Part shown: piece after piece, positions 1-64,000 of the stretch
How the letters are laid out: the number at the start of each line of letters is the position of its first letter
Numbering within the stretch: the stretch's first letter is position 1
DNA from: Pseudomonas anguilliseptica
GTDB lineage: Bacteria > Pseudomonadota > Gammaproteobacteria > Pseudomonadales > Pseudomonadaceae
Assembly (NCBI RefSeq): GCF_900105355.1
Contig: NZ_FNSC01000001.1
Coordinates: 2,604,001 to 2,668,000 of the forward strand
Length of the DNA stretch: 64,000 nucleotides
Direction: 5' to 3'
Notes under the pieces: model-generated
The model's input: the letters and a program-made list of their open reading frames with translations, nothing else
Told to the model about the DNA's origin: nothing
The model's database searches: none
Program-made: the position numbers and the translations under genes

Positions 1-159
1 GAAGGCGAGCCCATGCTCAGCGTGCAGCACGTCGAGATTCCGGCCACGGCCGCTGACGATGCCGCCTTGGCTGACCTGGCGGACGATGAAACCGACAGTG
101 CCAAAGGTGGTGCAAATACGCCGCCTGCCAGCACTGAAACACCACCGCCTGCGGTGTAA
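1..159 (+). CDS. C-terminal end of an unidentified Mu-like prophage protein (partial)
   Basis: An open frame enters from the left edge and stops at TAA 157-159, giving 52 residues rich in Ala, Asp, Pro and Thr with a low-complexity tail. No domain is recognisable. Its place directly upstream of gp36/gp37-type genes suggests a head-region protein such as the Mu gp35 equivalent, but that rests on gene order only. Confidence 0.5.
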   Translation, partial: EGEPMLSVQHVEIPATAADDAALADLADDETDSAKGGANTPPASTETPPPAV

Positions 160-163
160 GGCC

Positions 164-322
164 ATGGAATACGCCAAGGCCGAGCTGCAGCGCTCTGCAG
201 AAATCGCCGAACACAACGCGCCCATCAGCGCGGCCGAGGGCAACCACGCCCAGGCCGCGCTGCAGGAAGCCGTTGCCCATGATTGCCGCGAGGCCATCAC
301 CCAACTGGAGGAAAGCGCCTGA
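164..322 (+). CDS. Small Ala/Glu-rich prophage protein of unknown function
   Basis: ATG at 164 lies four bases after the preceding stop, and the 52-codon frame ends in TGA 320-322, overlapping the next ATG. The product is Ala- and Glu-rich and probably helical, with no signal peptide or membrane segment. The tight packing between phage genes supports translation. No family is recognised. Confidence 0.5.
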   Translation: MEYAKAELQRSAEIAEHNAPISAAEGNHAQAALQEAVAHDCREAITQLEESA

Positions 323-579
323 TGTACGCCAGCGCCGTTCAACTACTCGCCCGCTATAGCGCCGATGAAATCGCCCAGCGCGCCGATGCCAGCATTCCGC
401 CCCTGGTTTATGGCGAACTGCTGACCAAGGCCGCCATGGGTGCTGATCTGTCGGACTACAGCGCCGAGGAACAGGCCGCCGCTGGTGCAGCGCCTGTTCA
501 AGGCCATGCAGCAGATGGGGGCCAACCCCCAGCCGCTGCTCCAGGACATTGCCTTCCTGGGCGAGAACAGCACCCGTGA
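322..579 (+). pseudogene. Mu gp36-like (DUF1320) protein, 5' remnant
   Basis: The ATG at 322 overlaps the upstream stop. The first 53 codons (MYASAVQLLARYSADEIAQR, and on to about base 480) look like the N-terminus of DUF1320, the Mu gp36 family of about 140 residues. After about 480 this frame becomes Ala/Gly/Pro-rich and non-homologous, while another frame takes up virion-morphogenesis sequence from about 482. Two neighbouring genes appear joined by a deletion that removed the 3' part of this gene and the start of the next. Confidence 0.5.
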
Positions 580-958
580 GCGTTTTAGCACCCAGGTCGG
601 CCCGGACGGCCAGCGCTGGAAGCCAAGCCTGCGGGCGCAGTTGAACGGCGGCAAAACCCTGACCAAGGACGGCCACCTGGGCGACTCCATCACCAGCCGC
701 GCTGACAAGAGCGCAGCTGAGTGGGGCACCAACCGCATCTACGCAGCTATCCACCAGTTTGGCGGCGTGATCAAAGCCAAGGCTGGCGGCTACCTGCGCT
801 TTGCAATTCCGGGCGTTGGCCACGTCAGCAAACGCCAGGTCACCATCGACGCCCGGCCTTACCTAGGCCTGTCTGCAGAAGATGAGCAGGACATTCTCGC
901 CCTGGTCAGCGACCACATCAGCAACCTGGTGCGCCGTAATGCACCTGGGAGGGCCTGA
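482..958 (+). pseudogene. Phage virion morphogenesis protein (Mu gpG / tail completion family), 5' end missing
   Basis: From about residue LVQRLFKAMQQ the frame matches the virion morphogenesis family (PF05069): an internal STRERFSTQ..PDGQRW segment, then a G-G-..L...GHLGDSI motif and a C-terminal PYLGLS..D segment. About 158 residues remain, close to a full domain. The only in-frame ATG upstream (440) gives a non-homologous leader, so the true start seems lost in the same deletion that truncates gp36. Stop TGA 956-958 overlaps the next start. Confidence 0.6.
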
Positions 959-1545
959 TGCTCGGTGACCTGGAAAGCGAACTGATCGCACTGATCAAGG
1001 ACAGCCCGTTAGGCAAGAGGTTAAAGACCGTCGACAGCCTGCCGGACACCCCAGACAAGGACGTTATCAAGCGCTGGGGCCTGGACGCCCCGGCGGCCTA
1101 CTTGGTCGCCATGGACGGCTCTATTACCCAGGCCATTGCCACCCCGCAGTTTGTGGTGGTGCTAGTGGCCCGTAACGCCCGTGGCCACCAGGCCGAGCGG
1201 CGCGGCGACGGCAAAGCCGTCGGCCTGTACGAAATGATCGAGGCCTGCATAGCCGAACTGCACGGCGGACAGACCGACAGTGCCAGCTGGCAAGTCACCC
1301 GTTACCAGTTTCAGCAGGAAGCCGAGCTACGCAACCAGGGCTTATGCGCCGCCCTGGTGCTGATCCAGGCCGATGTCGACCCGCCACAGAAAGACAGCGT
1401 GAACCTGGGCGACTTCCTGGAGTTCCACGCGGATTACGACCTGGAGCCACTCACCCCGAGCGAGCGCCAGCGCTGGCTGGACGAAAACCACGACGCACCC
1501 GCGCCGGACATGCAATCGCACATCAACCCGCAGGAGGGTACATGA
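958..1545 (+). CDS. Mu gp37-like protein (DUF1834)
   Basis: This gene gives 195 residues starting at an ATG that overlaps the preceding stop. The sequence has the DUF1834 pattern seen in Mu gp37 proteins: an N-terminal helix, a central hydrophobic segment QFVVVLVARNARG and a long C-terminal tail. Family members lie between head-completion and sheath genes and are thought to act at the head-tail joining region. It overlaps the next gene by four bases. Confidence 0.75.
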   Translation: MLGDLESELIALIKDSPLGKRLKTVDSLPDTPDKDVIKRWGLDAPAAYLVAMDGSITQAIATPQFVVVLVARNARGHQAERRGDGKAVGLYEMIEACIAELHGGQTDSASWQVTRYQFQQEAELRNQGLCAALVLIQADVDPPQKDSVNLGDFLEFHADYDLEPLTPSERQRWLDENHDAPAPDMQSHINPQEGT

Positions 1546-1748
1546 GCAAACCCGTCTACCTGGTTCCCGTAGGGGAACTCCTGGTGCGCCACCCGCAGGG
1601 CGGCTACCTCCCGGCCGAGGGCGACCACGTTGTCCTGGATATCTACTGGCGTCGCCGAATGGCGGACAAGTCCGTGGTCAAGGGCACCCCGCCAAAAACC
1701 GTAACCGCCAAGCCAGCTGCTGAAAAACCAGCGGCCGCCAAGGAGTAA
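1542..1748 (+). CDS. Mu gp38-like protein (DUF2635)
   Basis: ATG at 1542 sits after AGGAGG-like sequence (caggagggtac) and overlaps the gp37 stop. The product has 68 residues, the usual size for DUF2635, with the motif RHPQGGYLPAEGDHV and W-R-R. The tail is Ala/Lys/Pro-rich. The gene sits immediately before the sheath gene, as in Mu. Its function is unknown. Confidence 0.75.
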   Translation: MSKPVYLVPVGELLVRHPQGGYLPAEGDHVVLDIYWRRRMADKSVVKGTPPKTVTAKPAAEKPAAAKE

Positions 1749-1751
1749 CCC

Positions 1752-3228
1752 ATGGCTGAGAATGTGAGCTTTAACGAAGTCCCGGACAACATCCGGGTGC
1801 CGGGTATCTACCTGGAAATTGACCCGAGCAAGGCCGCTGGCGGCGGTACTGTCATGGAGTGCCGCTTGCTCCTGGTTGGCCAGCGCTTGGCCGCAGGTAT
1901 TGTGGCCCCGCTAACTCCAGTGCGCCTGGGTAGCCAGGCCGCAGACCAGGCGGCTCAAGCCTTTGGCCAGGGCAGTATGCTGCATGGCATGGCCGCTGCA
2001 GCCCGCAAGGCCAACGACTATGTCGATATCTGGGCCATCGCCCTGGACGATGACGAAGCGGGCCAGGAAGCAACCGGCAAGGTCACCTTGACGGGCGCTC
2101 CAACAGCCAGCGGCACACTCAATCTGTACATCGGCGGCGTCCTGGTGCGTATCGGTGTAGTGGCTGGCGATGCGGTCAGCGCCCTGGCAACGCAGCCTGG
2201 CTGCAGCAATCAACGCCACAGCCGGGCTGCCAGTATCGGCAACGGCGCTATCGGGCGAAGTCACCCTGGCGTGCCGCTGGGCCGGCGAAACCGGCAACGA
2301 CCTGGACATGCGCCTGAACTACTTCGGCGAACAAACCCCAGCCGGCCTGACCGTCGCCATCACCGCCATGGCAGGCGGCACGGCCAACCCGACTGTCCAG
2401 GACGCCCTGGACGCTATTGCTGGGCAGCAGTACTACAGCATCGTTTGCCCCTACCTGGACGGCCCCAACCTGCTCGCCCTGGAAGAGGAAATGAAGGCGC
2501 GTTTCGGCCCAATGGACACGCTGACCGGCCACGTATTCAACGCCAAGGTGGGCAATCACGCGCAGCTCACGACTTGGGGCAATGGCCGCAACTCGCCGCA
2601 CATCAGCACCCTGGGCCTGTTTGACGTGCCCACCGCGCCCTGGGTGGTTGCCGCCACCTGGGCGACGGTTGCCGAGTTCAGCGGTGCCAATGATCCCGCT
2701 CGGCCGTTCCGCAGCCTGGCGCTACCAGGTGTGCTGCCGCCGCCAGAGAAAAGCCGTTTTACCCGGCCCGAGCGCAACCTGGCGCTGTACGACGGCATAA
2801 GCACTTTCACCGTCGACCAGGGCGGCCAGGTGCTGATTGAAACCATCATCACCAACTACCAGAGCAACAGCTTCGGCCTGCCGGATATTGCCCTGCTGCG
2901 CCTGGAAACCAAGTGGACGGTCGACCTGGTGCGTTTCCGCTTCAACGCCGCCGTGGCCCGTGACTACCCGCGCCACAAACTGGGCGATGAGGCCGTGCCG
3001 TGCCAGGCCAAGCCTACGCCACGCCGACCACCGTGCGCGCCACGCTGATTGCCGAAGCCATCAAGTTGGCCAAAGAAGATGGCTTGATCGAGGATCATCG
3101 AGGGCTTTAAGCGCGACCGGCTGATCAAGCGTTCCATCCAGAACCCAAACCGCATGAACGCCGTGCTGACGCCGAACCTGGTCAACCAGTTCGACATCTT
3201 TGCCGGTGCCATCCAGTACCGCCTGTAA
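1752..3228 (+). pseudogene. Contractile tail sheath protein (Mu gpL-like) with three frameshifts
   Basis: The conceptual product is about 492 residues, matching Mu gpL, and forms the contractile tail sheath. Reading starts at ATG 1752. The frame shifts near 2190 (an extra base between ALAT and SLAAAINATAG), again near 3000 (before GQAYATPTTVRATL) and again near 3095 (an extra base between LIED and IEGFKRDRLIKRS). It ends ..FAGAIQYRL with TAA 3226-3228. Frames between the shifts are open and strongly sheath-like. Unless these are sequencing errors, the phage cannot make a contractile tail. Confidence 0.85.
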
Positions 3229-3237
3229 GGAGGCCCT

Positions 3238-3582
3238 ATGAAGCACCACGGCCGCGCGACCATTTCGTACAACGGCAAGCGCCTGCGCTCCAAGCAGGGC
3301 GCAAGCCTCAACCTGGGCGGCACCGGGCGCACCCCGGAGCCGCTGGACGATGGCTCAGTAGGTTATGTCGAGGCCACTGTTGCGCCCGAACTGACCTGCG
3401 CCATTCCGCTAACCCAAGACCTTGCAGTGGAAGAACTGCAGAACCTGGTGGACGCCAACATCGTGTTTGAAAGTGACACCGGCAAGTCCTGGGTTATTCG
3501 CGAAGCATTCACCGTCGACACCCTCAGTGTCGGCACCGAAGTTTCCCTCAAATTCAGCGGCCAGCCGGCCGTAGCACTCTAA
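3238..3582 (+). CDS. Phage tail tube protein (Mu gpM-like)
   Basis: This protein of 114 residues forms the inner tube inside the sheath (tail tube family PF10618). The ATG at 3238 follows AAGGAGG at 3227-3233. The fold signature is beta-rich: RATISYNGKRLRSKQGASL near the N-terminus and a C-terminal VGTEVSLKFSG. Full length, with no defects, and directly after the sheath gene as in Mu. Confidence 0.85.
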   Translation: MKHHGRATISYNGKRLRSKQGASLNLGGTGRTPEPLDDGSVGYVEATVAPELTCAIPLTQDLAVEELQNLVDANIVFESDTGKSWVIREAFTVDTLSVGTEVSLKFSGQPAVAL

Positions 3583-3591
3583 GGGCACACC

Positions 3592-3936
3592 ATGAAACAG
3601 CTACAGGTAAGCGGCGTTTTCCCATTTGGCCTGGTCATTGAGTCCGTGACCTACAAAGCCTTTGAACTGCGCGAGGCCCTGCTCGCCGACATGATCGAGG
3701 CCGAAGCCGAGGCCGGCAGCGTGCACAACAGCATCCACTACAACGCCCAGCTGGCAGCGCAGCAACTGGTCAAAGTGACCGCCGACGATGGCACCGAATA
3801 CAAGGGGCCGTTCGTAGTGAGCATGATCAAGAAACGCGCCGACTTTATGGCCCTGCGTAAAGCCCAGGTAGAGCTGGACACCCTGGGAAACGTCGAGCAG
3901 AGCGGCTCCGGCAGTACTGGGACACCGTCCAACTAG
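3592..3936 (+). CDS. Tail assembly chaperone, unshifted form (Mu gp41-like)
   Basis: This frame gives 114 residues of the Mu gp41 family (PF10109), the chaperone that coats the tape measure during tail assembly. Typical features are the N-terminal GLVIESVTYKAFELREALL and the central S-M-I-K-K-R-A-D segment. The gene carries a GGGAAAC heptamer near its 3' end that permits a -1 shift into a downstream extension. It lies between the tube and tape measure genes, the canonical place. Confidence 0.85.
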   Translation: MKQLQVSGVFPFGLVIESVTYKAFELREALLADMIEAEAEAGSVHNSIHYNAQLAAQQLVKVTADDGTEYKGPFVVSMIKKRADFMALRKAQVELDTLGNVEQSGSGSTGTPSN

Positions 3937-4028
3937 TCGCTCTAAAGCACCACTGGTCGCGCGCGGAAATCCTCGCGCTGCCAGAACGCGAACTCAATCA
4001 CTACCTGGGCAACTTGATTAAAAAATGA
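3592..4028 (+). CDS. Tail assembly chaperone, -1 frameshift extended form
   Basis: A -1 shift at GGGAAAC (3885-3891) moves reading into a frame that stays open to TGA 4026-4028. The shift adds about 46 residues after K-R-R-A-E-R-L, continuing with QYWDTVQLVALKHHW, SRAEILALPE and RELNHYLGNLIKK. This tail looks like genuine coding sequence (it has no other gene) and ends overlapping the tape measure ATG. Long-tailed phages commonly make two chaperone forms in this way (lambda G/GT, P2 E/E+E'). Confidence 0.75.
3885..3891 (+). promoter_or_regulatory. Slippery heptamer for -1 programmed frameshifting
   Basis: GGGAAAC is read in the zero frame as G GGA AAC, the X XXY YYZ form with X=G, Y=A, Z=C. 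It differs from the lambda G/GT slip site (GGGAAAG) only at the last base. The zero frame stops 45 bases later at 3934-3936. Confidence 0.75.
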
Positions 4029-5881
4029 GTGACAACCTCAACCTCAACCTCAACCTCGCCTTGCGCCTCACGGCCGACGCTTCCCGCCTTCTTGGCGGGC
4101 TGGCGAAGGGCGAAGGCGGCCTGCGCAAATTCGGTAGCGCCGCCAAGCGCGAGATGGATGCGTTCAGGCACGCGGCTAGCTCGGTTGAGGGCAAGCTGGC
4201 CCAACTCGGCTTGGGTATTTCAGCCATCGCGGCTGGCGTGCAGTCGGCCCGTTTGGACAAGGATTTAACGCAGCTCAAGCTGACCGCTGGCGCGACCGCT
4301 GACGAAGCCGGGCGCTTGCGTAAAGAACTGCTCGGCGCGCAGATCGCCACCGGCCAGGGTGCCGACGAACTTAAAGCCGGGGTTGATTCGCTGATCGCGG
4401 GCGGCCTGAGCATGGCCGAGGCAACCGCAACCGTTGCCCCAATGGCAGAAACCTTGGCCGTGGCCAAGACCAACGCTGACGCCCTGGCCAAGGCCATGGG
4501 TGTGGCCGGCAAACAGTTCAATATTGACCTGAGCCAAACCGAAAGCGCGCGCCTTCTCCTGGACAAGATGGTGGTCGCTGGCCGCGCCGGTAATGCCGAG
4601 CTGGAAAACCTGCCCGACATTTTTGCCAGGGTTGGCGGCAACGCCAAGTCCGCAAACATGAGCCTCGACCAAACGTTGGCCCTGGTTGAAACCTTGTCCC
4701 TGGTTGAGCCCAACGCTGAGCGCCTGGCCACGCTAACCGATAGCACCCTGCGGGTATTTACCAACGCCAACTATATGAAGTCGGCGAGCAAGGCCACAGG
4801 CATCAAGTTCTTCGACGCCGAAGGCTCACGGCGTGACGCCCTGGACGTCATTGGCGACATAAAGGGCCAGTACGACAAGCTCAGCACAGACCGCGAGCGC
4901 TTCGGCTTCATTTCCAAAGCATTCGGCCAGACAGACCTGGACACCCAGCGCGGCCTTAAAACCCTGCTCGATGGCAACTCACTTTCCCGCCTGGATGACA
5001 TCTTCGCCGACGTCAGCACAGCTAGCGGCACGATTGCCCGCGACCTGCCCGAAGCCATCGGCAACGCCGTCGACCAGACCGGCCGCCTTAAAGGCGCACT
5101 GCGCGAGGCCGCCGACGGATTCGCCAAGCCCATCAACAACGCTATGAGCGAGGCCATTAAGTTTGGCCTGGACAAGGACAACGGCGGCCTTGGCCTGAGC
5201 GGCGGTGAAATCATGGTCGGCGGTGCCCTTGGCGCTGCTGGCCTCTTTGGCGCGGCGCGCTACGGCGGCAAGGCTATCAAGGGCTTGGCTGGCAAGTTCG
5301 GTAGCACTGCTGCAGGCGTAGCCACCGGCAAAGCCCTGGAAGAAGTCGCAGGCGTTCAGCCGGTGTTTGTCGTCAACATGCCGGGCGAGTTTGGCGGCGG
5401 GCTTGGCACACCAGACAAGCTGGCCGGCAGCTTGGGCAAAGGCGGCAGCCTACTTGCCGGGGCATCCCGTTTTGGCCTGCCAGCCCTGGGCGTTACGGCA
5501 GCTGGCGCTGCCGGCTATGGCGTTGGCTCAGTGGCCAATATGGGCATTGATGGCGGCCTAAGCCTCTTGGCCGGGCGCGACACCAGCCTGGGCGGTTTGC
5601 TCTATGACCTGGTTAACGGCGAGCGTGAAGATTCATCCGCTGCGGGTGGCGCGCTGGCCAAGGGTGCCGGCTGGCTAGCCAACCCAATTGCCATGGCGAG
5701 CCAAACCCTCAGCCAGCAGCTTCTGGAAGCCATTCGGGGCAGCAAGGCCGAACCTTTAGACGTAGGCGGCCAGCTGGCGATTCACGTCACCAGTGAAGGC
5801 CAGGCCAAGGTCACCGAGCTGCGCAGCAACAGCAATGTTGACCTGACCGTTTACACCGGGCGCACTGGGGCGGGTCGCTAA
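4025..5881 (+). CDS. Phage tail tape measure protein
   Basis: This protein of 618 residues sets tail length and is threaded through the tube. The ATG overlaps the stop of the frameshifted chaperone (ATGA). The N-terminal third is Ala-rich helix with a TP901-type tape measure core (QLKLTAGATADEAGRLRKEL, FNIDLSQTESARLLLDKM). Hydrophobic Gly/Ala segments occur at about residues 395-420 and 480-510. The start has a four-fold AACCTC repeat encoding NLNLNLNL. The frame is intact. Confidence 0.85.
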   Translation: MSDNLNLNLNLALRLTADASRLLGGLAKGEGGLRKFGSAAKREMDAFRHAASSVEGKLAQLGLGISAIAAGVQSARLDKDLTQLKLTAGATADEAGRLRKELLGAQIATGQGADELKAGVDSLIAGGLSMAEATATVAPMAETLAVAKTNADALAKAMGVAGKQFNIDLSQTESARLLLDKMVVAGRAGNAELENLPDIFARVGGNAKSANMSLDQTLALVETLSLVEPNAERLATLTDSTLRVFTNANYMKSASKATGIKFFDAEGSRRDALDVIGDIKGQYDKLSTDRERFGFISKAFGQTDLDTQRGLKTLLDGNSLSRLDDIFADVSTASGTIARDLPEAIGNAVDQTGRLKGALREAADGFAKPINNAMSEAIKFGLDKDNGGLGLSGGEIMVGGALGAAGLFGAARYGGKAIKGLAGKFGSTAAGVATGKALEEVAGVQPVFVVNMPGEFGGGLGTPDKLAGSLGKGGSLLAGASRFGLPALGVTAAGAAGYGVGSVANMGIDGGLSLLAGRDTSLGGLLYDLVNGEREDSSAAGGALAKGAGWLANPIAMASQTLSQQLLEAIRGSKAEPLDVGGQLAIHVTSEGQAKVTELRSNSNVDLTVYTGRTGAGR

Positions 5882-7183
5882 TGGGCTGGCGTGATGAATA
5901 CCGGCCGGGCGCGTTTCGTGGCGTACCGTTTCACCTAAAGAACAGCACCCGCACGGGCGGTCGCCGTACCGTGCTGAATGAATACCCGCTGCGCGACAAA
6001 CCAGACACCCAGGACATGGGCCGCAAGGCGCGCCAGTTCAACCTGGTGATGACGGTTATTGGCCAGGACTACATGGCCAAGCGCGATCAGTTGATCGAGG
6101 CTCTGGAAACCCAAGGCTCCGGCACCCTGATGCACCCGTTTTACGGTGAGATGCAAGTGGCCGTCCTGGGCGACTACAGCGTCGAGGAAAGCACCGAACA
6201 GGGCGGCATGGCTCGGATCAGCCAGAACTTTGTCGAGAGCGGCGAAAAGCCTCGCCCAGACAACCAGCCTCTGGCAGGTGCGCAGGTCAACTCTGCCGCC
6301 GACCAGGTACAAGAAGAAGCCGTTGCCGAGTTTGCAGAGCAATGGAGCGTTCTCGGCCAGGCCGGCTTTGTCGCCGACGGGGCACTGGCCATGCTCGGTG
6401 ACGCCTCTGCACTGGTGGGTGATGCCTACAGCTCCGCCGAGGGTATGGCCAGCAGCGCAATCAGTGGAATGCAGGGCCTGACCGGCGACATTCTCAATGC
6501 GGGAGGCCTGCTAAATGGCGCGGGCTCATTCAATACCCTGTTTGGCCGCATCACCGGCAGCTTTCAACAACTGATCCTGTCTCCCGGCAACCTGGGCTTT
6601 AGCCTGCTCAGCTTGGTGCGCGGTATGACCGTTGGCCTTAGCCCATTCGGTGCATTCAAAGCCATGGCCGCGCTCTTCAATTCAAGCAGCAAGGCCAAAG
6701 CTGTCAGCGGCGGGGGTTACGTCACCCCGTCGCGTGCTCAGCAGGTCGCTAACCAGACGGCGGTTTACACCTTGATTGAGCGCGTTGCCGTGAGCGAAGC
6801 CGCGCGCCTCGCTACCGGCCGCCCAGTTACTGAAAACGGCAAGGTGCTACCTGGCCTGGAGTATGACAACCGTGACCAGGCCGTTGGCGTGCGTGACCAG
6901 GTAGTGGCCGAGCTTGACCGCCAGCAGTTACAGGCCTCACCGGAGCGCTACAGCGCGCTGGTAAAACTTACCGCCGGCCTGGTGGCAGACATGAACGGCC
7001 GTTCCGCAACGCTGGTGCCGCTCTCGCGCTACCAGACCCATGACCACCATGCCTGCCTTGTTGATTGCTCACCGCGTGTACGGCGATGCCCGCCGTGCCG
7101 ACGACATCGTCAGCCGCAATCGTATTGCTCACCCTGGGTTTGTCAGCGGCGGCCAAGTGTTGGAGGTGCTGAAAGATGCCTGA
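5881..7183 (+). pseudogene. DNA circularisation / baseplate protein (Mu gpN-like) with a C-terminal frameshift
   Basis: The product is about 434 residues of the DNA_circ_N family (PF07157). The N-terminal motif is WRDEYRPGAFRGVPFHLK, with a conserved Arg/Phe-rich stretch following. The ATG follows the tape measure stop directly. Near 7045 the frame is lost by one extra base: the true ending MPALLIAHRVYGDARRADDI continues in another frame to TGA 7181-7183, overlapping the next gene. Left uncorrected, the last 47 residues are replaced by an unrelated tail. Confidence 0.8.
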
Positions 7184-8216
7184 GGTTCGCTTAATGGTGG
7201 GTAGCCAGGAATGGGGCGGCTGGAAGAGCTACCGCATCAACCTGGGCATGCAGCAGCTCACTGGCACCTTTGACCTGCAGCTAACAGAACGCTGGGCCGG
7301 CCAGGCCGCACGGCGCGAAATCCCCGAGGGCGCGCCCTGCAGCGTGTACTTTGACGATGAAGTTTTGATCACCGGCTACATCGACCGCGTCAGCCCCACC
7401 TACAACTCCCAAGACCACAGCGTGAGCGTCACCGGCCGGGATAAAACCTGCGACCTGGTCGATTGCTCAGCACCGGCAACCCAGTGGATCGGGCGGGGCC
7501 TGACCGATGTTGCGCGCGAACTTTGCGCGCCCTTTGGCATAACCGTGATCGATCAGGCCGGGGCAAATGCACCGTTCAAAAGCCTAAAACCCAACGACGG
7601 CGAAACGGTTTTCGAGATGCTCGATCAGGCCGCCCGCATCCGTGGCGTGCTGCTGATCACTGACGGCAAGGGCAACCTGGTGATTACCCGCGCCGGGCAT
7701 TTACGCGCGCATGACGCCCTGATCCTGGGCGAGAACATCGCTCAGGGCTCCTGTAACCGTGACCTGACCGACGTATACAGCCACTACACCCTAAAGGGGC
7801 AGTCCCAGGGCGACGATGACAACTTCGGCACGGTAACCAGCGCCGTGCTGGCCACCGCTCGCGACAACCGCATCAAGCGCCACCGCCCGCTGACCATCAT
7901 CGCCGACGGCCCGCTTGATACCGCCTCGGCGCGTGAGCGCGTGACCTGGGAGCGCAACGTGCGCTGGGGTCGCTCGCAGGCCATTAGCTACACCCTCAAT
8001 AGCCACCGCCAGAGCAACGGCCAGATATGGCGGCACAACAGCCTGGTGACCGTGCACGACGCCTACAGCTATCTGCGCGGCGCTGAGCGCCTGATCACTG
8101 ATCTGACCTATGTGCTCGATGACCAGGGCGAGCGCGTAGAACCCACCGTCATGCCCCGCGAGGCTTTCGACATGCTTGACCAGCCAGAGCCGGAGGTCAC
8201 CGATGCGTGGGGTTGA
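7176..8216 (+). CDS. Baseplate hub protein (Mu gpP / gp44-like, late control D family)
   Basis: This gene gives 346 residues of the baseplate hub family related to P2 gpD and T4 gp27. It forms the ring that attaches the spike to the tube. ATG 7176 overlaps the end of the corrected gpN frame by eight bases. The motif TGYIDRVSPTYNSQDHSVSV and the following GRDKTCDLVDCSAP are typical. The end overlaps the spike gene start at 8203. The frame is full length. Confidence 0.85.
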   Translation: MPEVRLMVGSQEWGGWKSYRINLGMQQLTGTFDLQLTERWAGQAARREIPEGAPCSVYFDDEVLITGYIDRVSPTYNSQDHSVSVTGRDKTCDLVDCSAPATQWIGRGLTDVARELCAPFGITVIDQAGANAPFKSLKPNDGETVFEMLDQAARIRGVLLITDGKGNLVITRAGHLRAHDALILGENIAQGSCNRDLTDVYSHYTLKGQSQGDDDNFGTVTSAVLATARDNRIKRHRPLTIIADGPLDTASARERVTWERNVRWGRSQAISYTLNSHRQSNGQIWRHNSLVTVHDAYSYLRGAERLITDLTYVLDDQGERVEPTVMPREAFDMLDQPEPEVTDAWG

Positions 8217-8228
8217 CCGTCTGCTTAA

Positions 8229-9420
8229 GGATGGTCTGAAAAAGACTTCCTGATTTTGGCAAAATATCCGCACTCCACCCGCCGAGTTTTCCGATGAAGC
8301 AGATGACCTTCGCCGACGCCGAGTACGCCGGCAAGCGCAAGCAGACCCGCAAAGAATTGTTCCTGATCGAGATGGATCGGGTAGTGCCATGGAAAGGGTT
8401 GATCGCTTTGATCGAGCCGCATTATCCAAAGGGTGAAGGCGGCCGACCGTCCTATCCGCTGATGGCGATGCTGCGAGTGCATCTGATGCAAAACTGGTTC
8501 GGTTACAGCGATCCGGCGATGGAAGAGGCGCTGTACGAGACCACCATCCTACGCCAGTTTGCCGGGCTGACTCTGGAGCGCATTCCTGACGAAACCACCA
8601 TCCTCAACTTCCGCCGCTTGCTGGAAAAACACGAACTGGCTGCCGGCATCCTGGCCGTGATCAATGGCTACCTGGGTGACCGTGGTTTGTCGCTGCGCCA
8701 AGGCACCATCGTCGATGCCACGCTGATCAACGCGCCGAGTTCAACCAAGAACAAGAACGGTAAGCGTGACCCTGAGATGCACTCAACCAAGAAAGGCAAT
8801 CAGTATTACTTCGGCATGAAGGCGCACATCGGGGTGGATGACGAGTCTGGCTTGGTGCACAGCGTGGTGGGTACTGCCGCCAACGTGGCGGATGTCACCC
8901 AGGTCGATAAGCTGCTGCACGGCGAGGAAAACATGGTGGGGGCCGATGCCGGATATACCGGTGTCGAGAAGCGCCCCGAGCATGAGGGCCGTCAAGTGAT
9001 CTGGCAGGTTGCAGCACGGCGTAGCACTTACAAGAAACTCGGTAAGCGCAGCGCGCTGTACAAAGCCAAGCGCAAAATCGAGAAGGCCAAGGCCCAAGTG
9101 CGAGCCAAGGTCGAGCATCCGTTTCGGGTGATCAAGCGTCAGTTCGGTTATGTGAAGACGCGCTTCCGTGGCCTGGTCAAAAACACGGCGCAACTGGTGA
9201 CTTTATTCGCGCTGTCAAATCTGTGGATGGCGCGCCGACATTTACTGACGAATGCAGGAGAGGTGCGCCCGTAATGCTGGAAATGGCTGCCGCGAGGTGC
9301 TCGCGGCGGCTAAAAACACAGAAATGAGCCGGTAATCTGATCGTTTTTGATCGATTTATCACTTTCGAAATCAGCAGAGGCTGACGTCAGCCAGAAATGC
9401 ATGGCTACTTCAGAGGATCC
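8229..9420 (+). mobile_element. IS5-family insertion sequence, copy A
   Basis: The element is 1192 bp. The ends are GGATGGTCTGAA and, inverted, GGATCCTCTGAA. It is flanked by identical TTAA at 8225-8228 and 9421-9424, a YTAR target duplicated on insertion, as is usual for IS5-type elements. Copy A is almost identical to copy D (55392-56583): the transposases differ at one residue. Confidence 0.9.
8294..9274 (+). CDS. IS5-family transposase (copy A)
   Basis: This DDE transposase has 326 residues. It opens MKQMTFADAEYAGKRKQTRK. The catalytic acidic residues are in IVDATLINAPSS and ADAGYTGVEKR, and the C-terminal E-containing signature is KVEHPFRVIKRQFGY. It is full length and appears intact. 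Confidence 0.9.
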   Translation: MKQMTFADAEYAGKRKQTRKELFLIEMDRVVPWKGLIALIEPHYPKGEGGRPSYPLMAMLRVHLMQNWFGYSDPAMEEALYETTILRQFAGLTLERIPDETTILNFRRLLEKHELAAGILAVINGYLGDRGLSLRQGTIVDATLINAPSSTKNKNGKRDPEMHSTKKGNQYYFGMKAHIGVDDESGLVHSVVGTAANVADVTQVDKLLHGEENMVGADAGYTGVEKRPEHEGRQVIWQVAARRSTYKKLGKRSALYKAKRKIEKAKAQVRAKVEHPFRVIKRQFGYVKTRFRGLVKNTAQLVTLFALSNLWMARRHLLTNAGEVRP

Positions 9421-9946
9421 TTAATCCATTGCGCCGTGGCCTGGCGCACATCGTCACCCGCGCGGTGGTCAGCCTGGTGAATGACGCCGCCAAGATGCAG
9501 GCCCTGCAGGTCAGCCTGCTGGCTGATGAGCAGCTCGATAACGTCGAGCATTGGCAGCCTTATGGCTTCACCGCCCACCCGCTGGCCGGGGCCGAGGCCT
9601 TGGTACTGGCCGTCGGTGGCCACCGTGCGCACAGCGTTGTGGTGTCCTGCGCTGACCGCCGCTACCGCCTTGTCGGCATGCAGGGCGGCGAGGTGGCCAT
9701 CTACACCGACGAAAAGGACAAGATCCATTTCAAGCGCGGCCGCGTGATCGACATCGAGACCCACACCCTCAACATCAAGGCCGCCACGGGCGTGCACTTC
9801 GATACGCCAGAGATAACCAGCACCGGGAAGATCGTCTCTGCGGGCGACCAAATCGCGGACGGCGTTAGCCAGATCAACCACGTCCACGAAGACACTATGC
9901 CGGCTGTTGACCAGCAATCAGGCAAGCCATTGCCCGGAGGTGGCGC

Positions 9947-10351
9947 ATGACAGACCTAGCCCTGAGCTGGAATGGCCGAGAGGCCGACCTGGTGATTGAG
10001 GACGGCGACTTCGCTCTCGATGACAGCCTGCAAACCCCGGTGATCATCAGCCTGTTTTCCGACCGCCGCGCCCGCCCAGATGACGCCTGGCCAGACGTAC
10101 CGGCTGACCTGATCGGCTCCCGTCTGTGGTTGCTGCGCCGCGAGAAAGAAATTGCCGAGACCCTGCGCCGCGCCCGTGAGTACGGCAAAGAGTCGGTCGC
10201 CTGGACGCTGGATGACGGCATTGCCGCAAAAGTTGAGGTAACCGCCAGCGTGCCTAAGCGCGGCGTCCTACGCCTGCAGGTGGTCATCAGCCGCCGCAAT
10301 GGGCAAACCGAGAACTACCAATACGACACCCTCTGGGAAACCCTGCAATGA
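9947..10351 (+). CDS. Mu gp46-like baseplate protein (GP46 family)
   Basis: This protein of 134 residues belongs to PF07409. The ATG overlaps the spike stop (ATGA). Recognisable segments are SLFSDRRARPDD near residue 37 and GSRLWLLRREKEIAETL. Members are related to T4 gp25 and form part of the baseplate wedge inner ring. The frame is full length, and its end overlaps the next start by four bases. Confidence 0.85.
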   Translation: MTDLALSWNGREADLVIEDGDFALDDSLQTPVIISLFSDRRARPDDAWPDVPADLIGSRLWLLRREKEIAETLRRAREYGKESVAWTLDDGIAAKVEVTASVPKRGVLRLQVVISRRNGQTENYQYDTLWETLQ

Positions 10352-11409
10352 CATTCACCCTGCCCACACTCGAAGAAAATCGGCAGCAGGTCGGCAGCGA
10401 CATCGAGGCCCATCTGCCCATCAAGAGCGCCAAAACCCGTCGCAGCACGGCCGGCGTTCTGGCGTTCGCCCAAGCTGGCGCGGTGCAGGGCCTGCACGCG
10501 CATATTGACTACCGTCACCGCAACTTCTTGCCGGATGAGTTGGCCAACGCCGAGGGCGTGGAACGCTGGGCGCGCATTTATAAGTTTTGGTATCTAGACC
10601 CAACCTACGCGGCCGGCCCCTTGCTGATCAGCGGCGCTGTTGGCGCAACGCTGAACGCTGGCACGTTGTTTCAGTACAGCCAGGGCCTGTTGTATGCCGT
10701 GCGCGAGACAGTAACCCTGACGGCCACCAGCGGCCTGGCCACACTGGACGCGCAAACTCCAGGCACCGCTGGCAACCTCCCGGCAGGCTCGCGCCGGACT
10801 CTACTCAGCCCAGTAACCGGCATTCAATCCGCCGCCCAAGTGGCCGAGGGCGGCATCAAAGACGGCACCGCCCAGGAAACCCTGGATGGCCTGCGCGAGC
10901 GGGTACTGCACCGTATGGCCGAGCCGCCACAAGGCGGCAGCCTAACCGACTATGAAACCTGGGCGCTTGAGTCGCACCCTTCGATTACTAGGGCCTGGGC
11001 CACTGAACACGAACAAGGCAGCGGCAGCGTGGTGGTGCGCATTGTCTGCGACAACCAGGAAAGCCCTATCCCTAGTGCGGAGGTGCTCGCCATCTGCGCC
11101 GCCTATATTGCCCAGCGCCGGCCCGCAGGCCGCCGTTCTGTCTATGTGTTGCCGCCAGAGGCCACGCCGGTCAATTACCAGATTCACCTGGTGTCAGATA
11201 CAGCGCTAGTAAGGGCCGCTGCTGAGGCCGAACTGCGCGACTTGCACCGCCGCGAATCGCGCCCGGCCGGCACCCTGAAAATCAGCCACATCCGCGAGGC
11301 CGTCAGCATCGCGGCCGGCGAAACCGATAACAGCGTCGAGGCCCCAGTCGCAAGCGTCGTCGCCGCGCCGGGCCATATGCTGACCTTTGGGGGCATCGAG
11401 TGGATATAA
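10348..11409 (+). CDS. Baseplate J-like protein (Mu gp47-like wedge)
   Basis: This gene gives 353 residues of the baseplate J family (PF04865), a wedge component homologous to P2 gpJ. The N-terminal segment contains STAGVLAFAQAGAVQGLHAH. Conserved blocks include TPGTAGNLPAGSRRTLLSPV and EPPQGGSLTDYETWALE. The gene overlaps both neighbours, as expected for one translationally coupled operon. Confidence 0.9.
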   Translation: MTFTLPTLEENRQQVGSDIEAHLPIKSAKTRRSTAGVLAFAQAGAVQGLHAHIDYRHRNFLPDELANAEGVERWARIYKFWYLDPTYAAGPLLISGAVGATLNAGTLFQYSQGLLYAVRETVTLTATSGLATLDAQTPGTAGNLPAGSRRTLLSPVTGIQSAAQVAEGGIKDGTAQETLDGLRERVLHRMAEPPQGGSLTDYETWALESHPSITRAWATEHEQGSGSVVVRIVCDNQESPIPSAEVLAICAAYIAQRRPAGRRSVYVLPPEATPVNYQIHLVSDTALVRAAAEAELRDLHRRESRPAGTLKISHIREAVSIAAGETDNSVEAPVASVVAAPGHMLTFGGIEWI

Positions 11410-11999
11410 GCGCCCAAGGCTACGGCCGCCAACTTAGCCAGCTGCTGCCACCTGGTGAGGCCTGGTCCCAAGACCCAGAGAGCAACCTGCAGAAGCTGTT
11501 GCAAGCCTATGGACGCAGCTTCTCCCGTGCCCACCAGCGGGCCGATGACCTGTGGCGCGAGACCAGCCCAGCGGAGGCATTTGAAACGCTGGAGCGCTGG
11601 GAGCGCGCCCTTGGCCTGCCCGATGAATGCAGCGTGCAAGGCTCAATGACTGTCCAGGAACGCTCCCGCGCGGTGCTGGCCAAGTTGGTCAGTCTGGGCG
11701 GCCAGAGTCGCCCGCACTTCCTCGCCATTGCTGAGGCGCTGGGCTACCCAAACGCCACCATTACCGAGTACTGGGCGCGCCGCTACGGCCGCGCGCACAT
11801 GGGCGAAGCCTACGGCGGCGAAGACTGGGAAGACGCCTGGCAGCTCAACCTGCCAGCACCGCAAATCATCGAGCGCCGCCACGGCCGCTCAGCCATGGGC
11901 GAGCCCTACCGCGTGTGGGGCGATAGCCAGTTGGAGTGCGTCATGCACAAGCGCAAGCCGGGCGGCTCAATTCTCTTTTTCAGCTACGGAGGTATTTGA
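11400..11999 (+). CDS. Mu gp48-like tail protein (DUF2313 / YmfQ)
   Basis: A GTG start at 11400 overlaps the end of the baseplate J gene. The product has 199 residues of PF10076, which joins the wedge to the tail fibres. The motifs are LLPPGEAW near the N-terminus, [12 protein letters not shown] in the middle and a C-terminal [20 protein letters not shown]. The stop overlaps the tail fibre ATG. Confidence 0.85.
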
Positions 12000-13081
12000 T
12001 GGATTACCCACACAGCCAACCCGGCGTGGCCTTGCGTGATGGCAAGTTCACCGACGGCAACCCACTGCTTAGCATTCCGGCCTCGCGTGACCCCGCCAGT
12101 TGGGCAAACCTGGTTACCGATGAGCTGCTCAACGTCATCACCGCAGCTGGCCTTGTGCCAAATGAGGCGCAAAACAACCAACTGTTGCTGGCAATCAAAG
12201 CCCTGACCCGCAGCACGTTTCTCAGCATTAATGCCGACACCGTTCTGACTCCTGCGCAGGTGGGCCTGATTGCGATTGATGCCAGTGGCGGTAATCGGCT
12301 GATTACCCTGCCAGAGGCTGACTCCGACCTGGGCGTGGTCGACATCATCGTGCGGCGCGTGGACAACACCGGCAACCGCCTCAAAGTGCAGGCCGCTGGC
12401 GCGGAAAAGATCAAATTTCACACCCATTTGAATGCGGCGGGTTACGGCTTCCTTTACCTGATGGGCGCGGGCGACTGGTGGCACCTGCGCAGCGATGGGG
12501 CTGGTAACTGGTGGCCAATCGGCCGACACGACAGTGACGCCCTCGGCCGCCCAGTGTTTGAAACCACCACCATGATCTCACCAGGCGGTTGGGGCGTGTT
12601 CGCCGGCAGCCTGTTCAATCGTGCGGAATGGCCGTGGCTATGGGATCACGGCCAGCAGTCAGGAATGCTCACCACCGAGGCGGCCCGTGTAGGTATGGAG
12701 GGCGGCTGGACTAGTGGTGATGGAGCCACGACTTTCCGTGGCCCCGAGGGGCGTGGTGAGTTTCTTCGGGTTGTTGACGCTGGTCGTGGCGTTGATCCCA
12801 GCCGCGTCGCAGGTTCTAGCCAGTTGGGTTCGGTTCTGCCGGTCGACACTACGGGGATTGAATCGCCTTATGTCGCCAACTTCACCAGCCAGGCAGTTCC
12901 TGGTGGTGATGGGCCGCTTGTGGCGGCGCGAACTGGCCTGGACTTCGAGCCGAATGGTCTGAGCAAGTATCCGGGGCATGCAGTTGTCTGGATATCTGGC
13001 ACAGCGGCAACCACGGGGTTTGCCCACGGCGTCACACGTCCACGCAACATTGCCTACCCGGGCCGCATCAAACTGATCTGA
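11999..13081 (+). CDS. Tail fibre protein
   Basis: I place the start at ATG 11999, overlapping the gp48 stop and preceded by ACGGAGG; this gives 360 residues. The N-terminus has the fibre attachment pattern [20 protein letters not shown]. The C-terminal part resembles phage collar domains ([41 protein letters not shown]), ending in [14 protein letters not shown]. The distal part would bind the host surface, so specificity cannot be predicted from sequence. Confidence 0.85.
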
Positions 13082-13091
13082 GGAACCCACC

Positions 13092-13787
13092 ATGCACATC
13101 TACATCGCAGACAACGCGGGCGTCCTCACTGGCCCGGTCGACCTTCCTGTTATTCCCGGCATTGGCATCCAGGTGCCGAGTAACGCTCTCCAACTTGAGG
13201 CGCTGCTGGATGAGCCAACAGCAGGCAACGTATGGGCGCTGGTCAATGGCCAGCCGCAGCAGCTGCCCGACCATCGCGGCAAGGTCTACCGCAAGGAAGA
13301 CGGCGCAGAGCTGCAGCACGCCGAAGTGGGCGAGCTGCCCGATGCGCTAACCACCGAGCCGCGTACATCCCCGGCCCACCGCTGGCTCGATGGCGCATGG
13401 CAGTTTGACGCTGCCCTGGCCGCTGCTCAACGTGAGGCGGATGAGCTGACGGTGTGGGAGGCAATCAAGGCTGAGCGCGACCGCCGCACCCAGCAGGGTG
13501 GCTACCAAGCCAGCGGCCATTGGTTCCACTCCGACACGTTTAGCCGCAGCCAGCAGCTCGGCCTGGTGATGATGGGCCAGGCCATTCCGGCTATTCAGTG
13601 GAAAACCATGTCGGGTGCATTCGTCACCATGACGGCCAGCCTGGCGCAGGCAATCTTTGCGGCAGGCGCAGCCAGTGACCAGGCCATTTTCGCGGCCGCT
13701 GAGCAGCACTATGCCGCGATGCAGGCCAGTGCTAATCCGCTGGCGTATGACTACTCGGCCGGCTGGCCGGCTGTATACGGGGAGTAA
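13092..13787 (+). CDS. Tail fibre assembly-like protein with DUF4376 domain
   Basis: This protein has 231 residues, starting 10 bases after the fibre gene. The C-terminal half carries a DUF4376 pattern (RRTQQGGYQASGHWFHSD, then MTASLAQAIFAA). Such proteins follow fibre genes and are taken to be fibre chaperones or accessory fibre subunits. The N-terminal half is not assigned. Confidence 0.65.
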   Translation: MHIYIADNAGVLTGPVDLPVIPGIGIQVPSNALQLEALLDEPTAGNVWALVNGQPQQLPDHRGKVYRKEDGAELQHAEVGELPDALTTEPRTSPAHRWLDGAWQFDAALAAAQREADELTVWEAIKAERDRRTQQGGYQASGHWFHSDTFSRSQQLGLVMMGQAIPAIQWKTMSGAFVTMTASLAQAIFAAGAASDQAIFAAAEQHYAAMQASANPLAYDYSAGWPAVYGE

Positions 13788-13790
13788 TGC

Positions 13791-14297
13791 ATGGAAAAAG
13801 TGCGCGTTCTATTCACCCGCCGCCGCCGCCGCCGCCGCCGCCATCCAGGCAGCGTAGCCATTCGCACGTTCACCTGGTCGGCCTGGTCGCATGTCGACCT
13901 GATCGACGACACGGGGAGCGCCCCGGTGTTGATCGGTGCCATTGCCTTTCAGGGCGTAGTGAAGGAAAGCCTTGAGCAGCGCCTGGCCAAAGCCAGCCGC
14001 GCGGCCCTGGTCGAGTTCCCGGTTAGCGATGCGGCGTCCGTTATTGCCGCCGCACGCGGCCAACTGGGCAAGCCCTACGACTGGGCCGGCATCGCGGGCC
14101 TGGTCACCCGTAACCGCGATTGGCAGGCTGAAGACAGCTGGTTTTGCAGTGAACTGGTGGCTTGGGCATTCACCCAGGGCGGCTCACCGTTATTCCGCGA
14201 AGACCTGGTCGGGCGAATCAACCCACAGCACCTGTGGATGCTCGCCCATCCATACCAGCGGCCAGAGCGGCCACTGGAATTATTGAATTTGATTTAA
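13791..14297 (+). CDS. Papain-like amidase/peptidase (YiiX / DUF830-type), phage-borne
   Basis: This gene gives 168 residues with the permuted NlpC/P60 arrangement: a His in AWSHVDLI, then GQLGKPYDWAGI and a Cys in DSWFCSELVAWAF. Such enzymes cleave amide bonds in peptidoglycan or lipids and are common near tail fibres in transposable phages. Near the N-terminus an uninterrupted run of eight Arg is encoded by a CGC microsatellite. No signal peptide is evident. Confidence 0.7.
   Translation: MEKVRVLFTRRRRRRRRHPGSVAIRTFTWSAWSHVDLIDDTGSAPVLIGAIAFQGVVKESLEQRLAKASRAALVEFPVSDAASVIAAARGQLGKPYDWAGIAGLVTRNRDWQAEDSWFCSELVAWAFTQGGSPLFREDLVGRINPQHLWMLAHPYQRPERPLELLNLI
13818..13841 (+). repeat. (CGC)8 trinucleotide repeat inside the amidase gene
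   Basis: Eight perfect CGC units encode eight consecutive Arg residues from codon 10. Length change in steps of three would vary the Arg run without breaking the frame. Confidence 0.9.
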
Positions 14298-14383
14298 GAG
14301 AGGGCGGCCAGTCCTAGTGTTCCAGCACCCGAACTGACCACCAACCCGCAGAACCAGCCTGCAAGCCAGCCAAGGCCCTCCCA

Positions 14384-14395
14384 CTCTCGCGAGAG
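14384..14395. promoter_or_regulatory. Perfect palindrome CTCTCGCGAGAG upstream of com-mom
   Basis: A 12-bp perfect palindrome lies 38 bp before the com ATG, just before a terminator-like hairpin. It could be a regulator site for the modification operon. This is suggested by position only. Confidence 0.35.
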
Positions 14396-14401
14396 CGGGG
14401 C

Positions 14402-14427
14402 AAGCCTATCTGAAATAAGGCTTTTTT
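14402..14427 (+). terminator. Terminator-like hairpin between the tail operon and com
   Basis: AAGCCT (14402-14407) pairs with AGGCTT (14418-14423), followed by a run of T residues to 14427. It would end tail-operon transcripts ahead of com, implying that com-mom has its own promoter or depends on read-through. Confidence 0.6.
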
Positions 14428-14432
14428 GCAGA

Positions 14433-14678
14433 ATGATCGACATACGTTGTGGCGGCTGTAGCCGCCTACTTGCCCGCGTTAGCGGGTGCTACACCCTACA
14501 AATCAAGTGCCCGCGATGCCGGACACTCAATAGCCAGACAGCCACGAGCTGCCCCACAGAACGCCCACGAGCGTCTCCATATATGGAAACGACTCGTGGC
14601 CAAACAGAAACCCTCGTATCACCCGCAACACCCAGGCACGTTCACGGCACCGACAACAACCCAGCCAGGCTTCATTGA
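14433..14678 (+). CDS. com: Com-like zinc-finger translational activator of mom
   Basis: This protein of 81 residues belongs to the Mu Com family (PF10122). The N-terminal treble of cysteines, C6-G-G-C9 and C26-P-R-C29, forms the zinc finger. Mu Com binds mom mRNA and opens the hairpin that hides its start. The tail beyond residue 35 is low complexity. The gene overlaps mom by 83 bases in another frame, and a hairpin containing the mom start lies within the com coding region. The start has a weak ribosome site. Confidence 0.85.
   Translation: MIDIRCGGCSRLLARVSGCYTLQIKCPRCRTLNSQTATSCPTERPRASPYMETTRGQTETLVSPATPRHVHGTDNNPARLH
14565..14599 (+). promoter_or_regulatory. mom translation-inhibitory hairpin
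   Basis: CCACGAG (14565-14571) is perfectly complementary to CTCGTGG (14593-14599), and TCCA/TGGA pair inside around a TATA loop. The GTG that I take as the mom start (14596-14598) lies in the 3' arm. A second CCACGAG at 14542-14548 could pair with the same 3' arm instead. This matches the known Mu Com/mom design, in which mom initiation is sequestered until Com binds. Confidence 0.75.
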
Positions 14679-15417
14679 AGGAACCGAAGCGACGGCAGGT
14701 TTTGGGCACCGCGACTTCTATATCGCGGTCATCCCCAGGGCCGAGGCGGTGAGCATCATCAGGGCCAATCACTATTCCAGGCGCATTGTCTCCAACAGCT
14801 TCATCCACCTGGGTGTTTGGGTGGATGGGGTTATGCGCGGAGTTTTGCAGTTTGGCTACGCCCTCAACCCAAGGGCGGCTGACAAGATCGTAGCAGGCAC
14901 AGAGATTGGTCAGTATCTGGAGCTAAATCGCATGTGGCTCGACGACATTGCGCCACGCAACAGCGAAAGCCGGGCGTTGAGCTACTGCTTCAAGTACATC
15001 AAGCGGGTATGCCCAGCTGTGGCTTGGATTCAGTCTTTTGCGGATGAGCGCTGCGGGGCTTGGGGCGTGGTCTATCAGGCGGCGAACTTCCATTACTTTG
15101 GCCACCACTGGACAAGCTTCTACGAGCTGGACGGCGAGACCTACCACAGCCAGCTGTTAAGCCGGCACAAAGCCAGTGGCGGGCGGGCGCAGTACCTGCG
15201 AGAGAACCTAGGTCGTGCAACCATCCACAGACTCAGGCAGTTCCGCTACATCTATATGGTTAAGCAGTCCTGGCTTAAGCGCTGCAAGGTCAGTCCGCTC
15301 CCGTATCCAAAGCCCGGCCAGCCTCTACCAGATCGGCGTAGGCATCGCCGGCTTGTCCAGGTGCCAAACACCGCGCAAAATTTGCCAACGCGGCGCACGC
15401 CGCGCGGTGCCAAATAA
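14596..15417 (+). CDS. mom: Mom-like DNA adenine modification protein
   Basis: From GTG 14596 the frame gives 273 residues (Mu Mom has about 231). Mom-family blocks are visible: FYIAVIPRAEAVSIIRANHY, SFIHLGVWVDGVMRGVLQFG, YLELNRMWLDDIAPRNSES and QSFADERCGAWGVVYQAANF. Mom adds a carbamoylmethyl (acetamido) group to adenine N6, protecting phage DNA from restriction. An upstream in-frame ATG (14449) would read through all of com and is less likely. The C-terminal 30 residues are Arg/Pro-rich and run into the phage end repeats. Confidence 0.85.
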   Translation: MAKQKPSYHPQHPGTFTAPTTTQPGFIEGTEATAGFGHRDFYIAVIPRAEAVSIIRANHYSRRIVSNSFIHLGVWVDGVMRGVLQFGYALNPRAADKIVAGTEIGQYLELNRMWLDDIAPRNSESRALSYCFKYIKRVCPAVAWIQSFADERCGAWGVVYQAANFHYFGHHWTSFYELDGETYHSQLLSRHKASGGRAQYLRENLGRATIHRLRQFRYIYMVKQSWLKRCKVSPLPYPKPGQPLPDRRRHRRLVQVPNTAQNLPTRRTPRGAK

Positions 15418-15442
15418 CGTGCAAGGCGGTGCCAAAACCGGC
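15360..15442 (+). repeat. Three GGTGCCAAA repeats at the putative prophage right end
   Basis: GGTGCCAAA occurs at 15360-15368, 15406-15414 and 15428-15436, each followed by an A/C-rich stretch with CGC or TGC. Spacings are 46 and 22 bp. This resembles the R3, R2, R1 transposase-binding sites of the Mu right end. The phage end probably lies shortly after, possibly at the CA of 15452-15453. Confidence 0.5.
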
Positions 15443-15509
15443 GCGCGCTTACAATCTCGCGAGCTAGAGCGAGACAAGGCGCTACGTTAGTAACAGCCTC
15501 CGGCTGGTC

Positions 15510-15621
15510 AAAACAGGGGAGGAAGCGGAGTTTACTGTTGTAAATGAGCATGACTCGTTCCACTCGCCCTTCGGGCCGCGCTAAAGCGCATTAGCCGCGA
15601 GCGGCTTGCCGAGCCTGTTTT
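15510..15621. repeat. Structured intergenic element, copy 1
   Basis: The outer arms AAAACAGG (15510-15517) and CCTGTTTT (15614-15621) enclose TTTAC/GTAAA (15531-15544), a CCC-TT-GGG hairpin, GCGC-TAAA-GCGC and GCCGC-GA-GCGGC. The core GCGGAG...TGAGCA (15525-15550) recurs at 42043-42069 with compensatory stem changes. It lies 3' of the hydrolase gene and outside the prophage. Its function is unknown; it could act as a terminator, a small structured RNA or a MITE-like repeat. Confidence 0.55.
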
Positions 15622-16003
15622 TAGGCAGTATCGCCGACGCGCAGCAGATCCGAAGCAGGCTCTAGGCGCAGGCCGCTGCTGGTAGCGGTTGCAGTTGGAA
15701 CTGCGTCGCCAGCGCCTGGCTGGCCTGCTGATCGCTGTGCGGGAAAACGAAGGCCAGGCCGTTTGGATCCTGGCGCAGGGGTAGCAGAGGCTGGGCGGGT
15801 AGATCCTTGCACAGCAATTGCCAGCCACGCGTGCCGCGAATAGCCGGCAGATCAGCGTGCAGCAAGCCGCCAAAGAAACCCAATTCGCTGAGCTCTACCG
15901 TCCATTCCCCACCATCACGATGCTGCAGGCGAGCGTGGCGCTGGCTGGGAGGCAGGCGCGTTTCATGGCGTTTTTCAAGCTGCAGCAGTTGCGATTGGGC
16001 TAG

Positions 16004-17195
16004 GGATGGTCTGAAGTAGCCCTGTATTTCCGGTCAACTTCAGCCTCCGCTGATTTTGAAAGCGGAAAACTGATCAAAAACGATCAAGTCATCCGCTCAT
16101 TTCGGTGTTTCTGGCCGCCGCGAGCACCTCGCAGCGGTCATTTCCCACATTACAGGCGCACCTCTCCTGCATTCGTCAGCAAATGTCGACGGGCCATCCA
16201 CAGGTTCGACAGGGCGAACAGCGTTACCAGTTGTGCGGTGTTTTTGGCCAGGCCACGGGAACGCGTCTTCACATAACCGAACTGACGCTTGATCACCCGG
16301 AACGGGTGCTCGACCTTGGCGCGAACTTGCGCCTTGGCCTTCTCGATCTTGCGCTTGGCTTTGTACAGCGCGCTGCGCTTACTCAACGTGTTGTACGTAC
16401 TGCGGCGGGCTGCGATCTGCCAGATCACTTCACGGCCTTCATGTTCTGGCCGCTTCTCTACGCCGGTGTAACCCGCGTCGGCACCCACCATGTTTTCTTT
16501 GCCGTGTAGCAGCTTGTCGACCTGAGTAACGTCTGCAACATTGGCTGCCGTGCCGATCACGCTATGCACTAAACCCGACTCGTCATCGACGCCGATGTGC
16601 GCCTTCATGCCGAAGTAATACTGGTTTCCCTTCTTGGTCTGGTGCATTTCCGGGTCACGCTTACCGTCCTTGTTCTTGGTCGAACTCGGCGCATTGATCA
16701 GCGTGGCATCGACGATGGTGCCTTGGCGCAATGACAAACCGCGGTCACCCAAATAGCCATTGATGACGGCCAAGATGCCCGCAGCCAGTTCGTGTTTCTC
16801 CAGCAATCGGCGGAAGTTGAGGATGGTGGTTTCGTCGGGAATGCGCTCCAGGCTCAGACCCGCAAACTGGCGCAGGATGGTGGTCTCGTACAGAGCCTCC
16901 TCCATCGCCGGGTCGCTGTAGCCGAACCAGTTCTGCATCAAATGAACCCGTAACATCGCCATCAGCGGATAGGCTGGACGTCCGCCTTCACCCTTGGGGT
17001 AATGCGGTTCGATCAAGGCAATCAAACCCTTCCACGGCACAACCTGATCCATCTCGATCAGGAACAGCTCTTTGCGGGTTTGCTTGCGCTTGCCGGCGTA
17101 CTCGGCGTCGGCGAAGGTCATCTGCTTCATCGGAAAACTCGGCGGGTGGAGTTCAGGTATTTTGCCAAATTCAGGAAGTCTTCTTCAGGGTTTCC
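16004..17195 (-). mobile_element. IS5-family insertion sequence, copy B
   Basis: The element is 1192 bp, flanked by CTAG at 16000-16003 and 17196-17199. The ends are GGATGGTCTGAAG and, inverted, GGAAACCCTGAAG. It has inserted in the hydrolase gene. Its left terminal region is identical to that of copy C. Confidence 0.9.
16150..17130 (-). CDS. IS5-family transposase (copy B)
   Basis: This 326-residue DDE transposase is the same protein as copy A with a scatter of substitutions (for example AYNTLSKRSALY in place of KKLGKRSALY context). The catalytic blocks IVDATLINAPSS, ADAGYTGVEKR and KVEHPFRVIKRQFGY are intact. Confidence 0.9.
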   Translation of the reverse strand: MKQMTFADAEYAGKRKQTRKELFLIEMDQVVPWKGLIALIEPHYPKGEGGRPAYPLMAMLRVHLMQNWFGYSDPAMEEALYETTILRQFAGLSLERIPDETTILNFRRLLEKHELAAGILAVINGYLGDRGLSLRQGTIVDATLINAPSSTKNKDGKRDPEMHQTKKGNQYYFGMKAHIGVDDESGLVHSVIGTAANVADVTQVDKLLHGKENMVGADAGYTGVEKRPEHEGREVIWQIAARRSTYNTLSKRSALYKAKRKIEKAKAQVRAKVEHPFRVIKRQFGYVKTRSRGLAKNTAQLVTLFALSNLWMARRHLLTNAGEVRL

Positions 17196-18351
17196 CTAGC
17201 AGGCTACTGCCGGGACTGCGGCTTGGCAGGGCGTCACCGCGCAGAAACGGGTTGTACAGATTGGCGCAGGCGTCGCGCTGTTCGAATTGCGCGAGGTGAT
17301 CGGCGTTGTGGATCAGGGCGCAACTGGCCTGGGCGCAGGCGGCAGCAAAGTGTGCGTGCTCCCAGGGTTGAGTGAAGTGGTCATACTCGCCTGCCAGCAC
17401 CAGGGTCGGGCAGCTGGGGTGTTGTTGGAAACCCTGGAAGTCCAGCAGGCGCTGGCTGTTCTGCCGGTAGCGTTCGATATCGGCGGCTGACAAGCGCTGG
17501 ATCTGCCTCAGCAGTGCCTTGCGAAATACCGGGGCTACGCCAGTCTGTTCCAGGCGCAAAGGGTTGAGCAGGCCGGTCAGCGCACCATGGGCAAAGGCCT
17601 CGCAGCGCCCTTCGGCGAGTAATGCCAGGCCCTCCTGCAGCAGCAGGCGTGCACCGGGGCGGCCGAACGCGGTGATCCCGGCCAGCAATACGCGGGCGCA
17701 GTGCTCGGGGTGGCGGGCGGCGAACAGCGCGGCCAGGGCCGAGCCGTAGGACAGGCCAATTGGCATCAAGGGCGGTAGGTCGAGTTCATCGGCGAAGGCG
17801 GCGATCAGATTAGCCAGCTGTTCCAGGCTCAGGTCGGGCACCAGTTGCAGGTTGCCGCCTTGGCTGGGCAGGTCGAGCAGGATCACCGGGTGTTCGCTGA
17901 GCAGCTCGCTGACCTCGGCGGCAAACGAGCGAAAGCTCTGGAACGCGCCGCCCAGTAGCAGTACCGGCGGGCGTGGATCGTGGCTACGGCAGGCGTAGGC
18001 CTGGTAGTGCAGGCGCAGGTCGCCGAGGTGCAGCACCTGTGGGGCGTCGTTGAGTTGTGCGGCGCAGTAGTCGGTACGGTAATGCATATTGATCCCACCC
18101 CGGCGGTCGGCCGCCTGTCTTGCTTTTAATGGCAAGGTAAACATTCGGGTGGTTTTTGTTTACCTAACCTTCGGGCGGCTGATGGTCTGTGGTGTCACTG
18201 TTTCTCTGGCCGGCCAGCCGGGTGTGGGCTGGCGGCGTTACCGCGCATGCTGGCGAACGCGCTGTATACCGTCTGCCGCGCAGCGCTGGGCGTGGAGTGG
18301 CTCGACCGTTATACTCAGCGACTTTTTTCAACCGCCAGACCTGCCAAGACC

Positions 18352-19617
18352 ATGACTGAGTCCGTGCTCGACTATATGATCCGCCTGGGACAGGCCGCCC
18401 GCAGCGCTTCACGCGTGCTGGCGCGTGCCAGTACCGCGCAGAAGAATCGTGCCCTGCAGGCCGCCGCGGCCGCGTTGGATGCGGCCCGCAGCGATTTGAC
18501 CGCCGCCAACGAGCTGGACCTGGCCGCCGCACGCGCCAATGGTCTGGAGCCGGCCATGGTTGACCGTCTGGCGCTGACGCCGGCAGTGATCGACAGCATG
18601 ATCGAAGGCCTGCGCCAGGTCGCCACGCTGCCCGATCCTATTGGTGAGATCCGCGATATGCGTTACCTGCCGTCGGGAATTCAGGTCGGCAAGATGCGCG
18701 TGCCGCTAGGTGTGATCGGCATCATCTATGAGTCGCGCCCTAACGTGACCATCGACGCCGCCAGCCTGTGCCTGAAATCCGGTAACGCGACTATCCTGCG
18801 TGGCGGCTCCGAGGCGATTCATTCCAACCAGGCGATTGCCCGTTGCATTCAGCTCGGCCTGGCCGAGGCCGGTTTGCCTGCCAGCGCCGTGCAGGTGGTG
18901 GAAACCACTGATCGCGCTGTCGTTGGTGCATTGATCACCATGCCCGATTTTGTCGATGTGATCGTGCCGCGTGGTGGCAAGGGCCTGATCGAGCGCATCA
19001 GCCGTGACGCCAAGGTGCCGGTGATCAAGCACTTGGATGGTGTGTGCCACGTCTATATCGACGTCGCCGCCGACCTCGACAAGGCCATCCGTGTTGCCGA
19101 CAACGCCAAGACCCAGCGCTATTCGCCGTGCAACGCCATGGAAACCCTGCTGGTGCATGCCGCCGTGGCCGCTCAGGTGCTGCCGCCGTTGACCGCCATC
19201 TACCGCGACAAGGGTGTTGAGCTGCGTGGCGATGCCGCGACCCGCGCGCTGCTGGGCAGCGATGTGCTGGAAGCGAGCGAAGATGACTGGTTTGCCGAGT
19301 ACAACGCGCCGATTTTGGCGATCCGCATTGTCGACTCGCTGGATGCGGCCATTGAACACATCAACCATTACGGCTCGCAGCACACCGACGCGATCATCAC
19401 CGAGAACTTCAGTGATGCGCGGCGTTTCCTCACCGAAGTGGATTCCGCCTCGGTGATGGTCAACGCGTCGACCCGTTTCGCCGATGGCTTCGAGTACGGT
19501 CTGGGCGCAGAGATCGGCATTTCTACCGACAAGCTGCATGCACGTGGTCCGGTCGGCCTGGAAGGCCTGACCAGCGAGAAGTACGTGGTGTTCGGCGACG
19601 GGCACATTCGTACCTGA
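18352..19617 (+). CDS. proA: Gamma-glutamyl phosphate reductase
   Basis: This 421-residue enzyme reduces gamma-glutamyl phosphate to glutamate semialdehyde with NADPH in proline synthesis. I start at ATG 18352 ([17 protein letters not shown]), the family's usual start, rather than the longer frame from 18247. The catalytic Cys is in [13 protein letters not shown]. Other family blocks are [34 protein letters not shown] and [20 protein letters not shown]. It heads a dense run of + strand genes and diverges from the hydrolase. Confidence 0.97.
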
Positions 19618-19630
19618 TGGGGCGTACCTG

Positions 19631-20275
19631 ATGGCCCGACGCATCGGTCTGCTTGGCGGCACCTTTAATCCGGTGCATATCGGCCATCTGCGCAGCGCCG
19701 TGGAAGTGGCCGATGCGTTGCAGCTCGATGAGTTGCGCCTGATCCCTAGTGCGCGGCCGCCGCACCGCAGCGCACCAGAGGTCAGTGCCGAGGATCGCCT
19801 GGCCATGGTTCGGCTGGCGGTAGTCGATGCCGGGGTGCTGCAGGTGGATGATCGCGAGCTGCTGCGCGACAAACCGTCCTACAGCATCGACACCCTGGAG
19901 TCGCTGCGCAGCGAGTTGGCAGTGGACGATCAGCTGTTTCTGCTGCTGGGCTGGGATGCTTTCTGCGGTTTACCCAGTTGGCAGCGCTGGGATGAGTTGC
20001 TGCAGCACTGCCATATTCTGGTGCTGCAACGGCCCGATGCCGACAGTGAAGCGCCCGAGGCGCTGCGCAATCTGTTGGCGGCGCGCAGTGTGAGTGCCCC
20101 GTCGGCCCTGAGTGGGCCGAGTGGGCAGATTGCTTTTATCTGGCAGACACCTCTGGCGGTGTCGGCTACCCAGATCCGTTCGCTACTGGCGAGCGGAAAG
20201 TCGGCACGTTTTCTGGTGCCTGACGCGGTACTGGCCTATATCCATGCCCACGGACTGTACCGTGGCGCGAATTGA
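19631..20275 (+). CDS. nadD: Nicotinate-mononucleotide adenylyltransferase
   Basis: This 214-residue enzyme transfers AMP to nicotinate mononucleotide in NAD synthesis. The nucleotide-binding motif [11 protein letters not shown] is at residues 10-20, and the C-terminal [13 protein letters not shown] is the second family motif. It starts 13 bp after proA, in the conserved proA-nadD-rsfS-rlmH order. Confidence 0.96.
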
Positions 20276-20297
20276 ACACGAGGCAAACGAGTTACTT

Positions 20298-20684
20298 ATG
20301 ACTAAGGCAAAAGTGCAGAGCGAAGAGTTGGTCAAACTGGCCATCGCAGCCCTGGAAGAGATCAAGGCGCAGGACATCACCACCATCGATGTGCGCGGCA
20401 AGACCAGCATCACCGATTTCATGCTGATCGCCAGCGGCACCTCCAGCCGCCACGTCAAGTCGCTGGTCGACAATGTGCTAGAGAAGGTCAAGGAGCAGGG
20501 CGTACGCCCGATCGGCACTGAAGGCATGGATACCGGCGAGTGGGCACTGCTCGACCTCGGCGACATCGTGGTTCACGTGATGCTGCCAACCGCTCGCCAG
20601 TTCTATGACCTTGAGCGTCTGTGGCAAGGTGCCGAGCAGAGCCGTGCGCAGTTCAGCGCCGAGCCTGGCCCTGAACAGGAATAA
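20298..20684 (+). CDS. rsfS: Ribosomal silencing factor RsfS
   Basis: This 128-residue protein binds ribosomal protein uL14 and blocks subunit joining in starvation. I start at ATG 20298 ([16 protein letters not shown]). Family motifs are [38 protein letters not shown] and [13 protein letters not shown]. The gene lies between nadD and rlmH, as in most Gammaproteobacteria. Confidence 0.96.
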
Positions 20685-20696
20685 GGACGCGTAGCG

Positions 20697-21164
20697 GTGC
20701 GGATCAAACTGATCGCCGTCGGCTCGCGGATGCCACGTTGGGTGGAAGAGGGCTGGCAGGAGTATGCCAAGCGCATGCCCAGCGAGTTGTCCCTGGAACT
20801 GGTGGGAATTCCGTTGACCACCCGCGGCAAGAATGCCGATGTGGCGCGGATGATCCGTCAGGAAGGCGAGGCCATGCTGGCCAAGGTTGCACCAGGGGAA
20901 CGCATTGTCACCCTGGAAGTCGAAGGGCGACCCTGGAGTACCGAGCAGCTGGCGGTCGAGCTCGAGAAGTGGCGCCTGGATGCGCGCACCGTCAACCTGA
21001 TGGTCGGGGGGCCGGAAGGGCTGGCGCCCGAGGTGCAGGCGCGCAGTGAGCAGCGCTGGTCGCTGTCGCCGCTGACCTTGCCGCACCCCTTGGTGCGGAT
21101 TCTGATTGGCGAACAGATGTATCGTGCTTGGACCGTGTTGTCCGGCCACCCCTACCACAAATAA
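20697..21164 (+). CDS. rlmH: 23S rRNA pseudouridine1915 N3-methyltransferase
   Basis: This 155-residue SPOUT methyltransferase acts on pseudouridine 1915 of 23S rRNA in assembled ribosomes. It starts at GTG 20697 (first residues [15 protein letters not shown]). The SPOUT knot is visible in [13 protein letters not shown] and [18 protein letters not shown], ending GHPYHK. It follows rsfS by 12 bp. Confidence 0.96.
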
Positions 21165-21177
21165 CCAGCAGCCATCG

Positions 21178-23067
21178 ATGCCGCAACCAATTCGCCTCAA
21201 AGACCACGAGAAAGACGGCCGCCTGATCCGCAAACGCGCGGTGGTCGGTGCTGTGGTGGTTTTGCTGCTGACCTCGGTGCTCGTGGCGCGCATGTATTAC
21301 CTGCAGGTGGTGCAGTTCGAGCATCACACCACCCTGGCGGAAAACAACCGCATTCACGTGCAGCCGATCCCGCCGAACCGTGGTCTGATCTACGACCGCA
21401 ACGGGGTGATCATCGCCGATAACCGGCCCAGTTTCAGTCTGACCCTGACCCGTGAGCGCGCCGGTGACTGGCCGCAGGTGCTTGATGTGATTGTCGAAGT
21501 GCTGGAGCTGGGGCCGGATGAGCGTGCGCTGTTTGAACGGCGTGTGCGTCAGGGGCGGCGACCGTTCGAGCCGGTGCCGGTGCTGTTCGAACTGAGCGAG
21601 GAGCAGATTGCGCGTATCGCGATCAATCAGTTCCGTCTGCCTGGCGTTGAGGTATCCGCGCAGCTGGTGCGGCATTACCCGCAGGGCGAGCATTTTGCCC
21701 ATTCGGTAGGCTATGTCGGGCGAATTAACGAGAAAGAGCTGAAAGAGCTCGATCCGGTGGCCTACAGCGGCACGCACCATATCGGCAAGACTGGTATCGA
21801 GCGCTTCTATGAAGACGAGCTGCACGGTGAGGTGGGGTACGAGGAAGTCGAAACCAATGCCCGTGGCCGCGTGCTGCGTGTGCTCAAGCGCACCGACCCG
21901 TTGCCTGGCAAGGACATCGTACTGAGCCTCGATATTCGCTTGCAGGAAGCCGCCGAAAAGGCCCTGGCCGGTCGTCGTGGCGCGATTGTGGCGATTCAGC
22001 CGCAGACTGGCGAAGTGCTGGCGATGGTCAGTCAGCCGAGTTTCGATCCCAACCCCTTTGTTACCGGTATCGGCTTCAAGGCCTATGCCGATCTGCGTGA
22101 TTCGATCGACCGGCCGCTGTACAACCGTGTGTTGCGTGGCCTCTATCCGCCGGGCTCGACGATCAAACCGATGGTCGCGGTGGCGGGACTGGATGCTGGT
22201 GTAGTCACGCCGCAGACCCGGGTATTCGACCCCGGCTTCTATCAGCTGCCCAATCACAGTCACAAGTACCGCAACTGGAACCGTAGTGGCGACGGCTGGG
22301 TGGATATGGACCTGGCGATTGCCCGCTCCAACGACACCTATTTTTACTCGTTGGCGCATAAGATGGGCATCGACCGCATGCATGACTACATGTCCCGCTT
22401 CGGCCTGGGGCAGCGCGTTGCGTTGGACATGTTCGAGGAAACGGCCGGGCTGATGCCGTCGCGGGACTGGAAGCGGGCGCGTTACCGTCAGGCCTGGTAC
22501 CCCGGTGAAACGCTTATTCTCGGCATTGGTCAGGGCTATATGCAGACCACGCCACTGCAACTGGCTCAGGCCACGGCGCTGATGGCCACACGCGGCAAGT
22601 GGATTCGCCCACACCTGGCCAAGACCATTCAGGGCCGTGCGCCAGTCGACCCGAACCCGCTGCCGGATATTGTGCTGCGTGATCCGGCGTTCTGGGATAA
22701 CGGCCGTCATGGTATGGAGCAGGTGATGCACGGCCCGCGTGGCACCGCGCGCAAGGTTGGCGATGCCGCGCTGTACCGGATGGCCGGCAAGAGCGGTACC
22801 GCCCAGGTGGTGGCGATCAAACAGGGTGAGAAATACGACCGCAGCAAGGTCGCCGAACGCCACCGTGACCACGCCCTGTTCGTCGCCTTTGCGCCTGCGG
22901 ATAACCCGCAGATTGCCGTATCGGTGATGGTCGAGAACGGCGAGTCCGGCTCCGGCGTTGCCGCGCCTGTGGTCAAGCAGGTGATCGATGCCTGGTTGCT
23001 GGATGAAAACGGTCAGTTGAAAGCCGAATATGCTCCGCCTGTGGCGGCTGAGGTCGCTGCGCCATGA
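21178..23067 (+). CDS. mrdA: Penicillin-binding protein 2, elongasome transpeptidase
   Basis: This 629-residue protein crosslinks lateral-wall peptidoglycan with RodA. The start is ATG 21178, 13 bp after rlmH. One N-terminal membrane helix (VVGAVVVLLLTSVLVARMYY) is followed by a PBP dimerisation domain and the transpeptidase domain. The active-site motifs are PPGSTIKPM (Ser-x-x-Lys), SND and KSGTAQ. Its stop overlaps rodA. Also called pbpA in Pseudomonas. Confidence 0.96.
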   Translation: MPQPIRLKDHEKDGRLIRKRAVVGAVVVLLLTSVLVARMYYLQVVQFEHHTTLAENNRIHVQPIPPNRGLIYDRNGVIIADNRPSFSLTLTRERAGDWPQVLDVIVEVLELGPDERALFERRVRQGRRPFEPVPVLFELSEEQIARIAINQFRLPGVEVSAQLVRHYPQGEHFAHSVGYVGRINEKELKELDPVAYSGTHHIGKTGIERFYEDELHGEVGYEEVETNARGRVLRVLKRTDPLPGKDIVLSLDIRLQEAAEKALAGRRGAIVAIQPQTGEVLAMVSQPSFDPNPFVTGIGFKAYADLRDSIDRPLYNRVLRGLYPPGSTIKPMVAVAGLDAGVVTPQTRVFDPGFYQLPNHSHKYRNWNRSGDGWVDMDLAIARSNDTYFYSLAHKMGIDRMHDYMSRFGLGQRVALDMFEETAGLMPSRDWKRARYRQAWYPGETLILGIGQGYMQTTPLQLAQATALMATRGKWIRPHLAKTIQGRAPVDPNPLPDIVLRDPAFWDNGRHGMEQVMHGPRGTARKVGDAALYRMAGKSGTAQVVAIKQGEKYDRSKVAERHRDHALFVAFAPADNPQIAVSVMVENGESGSGVAAPVVKQVIDAWLLDENGQLKAEYAPPVAAEVAAP

Positions 23068-24209
23068 ACAGTAATTTTGACCGCAACCTGTCTTCCGAAG
23101 ACCTGCTGCGTCGCCGCGCGACCATCCTGCAGCGTCTGCACATCGACGGCATTTTGCTGCTGTTATTGCTGGTGCTGGCCACTGGCAGCCTGTTTATCCT
23201 GTATTCGGCCAGTGGCAAGAACGTCGACCTGCTGATGAAGCAGGCCACCTCCTTCGGGATCGGCCTGGTCGGTATGTTTATCATCGCCCAGTTCGAACCA
23301 CGCTTTATGGCCCGCTGGGTGCCGCTGGCCTATGTCGGCGGTGTGGCCTTGCTGGTGGCGGTGGATGTCATGGGGCATAACGCCATGGGCGCCACGCGCT
23401 GGATCAATATCCCCGGAGTGATCCGTTTCCAGCCCTCGGAATTCATGAAAATCATCATGCCGGCAACCATCGCCTGGTACCTGTCCAATCGCAGCCTGCC
23501 GCCGCGCCTCAAACATATCTGCATCAGCCTGGCGATGATCATCGTGCCCTTTGTGCTGATTCTGCTGCAGCCTGATCTGGGCACGTCTTTGCTGATCATC
23601 GCTTCGGGTGGCTTTGTGCTGTTTATCGCCGGCCTGCAGTGGCGTTGGGTGATCGGCGCGGTGGCGGCGGTGGTGCCGATTGCCATCGGTATGTGGCTGT
23701 TTGTCATGCGTGATTATCAGAAGCAGCGGGTGCTGACCTTTCTCAACCCGGAAAGTGACCCGCTGGGCAGTGGCTGGAACATCATCCAGTCCAAGGCGGC
23801 GATTGGATCGGGCGGAGTGCTCGGCAAAGGCTGGCTGCAGGGCACTCAGTCGCACCTGGATTTTCTGCCGGAGAGCCACACCGACTTCATCATCGCCGTG
23901 TTGGCCGAGGAGTTCGGCCTGGTTGGCGTGTGTTTGTTACTGCTGGTGTACATGCTGTTGATCGTGCGTGGCCTGGTGATTACCGTGCAAGCGCAGACGC
24001 TGTTCGGTAAGCTGCTCGCCGGCGCGCTGACCATGACCTTCTTCGTTTATGTCTTCGTCAATATCGGTATGGTCAGCGGCCTGCTGCCGGTAGTGGGTGT
24101 ACCGCTGCCATTTATCAGTTATGGCGGCACTTCGCTGATTACCCTGCTGGCGGGATTTGGAATTTTGATGTCGATCCACACTCATCGTAAGTGGATGACA
24201 CAGGCTTGA
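23064..24209 (+). CDS. rodA: SEDS glycosyltransferase RodA
   Basis: This 381-residue polytopic protein polymerises glycan strands with PBP2. It has about ten hydrophobic segments. SEDS motifs include FQPSEFMK, LQPDLGTSLLI, LPESHTDFIIAVLAEEFG and PVVGVPLPFISYGGTS. ATG 23064 overlaps the mrdA stop by four bases, so the two are translationally coupled. Confidence 0.97.
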   Translation: MNSNFDRNLSSEDLLRRRATILQRLHIDGILLLLLLVLATGSLFILYSASGKNVDLLMKQATSFGIGLVGMFIIAQFEPRFMARWVPLAYVGGVALLVAVDVMGHNAMGATRWINIPGVIRFQPSEFMKIIMPATIAWYLSNRSLPPRLKHICISLAMIIVPFVLILLQPDLGTSLLIIASGGFVLFIAGLQWRWVIGAVAAVVPIAIGMWLFVMRDYQKQRVLTFLNPESDPLGSGWNIIQSKAAIGSGGVLGKGWLQGTQSHLDFLPESHTDFIIAVLAEEFGLVGVCLLLLVYMLLIVRGLVITVQAQTLFGKLLAGALTMTFFVYVFVNIGMVSGLLPVVGVPLPFISYGGTSLITLLAGFGILMSIHTHRKWMTQA

Positions 24210-24217
24210 TTGGGATT

Positions 24218-25237
24218 ATGAATTCAATGCAAAACGCGCGTGGTTGGATGGTACGTACTGCACCTTGGCTGGCGTTGGTCGGGGTGTGCGCAGTGGCTCA
24301 GCCCGCGCTGGCTGGAGATTATCAGCAGTCGCCGCAGGTGGCTGAGTTTGTCGGTGAAATGACCCGTGACTATGGCTTTGCCGGCGAGCAGCTAGTCGAG
24401 CTATTCGCCCAAGTCGAGCGCAAGCAGGCGATCCTTGATGCCATCTCGCGTCCTGCAGAAAAGGCCAAGCCTTGGAAGGATTACCGGCCGATCTTTATCA
24501 CCGACAAGCGTATCAGCCAGGGCGTCGAATTCTGGAAGCAGCACGAGGAAACTCTGGCCCGCGCCGAAGCCGAGTACGGCGTGCCAGCCCAGGTAATCGT
24601 GGCGATCATCGGTGTGGAAACCTTCTACGGTGGCAATACCGGCAGCTGGCGAGTGATGGATGCCTTGTCGACCCTGGCCTTCGATTACCCGCCGCGTGCA
24701 CCGTTCTTCCGCAAGGAGCTGCGCGAGTTCCTCCTGCTGGCCCGTGAAGAGCAGGTTGAGCCGCTGAACATGACCGGCTCCTATGCCGGCGCCATGGGGC
24801 TGCCGCAATTTATGCCGAGCAGCTTCCGCGCCTACGCCGTGGACTTTGATGGCGACGGCCATATCAATATCTGGAACAATCCTACTGATGCCATCGGTAG
24901 CGTTGCCAGTTACTTCAAACGTCACCACTGGCAGCCGGGGCAACCGGTAGTCAGCGCCGCCACCGTCAAGGGTGAGCAGGCTGAGCAGGGCCTGACTGTA
25001 GGCCTGGACCCGGTGAAGAATGTCGGCGAGCTGCGTGCGTTGGGTTGGGCCAGTGCCGATCCGTTGGCTGACGATTTGCCGGTGACTGCCTTCCGTCTGG
25101 AAGGTGCTGATGGCGCCGAGTACTGGTTGGGCCTGCCTAACTTCTTTGTGATCACCCGCTACAATCGCAGTGTGATGTATGCCATGGCTGTTAATCAGCT
25201 GGCCGAGTTGCTGATTGATGCACGGGGTAAGAATTAA
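24218..25237 (+). CDS. mltB: Lytic murein transglycosylase B
   Basis: This 339-residue enzyme cleaves glycan strands to 1,6-anhydro products. I start at ATG 24218, not the 24191 frame that overlaps rodA. The N-terminus has a signal-type segment (TAPWLALVGVCAVAQPALAG) without a lipobox. The catalytic Glu is in VIVAIIGVETFYGGNTGS, with SYAGAMGLPQFMPSSFRAYA downstream. Its stop abuts the rlpA start. Confidence 0.93.
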   Translation: MNSMQNARGWMVRTAPWLALVGVCAVAQPALAGDYQQSPQVAEFVGEMTRDYGFAGEQLVELFAQVERKQAILDAISRPAEKAKPWKDYRPIFITDKRISQGVEFWKQHEETLARAEAEYGVPAQVIVAIIGVETFYGGNTGSWRVMDALSTLAFDYPPRAPFFRKELREFLLLAREEQVEPLNMTGSYAGAMGLPQFMPSSFRAYAVDFDGDGHINIWNNPTDAIGSVASYFKRHHWQPGQPVVSAATVKGEQAEQGLTVGLDPVKNVGELRALGWASADPLADDLPVTAFRLEGADGAEYWLGLPNFFVITRYNRSVMYAMAVNQLAELLIDARGKN

Positions 25238-26241
25238 TGTCGCGTTTGCCTTTCAAATTGGCTGCCTATGGCAGCCTGGCGCTGCTGCTGGCCAGTTGCT
25301 CGTCCACCCGTGCGCCGCAGCCAGTTGCGCCAGTGCAGCCGGGTGGGGCGATTTCCGGGCCGGGTGATTTCAGCCGGCCACACAAGGACGGCGCGCCCTG
25401 GTGGGATGTTGATGTATCGCGGATTCCCGATGCGGTGCCGATGCCGCACTACGGCCCGGTCAAAGCCAGTCCCTACACCGTATTCGGCAAGCAGTATTAC
25501 CCGATCTCCGATGCCCGTCGCTATCAGGCGGTTGGTCCGGCCTCCTGGTATGGCACCAAGTTCCACGGTCAGGCCACCGCCAACGGTGAAACCTATGACC
25601 TGTATGGCATGACCGCCGCACACAAAACCCTGCCGCTGCCGAGCTATGTGCGTGTAACCAACCTGGAAAACGGCAAGAGCGCGATTCTGCGGGTCAATGA
25701 CCGCGGACCGTTCTATTCCGACCGGATTATCGACCTGTCCTTCGCCGCCGCGAAGAAGCTCGGCTATGTCGAAAGTGGCACCGCGCGGGTCAAGGTCGAA
25801 GGTATCGATCCGCACGAGTGGTGGGCTCAGCAGGGTCGTCCAGTGCCTATGGTGTTGGCTGCGCCGCAGCAAGTCGCTCAGGCCCAGCCGGTGGCACAGC
25901 CTATCGCGCAGCCGGTTGAGCAATATTCACCGCCCCCGCAGCAGCATGCCGCCGCGGTGCTCCCCGTGCAGATTGACGCAAAAAAAAACGCTTCAGTCGG
26001 AGCCTCTGGCCTGTATCTCCAAGTGGCCGCCTTCGCCAATCCGGACGCTGCGGAGCTACTCCGGTCGAAGCTGAGCGAAACAGTGGCTGCGCCAGTGTTC
26101 GTCAGCTCAGTGGTGCGCAACCAGCAGATATTGCACCGCGTGCGTCTGGGGCCGCTGAGCAGCCAAAGCGAGGCTGAGCAGCTGCAGAGCAGCGTGCGTC
26201 TGGCCAATCTCGGTGAGCCGACCCTGGTCAAGGCAGACTGA
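25237..26241 (+). CDS. rlpA: Septal lytic transglycosylase / lipoprotein RlpA
   Basis: This 334-residue lipoprotein cleaves denuded glycan at the septum. The lipobox is LLASC near residue 21. The double-psi beta-barrel covers about residues 100-195 (ASWYGTKFHGQATANGETYD, TLPLPSYVRVTNLENGKS, VNDRGPFYSDRIIDLS). A Gln/Pro-rich linker leads to a C-terminal SPOR domain (SGLYLQVAAFANPDAAELL). It shares one base with mltB. Confidence 0.95.
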   Translation: MSRLPFKLAAYGSLALLLASCSSTRAPQPVAPVQPGGAISGPGDFSRPHKDGAPWWDVDVSRIPDAVPMPHYGPVKASPYTVFGKQYYPISDARRYQAVGPASWYGTKFHGQATANGETYDLYGMTAAHKTLPLPSYVRVTNLENGKSAILRVNDRGPFYSDRIIDLSFAAAKKLGYVESGTARVKVEGIDPHEWWAQQGRPVPMVLAAPQQVAQAQPVAQPIAQPVEQYSPPPQQHAAAVLPVQIDAKKNASVGASGLYLQVAAFANPDAAELLRSKLSETVAAPVFVSSVVRNQQILHRVRLGPLSSQSEAEQLQSSVRLANLGEPTLVKAD

Positions 26242-26362
26242 CAGGGCACTTATGCTTCTTCTGCGTGACTAAACAAACAACTCCGGCCAGCCAGCGGTTG
26301 GCCGGGGGATAAGCACCTTATGCCCACTGGGCCTGTTCACCATCAGCAATCTAGAGAGACGG

Positions 26363-27538
26363 ATGAATATCACCAGCTTTACGCAACGCGTTTTCCTATC
26401 ACTTTGCCTTCTCAGTGCATCGACTGCCTGGGCCAGTCAGCCAGCAATTCCTTCTGCACCACAGTTGGCGGCCAAGTCCTATGTGTTGCTGGATGCCGCC
26501 AGCGGCAAGGTGCTGGTGGAAAACAATGGTGATCAGCGTCTGCCGCCTGCCAGCCTGACCAAGCTGATGACGGCGTATATCGCCACCCTGGATATCCGCA
26601 AGGGCAAGATTGGCGAGCAGGACCTCGTGCCAGTCAGCGAGCACGCCTGGCGTACCGGTGGTGCCGCATCCGGTGGCTCGACCATGTTCCTGCCACTGAA
26701 CAGCCAGGCAACTGTGGATGATCTGTTGCATGGCGTGATCATTCAATCCGGCAACGACGCCAGTATTGCCCTGGCCGAGTACATCGCCGGCAGTGAAGAT
26801 GCCTTCGCCGACATGATGAACGAGACCGCTGCGCGTCTGGGCATGAGCAACAGCCACTTTATGAACGCCACTGGTCTGCCGCATCCGGAGCATTACTCCA
26901 GCGCCCATGACATGGCCATTCTGGCTCGCGCCATCATCAACGAAGACCAGCAGCACTATGCGATCTACGCGCAGAAGGAGTTCCTTTGGAACAACATCAA
27001 GCAGGGCAACCGCAACCTGCTGCTGTGGCGTGACAAGACCGTTGACGGTCTGAAGACCGGCCACACCGAAGAAGCCGGCTACTGCCTGGTGGCTTCGGCT
27101 GTACGTGATGGCGCGCGGATGATTACCTCGGTATTCGGTACCGTCAGCGAGTCGGCTCGTGCTGCGGAAACCCAGAAGCTGCTGACCTATGGCTTCCGTT
27201 TCTTTGAGACCCGCACCTTCTACAAGCAAGGCCAGGAGCTGGCCCAGGCCCAGGTGTGGAAAGGCGCTGTGCGTCAGGTCAAAGCCGGCCTCGGCGCTGA
27301 TCTGAGCCTGACACTGCCGAAAGGTCAGCTGGAAAAACTGCAGGCCGGCATGATGCTCAACCCGCAGCTGACCGCCCCGATTGCCCAGGGTGATGTGATC
27401 GGCAAGGTCGAAGTGAAACTGGGTGAAGAAGTGGTGCACAGCGCCGATCTAATCGCCCTTGAGGCTGTTGAGGAAGGTAGTTTCTTCCGCCGCCTGTGGG
27501 ATAGCATCAGCCTGTTCTTCTTCGGATTGTTCAACTGA
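26363..27538 (+). CDS. dacA: D-alanyl-D-alanine carboxypeptidase (PBP5 family)
   Basis: This 391-residue enzyme trims pentapeptide stems. An N-terminal signal peptide ends near ASTAWAS. Active-site motifs are SLTK (residues 66-69), SGN and KTG (DGLKTGHTEEAGYCLV). The C-terminal beta domain ends in an amphipathic membrane anchor (SFFRRLWDSISLFFFGLFN). Some Pseudomonas annotations call this locus dacC. Confidence 0.95.
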   Translation: MNITSFTQRVFLSLCLLSASTAWASQPAIPSAPQLAAKSYVLLDAASGKVLVENNGDQRLPPASLTKLMTAYIATLDIRKGKIGEQDLVPVSEHAWRTGGAASGGSTMFLPLNSQATVDDLLHGVIIQSGNDASIALAEYIAGSEDAFADMMNETAARLGMSNSHFMNATGLPHPEHYSSAHDMAILARAIINEDQQHYAIYAQKEFLWNNIKQGNRNLLLWRDKTVDGLKTGHTEEAGYCLVASAVRDGARMITSVFGTVSESARAAETQKLLTYGFRFFETRTFYKQGQELAQAQVWKGAVRQVKAGLGADLSLTLPKGQLEKLQAGMMLNPQLTAPIAQGDVIGKVEVKLGEEVVHSADLIALEAVEEGSFFRRLWDSISLFFFGLFN

Positions 27539-27611
27539 TAGCGTGACCAGCGCGCCCTTGCCGACCTGCAGGGGCGTTGTTGTTGCCACGGCTTACGAGG
27601 CCGATACTGCC

Positions 27612-27887
27612 ATGAATCAACCAGACGTCAAATCGCACAAAATCGAATTCCCCTGCGCGGACTACCCGATCAAGGTCGTCGGCGACAGTGGCGACAACTA
27701 CAAAAGTACGGTGATCGAGATCCTTAGCCAGCACGCCAAGGTCCATCTCAGCACCCTGGCCGAGCGCCAGAGTAGCAACGGCAAGTACACCACCGTACAG
27801 CTGCATATCGAAGCCACCAGCGAAGATCAGTTACGCGATATCAACAGCGCCCTGCGCGCGACCGGTATCGTGCACATGGTGCTGTGA
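27612..27887 (+). CDS. ybeD: DUF493 / YbeD family protein
   Basis: This 91-residue protein has an ACT-like fold. I start at ATG 27612 ([20 protein letters not shown]). The sequence continues [20 protein letters not shown]. Its function is unknown, but it is always found between dacA and lipB and its stop overlaps lipB, suggesting a link to lipoate metabolism or wall synthesis. Confidence 0.93.
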
Positions 27888-28540
27888 TGGACCTGCCGCT
27901 CGGCTTTCGTGAGCTGGGCCAGGTCGACTATCAGCCTACCTGGCATGCGATGCAGCGCTTTACCGACAGCCGTGGCGCGGATACGCCTGACGAAATCTGG
28001 CTGCTCGAACACTCCCCGGTATTCACTCAGGGCCAGGCCGGCAAGGCCGAGCATGTGCTGTTTCCCGGGGATATTCCGGTGGTGCAGGTCGATCGCGGTG
28101 GGCAGGTGACTTACCACGGTCCGGGTCAGCTGGTGGCTTACCTGCTGCTGGATGTGCGCCGCAGCGGCATTGGTGTGCGCGAGCTGGTGAGTCGTATCGA
28201 ACGCAGCCTGATTGATCTGCTGGCCAGCTATGGTGTTAGCGCCAACGCCAAGCCGGACGCCCCGGGCGTGTATGTGGATGGCGCAAAGATCGCCTCGCTC
28301 GGTCTGCGTATTCGCAACGGCCGTTCCTTTCATGGTCTGGCGCTGAATGTGGATATGGACTTGCAGCCGTTCCAGCGCATCAATCCTTGCGGCTATGCCG
28401 GTATGGCCATGACTCAGTTGGCCGATCAGGTGGCTGAGCCGATTGATATTTACGAGGTCAGCGCACGGCTGCGTGAGCAGCTGGTCAAGCACCTCGACTA
28501 TGCGCAGCAGCAGAGCCTGGCGGGCGCAATAGACTGCTAG
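27887..28540 (+). CDS. lipB: Octanoyl-ACP:protein N-octanoyltransferase
   Basis: This 217-residue enzyme transfers octanoate from ACP to lipoyl domains. ATG 27887 overlaps the ybeD stop; a GTG one codon earlier is possible. The motif [20 protein letters not shown], the catalytic Lys in [12 protein letters not shown] and the Cys in NPCGYAGM are present. It is convergent with lipA across a shared terminator. Confidence 0.97.
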
Positions 28541-28574
28541 AGCGGGCAGGGCAGATCGGCAGATCAGATACACA

Positions 28575-28611
28575 AACGCCTGACCCCAGGCAAAGCCCAA
28601 GGTCAGGCGTT
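28575..28611. terminator. Bidirectional terminator between lipB and lipA
   Basis: AACGCCTGACC (28575-28585) and GGTCAGGCGTT (28601-28611) form a perfect 11-bp stem between the convergent lipB and lipA ends. Confidence 0.75.
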
Positions 28612-28622
28612 GGGTGGCTCAA

Positions 28623-29675
28623 TCAGTTCAGATTGAGGGCAGGAATCAGGCTGTTATCGAGCTGTTGGCCCGGCACGGGCACCGGGGCTGCCAGGCCCAG
28701 GTTGTTTTTCTCGAACACCTTGTCGGCGCGATAGCTGGAACGTACCAGTGGACCGGCGGCGACTTCCATAAAGCCCTTCTGCAGGCCGATTTCGCGCAAG
28801 CGATTGAACTCTTCCGGGCTGACCCAGCGCTGCACCTTCAGGTGATTGCGCGTCGGTTGCAGGTACTGGCCGAGGGTAAGGATATCGACGTTGATGGCGC
28901 GCAGGTCATCCATGGTCTGGATAATCTCTTCGTCGGTCTCGCCCAGGCCAAGCATCAGGCTGGTCTTGGTCAGCACCTCCGGACGGTGAAGCTTGGCATG
29001 GGCCAGCACGTTCAGGGTCTTTTCATAACCGGCACGCGGGTCACGCACCACATGGGTTAGGCGTTTAACCGTTTCGACGTTCTGCGCAAACACCTCAAGA
29101 CCGGAGTCCACCACGCGCTCGATGGCCTGTAGATCGCCGTCGAAGTCCGGGGTCAGGGCTTCCACCACCACGTGTGGGGTATTGTCCTTGATCGCCCGCA
29201 CGCAGGCCGCGTAGTGGCTGGCGCCACCATCATCCAGATCGTCGCGATCCACCGAGGTCAGCACGATATAGCGCAGCGCCATCAGCTCCACTGACTTGGC
29301 GGTGTTCTGCGGTTCTTCCAGGTCCAGCCAGCCATTGGGGTTGCCGGTGTCCACTGCGCAGAAGCGGCAGGCGCGGGTACACACCGAGCCCATCAGCATG
29401 ATGGTCGCGGTACCGTTGGACCAGCATTCGCCCATGTTCGGGCAGTGGGATTCCTGGCACACGGTGCTCAGGCGGTGTTCGCTGACATTGCGTTTGACCG
29501 CCTCGAAGCGGCTGCCGCCAGGCGCCTTGACCCGTAGCCACTTGGGTTTGGGCTCGAACACCTGAGGCTCACTGGAGGCGCGGCGCTTTTGCCCGTCCTT
29601 GATCGCGGTGATGCCTTGGGTGGTACGGAATTTTTCGCCACTGGCGACGGTTTTAGGCGGGGAGGTATCGGACAT
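28623..29675 (-). CDS. lipA: Lipoyl synthase (radical SAM)
   Basis: This 350-residue enzyme inserts two sulfurs into octanoyl chains. The auxiliary-cluster cysteines lie in [13 protein letters not shown] and the radical SAM motif in [14 protein letters not shown] chose the ATG at 29675, but a TTG two codons upstream (29681) sits at better spacing (six bases) from a GGAG, so the start is uncertain. It completes lipoate assembly begun by LipB. Confidence 0.95.
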
Positions 29676-29812
29676 CGGCAATCTGGGCTCCGCTAGAGAC
29701 TCCGTGAACGAGGCGGCTTGTGGCCGCCGCGCAGCTTACCACAGAAGCTGACCGTTCAGTCCGGCGGGCACCGTGCGGTTCAGGCGGGCGGCTCGCGGGC
29801 AGCTGCAGGGGG

Positions 29813-31127
29813 TTATTGCTGCAACTGGTTGGCGAACTGTTCAACGGCCTGTACCACCTGCTTGGCGCCTTCCTGAATCTCCACAATGACCGTACCCGCC
29901 TCATTGGCCAGGTTCAGGCCTTGCTCTGCCTGCTGGCGGCTGCTGGCCATGCGCTCACTGCCTGCTGGGCCAGGCTCTGGTTTCTTTGCACCACGTCGAC
30001 GATTTCCTCGGTGGCCTGACTGGTGCGGCCAGCCAGTTGACGGACTTCATCAGCTACCACGGCGAAGCCTCGGCCCTGATCACCGGCTCGCGCGGCTTCG
30101 ATGGCGGCGTTCAAGGCCAGTAGATTGGTCTGTTCGGCAATGCCGCGAATGGTCTGCAGATGGTGCTGATCAACTGCGACTGCTTGTCCAGGGCCTCAAT
30201 GCCTTCGCTGGCGTCCTGCATTTGCCGGGCAATGCGCTGCATGACTTCGACGGTTTGGCTGACCACGTTGGCACCCTTGTTGGCGCTGGCGTCGGTTTGT
30301 TGCGAGATGCTGTAGGCCATGTTGGCGGCATTGGCCACGGCCTCTTCCTGATTGACCTGGTCGGTGATCACGGTGGCAAACTTGACCACTTTGTAGAGCT
30401 TGTTGTGGTTGTCGACGATGGGGTTGTAGGAGGCTTCCAGCCAGACCGTGCGACCTGCACTGTCGATGCGCTTGAAGCGTCCGGCGATAAACTCGCCGCG
30501 GTTAAGCCTGGCCCAGAAGGCTTGGTAAGCCTGGGAGTTGTACTCCTCGGCTTCGCAGAACTGGCGGTGATGCTTGCCTTTGATCTGCTCCAGGCGATAA
30601 CCCATGCCATCGAGAAAGCGCTGGTTGGCAGTGAGGACTTCGCCGGCCAGGTTGAACTCAATCACTGCGGTGGAGCGCAGCAGTGCATCGATCAGGCCTT
30701 CGTGCTCGCGCGACGTGGAGATGGTGCGGGTCAGGTCGGTGGCGAGACAGGCGAAATAGAGCAGCTCGCCACGGCCATTCAGTACGGGCTGCCAAACGGC
30801 GCGGAGCCAGGCTTCCTGACCATTGCCGCGGACCAAGCGAAAGGCTCCGTTGAGGTGTTCGTGCTGGCGCAAGGCCTGCTGCAGGCTCCGGTAGTTGGGC
30901 TCGTTGTGGAACGATACAGGGATCAGCGATTCCAGTGTACGACCCAGCAGGGTGCTGCGCTCGTAGTGCATTTCGCGGAGAAAATCGTCGTTGGCGTGGC
31001 GAATCGTGCCATTCGGGTCGATCTCAATTACCAGCATTTCACTGTAAATCGAGTCGCGGATCTGCCTCAGGCTGGCCAGCTCTTCACGCAGTTCGGCCAG
31101 TTCTTCTTTCAGTTTGTTGTTGAACAT
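29813..31127 (-). pseudogene. Soluble PAS-PAS methyl-accepting chemotaxis protein with two frameshifts
   Basis: The start is ATG 31127 (complement). Residues 1-105 and about 125-230 are two PAS domains (NDDFLREMHYERSTLLGRT, NQRFLDGMGYRLEQIKGK). An MCP signalling domain follows, with no membrane segment, so the layout resembles BdlA/Aer-type cytosolic receptors. One shift near 30150 precedes [16 protein letters not shown], and another near 29965 precedes [15 protein letters not shown]. The corrected stop is TAA 29813-29815. As read, the signalling tip is lost. Confidence 0.75.
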
Positions 31128-31269
31128 CGCAAGGCACCTTGTAAAAAGGTTGGCTGACCCCTGAGTGAATTGGGCATGTCATTGGCGGTTATCGGCAGCA
31201 GGCGCCGCTACTCAAGTGTAGTTGAGCAGCGGATTGCCGCGGACTTAGCGTCTTGCGTTGCGCGGGTGC

Positions 31270-32553
31270 TTACCTGAGCTGCTGCAGCAGCTCATGGCTG
31301 GGGTAGCCATCGGCAGGTTGCCCCTTGGATTGCTGAAAGGCGCGTACGGCCTTGCGCGTGTTGGCGCCGATAATGCCGTCCGCCGGGCCTGGCTCGTAGC
31401 CTTTGCTGGCCAGCAACTCTTGCAGTTCGATGCGTTCGCTACGCCCCAGCTGACGATCATTGCGTGGCCAAGCCGCCTGTACGCCGGGGTTACCGTCCAG
31501 GGCGTCACTGAGCAGGCCGATGGCCAGTGCGTAAGCGGTGGAGTTGTTGTACTTGAGAATGCTGCGGAAGTTATTCAGCAGAAGGAACGCCGGACCGCGA
31601 TAGCCGGCAGGCAGAAACAACGTGGCCTGGCTTTGCTCGTTGGCATCAATGGCTCTGACTGGGTTGATCCCGAGGGTGCGCCACTGCGCCAGGCTGCGGC
31701 GCACTTCCGGGTCGGCCAGGGCATAATCGAAACCCTGCGGTAAATTCACTTCAAAGCCCCAGGGCTGACCATTTTCCCAGCCAGATGCCTGTAGGTAATG
31801 TGCGGCAGAGGCGAGGGCGTCAGGCGTAGAGGTCCACAGGTCACGGCGGCCATCGCCATCAAAATCCACGGCATGCTGGTTGAACGTGGTTGGCATAAAT
31901 TGGGTTTGTCCCATGGCGCCCGCCCATGAACCGATCAGTCCCTGTGTCGGGGCGTCGCCGGCTTGCAGGATCTGCAGTGCGGCCAACAGCTGGCTGCGCC
32001 AGAACACTTGACGGCGGCCATCGTAGGCCAGGGTGGCGAGGGAGCGGATGACGTTATGGCTACCGATATTGCTGCCGTAATTGCTCTCCATGCCCCAGAT
32101 TGCGATCAGCACTTCGTGGTCCACCGCGTAGGCGCTACGAATGGCTTTCAGGGTCGGCCGATGCTGTGCCTTGAGCAGGCGGCCCTGGGCGATCCGCGAG
32201 ACGGAAACGGCGCCATCGATGTAGTCCCACACCGGGCGGGTAAACTCCGGCTGGCTGTTGTCGGAGGTTACAACTCTTGGGTCCAGGGTGATGCCGGCGA
32301 AGGTGCGATCGAACAGATCGGCATCGATACCGGCGGCGATGGCATCGCTGCGTAGCAGCATGCGCCATTCATCGAAGCTGAGTAGCGGGGTTGGGCTGCT
32401 GACCACGCTGGCAGTTGGGACTGCAGGGGCTGTGCTGGTTGTAACTGGCGCGGCTGCAAGCGGCTGGGCCGGCGCTTCGGCGCAGGCAGTCAGAAGCAAC
32501 AGGGTGCAGGCGGTGGCGCTATGGGACAGGCCCCGAAGAAGCAGGTAAGGCAT
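31270..32553 (-). CDS. Lytic murein transglycosylase (MltB/SltB family) with peptidoglycan-binding domain
   Basis: The product is 427 residues from ATG 32553. The lipobox LLTAC suggests an outer-membrane lipoprotein. The catalytic domain has EVLIAIWGMESNYGSNIGS and GSWAGAMGQTQFMPTTFNQH. The C-terminal peptidoglycan-binding segment is LQELLASKGYEPGPADGIIG plus TRKAVRAFQQSKG. It is a paralogue of the mltB at 24218. Confidence 0.92.
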   Translation of the reverse strand: MPYLLLRGLSHSATACTLLLLTACAEAPAQPLAAAPVTTSTAPAVPTASVVSSPTPLLSFDEWRMLLRSDAIAAGIDADLFDRTFAGITLDPRVVTSDNSQPEFTRPVWDYIDGAVSVSRIAQGRLLKAQHRPTLKAIRSAYAVDHEVLIAIWGMESNYGSNIGSHNVIRSLATLAYDGRRQVFWRSQLLAALQILQAGDAPTQGLIGSWAGAMGQTQFMPTTFNQHAVDFDGDGRRDLWTSTPDALASAAHYLQASGWENGQPWGFEVNLPQGFDYALADPEVRRSLAQWRTLGINPVRAIDANEQSQATLFLPAGYRGPAFLLLNNFRSILKYNNSTAYALAIGLLSDALDGNPGVQAAWPRNDRQLGRSERIELQELLASKGYEPGPADGIIGANTRKAVRAFQQSKGQPADGYPSHELLQQLR

Positions 32554-32625
32554 GGTGGTCTCGGCACATTTTGCAGGCCGTAACCTTAGCATGATTGAGG
32601 CGCTATGCGGGCTGTGGCGGGCTTT

Positions 32626-32784
32626 TCAGGCAGCCAGAAAGTATGAAGCCTCCCAGTTTTGCTGGGAGGCTTCGCGGCGGTAGCTGCCTTTGCCTTTGCT
32701 GGGTGTTTCCTGGCGTGAGCGAAACAGCGGTTGGGCTATTAGGGATTTGGCCTTGTTAGGGCCGCGTTTGGCTTTCTTCGCCAT
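32626..32784 (-). CDS. arfA: Alternative ribosome-rescue factor ArfA
   Basis: This 52-residue protein starts at ATG 32784, preceded by GAGGAAA. The sequence MAKKAKRGPNKAKSLIAQPL then FRSRQETPSKGKGSYRRE and the NWEAS motif identify ArfA (PF03889), which recruits RF2 to ribosomes stalled on non-stop mRNA when tmRNA is insufficient. The coding region contains a strong hairpin near its 3' end (32645-32673), the family's self-regulation device. Confidence 0.9.
   Translation of the reverse strand: MAKKAKRGPNKAKSLIAQPLFRSRQETPSKGKGSYRREASQQNWEASYFLAA
32645..32673 (-). promoter_or_regulatory. Hairpin inside the arfA coding region
   Basis: GAAGCCTCCCAG and CTGGGAGGCTTC form a perfect 12-bp stem with a five-base loop, inside the last codons of arfA (over the NWEAS motif). 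In E. coli and relatives such hairpins are cut or terminate transcription, leaving arfA mRNA without a stop codon. No T-run follows on the transcript side, so cleavage rather than termination is more likely here. Confidence 0.7.
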
Positions 32785-32864
32785 GACGTTTCCTCGGCAA
32801 ATGACCTGCACGTCGCAGGCGGACGAAGCATGATCCGCACACTGCCAAAAGTCCAGAGTCTGCG

Positions 32865-33899
32865 CTAGCGGGATAGACCCAGGCGTTGGCCACAGATGGC
32901 TAGCGTCAACAGGCTTAGGCCGCTCCAGGGGTCGCCGGCCGCCTGGCCTTTGATCTGTGCATCAATCTGCTGTGCATCCTGCAGCAGCGCTGCCCAGCGG
33001 TTGGTTGAGAGTCGTTGCAGGGCTTTGCTGACTAGGGGGCGGCGTTTGTCCCAGACCGGTGGACGGGCGGAACTGAAGGCTTTATCCAGCGGCATGCCCT
33101 GGCTGTACTGCTGGGCGATGGTCGCCAGCAGGCGGATTTCACGGGCCAGAGCCCAGAGAATTACCGGTGGTTCCACGCCTTCACCGCGCAGCCCTTCGAG
33201 CATGCGCAGGGCATGGGCGGCTTCGCCATTGAGGGCCGCATCGATCAGGCCGAATACATCAAAGCGAGCACTGTCGGCGACCGAGGCATGTACGGTGTCG
33301 ACGTCAATCTGTGTGCCTTCGGCCAGCAGTTTGAGTTTTTCGACTTCCTGGGCGGCGGCGAGCAGGTTGCCTTCGACGCGCACGGCAATCATGTCCACCG
33401 CTTCGGTGCTGGCGCTGAGGCCCGATTGCGCCAGGCGCTGACGAATCCATTGCGGCAGCTGGTTGGCATCCACCGGCCAGATCTGCACGAACTGCGTTTG
33501 CGCGCCTTCGATCAACGCCTTGCCCCACTTGGTCTTCTGCGCGCTGCCGTCGAGTTTCGGCAGGCTGATCAGCAGCACGGTGTCTTCGGCGGGGCGGGCA
33601 AGGTATTCCAGCAGCGCGGCGGCGCCCTTGTCGCCGGGCTTACCGTTGGGCAGGCGTAGCTCCAGCAGGCGTTTGTCGGCGAACAGCGAGAGGCTGGCAC
33701 CGGCTTGCAGCAGGTTGCCCCAGTCGAAGTTGTTGTCGGCGTTGAACACCTGGCGCTCGCTGAAACCCTGCTGGCGGGTCGCGGCGCGAATGGCGTCGGT
33801 GGCTTCCTGGCAGAGCAGCGGCTCGTCGCCACTGACCACATAGACCGGGCTCAGGTTGCCCTGCAGGTGTTTGCCGAGTTGTGCGAAGTTAAGCTTCAT
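32865..33899 (-). CDS. holA: DNA polymerase III subunit delta
   Basis: This 344-residue clamp-loader subunit opens the beta clamp. The N-terminus has PVYVVSGDEPLLCQEATDAIR, then DWGNLLQAGASLSLFADKRL. The middle domain includes EGNLLAAAQEVEKLKLL, and the C-terminal collar carries LLTLAICGQR. It lies between arfA and lptE in the usual leuS-lptE-holA order. Confidence 0.95.
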   Translation of the reverse strand: MKLNFAQLGKHLQGNLSPVYVVSGDEPLLCQEATDAIRAATRQQGFSERQVFNADNNFDWGNLLQAGASLSLFADKRLLELRLPNGKPGDKGAAALLEYLARPAEDTVLLISLPKLDGSAQKTKWGKALIEGAQTQFVQIWPVDANQLPQWIRQRLAQSGLSASTEAVDMIAVRVEGNLLAAAQEVEKLKLLAEGTQIDVDTVHASVADSARFDVFGLIDAALNGEAAHALRMLEGLRGEGVEPPVILWALAREIRLLATIAQQYSQGMPLDKAFSSARPPVWDKRRPLVSKALQRLSTNRWAALLQDAQQIDAQIKGQAAGDPWSGLSLLTLAICGQRLGLSR

Positions 33900-33938
33900 G
33901 CGGGTGCAGAGCGGGGCCGCTTGCGCGGCCCGGCGAGC

Positions 33939-34550
33939 TTACTGGGCGGGAATCGGCAGCTGAATCGGCGACTGCTGCGGTTGCGCGGCCTGTTGCTGGC
34001 GAGCGGCTTCCAGGGCATCGGCTTCGGCCTGGGCCTTGGCTTCTGCGGTTTGCTGCAGTTGGTCCAGTTGCGCTGGGCTGATCTGCTGCAGGCGCTGGAC
34101 CAGTTGCTGGATCAGTTCGCGGTTCATTTCCTGGCGGATCTGCGCGGCTTCCTGGTCACCGCCAATCAGGTTGTTGCCGTCCTGGGTGTAGAAGCTTTGG
34201 GCTTCCAACTTGTCGCTGATCAGCAGCAGGTCTTTGCTGCCACGGATCTCGTATTCGAGGGTTTTGTTCAGCTCGTACTCGGCGGTGCGGGCCGAGCTGG
34301 TAAAACTGGCGGCGCGGCGATTTTCCTGCTCGTTGCTCAATACCAGACGGTATTGAGCGCCTGGGTAGACCTTGACGCCGTTGTTCTGCAGCACGTCGCG
34401 TACTTCGTTGACGGTTTCGCCATAGGCGTTGCGTGCGCTGACATCCAGTTCCTTGAGGGCGAACTGCACGTCACCGGTGCCGCGCAGCTGGAAACCGCAA
34501 GCGCTGAGCAGGGTAGCCAGGCCAATTACCAACAGATTCCGTTTGATCAT
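33939..34550 (-). CDS. lptE: LPS assembly lipoprotein LptE
   Basis: This 203-residue lipoprotein plugs the LptD barrel and delivers LPS to the outer leaflet. The lipobox is [11 protein letters not shown]. The C-terminal half is Gln/Ala-rich and helical. The gene lies between leuS and holA, as in other Gammaproteobacteria. Confidence 0.94.
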
Positions 34551-34622
34551 CTTTTATCCCCTTGGCGTGTCTTGCGGCGCGCCGTTGTGCGGTCGCGCCG
34601 AGCTTAATCAGTTGGCGACTAG

Positions 34623-37298
<2,676 letters not shown>

Positions 37299-37461
37299 TC
37301 AGGGAAACCCTGATTGCGCCGCGCGCCAGCCACTGCGGCCCGGCCATGCTCGTCTGTGGCGCCTGGCCGGCTAAGCCGTTTGTCGCGAGGTACTGCCGGT
37401 TAAAGCGCGAACGCTAAGCTTGCTATATGGAGTGGCAGCCTGCTCTGGGGTGAGGTGAAGG

Positions 37462-37905
37462 ATGGCGGAGTTTCGGCGTGGTGCAGCGGGTGGCGGGCTC
37501 TATGAGCGGCTGCTGCAACGCCTTGCCATGGCGTTGGATGAGGCGGATAGCGTGAGTGCGCTGTCTGCACAACCGCCGCTGGAACTGGAGCTGCGTGGCC
37601 TGACGGCGGCGGAAATGGAGCTGATTCGCGCTTATCTGAATCGCGACCTGGACTGGCTGCGCGGCTGGCATGCCGCCGCGCAGGAAATGGCGCAAATCGA
37701 ACAGCTGCCGAGCTCACGCAAGGTCGGCCGCACTGGCCATAAACCCACTGCGATGCTGCCCGGCAAGGTCAAACCCCTGCTTAAACGTCGTTTACAGCTG
37801 TGCTGCGCCCTGTGCGGCACTCTGGCGGGCTGGCAGTCCGGCAATGGCGTACAGGCCTGCAAGGCCTGCGGTTCGCAGTTGTTTCGAGCAAGTAATCATC
37901 GGTAG
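37462..37905 (+). CDS. ybeL: Zinc-ribbon-containing protein (YbeL / DUF1451 family)
   Basis: This 147-residue protein starts at ATG 37462. Residues 1-60 are helical, with YERLLQRLAMALDEA. The C-terminal zinc ribbon has C-A-L-C-G and C-K-A-C-G. It is divergent from leuS, as E. coli ybeL is from leuS. Its function is unknown. Confidence 0.85.
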   Translation: MAEFRRGAAGGGLYERLLQRLAMALDEADSVSALSAQPPLELELRGLTAAEMELIRAYLNRDLDWLRGWHAAAQEMAQIEQLPSSRKVGRTGHKPTAMLPGKVKPLLKRRLQLCCALCGTLAGWQSGNGVQACKACGSQLFRASNHR

Positions 37906-37931
37906 GCTGCGCGCACCCAAGGAGGTGCTCA

Positions 37932-38705
37932 ATGCCGATTCGCTACATCCTCAAACAGCTCTTTCTGCCACCAGGCCTGTTCCTGCTGTTGCTGCTGGTC
38001 GCTTGGTGGCTGCGTCGGCGTTTTCCGCGCTTGGCGGCGGCTTGCCTGGTCGTTGGCTTGGGCGGTATGTGGCTGTTTAGCCTGCCGGTGGTGGTCGAAT
38101 ACTCGGCGCGAGTGCTGGAAAGCGAGCCGGCATTGGATGAGCGGCAATGGGCTGGTCTGGCTCGGCAGGCGGACGTGATTGTGGTTCTGGGGGGCGGGCG
38201 TGAGCTGGCTGACCCCGGTTGGGGCGCAGATCAGCCCAGCCTGCTGGCGTTGGAGCGGGTGCGTTTCGCCGCTCGTCTGGCTAAGGCCTCGGGTTTGCCG
38301 CTGCTGACCAGTGGCGGGTTGCACTTTGGCGCACCGCCCAGTGAGGCGGCCTTGATGGCCGAGGTGCTGGCGCGTGATTACGCCTTGCCGGTGCGTTGGC
38401 AGGAGGGCGCAAGCCGCACCACCTGGGAGAATGCGACCCACAGCGCTGAATTGCTGAAGCAAGCAGGCATTACCCGCGTGGTGCTGGTGACCCAGGCCTG
38501 GCATATGCCCAGGTCACGCTGGAGTTTTGAGCAAGTGGGTTTGCAGGTGATCAGCGCGCCAATGGGGTATCTCGGCACGCCCAATGGCCGGCCGGCCGGC
38601 GGTTGGTTACCGGAAAGCAAGGCCGTTTGGCATAACGGTTTGCTGCTTAACGAGGCTATTGGTTTGCTGGCTTATCGGTTGTTCTACCGGGCTGCGCAGG
38701 AATAA
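37932..38705 (+). CDS. YdcF/ElyC family envelope protein (DUF218)
   Basis: This 257-residue protein has two N-terminal membrane helices (PPGLFLLLLLVAWWL and a second near residue 45) followed by the DUF218 domain: ADVIVVLGGGRE, TSGGLHFGAPPSEA, WENATHSAELLKQAG and VTQAWHMPRSRWSFEQ. ElyC acts in peptidoglycan and undecaprenyl-lipid homeostasis in E. coli. AAGGAGG precedes its start. Confidence 0.88.
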   Translation: MPIRYILKQLFLPPGLFLLLLLVAWWLRRRFPRLAAACLVVGLGGMWLFSLPVVVEYSARVLESEPALDERQWAGLARQADVIVVLGGGRELADPGWGADQPSLLALERVRFAARLAKASGLPLLTSGGLHFGAPPSEAALMAEVLARDYALPVRWQEGASRTTWENATHSAELLKQAGITRVVLVTQAWHMPRSRWSFEQVGLQVISAPMGYLGTPNGRPAGGWLPESKAVWHNGLLLNEAIGLLAYRLFYRAAQE

Positions 38706-38725
38706 GCCCCGGCTGGCCGGGGCTT
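38704..38725. terminator. Terminator after the YdcF-family gene, convergent with the dipeptide operon
   Basis: AAGCCCCGG (38704-38712) pairs with CCGGGGCTT (38717-38725) between two convergent genes. Confidence 0.7.
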
Positions 38726-38732
38726 GCATACT

Positions 38733-39704
38733 TCAACTGTTGATCTGTTCGGCATGGTGACACGCCACTTGCCGCGCATCGAGCAGGCGCAGCGCCGGCT
38801 GTTCAGCTTTGCAGCGTTCGCTGGCATGTGGGCAGCGCTGGTGGAAGGCGCAGCCGCTGGGGGGCGACAGCGGGTTGGGTAGCTCGCCACTGATCTTGAT
38901 CTTCGGTTTGCTCGGGTCAGGGTGGATGGTCGGTGTCGCTGACAGCAGTGCCTGGGTGTAAGGGTGCAGTGGGCGGTTGTAGATCAGCTCGCTGGGGCCC
39001 ATTTCCACTGGGCGGCCGAGGTACATCACCAGCACATCATCGGCAACGTGGCGCACCACCGAGAGGTTGTGCGAGATAAACACGTAGCCGGTGTTGAACT
39101 GCTCCTGCAGGTCCATAAACAGGTTGAGTACCTGGGCCTGTATCGACACGTCCAACGCCGAGGTCGGCTCATCCGCCACCAGCACCTTGGGTTGCAGCAT
39201 CATCGCGCGAGCCAGGGCGATGCGCTGGCGCTGGCCGCCGGAGAACATATGCGGGTAGCGCTGGTAATGCTCGGGGCGCAGACCGACCTGCGGCATCATT
39301 GCCTGCACCCGCTCGCGCCGTTCCGGCTGCGACAGCTGAGTATTGATCAGCAGCGGCTCGCCCAGCTGGTCGCCGACCTTCTGCCTTGGGTTGAGCGAGG
39401 CGTAGGGGTTCTGAAAGACCATCTGCACATCACGGCGCAGCTGCTTGCGCTGCGCCTTGTTGGCGCCTGTCACTTCCTGCCCGGCGATCTGCAGCGAGCC
39501 TGAGCTGGGTTGCTCAATCAGCGTCAGGGCGCGGGCCAGGGTGGATTTGCCGCAGCCGGACTCGCCGACCACTGCCAGGGTCTTGCCCGCCTGTAATTCA
39601 AAGGACACGCCATTCAGCGCCTGCACCTGGGCATTGGGCTGAAACAGGCCGCGGGATATTTCGTAGTGACGGGTGAGGTCGCGAGCAGTCAGGACGGCGC
39701 TCAT
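38733..39704 (-). CDS. dppF: Dipeptide/oligopeptide ABC transporter ATP-binding protein DppF
   Basis: This 323-residue ATPase powers peptide import. The Walker A is GESGCGKST, the signature SGGQRQRIALARAM and the Walker B LVADEPTSALDV. The C-terminal peptide-transporter extension has HPYTQALLSATP and CAFHQRCPHA. The ATG overlaps the dppD stop. The rest of the operon upstream has been lost, so the subunit probably has no partner here. Confidence 0.92.
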   Translation of the reverse strand: MSAVLTARDLTRHYEISRGLFQPNAQVQALNGVSFELQAGKTLAVVGESGCGKSTLARALTLIEQPSSGSLQIAGQEVTGANKAQRKQLRRDVQMVFQNPYASLNPRQKVGDQLGEPLLINTQLSQPERRERVQAMMPQVGLRPEHYQRYPHMFSGGQRQRIALARAMMLQPKVLVADEPTSALDVSIQAQVLNLFMDLQEQFNTGYVFISHNLSVVRHVADDVLVMYLGRPVEMGPSELIYNRPLHPYTQALLSATPTIHPDPSKPKIKISGELPNPLSPPSGCAFHQRCPHASERCKAEQPALRLLDARQVACHHAEQINS

Positions 39705-40062
39705 CAGGCCACCTCCGCAGTCAGGTTGAGCGGGTAGAAGCAGCGCGCCGCGCCGCGTTCATGGGCATCCAGACTCGGCCGTTGTTGACGGCAGTGGGCC
39801 TGGGCGTAAGGGCAGCGTGGTGATAGCAGGCAACCCGCTGGCCGGTCGTAGCGACCTGGGACAATGCCGGGCAGGGTGGTCAAGCGGCGTTGGCCCTGGC
39901 TGTGTTCGGGGATCGCCTTGAGCAATGCTTCGGTATAAGGGTGTGTTGGCGCATTGAACAGCTGCGGCACGCTGCCGATTTCCACCGACTGGCCGGCATA
40001 CATCACGCAGACCCGTTGCGCGGTTTCGGCGACCACGGCCAGGTCGTGGGTAATCAGTACTA
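39704..40062 (-). pseudogene. dppD: DppD ATP-binding protein, C-terminal remnant cut by IS630
   Basis: Only the last 119 codons remain, from [18 protein letters not shown] onward: the H-loop, then [24 protein letters not shown] and a [10 protein letters not shown] extension. The sequence stops at the IS630 edge. The N-terminal ABC core with Walker A, and the permease and binding-protein genes expected upstream, are absent on the far side of the element. Confidence 0.9.
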
Positions 40063-41117
40063 GCGGCCTGTCTGGTTAATCCAATAACTCATTCCGAATT
40101 ACAGCCAGCTTTGCTCGATGCACGGAGCTGATAATCGACTCAGCCGTTTTGTTCCAGCGGAACGGCTTAGCCGAATGTTCGTTATGAGCCTCAATGAAGC
40201 GACGTATCGCCGCTCTCAGGTCAGCCACGCTGCTGAAGGCATCACGATAAAGCGCCCGTCTTTCCAGTTGCGCAAACCAGCCCTCCACGGCGTTCAGCCA
40301 CGAGGCGCTGGTCGGTGTGAAGTGCAGCTTGAAACGGGGATGCTTCTCCAGCCATTCCCTGACGGCAGCGGTCTTGTGAGTCGAGCTGTTGTCCAGAATT
40401 ACATGCAGGTCCAGCTCGGCGGGAGTGCTGCGGTCGATCTGTCGAAGGAACTCCAAAAACTCCTTGGCCCTGTGCCGCTGGGTGATACGGCCGATGACCT
40501 TACCCGTCAGGATGTCAAAGGCTGCGTACAGACTGGCCGTACCGTGGCGCTTATAGTCATGCGTCCGCCGCTCAATCTGCCCGGGCTTGAGCGGCAGCAT
40601 GGGCTGTGTGCGGTCCAGCGCCTGGATCTGTGTTTTTTCGTCAACAGATAGCACCAGGGCGTTGTCGGGCGGATTCAAATAGAGCCCGACGACATCGACC
40701 ACTTTGTCTGCAAAGTGCGGGTCGTTACTGATCTTGAAGGTTTTCAACCGGTGCGGCTTGAGGTCGGCAGCAGCCCACACCTGTGCGACCTGCCAGATGC
40801 TGACCCCAGCGTACTTGGCCATCAACCGTAGGCTCCAGTGGGTAGCTTCGCGCGGTACTCGCTGGGTCGTCAGCGTCAGGATTTCCTTGATCTTCTTGGG
40901 CGTGAGACCGTTGGCCAGCAGCAACAGAATTCTGGCCCGCTGGCCGATGCTCTGAGGCAGCGATCCCATGCGTAACCAGCCTTGCAGCATGTCGGCATCA
41001 CTGGGACTCAAGAAGAATGGGGCTGCTGGCCGGGCCATATGGGAGCTCAATTCATGACGATAGAGCGCGCAGTATACTGGCTCGGCATTGGATTAACGAA
41101 TTTTACAGACAGTTCAC
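40063..41117 (-). mobile_element. IS630-family insertion sequence
   Basis: The element is about 1055 bp. Both ends meet a CTAG (40060-40063 and 41117-41120), consistent with TA duplication. The imperfect inverted ends share CTGTCTG and GTTAATCCAAT, the right end carrying nine extra bases. The flanks belong to different genes (dppD and the uspA stop), so adjacent sequence has been lost. Confidence 0.75.
40076..41050 (-). CDS. IS630-family transposase, probably internally deleted
   Basis: This 324-residue protein has the DDE core: VLSVDEKTQIQALDRTQP, LHVILDNSSTHKT and TPTSASWLNAVEGWFAQLER. The N-terminal part runs from ANGLTPKKI straight to KEILTLTTQRVPREATHWS, whereas family members carry about 45 more residues of helix-turn-helix and linker there. 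The DNA-binding region therefore looks deleted in frame. Confidence 0.8.
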   Translation of the reverse strand: MSSHMARPAAPFFLSPSDADMLQGWLRMGSLPQSIGQRARILLLLANGLTPKKIKEILTLTTQRVPREATHWSLRLMAKYAGVSIWQVAQVWAAADLKPHRLKTFKISNDPHFADKVVDVVGLYLNPPDNALVLSVDEKTQIQALDRTQPMLPLKPGQIERRTHDYKRHGTASLYAAFDILTGKVIGRITQRHRAKEFLEFLRQIDRSTPAELDLHVILDNSSTHKTAAVREWLEKHPRFKLHFTPTSASWLNAVEGWFAQLERRALYRDAFSSVADLRAAIRRFIEAHNEHSAKPFRWNKTAESIISSVHRAKLAVIRNELLD

Positions 41118-41968
41118 TAGCGCAGAATCAGCAGCGCGCTGTTGCTGGTGCGCAGTAGGGTACTGGTGGTGCTGCCGACCAGGAACTGGCGAATCCGCGA
41201 GTGGCCATAGGCGCCCATGGCCAATAGATCAATGCCTTGCTCGAGCTGGTAGGCGTGCAGGGTGGGTTCTACCTCTCCGGCGCGAATCGCCAGATACACT
41301 GCGCTGGCCGAGCCTTGCACGACACGTTCAGCGGCCTTGAGTTGTTCCCAGGCATCGCTGGTATCCGCGCCGATCATCACCAGATGGCACGGCAGGCCCT
41401 TGAGCAGCGGGCTGGCGGCAATCATTTCCAGGCTCTTGCGCGCGGTGGCGCTGCCGTCATAAGCCAGCATATAGCTTTGCGGTGCCTTGAATTCGCCGCA
41501 GCTGACCAGAATTGGCCGGTGCAGGGTACGGATAACGTTCTCCAGATGGCTGCCGACCAGCTGGCTGAGGCTGTCGCTGGTCTTGCCCTGGCGGCCGATC
41601 ACCAGCAGGCGGATATCGCTCTCCAGTTCGTGCAGGCAGTCGACCAGATCGCCATGGCGCTGGCGCAGTTGTGTCGGATCCACACCATCGGCCTGCACTC
41701 GCTCGCGGGCTGCTTCGAGCATCAGCCGGCCTTGTTCCATGGCCAGCTTGTGACGCTGCTGATCAAGCTTGGCCAGCTCGTCGAGCAGGTGCTCGCGGCT
41801 ACCCAGACCGATGTTGCCGGACAGGTCCGGGCTGGTTGGGTACTGCACCTCATCCAGCACGTGCAGCAGGGTCAGCGGCGCACTCAGACGCTGGCTGGCC
41901 CAGGCGGCGTAATCGCATACCGCGCGGGTGGATTGCGAACCATCAATGCATGCCATTACTTGGGTCAT
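41117..41968 (-). CDS. Tandem universal stress protein
   Basis: This 283-residue protein has two UspA domains. The first begins MTQVMACIDGSQSTRAVCDY and the second SYMLAYDGSATARKSLEM. The ATP-binding motif of the second is GAYGHSRIRQFLVGSTTSTLL. The stop codon TAG falls on the IS630 junction: T and A belong to the duplicated target and the G may come from the element. The frame otherwise appears full length. Confidence 0.9.
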   Translation of the reverse strand: MTQVMACIDGSQSTRAVCDYAAWASQRLSAPLTLLHVLDEVQYPTSPDLSGNIGLGSREHLLDELAKLDQQRHKLAMEQGRLMLEAARERVQADGVDPTQLRQRHGDLVDCLHELESDIRLLVIGRQGKTSDSLSQLVGSHLENVIRTLHRPILVSCGEFKAPQSYMLAYDGSATARKSLEMIAASPLLKGLPCHLVMIGADTSDAWEQLKAAERVVQGSASAVYLAIRAGEVEPTLHAYQLEQGIDLLAMGAYGHSRIRQFLVGSTTSTLLRTSNSALLILR

Positions 41969-42026
41969 TGCTGTTCTCCTTGATTAGAGGGGTTTAGAAC
42001 CGTAGCGCGCGATGGTCAGGCAAGGC

Positions 42027-42099
42027 GAAATCAGCCGTAAAAGCGGAGTGTACGCGTCGTACATGAGCATTTTGAGACGCCGTGTCTCGGGCTGATTTC
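42027..42099. repeat. Structured intergenic element, copy 2
   Basis: The outer arms GAAATCAGCC (42027-42036) and GGCTGATTTC (42090-42099) pair perfectly. Inside lie TGTAC/GTACA (42049-42063) and GAGAC/GTCTC (42074-42088). The core GCGGAG...TGAGCA matches copy 1 at 15525-15550. Beyond it, GGGGTTTA and TAAACCCC at 41989 and 42129 could close a larger structure between uspA and the SulP gene. Confidence 0.55.
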
Positions 42100-42138
42100 A
42101 ACGCGGCATGGCCGAGCTCAGTCGTTTGTAAACCCCTC

Positions 42139-43626
42139 TCAGTGGCCGGACAGCAGGTCGGTGGCGTTGTCTTTGTCATGCACACCGAAGCGGTCGACGA
42201 TGGTCGCGCTGGCTTCGTTCAGGCCCAGCACTTCGACTTCGGTGCCCTCGCGGCGCAGCTTGAGCACGACCTTGTCCAGGGCGGCGACGGCGGTGATGTC
42301 CCAGAAGTGCGCGCGCGACAGGTCGATGATCACCTTAGCCACTGCCTCCTTGAAGTCAAAGGCGGCGATGAACTTGTCGGCGGAGCTGAAGAACACCTGA
42401 CCGATCACCTTGTAGGTGCGCTGGCTGCCATCACTGTCAGCTTCGGAATTGATATAGAGGAAGTGGCCGATCTTGTTGGCGAAGAACATCGCCGCCAGCA
42501 GCACGCCGACAAACACGCCGTACGCCAGGTTGTGGGTATAGACGGTGACCGCCACGGTGGCGAGCATGACGATATTGGTCGATAGCGGGTATTGCTTCAG
42601 GTTGCGCAGCGAATCCCAGCTGAAGGTGCCGATCGACACCATGATCATCACCGCCACCAGCGCGGCCATGGGGATCTGGCGGACCCAGTCGCTGAGGAAC
42701 ACCACCATCAGCAACAGCACCACGCCGGCCACCAGGCACGACAGCCGGCCACGGCCACCGGATTTCACGTTGATCACCGATTGACCGATCATCGCGCAGC
42801 CCGCCATGCCGCCCATCAGGCCAGCGGCGATATTGGCTACGCCCTGGCCTTTGCATTCGCGGTTCTTGTCGCTGTTGGTGTCGGTCAGGTCATCGATGAT
42901 GGTGGCGGTCATCATCGATTCCAGTAGACCAACCACGGCCAGGGCGGCGGCATAGGGGAAGATGATCGCCAGGGTTTCAAACGTCAGCGGCACATCCGGC
43001 CAGAGGAAGATCGGCAGGGTATCCGGCAACTCGCCCATGTCGCCGACGGTGCGGATATCCAGGCCGAAATACATGGCCACTGCGGTCATCGACAGGATGC
43101 ACACCAGCGGCGAGGGAATGACCTTGCCCAGCTTCGGCATGTAGGGGAACAGGTAGATGATGCCCAGGCCGGCGGCGCACATGGCGTAGACCTGCCAGGT
43201 GACGTTGGTCAGCTCCGGCAGCTGGGCCATAAAGATCAGAATCGCCAGGGCGTTGACGAAACCGGTGACCACCGAGCGCGAGACAAAGCGCATCAGCGAA
43301 CCCAGCTTCAGGTAGCCGGCGCCGATCTGCAGCACGCCGGTAAGCAGGGTGGCGGCCAGCAGGTATTCCAGACCGTGGTTTTTCACCAGGGTGACCATGA
43401 CCAGAGCCATGGCCCCGGTGGCTGCGCTGATCATGCCTGGGCGGCCGCCGACAAAGGCGATTACCACGGCGATACAGAAGGAGGCATACAGGCCGACTTT
43501 GGGATCGACGCCGGCGATGATTGAGAAGGCGATGGCTTCCGGGATCAGCGCCAACGCTACCACCAGACCGGCGAGCACATCGCCGCGGATATTAAAGAGC
43601 CAGGTGTTTTTCAGGCTTTGCAGCAT
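42139..43626 (-). CDS. SulP family anion transporter with STAS domain
   Basis: This 495-residue protein from ATG 43626 has about ten to twelve membrane segments; the first part carries [20 protein letters not shown] and [21 protein letters not shown]. The C-terminal STAS domain starts near residue 385 ([40 protein letters not shown]). Substrates of the family include sulfate, bicarbonate and dicarboxylates; none can be assigned here. Confidence 0.9.
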
Positions 43627-43795
43627 GGTCAATTCCAAAGGCTGGGGCGCAGTGGCTAGCCAATAGGTACAACCGCGCCGGACGATGAGTCGGGCACATG
43701 ACGGTTGGTATCGGCAGGGCAGGCAAGGCGCAGGGTAAAAACGCCGCGCACTTTAGCACAGCCGGTCCGCGCCTACGGCGCGCGGCGCTGGGCGG

Positions 43796-44221
43796 CTAGC
43801 CGCGGCGGATCAGCCAGATGCCGGCGACGATCAGCAACAGGCCGCCGATTTTGCCCGCGGTAATCGGTGCTTCGCGAAAGCCGGCCCAGCCGAAGTGGTC
43901 CAGGGTCAGGGCCATGCTCAGCTGTCCGGCGATCACCAGCACCATAAACAGCAGGGCGCCGACGCGTGGGCCGGCAAAGGCGGCGGTGGCGATAAACATC
44001 ACCCCCAGCAGGCCGCCACTCCAGTGCCACCAGGTCAGACCTTTCAGCGCGCCGAAGCTGGGGAACTCGCGCTGCACCAGCACCAGAATCAGCAGCGCAA
44101 GGGTACCGACGGCAAAGGACACCAGTGCGGCGGCCAGCACGCTGGACACCTGCTTGGCCAGTTGCCCGTTGATCCCGGCCTGCAACGGCAGGCAGGCGCC
44201 GGCAACGAAGGGCAGGGCCAT
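43796..44221 (-). CDS. DMT superfamily protein, YdcZ-type (DUF606)
   Basis: This 141-residue protein starts at ATG 44221, preceded by GGTGG. It has five hydrophobic segments, with PLQAGINGQLAK near the start and GPRVGALLFMVLVIAGQL in the middle, matching PF04657. The small size and even number of repeats indicate a half-transporter that dimerises. The substrate is unknown. Confidence 0.82.
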   Translation of the reverse strand: MALPFVAGACLPLQAGINGQLAKQVSSVLAAALVSFAVGTLALLILVLVQREFPSFGALKGLTWWHWSGGLLGVMFIATAAFAGPRVGALLFMVLVIAGQLSMALTLDHFGWAGFREAPITAGKIGGLLLIVAGIWLIRRG

Positions 44222-44310
44222 CAACCACCAGATATCGGGGCAGGCATGGGCGTATCTCCAAGCGGGCAGGGCGGGCGATTATGCCGCAAATGCGCAGCGC
44301 GCCGTCAGCC

Positions 44311-45009
44311 TTACCAAGGCAAGGTCTGGCCTTGGTAATCGAGGAATGTGCAGCGTCGGCGACCCAGCTCAGCGGTGATCACCTGATACAGCCCCGCGGC
44401 ACTGTCCGCCACACTCAAGGGGGCATCCGCGCCGCCCATGGCCGTGCGCACCCAGCCCGGATGCAGAGCCAGCAGGCTCCAGGGCAGCTCGGCATAGTGG
44501 CTGCTCCAGCTCAGCAGCAGGCTGTTCAACGCCGCTTTGCTGGCACCGTACAGCGGCATGTCGAGGGCGCGGTTGAGCTGCAGGCTGGCCATCTGCGAGC
44601 TGATAAAGGCCATCACGCCGCCGGCCTCGACTCGCCCGGCCAATTGTTGCGCCAGGCTGATCGGCGCGACCGCATTGGCCAGAAACAGCTGGCCGACCTC
44701 TGCGCTGTTGGCCTGGCGCGGATCCTGATGCATTGGGCCGTAGATGCCAGCATTGAACAGGGCGCAGGTCAGCGGTTGGTCACCCAGCGCGCGGTCGATC
44801 AGTTGGCCAGCCTCGCGCTGTAGCAAATCGCACTCAATCAGCTGCAGGCGTTGGCCATGTTGCGTGGCCAGCGTCCGCAGTTCGTGGCTGCTGGCCAAGT
44901 TGCGGCTCACGGCGTGCACCTGCCAGCCCGCCTGCACAAAGGCCTGGGTCAGACCCAGGCCAATGCCGCGTGAGGCGCCGGTGATCAGGATGCGGCGGCT
45001 TAGGGCCAC
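44311..45009 (-). CDS. Short-chain dehydrogenase/reductase
   Basis: This 232-residue protein has the nucleotide-binding motif GASRGIGLGL at residues 11-20, FNAG near residue 85, a catalytic Ser in FISSQM and YGASK (YxxxK). It is of the classical SDR type. Its start overlaps the stop of the metallo-hydrolase gene by 10 bases, so the two form an operon. The substrate is unknown. Confidence 0.9.
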   Translation of the reverse strand: MALSRRILITGASRGIGLGLTQAFVQAGWQVHAVSRNLASSHELRTLATQHGQRLQLIECDLLQREAGQLIDRALGDQPLTCALFNAGIYGPMHQDPRQANSAEVGQLFLANAVAPISLAQQLAGRVEAGGVMAFISSQMASLQLNRALDMPLYGASKAALNSLLLSWSSHYAELPWSLLALHPGWVRTAMGGADAPLSVADSAAGLYQVITAELGRRRCTFLDYQGQTLPW

Positions 45010-45872
45010 TGCATTTCACCCTTGAGCACCTTGGCGCTCAGTTCCAGGCTGCTGGCGTCGAGCAGCTGCGGGTACTTGGCGTTCATGCTGTCGATCAGCG
45101 CCTGACTGTTCTGGGCGTTGGGCAGGGCCGCTTCCAGGTCATTGAGATAGTTGCGGGTAAAGCGCAGGTCATCCAGGTTCAGCGCCGGTTGGCCCATAAA
45201 GTGCCCAGGCACCAGGGTTTTCGGTTGCAGCGCTTGCAGTTCATCCAGGGATTTCAGCCAGGATTTACGCGCCTCTGCGGTTTGCGCATCGGCAATCCAG
45301 GGGTGGATGTTGGCGTAGGTCAGCACGCCGCCGACCACGGCCTTGATGCTCGGAATCCACAGGCTGGTGTGCTTGGGATCATGGCCGACCAGCTCGATGC
45401 GCTGGCCTTCCAGGCTTAGGTGGTCGCCTTGCAGGGCGTGCGGCACCACTGTGCGGGCCGGGGCGCTGTCCTTGAGGACCGGGCCCCAGTAGGCCAGCTT
45501 CGGTGCGCGGCTTTTCTCGATATAGGCGATGGTCTGTGGCGTGGCCAGCACCTTGGCCTTGGGGAAGGCGCGGGTCAGGGTGTCCAGGCCGAAGTAGAAA
45601 TCCGGGTCGCCGTGGCTGATAAAGATGGTGGTCAGGGTCTTGCCGCTGGCCTGGATACGCTCGACCAGTTCCTGCGCTTCACGGGTGGAGAACTGCGTAT
45701 CGACCAGGATGGCCTCGCGTTCGCCGCTGATCAGCGTTGAAGTTACTGAGAAGATGGCCTTGTCACCTGGGTTGTAGACGTCCAGGATCAGCGGTTGGGC
45801 AAGGGCGGTGGTGGCCAGGGTCAGCAGGCTGGCGCTGGCGAGCAGGCCGCGCAGATGAGTGATGATCGACAT
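45000..45872 (-). CDS. Exported metallo-beta-lactamase-fold hydrolase
   Basis: The product is 290 residues from ATG 45872, preceded by AGGAG. The N-terminal signal peptide ends near TALAQ. The metal motif is FISHGDPDFYFGLD: the first His and Asp are kept, but the usual HxHxDH is changed to H-G-D-P-D-F, so metal binding is atypical. VLVPGHFMG gives a later His. It shares an operon with an SDR and is divergent from a LysR regulator. Confidence 0.8.
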   Translation of the reverse strand: MSIITHLRGLLASASLLTLATTALAQPLILDVYNPGDKAIFSVTSTLISGEREAILVDTQFSTREAQELVERIQASGKTLTTIFISHGDPDFYFGLDTLTRAFPKAKVLATPQTIAYIEKSRAPKLAYWGPVLKDSAPARTVVPHALQGDHLSLEGQRIELVGHDPKHTSLWIPSIKAVVGGVLTYANIHPWIADAQTAEARKSWLKSLDELQALQPKTLVPGHFMGQPALNLDDLRFTRNYLNDLEAALPNAQNSQALIDSMNAKYPQLLDASSLELSAKVLKGEMQWP

Positions 45873-45971
45873 GGGGAGCTCCTGTTGAGTGATTGAGCCC
45901 ATCTTAGTTGCTTTAAATCGACCAAAAAGCCCCGTAATCTGCGCATATTTGTTGCATTAAGTGGACTAATC

Positions 45972-46871
45972 ATGGATCGCCTGACGGCAACTAGGGTCTT
46001 TGTCGAAGTGGTGGAGCGCGGCAGTCAGACCGCCGCCGCTGATGCGCTGGAGATGTCGCGGGCGATGGTGTCGCGTTACCTCGGCGAGCTGGAAACCTGG
46101 GTCGGCGCGCGCCTGCTGCACCGCACCACGCGCAAGCTGAGCCTGACCGGTGCCGGCGAGCAGTTGCTCGGTCAGTGCCGCGAGATGCTGGCCATGGCTG
46201 ACGCCATGCAGAGCGTCAGTCGTACGGACGAGGCCGCGCCGCGCGGCACCCTGCGCATCGCCTGCAGCCAGTCGCTGGCCCAGGCCTGGCTGGTTCATGC
46301 GCTGGATGACTTCACCCGGCTGTATCCGCAGGTCAGTATCGACCTGCTGGTGGGCAGCCAGGCGGTCAATCTGGTGGAGGCGCGCATCGACCTGGCGTTG
46401 CGCATCACCAATCAGCTCGACCCCAACCTGATCGCCCGCCAGTTGGCGGTGTGTCGCTCGGTGGTGTGCGCCACCCCGGCGTATCTGGCCAGGCATGGCA
46501 CGCCACTGCGGCCTGAGGCGCTGGCGCAGCACAACTGCCTGAGTTACGCCTATTTTGGCCGCAGCATCTGGGAGTTCAGCCGCGCCGGTGAGCCGCATGC
46601 CGTGGCGGTCAGCGGCAACCTCAGCGCCAATGAATCCATGGTGCTGCTGGAAGCCACACTGGCCGATATGGGCATCAGCCTGCAGCCGCGTTATTCAGTT
46701 AGCGCGCATTTGCGTTCCGGGGCGCTGGTGCAGTTGCTGCCTGACTACGAGCCGCAGCAATTGGGTATTCACGCCCTGTATGGCACGCGCCGGCAAATGC
46801 CGCCGGCACTGCGCGCGTTGCTGGATTTTCTGATTGAGCGGTTTGCGGACCGGCCGGACTGGGATCTGTAA
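45972..46871 (+). CDS. LysR family transcriptional regulator
   Basis: This 299-residue protein has an N-terminal winged helix (RLTATRVFVEVVERGSQT, then ALEMSRAMVSRYLGELETWV) and a C-terminal LysR substrate domain. It is divergent from the hydrolase-SDR operon across 99 bp (45873-45971), so that pair is its likely target. The inducer is unknown. Confidence 0.92.
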   Translation: MDRLTATRVFVEVVERGSQTAAADALEMSRAMVSRYLGELETWVGARLLHRTTRKLSLTGAGEQLLGQCREMLAMADAMQSVSRTDEAAPRGTLRIACSQSLAQAWLVHALDDFTRLYPQVSIDLLVGSQAVNLVEARIDLALRITNQLDPNLIARQLAVCRSVVCATPAYLARHGTPLRPEALAQHNCLSYAYFGRSIWEFSRAGEPHAVAVSGNLSANESMVLLEATLADMGISLQPRYSVSAHLRSGALVQLLPDYEPQQLGIHALYGTRRQMPPALRALLDFLIERFADRPDWDL

Positions 46872-46877
46872 GCCGGC

Positions 46878-47366
46878 CTACAGCGGTTTGTTGAACTGGA
46901 TCAGCGCAACGCGCTGGCCCTTGGGGTCGCGGCGCTCGACCACGGCACTGAGGGTATAGCCGAGCTTTGGGTAGAGCAGCAGGCCGGCGCTGTTGGTGTT
47001 GAAGCACGACACCTGCATGCGTTTGGCGTGGTAATGCTCGCGCGCCAGCTGCTCCATCACCGCCACCAGATAGTGCGCCACGCCGTGGCCACGGGCCCAG
47101 GGGGCGACCATCAGATTGCCGAGGGCGCAATGGTCGTCGTAGTGCCATTGGTAGAAGTTGGCAAAGCCAGCCACTCGGCCATCGAGCAGCACCACCGTGC
47201 TGTCTCGGCGTTCGGCCATGGCGGCGGCCAGCTGACCGATGCTCAGTGGCCAGTCCGCCTTGGGGTAGCAGAAGAACAGTTCATCGGCGTTCTGTGGAAA
47301 GCCGACGATCTCGGCCAGGTCAGCCGCCGCAGTGGGACGATGGCTGAGGTGTGGGGTGGGGTTCAT
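46878..47366 (-). CDS. GNAT family N-acetyltransferase
   Basis: This 162-residue protein has the acetyl-CoA-binding motif APWARGHGVAHYLVAVMEQL in the centre and a C-terminal YPKLGYTLSAVVERRD. Its substrate is not evident. It is convergent with the LysR gene with a six-base gap. Confidence 0.85.
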   Translation of the reverse strand: MNPTPHLSHRPTAAADLAEIVGFPQNADELFFCYPKADWPLSIGQLAAAMAERRDSTVVLLDGRVAGFANFYQWHYDDHCALGNLMVAPWARGHGVAHYLVAVMEQLAREHYHAKRMQVSCFNTNSAGLLLYPKLGYTLSAVVERRDPKGQRVALIQFNKPL

Positions 47367-47382
47367 GCAACATCCTTGTCGG

Positions 47383-47946
47383 TCAGCGGGGCGGGTATTG
47401 GCTTAATACGTCGGCGACTGTACGGCGTATTGCAGTTTCGCGCTCGCTGGGGCTGGGCTGGCGGCTGCGCAGGACCTGTTCGGCGCTGCCACGCCAGACC
47501 AGTTTGCCGTCCTTGCCGTCGAGCAGGTCGATCTGCAGGGTGCCGACCTGATAGTCCAGAGTGCGGGTTTCTACATAACTCGGGCCGCCCCAGAAACTAC
47601 CGCCCCATGGGTCACCCCAGGCTCCGCCAAAGTGGGTGCTGACCTGCTGCTGGCGATTGTCGACGATCATCCACACCTGCACCTTGAGATCGCCTGTGCT
47701 GTTCGCTGGCGCGGGGCGCAAGCCGCGCTGGTCGAGCTGCTCGCTGACCGCGCTGCGAATGCGCTGGCCGGTGAGATCACTGTTGATGCGTGGGTCGTCG
47801 GGCTTGTATTGCACGGCCGGTTCCTGCCAGCTCCAGCTGCGGTAAGCAGCAAAATCCCGATTGGGGTCGAAGTCGCGTTCCAACTGCGGCGTCTGGCATG
47901 CGCTGAGGATCAGCAGCAGAGGCAGTAATAGCAGTGATGCACGCAT
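47383..47946 (-). CDS. DUF4136 lipoprotein, copy 1
   Basis: This 187-residue lipoprotein starts at ATG 47946, preceded by GAGGAGA. The lipobox is LILSACQTP. The DUF4136 pattern is DFDPNRDFAAYRSWSWQEP with QLDQRGLRPA and a GKLVWRGSAE segment. It is a paralogue of the next upstream gene, 24 bp away. Confidence 0.85.
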   Translation of the reverse strand: MRASLLLLPLLLILSACQTPQLERDFDPNRDFAAYRSWSWQEPAVQYKPDDPRINSDLTGQRIRSAVSEQLDQRGLRPAPANSTGDLKVQVWMIVDNRQQQVSTHFGGAWGDPWGGSFWGGPSYVETRTLDYQVGTLQIDLLDGKDGKLVWRGSAEQVLRSRQPSPSERETAIRRTVADVLSQYPPR

Positions 47947-47970
47947 GGGTGCTCTCCTCGGGTTCAGCAA

Positions 47971-48564
47971 TCAGTGTGGCGGGTACGCCGCCAGGGCCTG
48001 TTGTAGCGCATTGCGTAATGCGGCGGCGCGTTCACTCTGGCTGCCGTTGCTGAGGGTTTCGGCGCTGGCACTCCAGACGGGTTGGCCATCCTGGCCGTCG
48101 TACAGTTCGATGCGCACCACCATGACCTCTTCGGTATAGCTGCGCACCAGCGGCGCGCTACCCCACATGCCGTACTCATCGCCATACCGGCTGTGACCGT
48201 AATGGCTGCCATAGTGTTCAGTGACCTGGCGTAGGCGCTGCTCCAAACGCAGTTCGGCGCTGACCTTGAGGTCGCTGGTGTTGCCGGCGCGATGCGGGCG
48301 CAGGCCGCGCTGGTCGAGGGCATTGCTCAACGCTTCCTGCACCTGCTCGGAACTGGCCCAGGCGCTGCCAGTCGGTAGCTGCTGCCAGCTCCAGGTGCGG
48401 TAGCGGCCGTAGTCGCGTAGCGCTGCCGGGTAGGCGCTGCGGTCCAGTTGCTGGGGCGAGTGAGCGGGCGCCGGCGGCATTGGCTTGCTGTCAGCAATAT
48501 AGGGATTCTGGCTCTGGCAGGCCGCGAGGCTGGTCAGGAGCAGTAAGGCGCCCAGTCTTTTCAT
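47971..48564 (-). CDS. DUF4136 lipoprotein, copy 2
   Basis: This 197-residue lipoprotein starts at ATG 48564. The lipobox is SLAACQSQN. It shares with the neighbouring copy the YRTWSWQQLP, ALDQRGLRPH and GQPVWSASAE segments. The two genes form a tandem duplication. The role is unknown. Confidence 0.85.
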   Translation of the reverse strand: MKRLGALLLLTSLAACQSQNPYIADSKPMPPAPAHSPQQLDRSAYPAALRDYGRYRTWSWQQLPTGSAWASSEQVQEALSNALDQRGLRPHRAGNTSDLKVSAELRLEQRLRQVTEHYGSHYGHSRYGDEYGMWGSAPLVRSYTEEVMVVRIELYDGQDGQPVWSASAETLSNGSQSERAAALRNALQQALAAYPPH

Positions 48565-48593
48565 TGAGTGTTCAGCCTCCAGCGAGAGGGCAA

Positions 48594-49343
48594 TCAGCGT
48601 GGCCGGCAAATCCAGTGCAGATAACGGCCCAGCCCGGCAAAGCTGGGGTGGCGGCGGTAGGCCAGTTCCATTTCCAGCAGGTCGAGCAACTCGGCCTTGG
48701 CCTGGAAGGCTTGCGGCATATAGTCATGAAACACCCGTACGCCACTCTGGCTTTCGACCTGCCAATTAGCTTCAAGTTGCGCCGCCAACTCGCGCGGATC
48801 AAGCGGCATCTGCGGAGTCAGGCTCTGTTTCTCCCCTGCGAACTCGGCCTTGCGCAGTTTGCGGAAGTGGCCCTTGAGCAAATTGCGGTAGATCAGCGCA
48901 TCCTTGTTGTAGAAGGCCAGCGACAGCCTGCCGCCGGGCGCGCACAGCTGGTGCAGCACCGGCAGGATGCTGTGCGGCTCGGCCAGCCACTCCAGCACCG
49001 CGTGGCAGATCACCAGATCAAAGGGCTGCTCCAGCTGGCCGAGCAAGTCCTGCCAGGGCGCCTGGATAAAGGTGGCGTCTTGCCCAGCAGCGGCAAAGCG
49101 CTCGCGGGCGCCGGTGAGCATCGGCTCGGCGGGTTCGGTCAGGGTCACCTGGTGGCCACGTTCGGCCAGCCACAGCGACATATGGCCAAGGCCTGCGCCA
49201 ATATCCAGCACCCGCAGCGAGCGCTCGGGTAGCGCTTCGGCCAGGTCGGCCTGAAGCACGGCCAGGCGAATTGCGCCTTTGGCGCCGCCATAGATCTTCT
49301 CGGCAAAGCGCGTGGCCAGCTCATCGAAGTGCCGATCACTCAT
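48594..49343 (-). CDS. cmoM: tRNA 5-carboxymethoxyuridine methyltransferase CmoM
   Basis: This 249-residue SAM methyltransferase forms mcmo5U at the wobble position of some tRNAs. The SAM motif is VLDIGAGLGHMSLWLAERGH, and CmoM-specific blocks are ICHAVLEWLAEPHSIL, LSLAFYNKDALIYRNLLKG and GVRVFHDYMP, closely parallel to E. coli SmtA. Its start overlaps the MazG-like gene. Confidence 0.92.
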   Translation of the reverse strand: MSDRHFDELATRFAEKIYGGAKGAIRLAVLQADLAEALPERSLRVLDIGAGLGHMSLWLAERGHQVTLTEPAEPMLTGARERFAAAGQDATFIQAPWQDLLGQLEQPFDLVICHAVLEWLAEPHSILPVLHQLCAPGGRLSLAFYNKDALIYRNLLKGHFRKLRKAEFAGEKQSLTPQMPLDPRELAAQLEANWQVESQSGVRVFHDYMPQAFQAKAELLDLLEMELAYRRHPSFAGLGRYLHWICRPR

Positions 49344-49656
49344 GGGCTGTGCTCCCGAGAAAGCGCCGTTCGTTGTCGGCCAGCTTGGCGCGCACCACCT
49401 GTTCCATGTCCAGGCCCAGCTCGCCGCACAGCAGTATCAGGTAGAGGATCACGTCGCCGATTTCCTGGCCGGCATGGGTCAGTTTTTCCGGCGGCAATTG
49501 GTGTGATTGGGCCTCAGTCAGCCACTGGAATATTCCCACCAGCTCGGCCATTTCCACGCAGGCCGCCATGGCCAGGTTCTTCGGGCTGTGGAATGGCCGC
49601 CAATCGTTGTGGTCACGAATGGCGTGCATGCGGGTGGTCAGTTCGGCGAGGTTCAT
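49336..49656 (-). CDS. MazG-like nucleotide pyrophosphohydrolase
   Basis: This 106-residue protein starts at ATG 49656, preceded by TGGAG. The EAD-type motif is MAACVEMAELVGIFQWL and EIGDVILYLILLCGELG, giving the ExxE...ExxD metal ligands of the MazG/RS21-C6 superfamily, which hydrolyse non-canonical or dCTP-type nucleotides. It is coupled to cmoM by an eight-base overlap. Confidence 0.85.
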   Translation of the reverse strand: MNLAELTTRMHAIRDHNDWRPFHSPKNLAMAACVEMAELVGIFQWLTEAQSHQLPPEKLTHAGQEIGDVILYLILLCGELGLDMEQVVRAKLADNERRFLGSTAHE

Positions 49657-49761
49657 CAGGCGCTCCAGCAAAGAGGAGCATAGCTTCGGGGGTTCATCTG
49701 CACTGTGCAAGCGGCTGCCGGACAGTTACCGGGAGCCGTCTGCTTTATTTACGACGAGATT

Positions 49762-50616
49762 TCACTCCAGTGGCCGCCAGCTGCCGCTCATATGCACCAG
49801 CTCATCCTGGCCAAGCAGGCTGAACTGGCCATGGCTGCCGGGTTCGCTGGCCAGCAGGCGCACCTCGGCCGGCAGCAGCACCGGTTTCTGAAAGCGCATA
49901 CTTACCGCATAACCGGCTGCGGGCAGGCGCGTGCCGAGTTCAGCCAGCGCGCGGCCCTTGTTCCACAGACCGTGAGCAATAGCGCGGGGAAAACCGAACA
50001 GCTTGGCCGTGGCGGCAAACAGATGGATCGGGTTGTAGTCACCGGCGATGCGCGCATAACGGCGCCCGATATCTGTCGGGGCGCGCCAGTGCACCAGGGT
50101 GGTTTGCGCAAGTGCGGTTTCGGCTTCGCGTTCGGTCGGCTTGCCGTTCAGGCGCAGGGCACGGCAGAGGATGCGGCTGTCGCCTTCCCAGAGCAGGCCG
50201 AGCTGGTCGTGCAGCTGGGTGATCAGGCTAAAGGTCACGCCCTTGTCATGGGGCTGCAGGTTCTGCCCCTGCACGCTGACGGTAAACGGCCCGAGGCCGC
50301 CGAGCGGGCGCAGCACGCGAATATGGTTTTCCAGATGCACCAGGCCGAGCAGCGGAAAGGGGAAGCGTTTGTCGGTGAGCAACTGCATCTGCAGGGCAAA
50401 CGCCAGAATATGCGGGTAGGTCGCGGGTAGCAGATGATCATCGGCAAAGCCGCAGATCTGCCGATAGCGCGCCAGGTGTTTGGGGTCAACCGTAACCTGG
50501 CAGCGCACACCCAGCTCAGGCAGGCTGCGGCCGGTCACGCGGCGGCGCAGGGCTGCGCGCAGAAACAGGGCGGGTAAGGCAGGCGGGGCGGGCAGGTCGA
50601 GCCAGTCGATGGCCAT
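49762..50616 (-). CDS. MaoC-like hydratase domain protein
   Basis: This 284-residue protein starts at ATG 50616, preceded by GAGGAG. The C-terminal hydratase motif is YARIAGDYNPIHLFAATAKL, with Asp and His as catalytic residues, then AIAHGLWNKGRALAEL. The N-terminal half is a second hot-dog domain. The fold suggests enoyl-CoA hydration; the substrate is unknown. Confidence 0.88.
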   Translation of the reverse strand: MAIDWLDLPAPPALPALFLRAALRRRVTGRSLPELGVRCQVTVDPKHLARYRQICGFADDHLLPATYPHILAFALQMQLLTDKRFPFPLLGLVHLENHIRVLRPLGGLGPFTVSVQGQNLQPHDKGVTFSLITQLHDQLGLLWEGDSRILCRALRLNGKPTEREAETALAQTTLVHWRAPTDIGRRYARIAGDYNPIHLFAATAKLFGFPRAIAHGLWNKGRALAELGTRLPAAGYAVSMRFQKPVLLPAEVRLLASEPGSHGQFSLLGQDELVHMSGSWRPLE

Positions 50617-50788
50617 GGGCAAACTCCTCAGAACGGAGGCAGCAGCTTAGTCGGCTAGCGCCGCCGTGCATTGGCCGCCATGCCTGGACGCGCGTCGGGC
50701 CAGTCAATCGCTCGCATTCACGCCTTGAGCGCATGACCTAAAGCTGCCTAAGATGGCCGCGCCTCGCAAACAATAAGAGTTCCTCGAC

Positions 50789-51781
50789 ATGCGTGACCTG
50801 ACTGACGATGTGGCGCTGATGCGCCCGGTGATCGACGCCTTGCGTGCCAGCGGTAACGACCCCGATCGGGTTCTGGCGCGTGTTGGCCTACCGCCCGGTG
50901 GTTTGCCTGCCGGACGCTTTCCCCATGCGGCCCAGGCCATGTTCTGGAAGGCCGCTATCGATGAATGCGGCGAGGAGCATGTCGGCCTCTATCTGGCCCA
51001 GCACCTGCCGGCCTTCCACGGCCTGTTGTTGGAATACCTGTTTCTCTCCAGTGAAACCTTTGGCGATGGGCTGCGTCATGTGCTGCGCTACGTACGGCTG
51101 CTCTCCGATACCCTGAATGCCAAACTGGATCTGCAGGGCGAGCGCGCGGTACTGGTGCTTGGGTTGATTCCCGGAACGCCGCGGCACTTTCCGGAGATGC
51201 TTGCCGGTGCAGTGATCCGCCTGTTCGATGCGCTGACCGAGGGCGATTTCACGCCTTTTGAAGTGCAGTTTATGCATGCTTCTGGCGCGCCCTCCGAGTT
51301 GTATCAGCAGGTCTATGGCTGCCCCGCTCAGTTGGGTGGCGAGCGTTATGCGCTGGTATTCAATGCCTCGGTACTGGAGAAAACCTCGCGGCATGCCGCG
51401 CCAGAATTGCTGCGCATGCATGAATCGCTGGCGCGTCGGCAACTGGCCGAAGTCGAGCGGCTGGACCTGGTGCGCAAGGTGCGTGAGTTGATTGGCGAGC
51501 TACTGGTCGACAGCGGTGCCACCCTGGAACAGGTGGCGGCACGGCTGAATATGCCGGCGCGGCGGCTGCGTGAGCGGCTGGCCATGGCCGGGGTGCGCTT
51601 CAATGATCTGGTCACCGACTACCGCTGCCGATTGGCCAAGGACCTGCTGCTCAACACCGATGAGCGTATTGAGGTGATAGTCGAGCGCACCGGCTTCTCT
51701 GAGCCGAGTACTTTCTATCGCGCCTTCAAGCGCTGGGTCGGCGAAACCCCAGTGGAGTTTCGCAAGCGCGGCAAGCAGTGA
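50789..51781 (+). CDS. AraC family transcriptional regulator
   Basis: This 330-residue protein has an N-terminal sensing domain of the arabinose-binding type (PF12625) and a C-terminal pair of helix-turn-helix motifs (ATLEQVAARLNMPARRLRER, then ERTGFSEPSTFYRAFKRWVG). It is divergent from the MaoC-like gene. The target may be that gene, by adjacency only. Confidence 0.9.
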   Translation: MRDLTDDVALMRPVIDALRASGNDPDRVLARVGLPPGGLPAGRFPHAAQAMFWKAAIDECGEEHVGLYLAQHLPAFHGLLLEYLFLSSETFGDGLRHVLRYVRLLSDTLNAKLDLQGERAVLVLGLIPGTPRHFPEMLAGAVIRLFDALTEGDFTPFEVQFMHASGAPSELYQQVYGCPAQLGGERYALVFNASVLEKTSRHAAPELLRMHESLARRQLAEVERLDLVRKVRELIGELLVDSGATLEQVAARLNMPARRLRERLAMAGVRFNDLVTDYRCRLAKDLLLNTDERIEVIVERTGFSEPSTFYRAFKRWVGETPVEFRKRGKQ

Positions 51782-51784
51782 GGG

Positions 51785-52555
51785 CTACTGGGCGAAATAG
51801 GTCGCCCAGAAGTAATAAAGCGTCATGCCGCTGCCCACGCCGATCACTAGCAGGCGCAGGAACTTGGCCGGCAACCGCTGGCCCAGCGCACCTCCGACAT
51901 AGCCGCCCAGGGTGGCGCCCACCAGCAGAATCACCAGCTCATACCAGCTGACCCGACCGGCGATGATAAAAGTCGCGGTGGCGACGCTGTAGATCACTGC
52001 TGAAATCAGGTTCTTCAGGGCATTGGCGCGAGCCAGCGGGTGGCCTTCGATGGAAAACGCCGCCAGTTGCAGAATGCCCATGCCGGCACCGAAGTAACCG
52101 CCATAGATCGATACGCCGATATGCGCGGCCAGTGACAGTGGGCCGTGCGGCGGTTGTGCGGCCTCGGCGCGGCGCGCGGCCAGCCAGCGACTAAGCCAGG
52201 GGCTGGCGGCAAACAGCGCAGTGGCGGCCAGCAACAGCCAGGGAATCAGCTTGGCGAATACCGCATCGCCGCCCACCAGCAGCAACAGTCCGCCCAGCAG
52301 CCCGCCCGCCAGCCCGGCTGCCAACAATGGCAGCAGATAGCGCCCCAACGGTCGCAGCGAATCCCGCGCCGCCCACGCCCCGGCCAAGCTGGCCGGCCAT
52401 AGCGCCACGGCATTGGTGGCATTGGCCGTTACCGGCGGTAGGCCTGCCGCGAGCAAGGCCGGAAAGGAGAAAAACGTGCCGCCGCCGGCCAGGGCATTCA
52501 TCCCGCCGGCAGCAATACCGGCGAGTACCAGCAGCAGAATCTCGGACACAGACAT
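51785..52555 (-). CDS. TSUP/TauE family membrane protein
   Basis: This 256-residue protein has about eight membrane helices. The N-terminal motif is AGGMNALAGGGTFFSFPALL, and a second half has GIYGGYFGAGMGI-like sequence (SIYGGYFGAGMGILQLAAF). The family exports sulfite or sulfonate compounds. Convergent with the AraC gene. Confidence 0.9.
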   Translation of the reverse strand: MSVSEILLLVLAGIAAGGMNALAGGGTFFSFPALLAAGLPPVTANATNAVALWPASLAGAWAARDSLRPLGRYLLPLLAAGLAGGLLGGLLLLVGGDAVFAKLIPWLLLAATALFAASPWLSRWLAARRAEAAQPPHGPLSLAAHIGVSIYGGYFGAGMGILQLAAFSIEGHPLARANALKNLISAVIYSVATATFIIAGRVSWYELVILLVGATLGGYVGGALGQRLPAKFLRLLVIGVGSGMTLYYFWATYFAQ

Positions 52556-52667
52556 GGCAAAGGCTCAGGTAAAAGGTCAGCAGCTTAACCAGCGCGCGTG
52601 GTGGGGCCAAGTCGACCAAGGTCGCTGGCGCATGGGTTGGCCAGATCGCGGGCATGAAAATGGCCGG

Positions 52668-52807
52668 GAGCCATTTTTAACGTCGCGTATCGACAGCCTG
52701 AAGGTAGGCTCTGGGTGGGGCAGACATAAAAAACTGTCTGGAGCAGTTTTTAACGTCGCGCAGCGACGGCTCGAAGGGTGGCTGCCATGGATGGCAGACA
52801 TAAAAAA
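52668..52807. repeat. Two tandem 73-bp imperfect repeats with hairpins
   Basis: GAGCC/A-GTTTTTAACGTCGCG begins at 52668 and again at 52741, and GCAGACATAAAAAA at 52720 and 52794. Each unit holds a CGTCG...CGACG hairpin, and the second also has CTGCCAT-GG-ATGGCAG. They lie in the 52556-53054 intergenic stretch, before a terminator. Confidence 0.7.
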
Positions 52808-52828
52808 GCCGGCTTGTGGCCGGCTTTT
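52804..52828. terminator. Strong hairpin terminator at the end of the core segment
   Basis: AAAAGCCGGC and GCCGGCTTTT form a 10-bp stem with loop TTGTG. It lies between the tandem repeats and the accessory island. The remainder of 52829-53054 holds no recognised gene; it is AT-richer than the core, with a short GGTGGT/ACCACC inverted repeat near 52835-52877. Confidence 0.75.
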
Positions 52829-53054
52829 AGGGGGTGGTAGCTACTTATTTTTGGTAAGCCGCGACCACCTTTCTTAATCTTTTGATTTCGGGCCTTGCAG
52901 CCATAATCGGGCGGCGACTGTACCAAAACAGTACCGATCGTGCCAGTGATTACCCCCAATTTAAGCAAAGCATGGGAGCGTATTAGCTTGGTGCAATTGG
53001 GTTGCCCCGAGTGTCGTGATAGTGTTGGAACCACACTCTGTATGGAAGCAATAA

Positions 53055-53950
53055 ATGGTTCGTAAACCATCCACTTTCGCCACTGCGGATGAACCGAAGT
53101 TGGTTCTGAGCGCCAGGCAGATATCACTGTGTATTTCGCGTATTGAAGATCGTATAGCAGAGCTCAAAGATTTTAATGTGCGTAGCCTCGAAGGTAGGAC
53201 ATCTCCTGGCCTTCAGGCTCTTGAGGTTGCTATTCAGGACACTCTTGAGCGCTGCTTTGGTTTAAATACTAGCGCAGCTAAAAGGTATTCTGGTGCGGCC
53301 AGTCTGCACTATACGGCTTACGTTGTAGCAATCGAGGGGGGGCGCGTCCAGACTACGTGGCCCATACGACGAGAAAAATTCAAGAATCCATAGCTTTGCT
53401 TAGTCAAGCGCGACGCTCATTAGAAGATGACTTGTCAGATATCGAGCACATTGGAAAATCCCCTGACGAACTGCCCACTGACGCGCCTAAAACTTCGCCT
53501 AAATCATGCCGTATTTTTATTGTGCATGGACACGAGCCTGCGCCACGCGAGGCAGTGGCACGATTCCTAAGTCTTCTTGGTTTTGAACCAATTATTCTTC
53601 ATGAACAAGCGAGCGGAAGTGGGACTGTCATTGAGAAAATTGAGCGTTATGGTGACGTTGGGTTCGCAGTTGTTCTATTGACGCCAGATGATGAGGGCGG
53701 TGTGAAGGGTGGGCCAATTCAGCCCCGGGTTCGCCAGAATGTGCTGCTTGAGCTTGGATATTTCATGGCGAGACTGAGTCGGCCTAATGTATGCGTTATT
53801 AAGCAAGGCGAGGTTGAATTACCAAGTGATTTTCTTGGCATGGTATGGACTGATTTCGATAGTGGCGGTGCTTGGAAGCAAGCGCTAGGGATGGAGCTTC
53901 AAGAGGCTGGTTACGATATTGATTGGAATAAGGTTCATGGCCGCCGGTAA
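53055..53950 (+). pseudogene. TIR-domain protein (CAP12/Pycsar-type TIR), frameshifted at a G7 tract
   Basis: The first frame opens at ATG 53055 and gives an N-terminal domain of unknown function (about 95 residues). It loses frame at G7 (53336-53342). One added G would join it to the second frame, which from PDYVAHTTRKIQESIALL continues into a TIR-like domain (CRIFIVHGHEPAPREAVARF, LGFEPIILHEQASGSGTVIE, FAVVLLTPDDEGG, RQNVLLELGYFMARLSRPNV). This family of TIR proteins includes NAD-degrading defence effectors. An ATG at 53357 could give the TIR part alone. Confidence 0.75.
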
Positions 53951-53971
53951 GTGCGGCCAGATTTACGCACG

Positions 53972-54191
53972 TTAACTTCTATTGAGCTTTTCCAGCTCCA
54001 ACATATCTGCGTCTGAATCGATCCACCTTGCATAGGTATCGAGTAGCACCTGGACGCCGTGCCCGAGCTGTTTTGCAACGAAGGCCGGGGTCATACCGGC
54101 CATAAGGCATACGGTCGCGTACGTGTGGCGCGTAGCATACTGGCGCCGTGGCCTAATGCCCAGCTGCTTAAGTGCTGCGGCCAGGTAGCAC
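53972..54191 (-). pseudogene. Tyrosine recombinase (phage integrase), C-terminal fragment
   Basis: About 73 codons remain, from CYLAAALKQLGIRPRRQYAT to the stop at 53972. The catalytic pattern is visible: TRHTYATVCL (R..H..R box), HVQ-type helix and the Tyr of LLDTYARWID. The N-terminal part is missing: the frame is cut by IS copy C at 54196 and does not resume beyond the IS pair. Confidence 0.8.
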
Positions 54192-54195
54192 TTAG

Positions 54196-55387
54196 GGATG
54201 GTCTGAAGTAGCCCTGTATTTCCGGTCAACTTCAGCCTCCGCTGATTTTGAAAGCGGAAAACTGATCAAAAACGATCAAGTCATCCGCTCATTTCGGTGT
54301 TTCTGGCCGCCGCGAGCACCTCGCAGCGGTCATTTCCCACATTACAGGCGCACCTCTCCTGCATTCGTCAGCAAATGTCGACGGGCCATCCACAGGTTCG
54401 ACAGGGCGAACAGCGTTACCAGTTGTGCGGTGTTTTTGGCCAGGCCACGGAAGCGCGTCTTCACATAACCGAACTGGCGCTTGATCACGCGAAACGGATG
54501 CTCGACCTTGGCGCGCACTTGGGCTTTGGCCTTCTCGATCTTGCGCTTGGCTTTGTATAACCCGCTGCGCTTATCGAGCTTCCTGTAGGTGCTGCGGCGT
54601 GCCGCCACCTGCCAGATTACCTTCCGACCTTCATGCTCCGGACGCTTTTCGACACCGGTGTAACCTGCGTCAGTACACACCACGTTTTCGTCGCCGTGCA
54701 GCAGTTTGTCTACCTGGGTGACATCCGCCACGTTGGCTGCCGTGCCTACTACGCTGTGCACCAGACCCGACTCGTCATCCACGCCGATGTGCGCCTTCAT
54801 GCCGAAGTAGTACTGGTTGCCCTTCTTTGTTTGGTGCATTTCCGGATCGCGCTTACGGTCCTTGTTCTTGGTCGAACTCGGCGCATTGATCAACGTGGCA
54901 TCGACGATGGTGCCCTGGCGCAGTGACAGACCACGGTCGCCCAGGTAGCCGTTAATCACAGCCAAGATGCCTGCAGCCAGCTCGTGTTTCTCCAGCAAGC
55001 GACGGAAGTTGAGGATGGTGGTTTCATCGGGAATGCGTTCCAGGCTTAAGCCGGCGAACTGGCGCAGGATGGTGGTCTCGTACAGCGTTTCCTCCATCGC
55101 CGGATCGCTGTAACCGAACCAGTTTTGCATCAGATGCACACGCAGCATCGCCATCAGCGCATAGGCGGGCCTGCCACCTTCGCCCTTCGGGTAGTGCGGA
55201 TCGATCAGGGTGACCAATCCTTTCCACGGCACTACTCGATCCATCTCGATCAGGAACAACTCTTTGCGGGTCTGCTTGCGCTTGCCTGCGTACTCGGCGT
55301 CGGCGAAGGTCATCTGCTTCATCGGAAAACTCGACGGGTGGAATCCGGGTATTTTGCCAAAATCAGGAAGTCTTCTTCAGAGTTTCC
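54196..55387 (-). mobile_element. IS5-family insertion sequence, copy C
   Basis: The element is 1192 bp, flanked by TTAG at 54192-54195 and 55388-55391. Copy D begins directly after the second TTAG. Its left terminal sequence is identical to that of copy B. Confidence 0.9.
54342..55322 (-). CDS. IS5-family transposase (copy C)
   Basis: This 326-residue protein has the same blocks as copy A. Differences are scattered (for example VTLIDPHYPKGE and TDAGYTGVEKR). The reading frame is intact. Confidence 0.9.
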   Translation of the reverse strand: MKQMTFADAEYAGKRKQTRKELFLIEMDRVVPWKGLVTLIDPHYPKGEGGRPAYALMAMLRVHLMQNWFGYSDPAMEETLYETTILRQFAGLSLERIPDETTILNFRRLLEKHELAAGILAVINGYLGDRGLSLRQGTIVDATLINAPSSTKNKDRKRDPEMHQTKKGNQYYFGMKAHIGVDDESGLVHSVVGTAANVADVTQVDKLLHGDENVVCTDAGYTGVEKRPEHEGRKVIWQVAARRSTYRKLDKRSGLYKAKRKIEKAKAQVRAKVEHPFRVIKRQFGYVKTRFRGLAKNTAQLVTLFALSNLWMARRHLLTNAGEVRL

Positions 55388-55391
55388 TTAG

Positions 55392-56583
55392 GGATCCTCT
55401 GAAGTAGCCATGCATTTCTGGCTGACGTCAGCCTCTGCTGATTTCGAAAGTGATAAATCGATCAAAAACGATCAGATTACCGGCTCATTTCTGTGTTTTT
55501 AGCCGCCGCGAGCACCTCGCGGCAGCCATTTCCAGCATTACGGGCGCACCTCTCCTGCATTCGTCAGTAAATCTCGGCGCGCCATCCACAGATTTGACAG
55601 CGCGAATAAAGTCACCAGTTGCGCCGTGTTTTTGACCAGGCCACGGAAGCGCGTCTTCACATAACCGAACTGACGCTTGATCACCCGAAACGGATGCTCG
55701 ACCTTGGCTCGCACTTGGGCCTTGGCCTTCTCGATTTTGCGCTTGGCTTTGTACAGCGCGCTGCGCTTACCGAGTTTCTTGTAAGTGCTACGCCGTGCTG
55801 CAACCTGCCAGATCACTTGACGGCCCTCATGCTCGGGGCGCTTCTCGACACCGGTATATCCGGCATCGGCCCCCACCATGTTTTCCTCGCCGTGCAGCAG
55901 CTTATCGACCTGGGTGACATCCGCCACGTTGGCGGCAGTACCCACCACGCTGTGCACCAAGCCAGACTCGTCATCCACCCCGATGTGCGCCTTCATGCCG
56001 AAGTAATACTGATTGCCTTTCTTGGTTGAGTGCATCTCAGGGTCACGCTTACCGTTCTTGTTCTTGGTTGAACTCGGCGCGTTGATCAGCGTGGCATCGA
56101 CGATGGTGCCTTGGCGCAGCGACAAACCACGGTCACCCAGGTAGCCATTGATCACGGCCAGGATGCCGGCAGCCAGTTCGTGTTTTTCCAGCAAGCGGCG
56201 GAAGTTGAGGATGGTGGTTTCGTCAGGAATGCGCTCCAGAGTCAGCCCGGCAAACTGGCGTAGGATGGTGGTCTCGTACAGCGCCTCTTCCATCGCCGGA
56301 TCGCTGTAACCGAACCAGTTTTGCATCAGATGCACTCGCAGCATCGCCATCAGCGGATAGGACGGTCGGCCGCCTTCACCCTTTGGATAATGCGGCTCGA
56401 TCAAAGCGATCAACCCTTTCCATGGCACTACCCGATCCATCTCGATCAGGAACAATTCTTTGCGGGTCTGCTTGCGCTTGCCGGCATACTCGGCGTCGGC
56501 GAAGGTCATCTGCTTCATCGGAAAACTCGGCGGGTGGAGTGCGGATATTTTGCCAAAATCAGGAAGTCTTTTTCAGACCATCC
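55392..56583 (-). mobile_element. IS5-family insertion sequence, copy D
   Basis: The element is 1192 bp, nearly identical to copy A, including both terminal sequences. The flanks differ: TTAG on the left (shared with copy C) and TTAA (56584-56587) on the right. The lack of a matched target duplication points to recombination or deletion at this copy. Confidence 0.9.
55538..56518 (-). CDS. IS5-family transposase (copy D)
   Basis: This 326-residue protein differs from copy A at one position (MARRDLLTN instead of MARRHLLTN). The frame is intact. Confidence 0.9.
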   Translation of the reverse strand: MKQMTFADAEYAGKRKQTRKELFLIEMDRVVPWKGLIALIEPHYPKGEGGRPSYPLMAMLRVHLMQNWFGYSDPAMEEALYETTILRQFAGLTLERIPDETTILNFRRLLEKHELAAGILAVINGYLGDRGLSLRQGTIVDATLINAPSSTKNKNGKRDPEMHSTKKGNQYYFGMKAHIGVDDESGLVHSVVGTAANVADVTQVDKLLHGEENMVGADAGYTGVEKRPEHEGRQVIWQVAARRSTYKKLGKRSALYKAKRKIEKAKAQVRAKVEHPFRVIKRQFGYVKTRFRGLVKNTAQLVTLFALSNLWMARRDLLTNAGEVRP

Positions 56584-58025
56584 TTAACACCGAGCAAATC
56601 CACCAGGCTGCCGACGCACTCATGCGCCATTACCGTGATGCGGGCTACTTTGCGGCCACGGTGTTTATCCCGCCGCAAACAATCCAGGGTGGTGTCATCA
56701 GTCTGGATGTGTTCGAAGGCCACCTGGAAGCTGGCGGACTGGAGGTGGACAACCAAGGAGAGCGCATCGACAGCACGCTGGTTCAAGGCATGCTTGAGGC
56801 TGAGCTCAAGAGTGACAAGCCACTGCATCGTGCAGACATGGAGCGCGTCCTGTTATTGATCGAAGATCTGCCCGGCGTGCGCAGCAATGCGACCCTTTAC
56901 CCCGGCACAGCGGTTGGCACAGCCAGACTGCGCAGCAACATCAGCGATGAACCGCTGTTTAGCGGCAACATCGATGCGGACAACTACGGAAGCGAACACA
57001 GTGGCCGTGAGCGCGTGGGTACAACCTTATACCTCAACAGTCCTAGCCGCTCTGGCGATCAACTGGTTACCCGCTTGGTCAGCTCAGGTAGTGACTCAAA
57101 CTACGCTTATCTGAACTATCTACGTCCGATTTCGGCCACTGGAACCCGCCTAGGTGCCAGTCTCGACTATTACGACTACCAAACGGATAACATCGATAAC
57201 CTGGGTGGCGCCGATGGTTACGCCAGCGACCTTAGCCTGTACCTGACCCATCCACTGATACGTGCTCGCCATAGTAATCTGAATGTTCGCGGCACCTTCA
57301 ATCATGCGCGCATCGTAGACAACAACGATCTTGACTTTAACGCCATCCGTGAACTGGACAGTCTGACCCTGGGCCTGGAGGGTGACGAGGATCACGACTG
57401 GCTGGCCAATGGTTTATCCCTCTATGGCCTCTCGCTGACCGCCGGCACAGCGGACCTGCGTGGCAATGAAAACGCCCGCAGTTACAACCGCAATGGCCCC
57501 GATGCCGACGGCGACTTCCAGCGCATCAACTTCTATTTGCAGCGCTTGCAGCACCTGTCAGGTCAATGGTCACTTTATGGCAATCTCAATGGCCAGCTCG
57601 CTGCCGGCAACCTCGATACTTCACAGAAATATTATTTTGGTGGACCGACTTCGATGGCTGGCTACCCACCGGGAGAAGTGGGTGGTGACAGTGCCGTGGC
57701 CATGCACCTCGAACTGCGCTATGACTTTGCCCAGCCAATACTAGATGGCTCCTTGCAGGCCGAGCTGTTCTATCAGAAAGGCTGGCTCAAACAGCATCAG
57801 GACACATGGACCGGCTGGCAAGCAGGCAACCCCGATCTGGATAACGAAGTCACTCTGGATGCGACAGGCATAGGACTGACCCAGACCTGGCAAAACCAGT
57901 GGCTGGTGCGCGGACTAATCGGCTGGCAAACCGCCGACAGTCCTGTGGTTGACCCGATTACCGGTGAAAACACCGACGGCATCGACGACTACCGCGTCTG
58001 GATGCAAGTGGTTCATTATTTCTGA
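56584..58025 (+). pseudogene. TpsB two-partner-secretion transporter (ShlB/FhaC family), 5'-truncated by IS
   Basis: About 480 residues remain of an expected 550-580. They begin inside the POTRA region (GYFAATVFIPPQTIQGGVIS, DVFEGHLEAGGLEVDN) and include the second POTRA and the 16-stranded barrel, with YFGGPTSMAGYPPGEVGGD near the FhaC loop L6 region and a terminal YRVWMQVVHYF with a C-terminal aromatic. The signal peptide and POTRA1 start are missing; an open frame runs back into copy D (to 56460) but lacks a signal peptide. The protein would normally export a TpsA adhesin or haemolysin. Confidence 0.85.
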
Positions 58026-58035
58026 GGGGTTTTCC

Positions 58036-59064
58036 ATGAGACTTTTATTGCTATGCCTCACCCTGCTCAGTTCAGCAGCCTTGGCAGGCGCCAACTGCGC
58101 CAACTCGCAAAGCTGGCAATGCCAGCACCACAGCGCGGCCACTGGCTCAAGCAATCCGCAGCAGCCAACGCCTGACCACCAGACCAGCAACCCACCCACG
58201 CAAACAACCAATCCGCCTTTGGGTAGCCTGACACCTGACATTCACGGCGTGGCCTTAACCCCTGTCGCCGTACCTAACCTGGTACCAACACCTATCCAGC
58301 AACCCGTGCCGACGGCCACCCCGTACAAGGTGCCGCAGCCCATGAATATTCCGGGGCAAGTACCTACGCCTACTCCGCAAGCCGTTCCGACTGCCACTCC
58401 ATACATGGTGCCGCAGCCCATGAACATTCCGGGGCAAGTACCTACGCCTACACCGCAAGCCATTCCGACTGCCACCCCATACATGGTGCCGCAGCCCATG
58501 AATATTCCGGGGCAAGTACCTACGCCTACTCCGCAAGCCGTTCCGACTGCCACCCCTTACAAGGTACCGCAGCCTATGAGCATTCCGGGGCAAGTACCTA
58601 CGCCTACACCGCAAGCCGTTCCGACTGCCACCCCTTACAAGGTACCGCAGCCCATGAACATTCCGGGGCAAGTACCTACGTCCACGCCTACCCCGCAACC
58701 CGTTCCAACGGCCACTAAGTACATGGTGCCGCCAATAGCCCATGGCGGTCGGCCGACATTACTGATTAAACCTGGCTCTACAGCCACTCAAAAACCACCC
58801 ACACAAACTAATCACGTGGTCACCCATCAACTGCAGCTTGTCCAGCCACTTGCCAAAGTGCCTCTGCCAACAACCGGTGATGCACAAGCCCAGTACGGAT
58901 TGGAGATGATTGAGCCCGGTGTGCAGAACCACCGGGTCGAGGTCTATCGCAGTCATGACGCGCTCGAGCAAATTCACAATGACGTCATCCCAATGGATGA
59001 AGGCGACTTCCATTTGACCGTGATCGGTACACGCAAACCTGACTACATGCATGACCAACCCTGA
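58036..59064 (+). CDS. Exported Pro/Thr-rich protein with 26-residue tandem repeats
   Basis: This 342-residue protein starts at ATG 58036. Residues 1-18 are a signal peptide (LLLLCLTLLSSAALAG), followed by Cys, Ser, Gln and Pro-rich sequence. Bases 58300-58695 encode five repeats of the form QxVPTATPYxVPQPMxIPGQ VPTPTP, alternating K and M, then a partial sixth. The C-terminal 80 residues are ordinary sequence ending RKPDYMHDQP. It lies 11 bp after tpsB and may be cotranscribed. No family is recognised; it has no TPS domain, so it is not an obvious TpsA. Confidence 0.65.
   Translation: MRLLLLCLTLLSSAALAGANCANSQSWQCQHHSAATGSSNPQQPTPDHQTSNPPTQTTNPPLGSLTPDIHGVALTPVAVPNLVPTPIQQPVPTATPYKVPQPMNIPGQVPTPTPQAVPTATPYMVPQPMNIPGQVPTPTPQAIPTATPYMVPQPMNIPGQVPTPTPQAVPTATPYKVPQPMSIPGQVPTPTPQAVPTATPYKVPQPMNIPGQVPTSTPTPQPVPTATKYMVPPIAHGGRPTLLIKPGSTATQKPPTQTNHVVTHQLQLVQPLAKVPLPTTGDAQAQYGLEMIEPGVQNHRVEVYRSHDALEQIHNDVIPMDEGDFHLTVIGTRKPDYMHDQP
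58300..58695 (+). repeat. 78-bp coding tandem repeats
   Basis: There are four 78-bp units (58300, 58378, 58456, 58534) and a fifth of 84 bp (58612-58695) with six extra bases encoding Thr-Ser or Ser-Thr. Unit copies differ by a few synonymous and K/M or N/S changes. A partial sixth unit begins at 58696. Confidence 0.9.
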
Positions 59065-59074
59065 ACCCGCGCTT

Positions 59075-59105
59075 GAGCACATATGATCAGAACCATCGTG
59101 TGCTC
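59075..59105. terminator. Hairpin after the Pro-rich gene
   Basis: GAGCACA (59075-59081) and TGTGCTC (59099-59105) can pair. No T-run follows, so its strength as a terminator is doubtful. Confidence 0.4.
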
Positions 59106-59266
59106 ATAACCCTCAGCCCAGCCTGATCTTTCGCCTAGGCAGATAGCCCCTCATTTGATTGCAGTAAAGTCGAAACGGACAGCCTTGAGCAGCGCATTTG
59201 CCAGAATGATGAACTGGCTGCGCTGGATGTGCAGATGGCCAAGGGATATCAAAAGGCCAGCGCTAA

Positions 59267-60457
59267 GGATGGTCTGAAGTAGCCATGTATTTCTGGCTGA
59301 CTTCAGCCCCGCCGATTTTGAAAGCGGCAAATCGATCAAAAACGATCAGATTACCCATTCATTTCTGTGTTTTTAGCCGCCGCGAGTAGCTCGCGGCAGC
59401 CATTTCCCGCATTACAGGCGCACCTCTCCTGCATTGGTCAGTAAATGTCGGCGTGCCATCCACAGGTTCGACAGCGCGAACAGCGTCACCAGTTGCGCCG
59501 TGTTCTTGGCCAAGCCACGGAAGCGTGTCTTTACATAACTGAACTGACGCTTGATCACCCGGAACGGGTGCTCAACCTTGGCGCGCACCTGGGCCTTGGC
59601 CTTCTCGATCTTGCGTTTGGCTTTGTACAGCGGGCTGCTCTTACCCAGCTTCTTATAGGTGCTGCGGCGGGCAGCAACCTGCCAGATCACCTCGCGCCCA
59701 TCATGTTCGGGGCGCTTTTCGACGCCGGTATAACCCGCATCGGCGCACACCACGTTTTCCTCGCCGTGCAGCAACTTGTCGACCTGAGTGACATCCGCCA
59801 CGTTGGCCGCCGTGCCTACCACGCTGTGTACCAGCCCCGACTCGTCATCCACGCCAATGTGCGCCTTCATGCCGAAGTAGTATTGGTTGCCCTTCTTGGC
59901 CTGGTGCATCTCTGGGTCGCGTTTGCCGTCCTTGTTCTTGGTCGAACTCGGCGCATTGATCAGCGTGGCATCGACGATGGTGCCTTGGCGCAACGACAGG
60001 CCACGGTCGCCAAGATAGCCATTGATGACGGCCAGGATGCCGGCAGCCAACTCATGTTTCTCCAGCAGACGACGGAAGTTGAGGATGGTGGTTTCGTCGG
60101 GGATACGTTCCAGACTCAGCCCGGCGAACTGCCGCAGGATAGTGGTCTCGTACAGCGCTTCTTCCATCGCCGGGTCGCTGTAGCCGAACCAGTTCTGCAT
60201 CAGGTGCACACGTAGCATCGCCATCAGCGGATAGGCCGGCCGACCGCCTTCACCCTTGGGGTAATACGGTTCGATCAGTGCGATCAAACCCTTCCACGGC
60301 ACCACCCGATCCATCTCGATCAGGAACAACTCTTTGCGGGTCTGCTTGCGTTTGCCGGCGTACTCGGCATCGGCGAAGGTCATTTGCTTCATCGGAAAAC
60401 TCGGCGGGTGGCGTCCGGGCATTTTGCCAAAATCAGGAAGTCTTATTCAGAGTTTCC
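59267..60457 (-). mobile_element. IS5-family insertion sequence, copy E
   Basis: The element is 1191 bp, flanked by CTAA on both sides. It is one base shorter than the other copies, in the region 3' of the transposase. Confidence 0.9.
59412..60392 (-). CDS. IS5-family transposase (copy E)
   Basis: The product is 326 residues starting MKQMTFADAEYAGKRKQTRK. It has the same catalytic blocks as the other copies. The reading frame also extends upstream to 60422, but that adds sequence absent from other copies' starts. Confidence 0.9.
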   Translation of the reverse strand: MKQMTFADAEYAGKRKQTRKELFLIEMDRVVPWKGLIALIEPYYPKGEGGRPAYPLMAMLRVHLMQNWFGYSDPAMEEALYETTILRQFAGLSLERIPDETTILNFRRLLEKHELAAGILAVINGYLGDRGLSLRQGTIVDATLINAPSSTKNKDGKRDPEMHQAKKGNQYYFGMKAHIGVDDESGLVHSVVGTAANVADVTQVDKLLHGEENVVCADAGYTGVEKRPEHDGREVIWQVAARRSTYKKLGKSSPLYKAKRKIEKAKAQVRAKVEHPFRVIKRQFSYVKTRFRGLAKNTAQLVTLFALSNLWMARRHLLTNAGEVRL

Positions 60458-60680
60458 CTAAAGCCCAGAATGAACACCCGCGTGTGCTGAAGGCTGAACA
60501 GCTTGGTTGGATCAAGGGTCGCAATGACTGCTGGAAAGCCGACGACATCACCCAGTGCGTCAGTGACAACTACCGCCTGCGCATCGCCGAGTTGCAGGCG
60601 CGTTACGCGCTGGTGGCAGGCAGTGGACCGGTGTTCTACTTCTGCGACAACAACCCAGCCGACGAAGTGGTCGCCACCTA

Positions 60681-61070
60681 CTACCCCACAGAACCGCCCA
60701 CTGCTGTGGTTGAACGGGGCGACAGCGTATCCCTGATGTATCTGCAACCCAGCGCCAGTGGTAGTAAGTACTTCATGGCCAAGGTTTCCTTACTAAACCC
60801 CGCGTCTGACACAAACCTAGAAAGCTCAGTGTCTGTCAGGTATTGGCTGTGAGGGCGCTGTTCGAGGTGAGAAATCAAATCAATGGAGGAAAAAGCCAGA
60901 AACTCCTCAAGCACAGCCAGATGCTCAAGGTACTTCTTGGTCGTTTCGAGTGCTCTGCCCGAGTGCTCCATTGTGATGTATAGGTTGGGGTAGTAGACAG
61001 GGATGTAGTCTTGCACCAGCAGCTTTCTTCGAGCAGCATTCACCACCTGCTCTATGACCTGGAAGCCCAT
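60681..61070 (-). pseudogene. Tyrosine recombinase N-terminal fragment (different integrase)
   Basis: Starting at ATG 61070, 70-90 codons read as an integrase core-binding domain (VQDYIPVYYPNLYITMEHSG, ALETTKKYLEHLAVLEEFL, IDLISHLEQRPHSQYLTDTE, LSRFVSDAGF). Beyond about 60800 the frame only continues opposite the lysozyme-inhibitor gene and lacks catalytic residues. The rest of the gene is missing. It is divergent from ettA. Confidence 0.6.
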
Positions 61071-61218
61071 GTTGCTCCCTCATAAAAAATAACTTTTCTA
61101 ACTATAGTCAGGGGCATCAGCCGGTCAGCGCAAAACATAACGTTTTACTTTCCAGAATTTAAGCGCTTGTCACTACCACTCAAGCACTGAAGACACAGGA
61201 TTAAAGGCGAATCAAACC

Positions 61219-62913
61219 ATGTCAAAAAGTGACAAATCAGGCAAAACAGGCTCTTACGTTTACACCATGCATCGGCTCGGCAAAGTCGTACCGCCGAAGC
61301 GGGAAATCCTCAAGAACATCTCCCTGTCGTTCTTCCCTGGCGCGAAGATCGGCGTGCTCGGCCTCAACGGTTCGGGTAAATCCACCCTGCTGAAGATCAT
61401 GGCCGGCGTCGACACCGAGTTCGATGGCGAAGCCCGCCCGATGCCGGAGCTGAATATCGGCTACCTGCCGCAGGAGCCCCAGCTCGACCCGAGCAAGACC
61501 GTGCGCGAAGTGGTGGAAGAGGCGGTGAGCCAGATCAAGGACGCCCAGGCGCGTCTGGATCAGGTCTACGCCGCTTACGCCGAGCCGGATGCCGACTTCG
61601 ACAAGCTGGCCGCCGAACAGGCCAAGCTGGAGGCCATCCTGCAGACCAGCGACGGCCACAACCTGGAGCGCCAGCTGGAAGTTGCCGCCGACGCCCTGCG
61701 ACTGCCTGCCTGGGACGCCAAGGTCGAGCACCTCTCCGGTGGCGAGAAGCGCCGCGTGGCCCTGTGCCGCCTGCTGCTGTCGGCTCCCGACATGTTGCTG
61801 CTGGACGAACCCACCAACCACCTGGACGCCGACTCGGTGGCCTGGCTGGAGCACTTCCTCCACGACTTCCAGGGCACTGTGGTGGCCATTACCCACGACC
61901 GTTACTTCCTGGATAACGTCGCCGGCTGGATTCTAGAACTCGACCGCGGTGCGGGCATTCCTTATGAGGGCAACTACTCCGGCTGGCTGGAAGCCAAATC
62001 GGAGCGTCTGGCCCAGGAATCCAAGCAGCAGTCGGCCCATGAAAAGGCCATGAAGGAAGAACTGGAGTGGGTGCGCAAAGGCGCCAAGGCCCGCCAGTCG
62101 AAATCCAAGGCGCGCTTGCAGCGCTTCGAGGAAATGCAGTCGCAGGAATTCCAGAAGCGCAGCGAAACCAACGAGATCTATATCCCGGTCGGCCCACGTC
62201 TGGGCGACAAGGTCATCGATTTCGTCAACGTCAGCAAGGGCTACGGCGACCGCGCGCTGATCGACAACCTGTCGTTCAGCATGCCCAAGGGCGCTATCGT
62301 CGGGGTGATCGGCGGTAACGGTGCCGGTAAGTCGACCCTGTTCCGCATGCTGATGGGCAAGGAGCAGCCGGACTCGGGCAGCATCGAGATCGGTGAAACC
62401 GTGCAACTGGCCTGCGTTGACCAGAGCCGCGACGACCTCGACGGCAGTAAGACCGTGTGGGAAGCCGTGTCTGGCGGCTCCGACATGATCAAGATCGGCA
62501 ACTATGAAGTGCCGTCGCGTACCTATGTCGGTCGCTTCAACTTCAAGGGTGGCGACCAGCAGAAGTTCGTCAAGGACCTCTCCGGTGGTGAGCGTGGCCG
62601 TCTGCACCTGGCGCTGACCCTGAAAGAGGGCGCCAACGTGCTGCTGCTGGACGAACCGTCCAACGACCTCGACGTGGAAACCCTGCGTTCGCTGGAAGAA
62701 GCACTGCTCGACTTCCCTGGCGCCGCTATTGTGATCTCTCACGATCGCTGGTTCCTGGATCGCGTGGCGACCCACATCCTGGCGTACGAAGACGACTCGC
62801 ATATCGAGTTCTTCGAGGGCAACTACACCGAGTACGAGGCCGACCGTAAGAAGCGCCTCGGCGACGCTGCCGCGCAGCCGCACCGCGTGCGTTACAAGAA
62901 GCTGGCGCAGTAA
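61219..62913 (+). CDS. ettA: Energy-dependent translational throttle protein EttA
   Basis: This 564-residue ABC-F protein gates entry into elongation according to ATP/ADP ratio. Walker A motifs are GLNGSGKST and GGNGAGKST; signatures are LSGGEKRR and LSGGERGR; Walker B motifs are [11 protein letters not shown] and [11 protein letters not shown]. The linker and arm region lies near residues 240-320. The N-terminus is about 9 residues longer than usual ([11 protein letters not shown] before SYVYTMHR), and the upstream region is AT-rich island DNA. Confidence 0.95.
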
Positions 62914-62931
62914 GCCGCGCTGCAATAAAAA

Positions 62932-62957
62932 ACGGAGCCGCAAGGCTCCGTTTTTTA
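62932..62957 (+). terminator. Rho-independent terminator after ettA
   Basis: ACGGAGCC and GGCTCCGT pair around GCAA, followed by TTTTTT. Confidence 0.9.
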
Positions 62958-63098
62958 TTGGCGCTGTATTGAGGGGGCCTTAATAGCCCGTGGCCCTCGT
63001 CTGATAAATGAAGAAAAGTTACAGAATTACTGACGGGCATCAGTGTAAAAAGCCCTGCAAGAACCACACTTACAGCTGAGCCTTCGAGGACTATCGGT

Positions 63099-63431
63099 AT
63101 GTCTGTCTTTGACCCCCACACCGCTCTCTATAGCCTGCTGAACGAATATAGCGCGCGTGCCCACGCGATTCGCCAGGATCTGGCGCGCAGCCACTCGCCG
63201 GATTTCGCCGAGCAGGCTCTGCAGCGGCAGAACGATGAAGTGCTTGAAGCCCTGCTGGCCGAAGCTGAGAGCGGCATGCGCCAGGTTGGCCTGGCCAAAC
63301 TGCGCCTGGCTGAGGGTTGCTACGGTGTGTGCCTGCGCTGTGGTGAAACCATCAGTCCGGGGCGCCTGCAGGCCATGCCTGCTGCCGAATATTGCCTGAC
63401 CTGTGCCGGTATGCAGGATCAGGCCAACTGA
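63099..63431 (+). CDS. DksA/TraR family C4-type zinc-finger protein
   Basis: This 110-residue protein starts at ATG 63099, preceded by GAGGA. The helical N-terminus is followed by a C4 zinc finger (CYGVCLRCGE and a later CLTCAG). It is smaller than DksA and lacks its N-terminal coiled-coil length, so a TraR-like RNA polymerase secondary-channel role is likely but unproven. Confidence 0.85.
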   Translation: MSVFDPHTALYSLLNEYSARAHAIRQDLARSHSPDFAEQALQRQNDEVLEALLAEAESGMRQVGLAKLRLAEGCYGVCLRCGETISPGRLQAMPAAEYCLTCAGMQDQAN

Positions 63432-63552
63432 CCCTAGGTGTTGCGCTCGCCTGCTGGCGCCTTAAAGGAGAGGCGCGCGATTGAGCTTATGGCTTGTGGA
63501 TGCGGGCCGATGCGGCCATGATTTCCACCAGGCCCCCGTCCAAGGATTTCCA

Positions 63553-64000
63553 ATGCCAGACTCCGTCGCAGCCCATTTGCGGTTGGCTCCTGAAGCACTT
63601 ACCCGTCCCTTTTCCCCTGAGCAGTTCAACTTCACCAATACCGAAGACCTGGAGCCCTTCCGTGGTGTATTGGGCCAGGAGCGCGCCGTCGAGGCGCTGC
63701 AGTTCGGCGTGGCGATGCCGCGCCCCGGTTACAACGTGTTTGTCATGGGCGAGCCCGGTACCGGCCGCTTCTCCTTCGTCAAACGCTACCTCAAGGCTGA
63801 AGCCAAGCGCCTGGAGACCCCGGCTGACCGGGTTTACGTCAACCATTTCGATGAGCCGCGTGAGCCGCGTGCGCTAGAGCTGCCGTCTGGCACCGCCGGC
63901 GAGTTTCTCGCCGATATCAACGGCCTGATCGACAACCTGCTGGCGACCTTCCCAGCGGTGTTCGAACACCCCTCATTTCAGCAGAAGAAAAACGCCATCG
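63553..64000 (+). CDS. Lon-family ATP-dependent protease-like protein (LonB type), 5' part
   Basis: ATG 63553 follows AAGGA. The frame stays open to the window edge (149 codons). FNFTNTEDLEPFRGVLGQER and the Walker A GEPGTGRFSFVKRYL identify the AAA domain of YcbZ/LonB-type proteases. The protease domain lies beyond the window. Confidence 0.85.
   Translation, partial: MPDSVAAHLRLAPEALTRPFSPEQFNFTNTEDLEPFRGVLGQERAVEALQFGVAMPRPGYNVFVMGEPGTGRFSFVKRYLKAEAKRLETPADRVYVNHFDEPREPRALELPSGTAGEFLADINGLIDNLLATFPAVFEHPSFQQKKNAI

Follow-up and report, generated by a model that had tools for sequence, protein, structure and literature searches.

A com–mom module at the right end of a Mu-like Pseudomonas prophage, with a predicted two-box leader in which Com hairpins are proposed to compete for the mom start codon

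The analysed stretch of Pseudomonas anguilliseptica DNA (64,000 nucleotides of NZ_FNSC01000001.1; here, the window) carries a com–mom module of a Mu-like prophage, whose mom gene is, in our judgement, probably translated mainly when Com is present, through the competing loops of two small leader hairpins, or Com boxes. As a pair of proteins, the module merely adds an ordinary member to com–mom, and com has already been linked in print to bacteriocins, tailocin cargo, lysins and levansucrase; the two-box, self-competing leader appears to be a new form. The many phage and bacteriocin genes that have similar hairpins suggest a shared translation switch.

The module consists of two overlapping genes:

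14433–14678, forward strand: com, encoding an 81-residue CCCC zinc-finger protein of the Com family (PF10122, 1.7e-13; PHROG 6417, 1.9e-16)
14596–15417, forward strand: mom, encoding 273 residues from a GTG start, with an 83-nt overlap with com (PF25680, 6.8e-77)

Judged by these profile matches, the assignment of the two proteins to the Com and Mom families is solid. Com scores 50.2 bits against PF10122 (curated cut-off 22.9), the description of its PHROG match is "translational regulator", and its zinc ligands Cys6, Cys9, Cys26 and Cys29 (CxxC...CxxC) are invariant across nine Coms, that of Mu included. Mom covers positions 1–202 of the 202 of PF25680 with 258.1 bits (cut-off 27.1), and its residues 21–238 match chain A of PDB 8bv8, the solved enzyme "Methylcarbamoylase mom" (1.6e-62). 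A preliminary description of this DNA had proposed a Com-type zinc finger overlapping a Mom-like frame, both diverged from Mu and with a longer Mom; the searches over both frames bear this out, with the four cysteines in place and 46% identity to Mu Mom in the alignment, the locus protein being the longer of the two. The N-terminus of Mom aligns with that of Mom from the Pseudomonas phages PAN70 and JD024. From its family, the enzyme would be expected to modify adenine.

The GTG start codon (14596–14598) sits in the 3′ arm of a perfect 7-bp hairpin of CCACGAG (14565–14571) and CTCGTGG (14593–14599), with 21 nt between the arms, exactly where it had been described. A second anti-start copy and two small hairpins (14539–14551 and 14561–14574) were absent from that description. 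The elements of the leader are:

14539–14551, forward strand: Com box 1, CAGC-CACGA-GCTG, a predicted Com-binding hairpin with a 5-nt loop
14541–14548, forward strand: anti-start copy 1, GCCACGAG, in box 1, forming an 8-bp inverted repeat with 14593–14600
14561–14574, forward strand: Com box 2, ACGC-CCACGA-GCGT, a predicted Com-binding hairpin with a 6-nt loop
14565–14571, forward strand: anti-start copy 2, CCACGAG, which is the box 2 loop plus one base and the 5′ arm of the start-codon hairpin
14576–14587, forward strand: predicted mini-hairpin TCCATATATGGA, covering the weak Shine-Dalgarno GGA
14593–14600, forward strand: 3′ arm CTCGTGGC with the GTG start codon

The 91-nt leader (14530–14620) folds with −24.5 kcal/mol and is far more stable than its shuffles (z −3.70; 0 of 200 as stable). 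When the com region was dinucleotide-shuffled 20,000 times, one or more CCACGAG copies fell in the 60 nt preceding the start arm in 0.9% of cases; two copies, as in the window, were never obtained.

In step-wise folds, both boxes appear first, and the start-codon stem dismantles box 2 once the start codon has been transcribed. Computed energies are −27.8 kcal/mol for the free RNA, −24.6 kcal/mol with box 2 held and −19.5 kcal/mol with both boxes held, from which the model predicts a double lock that takes ∼8 kcal/mol to open. When box 2 alone is held, the box 1 copy pairs with the start codon in the model; with both held, the GTG is merely 0.10–0.27 unpaired and the Shine-Dalgarno mini-hairpin persists. 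As a single strand serves both as 5′ arm of the start-codon hairpin and as loop of a predicted Com hairpin, Com would compete directly with the start codon, and Com binding and start-codon sequestration would, in this model, be mutually exclusive. We therefore propose a concrete switch for mom translation, in which the loop is the anti-start strand. Without Com, CCACGAG at 14565–14571 would pair with CTCGTGG at 14593–14599 and hide the GTG. During transcription the same CCACGAG would first form the loop of the 4-bp hairpin 14561–14574, of the kind bound by Mu Com, and the twin hairpin 14539–14551 would store the second anti-start copy. Com on both loops would keep both anti-start strands off and let ribosomes start mom; if box 2 alone were held, the upstream copy would recapture the start codon. 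We infer that this Com binds these boxes and that binding switches mom on.

Contractile-tail genes lie upstream of the module, with one transposase ORF among them, in the baseplate region. These late genes and the right-end position of the module agree with the Mu-like prophage proposed at the outset. An intact transposase was not found: in the left part of the prophage, a 359-residue ORF with a Mu DNA-binding domain ends beside a DDE_3 transposase ORF, so the prophage carrying the locus is probably defective. Similarity to a second com–mom module in the same genome ends 36 bp past mom, at ...CTTACA; target duplication at the prophage ends was searched for and none was found. The features concerned are:

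15443–15453, forward strand: inferred prophage right end, ending ...GCGCGCTTACA, with similarity to the second copy stopping at 15453
8294–9271 of the window and L160:17690–18793: transposase ORFs inside the prophage, one of which adjoins the end of the Mu DNA-binding-domain ORF
G000:C1 2092550, 2618439, 2835776, 3356685, 3394880 and 4292005: com loci of the host genome, six in all, of which two are followed by mom and four by dam

The second module encodes a Mom that is 95% identical, and each of the four further com genes is followed by a Dam-type gene. The transposase ORFs and the cut Mu-type ORF of the window copy would suit a dead prophage whose intact com and mom frames are never made. 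We give this a small but appreciable chance, as the two genes, their two boxes and the pairing at the start codon are retained in both genome copies despite an identity of only 88.4% over the 1,622-bp stretch that bears com–mom. The Coms of the six host loci could also act on one another's leaders. Upstream of com, an ORF of a papain-like amidase type (13791–14294; Peptidase_C92, 2.1e-5, just under the cut-off) contains a run of arginine codons and has tail fibre genes as neighbours.

In phage Mu (NC_000929, L005), the Com zinc finger likewise overlaps mom, the start lies in a stem and the module is near the right end. According to the available text of PMC6483171, Mu Com recognizes CC(N)2-3GAG in a hairpin loop, with GA essential, a motif obtained by SELEX. 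The Mu hairpin ATGC-CTGCGA-GCAT has the C-NNN-GA loop seen at our locus. The com/mom overlap of Mu is 80 nt as annotated and ∼50 nt from the GUG named in the same text of PMC6483171; the annotation starts mom from an ATG inside the Com hairpin (L005:1186), and that text places the start at a GUG in the inhibitory stem. The single complete box of Mu stands next to the start-codon stem; the window has two complete boxes, both anti-start. A second Mu motif, CCACGGAG (L005 1201), is bare, without a hairpin of its own, and reaches into the start-codon stem; the Mu motif region is described as partly overlaying the inhibitory stem (PMC6483171, available sections). The Mu-type opening of the hairpin by Com that the preliminary description had envisaged thus holds in one part, since the start codon is in a predicted inhibitory stem, but not in the other, since the predicted Com hairpin lies inside rather than beside that stem, the box 2 loop being its 5′ arm. 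Upstream of com, Mu also has three GATC sites (L005 968, 986 and 999), compared to none in 14298–14432 of the window, where a single site is found at 14435, inside com. These GATC sites of Mu have a role in regulation by Dam.

Com boxes were present in every com leader scanned. Genes were taken from 298 same-genus genomes (88 positive), from the host genome and from seven phage records; 110 of 112 hits had both CxxC pairs, and two (L109 and L110) were dropped for having no second CxxC. A scan for hairpins of the form C-C(N)2-3GA-G with a stem of at least 3 found at least one box in 110/110 leaders and at least two in 89/110. Box 1 was in place, by position and loop type, in 92/110 leaders, box 2 in 102/110, and both in 85/110. 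The constancy of the C...GA loop and of the C–G closing pair is partly built in, as the scan required both. Control windows and shuffles were scanned with the identical rule, giving 0–8 of 109 for five other segments of the com loci, 5/42 for one upstream segment and 1–9 of 110 in ten mononucleotide shuffles. The bare motif was flanked by stems of at least 4 pairs in 161/273 cases in leaders, compared to 100/900 elsewhere. Rfam gave no match over com leaders in the stretches searched. The box looks like the cis-element of most Com-family genes examined, namely those preceding mom, dam, dcm, bacteriocin, lysin and levansucrase genes, where the class names come from one Pfam-scanned representative each plus BLAST clusters and some classes have no Pfam family. 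A possible third hairpin (e.g. GCGGAATCCTCCGC) lies between box 2 and the start in many bacteriocin-type leaders (alignments A2 and A3). Proteo-phage-1 RNA (RF03044) occurs near com or com-less box cassettes (L140:2017–2096, L144:1634–1713, L014:2599–2675 and L017:215–293).

At least 124 mom loci were collected from genome and viral collections, the viral part being the best 80 of 464. Fifty-one were kept with com, 61 were set aside (50 without the com pattern and 11 without the anchor word) and 12 duplicate leaders were dropped. Among the mom loci listed, 48/51 distinct com–mom leaders have at least one box, mostly in the same places; L173, L223 and L244 have none.

The effect of holding the boxes was also evaluated in the fold model for other leaders. 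For the com leaders, 9/110 were unclassed or outside the length range, and 94/101 were kept after removal of duplicates and unmatched rows; for com–mom, 36/51 remained after removal of near-duplicates and choice of starts. Start codons were picked by Shine-Dalgarno strength and may be wrong in places. Over the 94 leaders, holding the boxes changed accessibility of the initiation region by +0.091, compared to +0.019 at other positions, with the larger gain for the boxes in 62/94; shuffled flanks gave +0.018 (12 replicates, maximum 0.032). The 36 com–mom leaders gave +0.129, compared to +0.007 at other positions and +0.033 with shuffled flanks (replicate maximum 0.071). In the best structures of 30/36 nonredundant com–mom leaders, a count that has no shuffled counterpart, the boxes make at least 4 pairs with the initiation region. 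By class, antisense pairing to the initiation region exceeded shuffles for hp1 in 5/5 and hp2 in 4/5 of the mom class, and box 2 was antisense to the Shine-Dalgarno region in 8/12 bacteriocin and 5/6 small-protein leaders (p ≤ 0.05). Box–initiation pairing was not above shuffles in the dam (0/14 and 0/13), dcm, GH19, GH5, levansucrase and DUF6242-type classes, and accessibility drops with boxes held in the DUF6242-type class and at the single N4/N6 locus. The loops also follow the start codon: in 16/37 leaders a loop contains the sequence complementary to that leader's start codon, compared to 9.6 by permutation (P 0.0015, kinship ignored). This effect comes mostly from GTG loci, where CAC is found in 9/11; of 22 ATG loci, six have CAT and six have CAC. 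The strongest loop/start pairs are CCACGAG/CTCGTGG (GTG), CCACAGAG/CTCTGTGG (GTG) and CCCAAGAG/CTCTTGGG (TTG).

These data bear on a Mu-like mechanism without direct competition, in which Com binds one hairpin and melts an adjacent, independent stem, and the overlap of loop and anti-start strand is incidental. Such a mechanism is near the published picture of Mu, as far as the available text of PMC6483171 presents it, and Mu itself and one other locus (L201) behave accordingly in the fold model, where holding the hairpin gives no change. The pairing of boxes with the initiation region in most com–mom leaders, the covariation of start codon and loop and the excess of antisense pairing in the mom class nevertheless make it unlikely for the locus described here.

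Among nonredundant mom leaders of the loci listed, a box lies upstream of the start in 34/37 with com, compared to 5/42 without the com pattern (Fisher P 1.3e-13, kinship ignored), the control having been reduced to 42/54 leaders. In three of these five boxed leaders com is present but its first cysteine pair is shortened; in the other two it looks decayed by eye. On the host genome, the covariance model R1 matches exactly the six com loci. On 296 same-genus genomes it gave 130 matches in 86 genomes, all of them com-positive (coordinates compared by eye). An R1 match in G498 (30.9 bits) was inspected and attributed to chance. Twenty-six matches in 14 genomes are, by eye, not at a com, and all 26 sequences were taken. 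The com profile found no com directly before any of them, and a nucleotide remnant of com was seen in 3/26. Ten of the 26 follow a com at a distance of 0.7–3.3 kb and may be cotranscribed with it, six lie 11–16 kb from one by coordinates, and ten, in seven genomes, are on another contig or >0.5 Mb away. All 14 of these genomes belong to the 88 com-positive ones among the 296, for which the hypergeometric probability is 1.9e-8; for the seven genomes with distant copies it is 1.7e-4, both P values ignoring kinship. The genes that follow encode B-lectin bacteriocins, GH19 lysins, a DUF6242-type protein and proteins without a Pfam family (types partly by eye). In six lysin leaders (L141, L142, L146, L153, L154 and L156), the stem of box 1 is kept around a loop without GA (e.g. 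AAGC-CACGC-GCTT), and box 1 of these leaders may therefore no longer bind Com.

The alternative, that the boxes bind another regulator and com merely travels along, could draw on a genetic test, reported as data not shown, in which a com stop mutation on a plasmid left lscB-dependent levan production of P. syringae PG4180.M6 unchanged (PMC3899960, available sections). The same sections describe further com loci in the strain, which could have provided Com in trans in this test. We consider another regulator quite improbable: the loop fits the SELEX motif of Mu Com given in the available text of PMC6483171, com-less elements were seen solely in com-bearing genomes, and mom leaders without com mostly have no boxes. 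RsmA prefers GGA loops, and GGA is not common to the boxes.

The boxes also behave as an RNA element in comparative terms. Alignment A2, of 85 leaders after removal of 25/110 near-identical ones, has 91.6% of cells paired and a covariation score of 0.249, compared to 0.099±0.009 for shuffles (0/500 reaching it) and 0.106 for the best slid version. The number of pairs with double changes is unexceptional, being reached by 25/500 shuffles, with six in one slid version compared to five, and RNAalifold recovers box 1 only. The 26 com-less elements have 97.6% of cells paired and a score of 0.258, compared to 0.127±0.016; the covariation is carried by all four stem pairs of box 1, and box 2 is nearly invariant. 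That the hairpins are a coding by-product, with a conserved Com tail fixing the nucleotides and RNA function confined to Mu, was rejected as very improbable, even though the com frame contains the boxes and its tail has some conserved residues, because box 2 is spread over all three com reading frames (76/17/9) with a free loop centre, paired stem changes alter the protein (e.g. KATSL to RATSP), and the com-less copies stand without a com directly before them.

Com was found in 26 of 398 Pseudomonadota genomes, with 29 new loci, of which 21 were examined and eight were unmatched by the com pattern. Seventeen of the 21 are from other genera, and 16/17 have at least one box, with other stems; L129 has none. 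By eye, the genes after these boxes are mostly methylase-like.

The nearest named phages and proteins are those of Pseudomonas. Phages PAN70 and JD024 resemble the locus: both have com–mom with two boxes in about the same places, both boxes complementary to the initiation region, and Mom proteins 73.6% and 58.8% identical to ours, respectively (tblastn). In contrast to our locus, JD024 starts mom at ATG; com is unannotated in both. Pseudomonas phages B3 and UMP151 resemble the locus in a Com with tandem boxes and differ in the next gene, an adenine methylase (D12 family in UMP151); com before the methylase is annotated in B3. UMP151 has, by eye, an anti-Shine-Dalgarno arm, GCCTCCTGA/TCAGGAGGC, beside the boxes. 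The occurrence of com before lectin-like bacteriocins, tailocin cargo and lysins was published in 2018 (PMC6240691), and, in the words of the available part of that review, the more general role of Com in front of bacteriocin genes "remains to be explored". It describes no RNA element in that part, whereas boxes are found here, also without com directly before the gene. The phage-associated promoter element of P. syringae lscB/C, in which com precedes levansucrase and GH5 genes, is described in the available sections of PMC3899960 as a mobile promoter, with com judged unneeded for lscB. In the open-access literature searched, no description of the RNA element was found outside Mu.

A broader reading, which we put forward tentatively and regard as a serious possibility, is that Com is a translational activator with a portable RNA element of tandem C(N)2-3GA hairpins, often anti-initiator strands, and that it has a dispersed regulon in Pseudomonas, in cis and in trans, of which Mu is a one-box form. 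Such a regulon would comprise enzymes that modify DNA, bacteriocins of the lectin-like and colicin-M-like types, tailocin lysins, levansucrase and further cargo, with some of the genes distant from any com. The ten com-less elements 0.7–3.3 kb downstream of a com make this reading slightly less likely. The element provides a way to find Com targets without an adjacent com, and it makes the role of Com before bacteriocin genes testable through one 13-nt hairpin. It also marks a phage slot with varied DNA-modification genes: Mom, Dam, Dcm, N4/N6 and an ATPase-GNAT protein with a formyltransferase. In L007:2588–4623 and L035, an ATPase-GNAT fusion protein is encoded downstream of com, a candidate further DNA-modification set in the com slot; in L007, a small ORF precedes the fusion and a PF00551 formyltransferase follows it.
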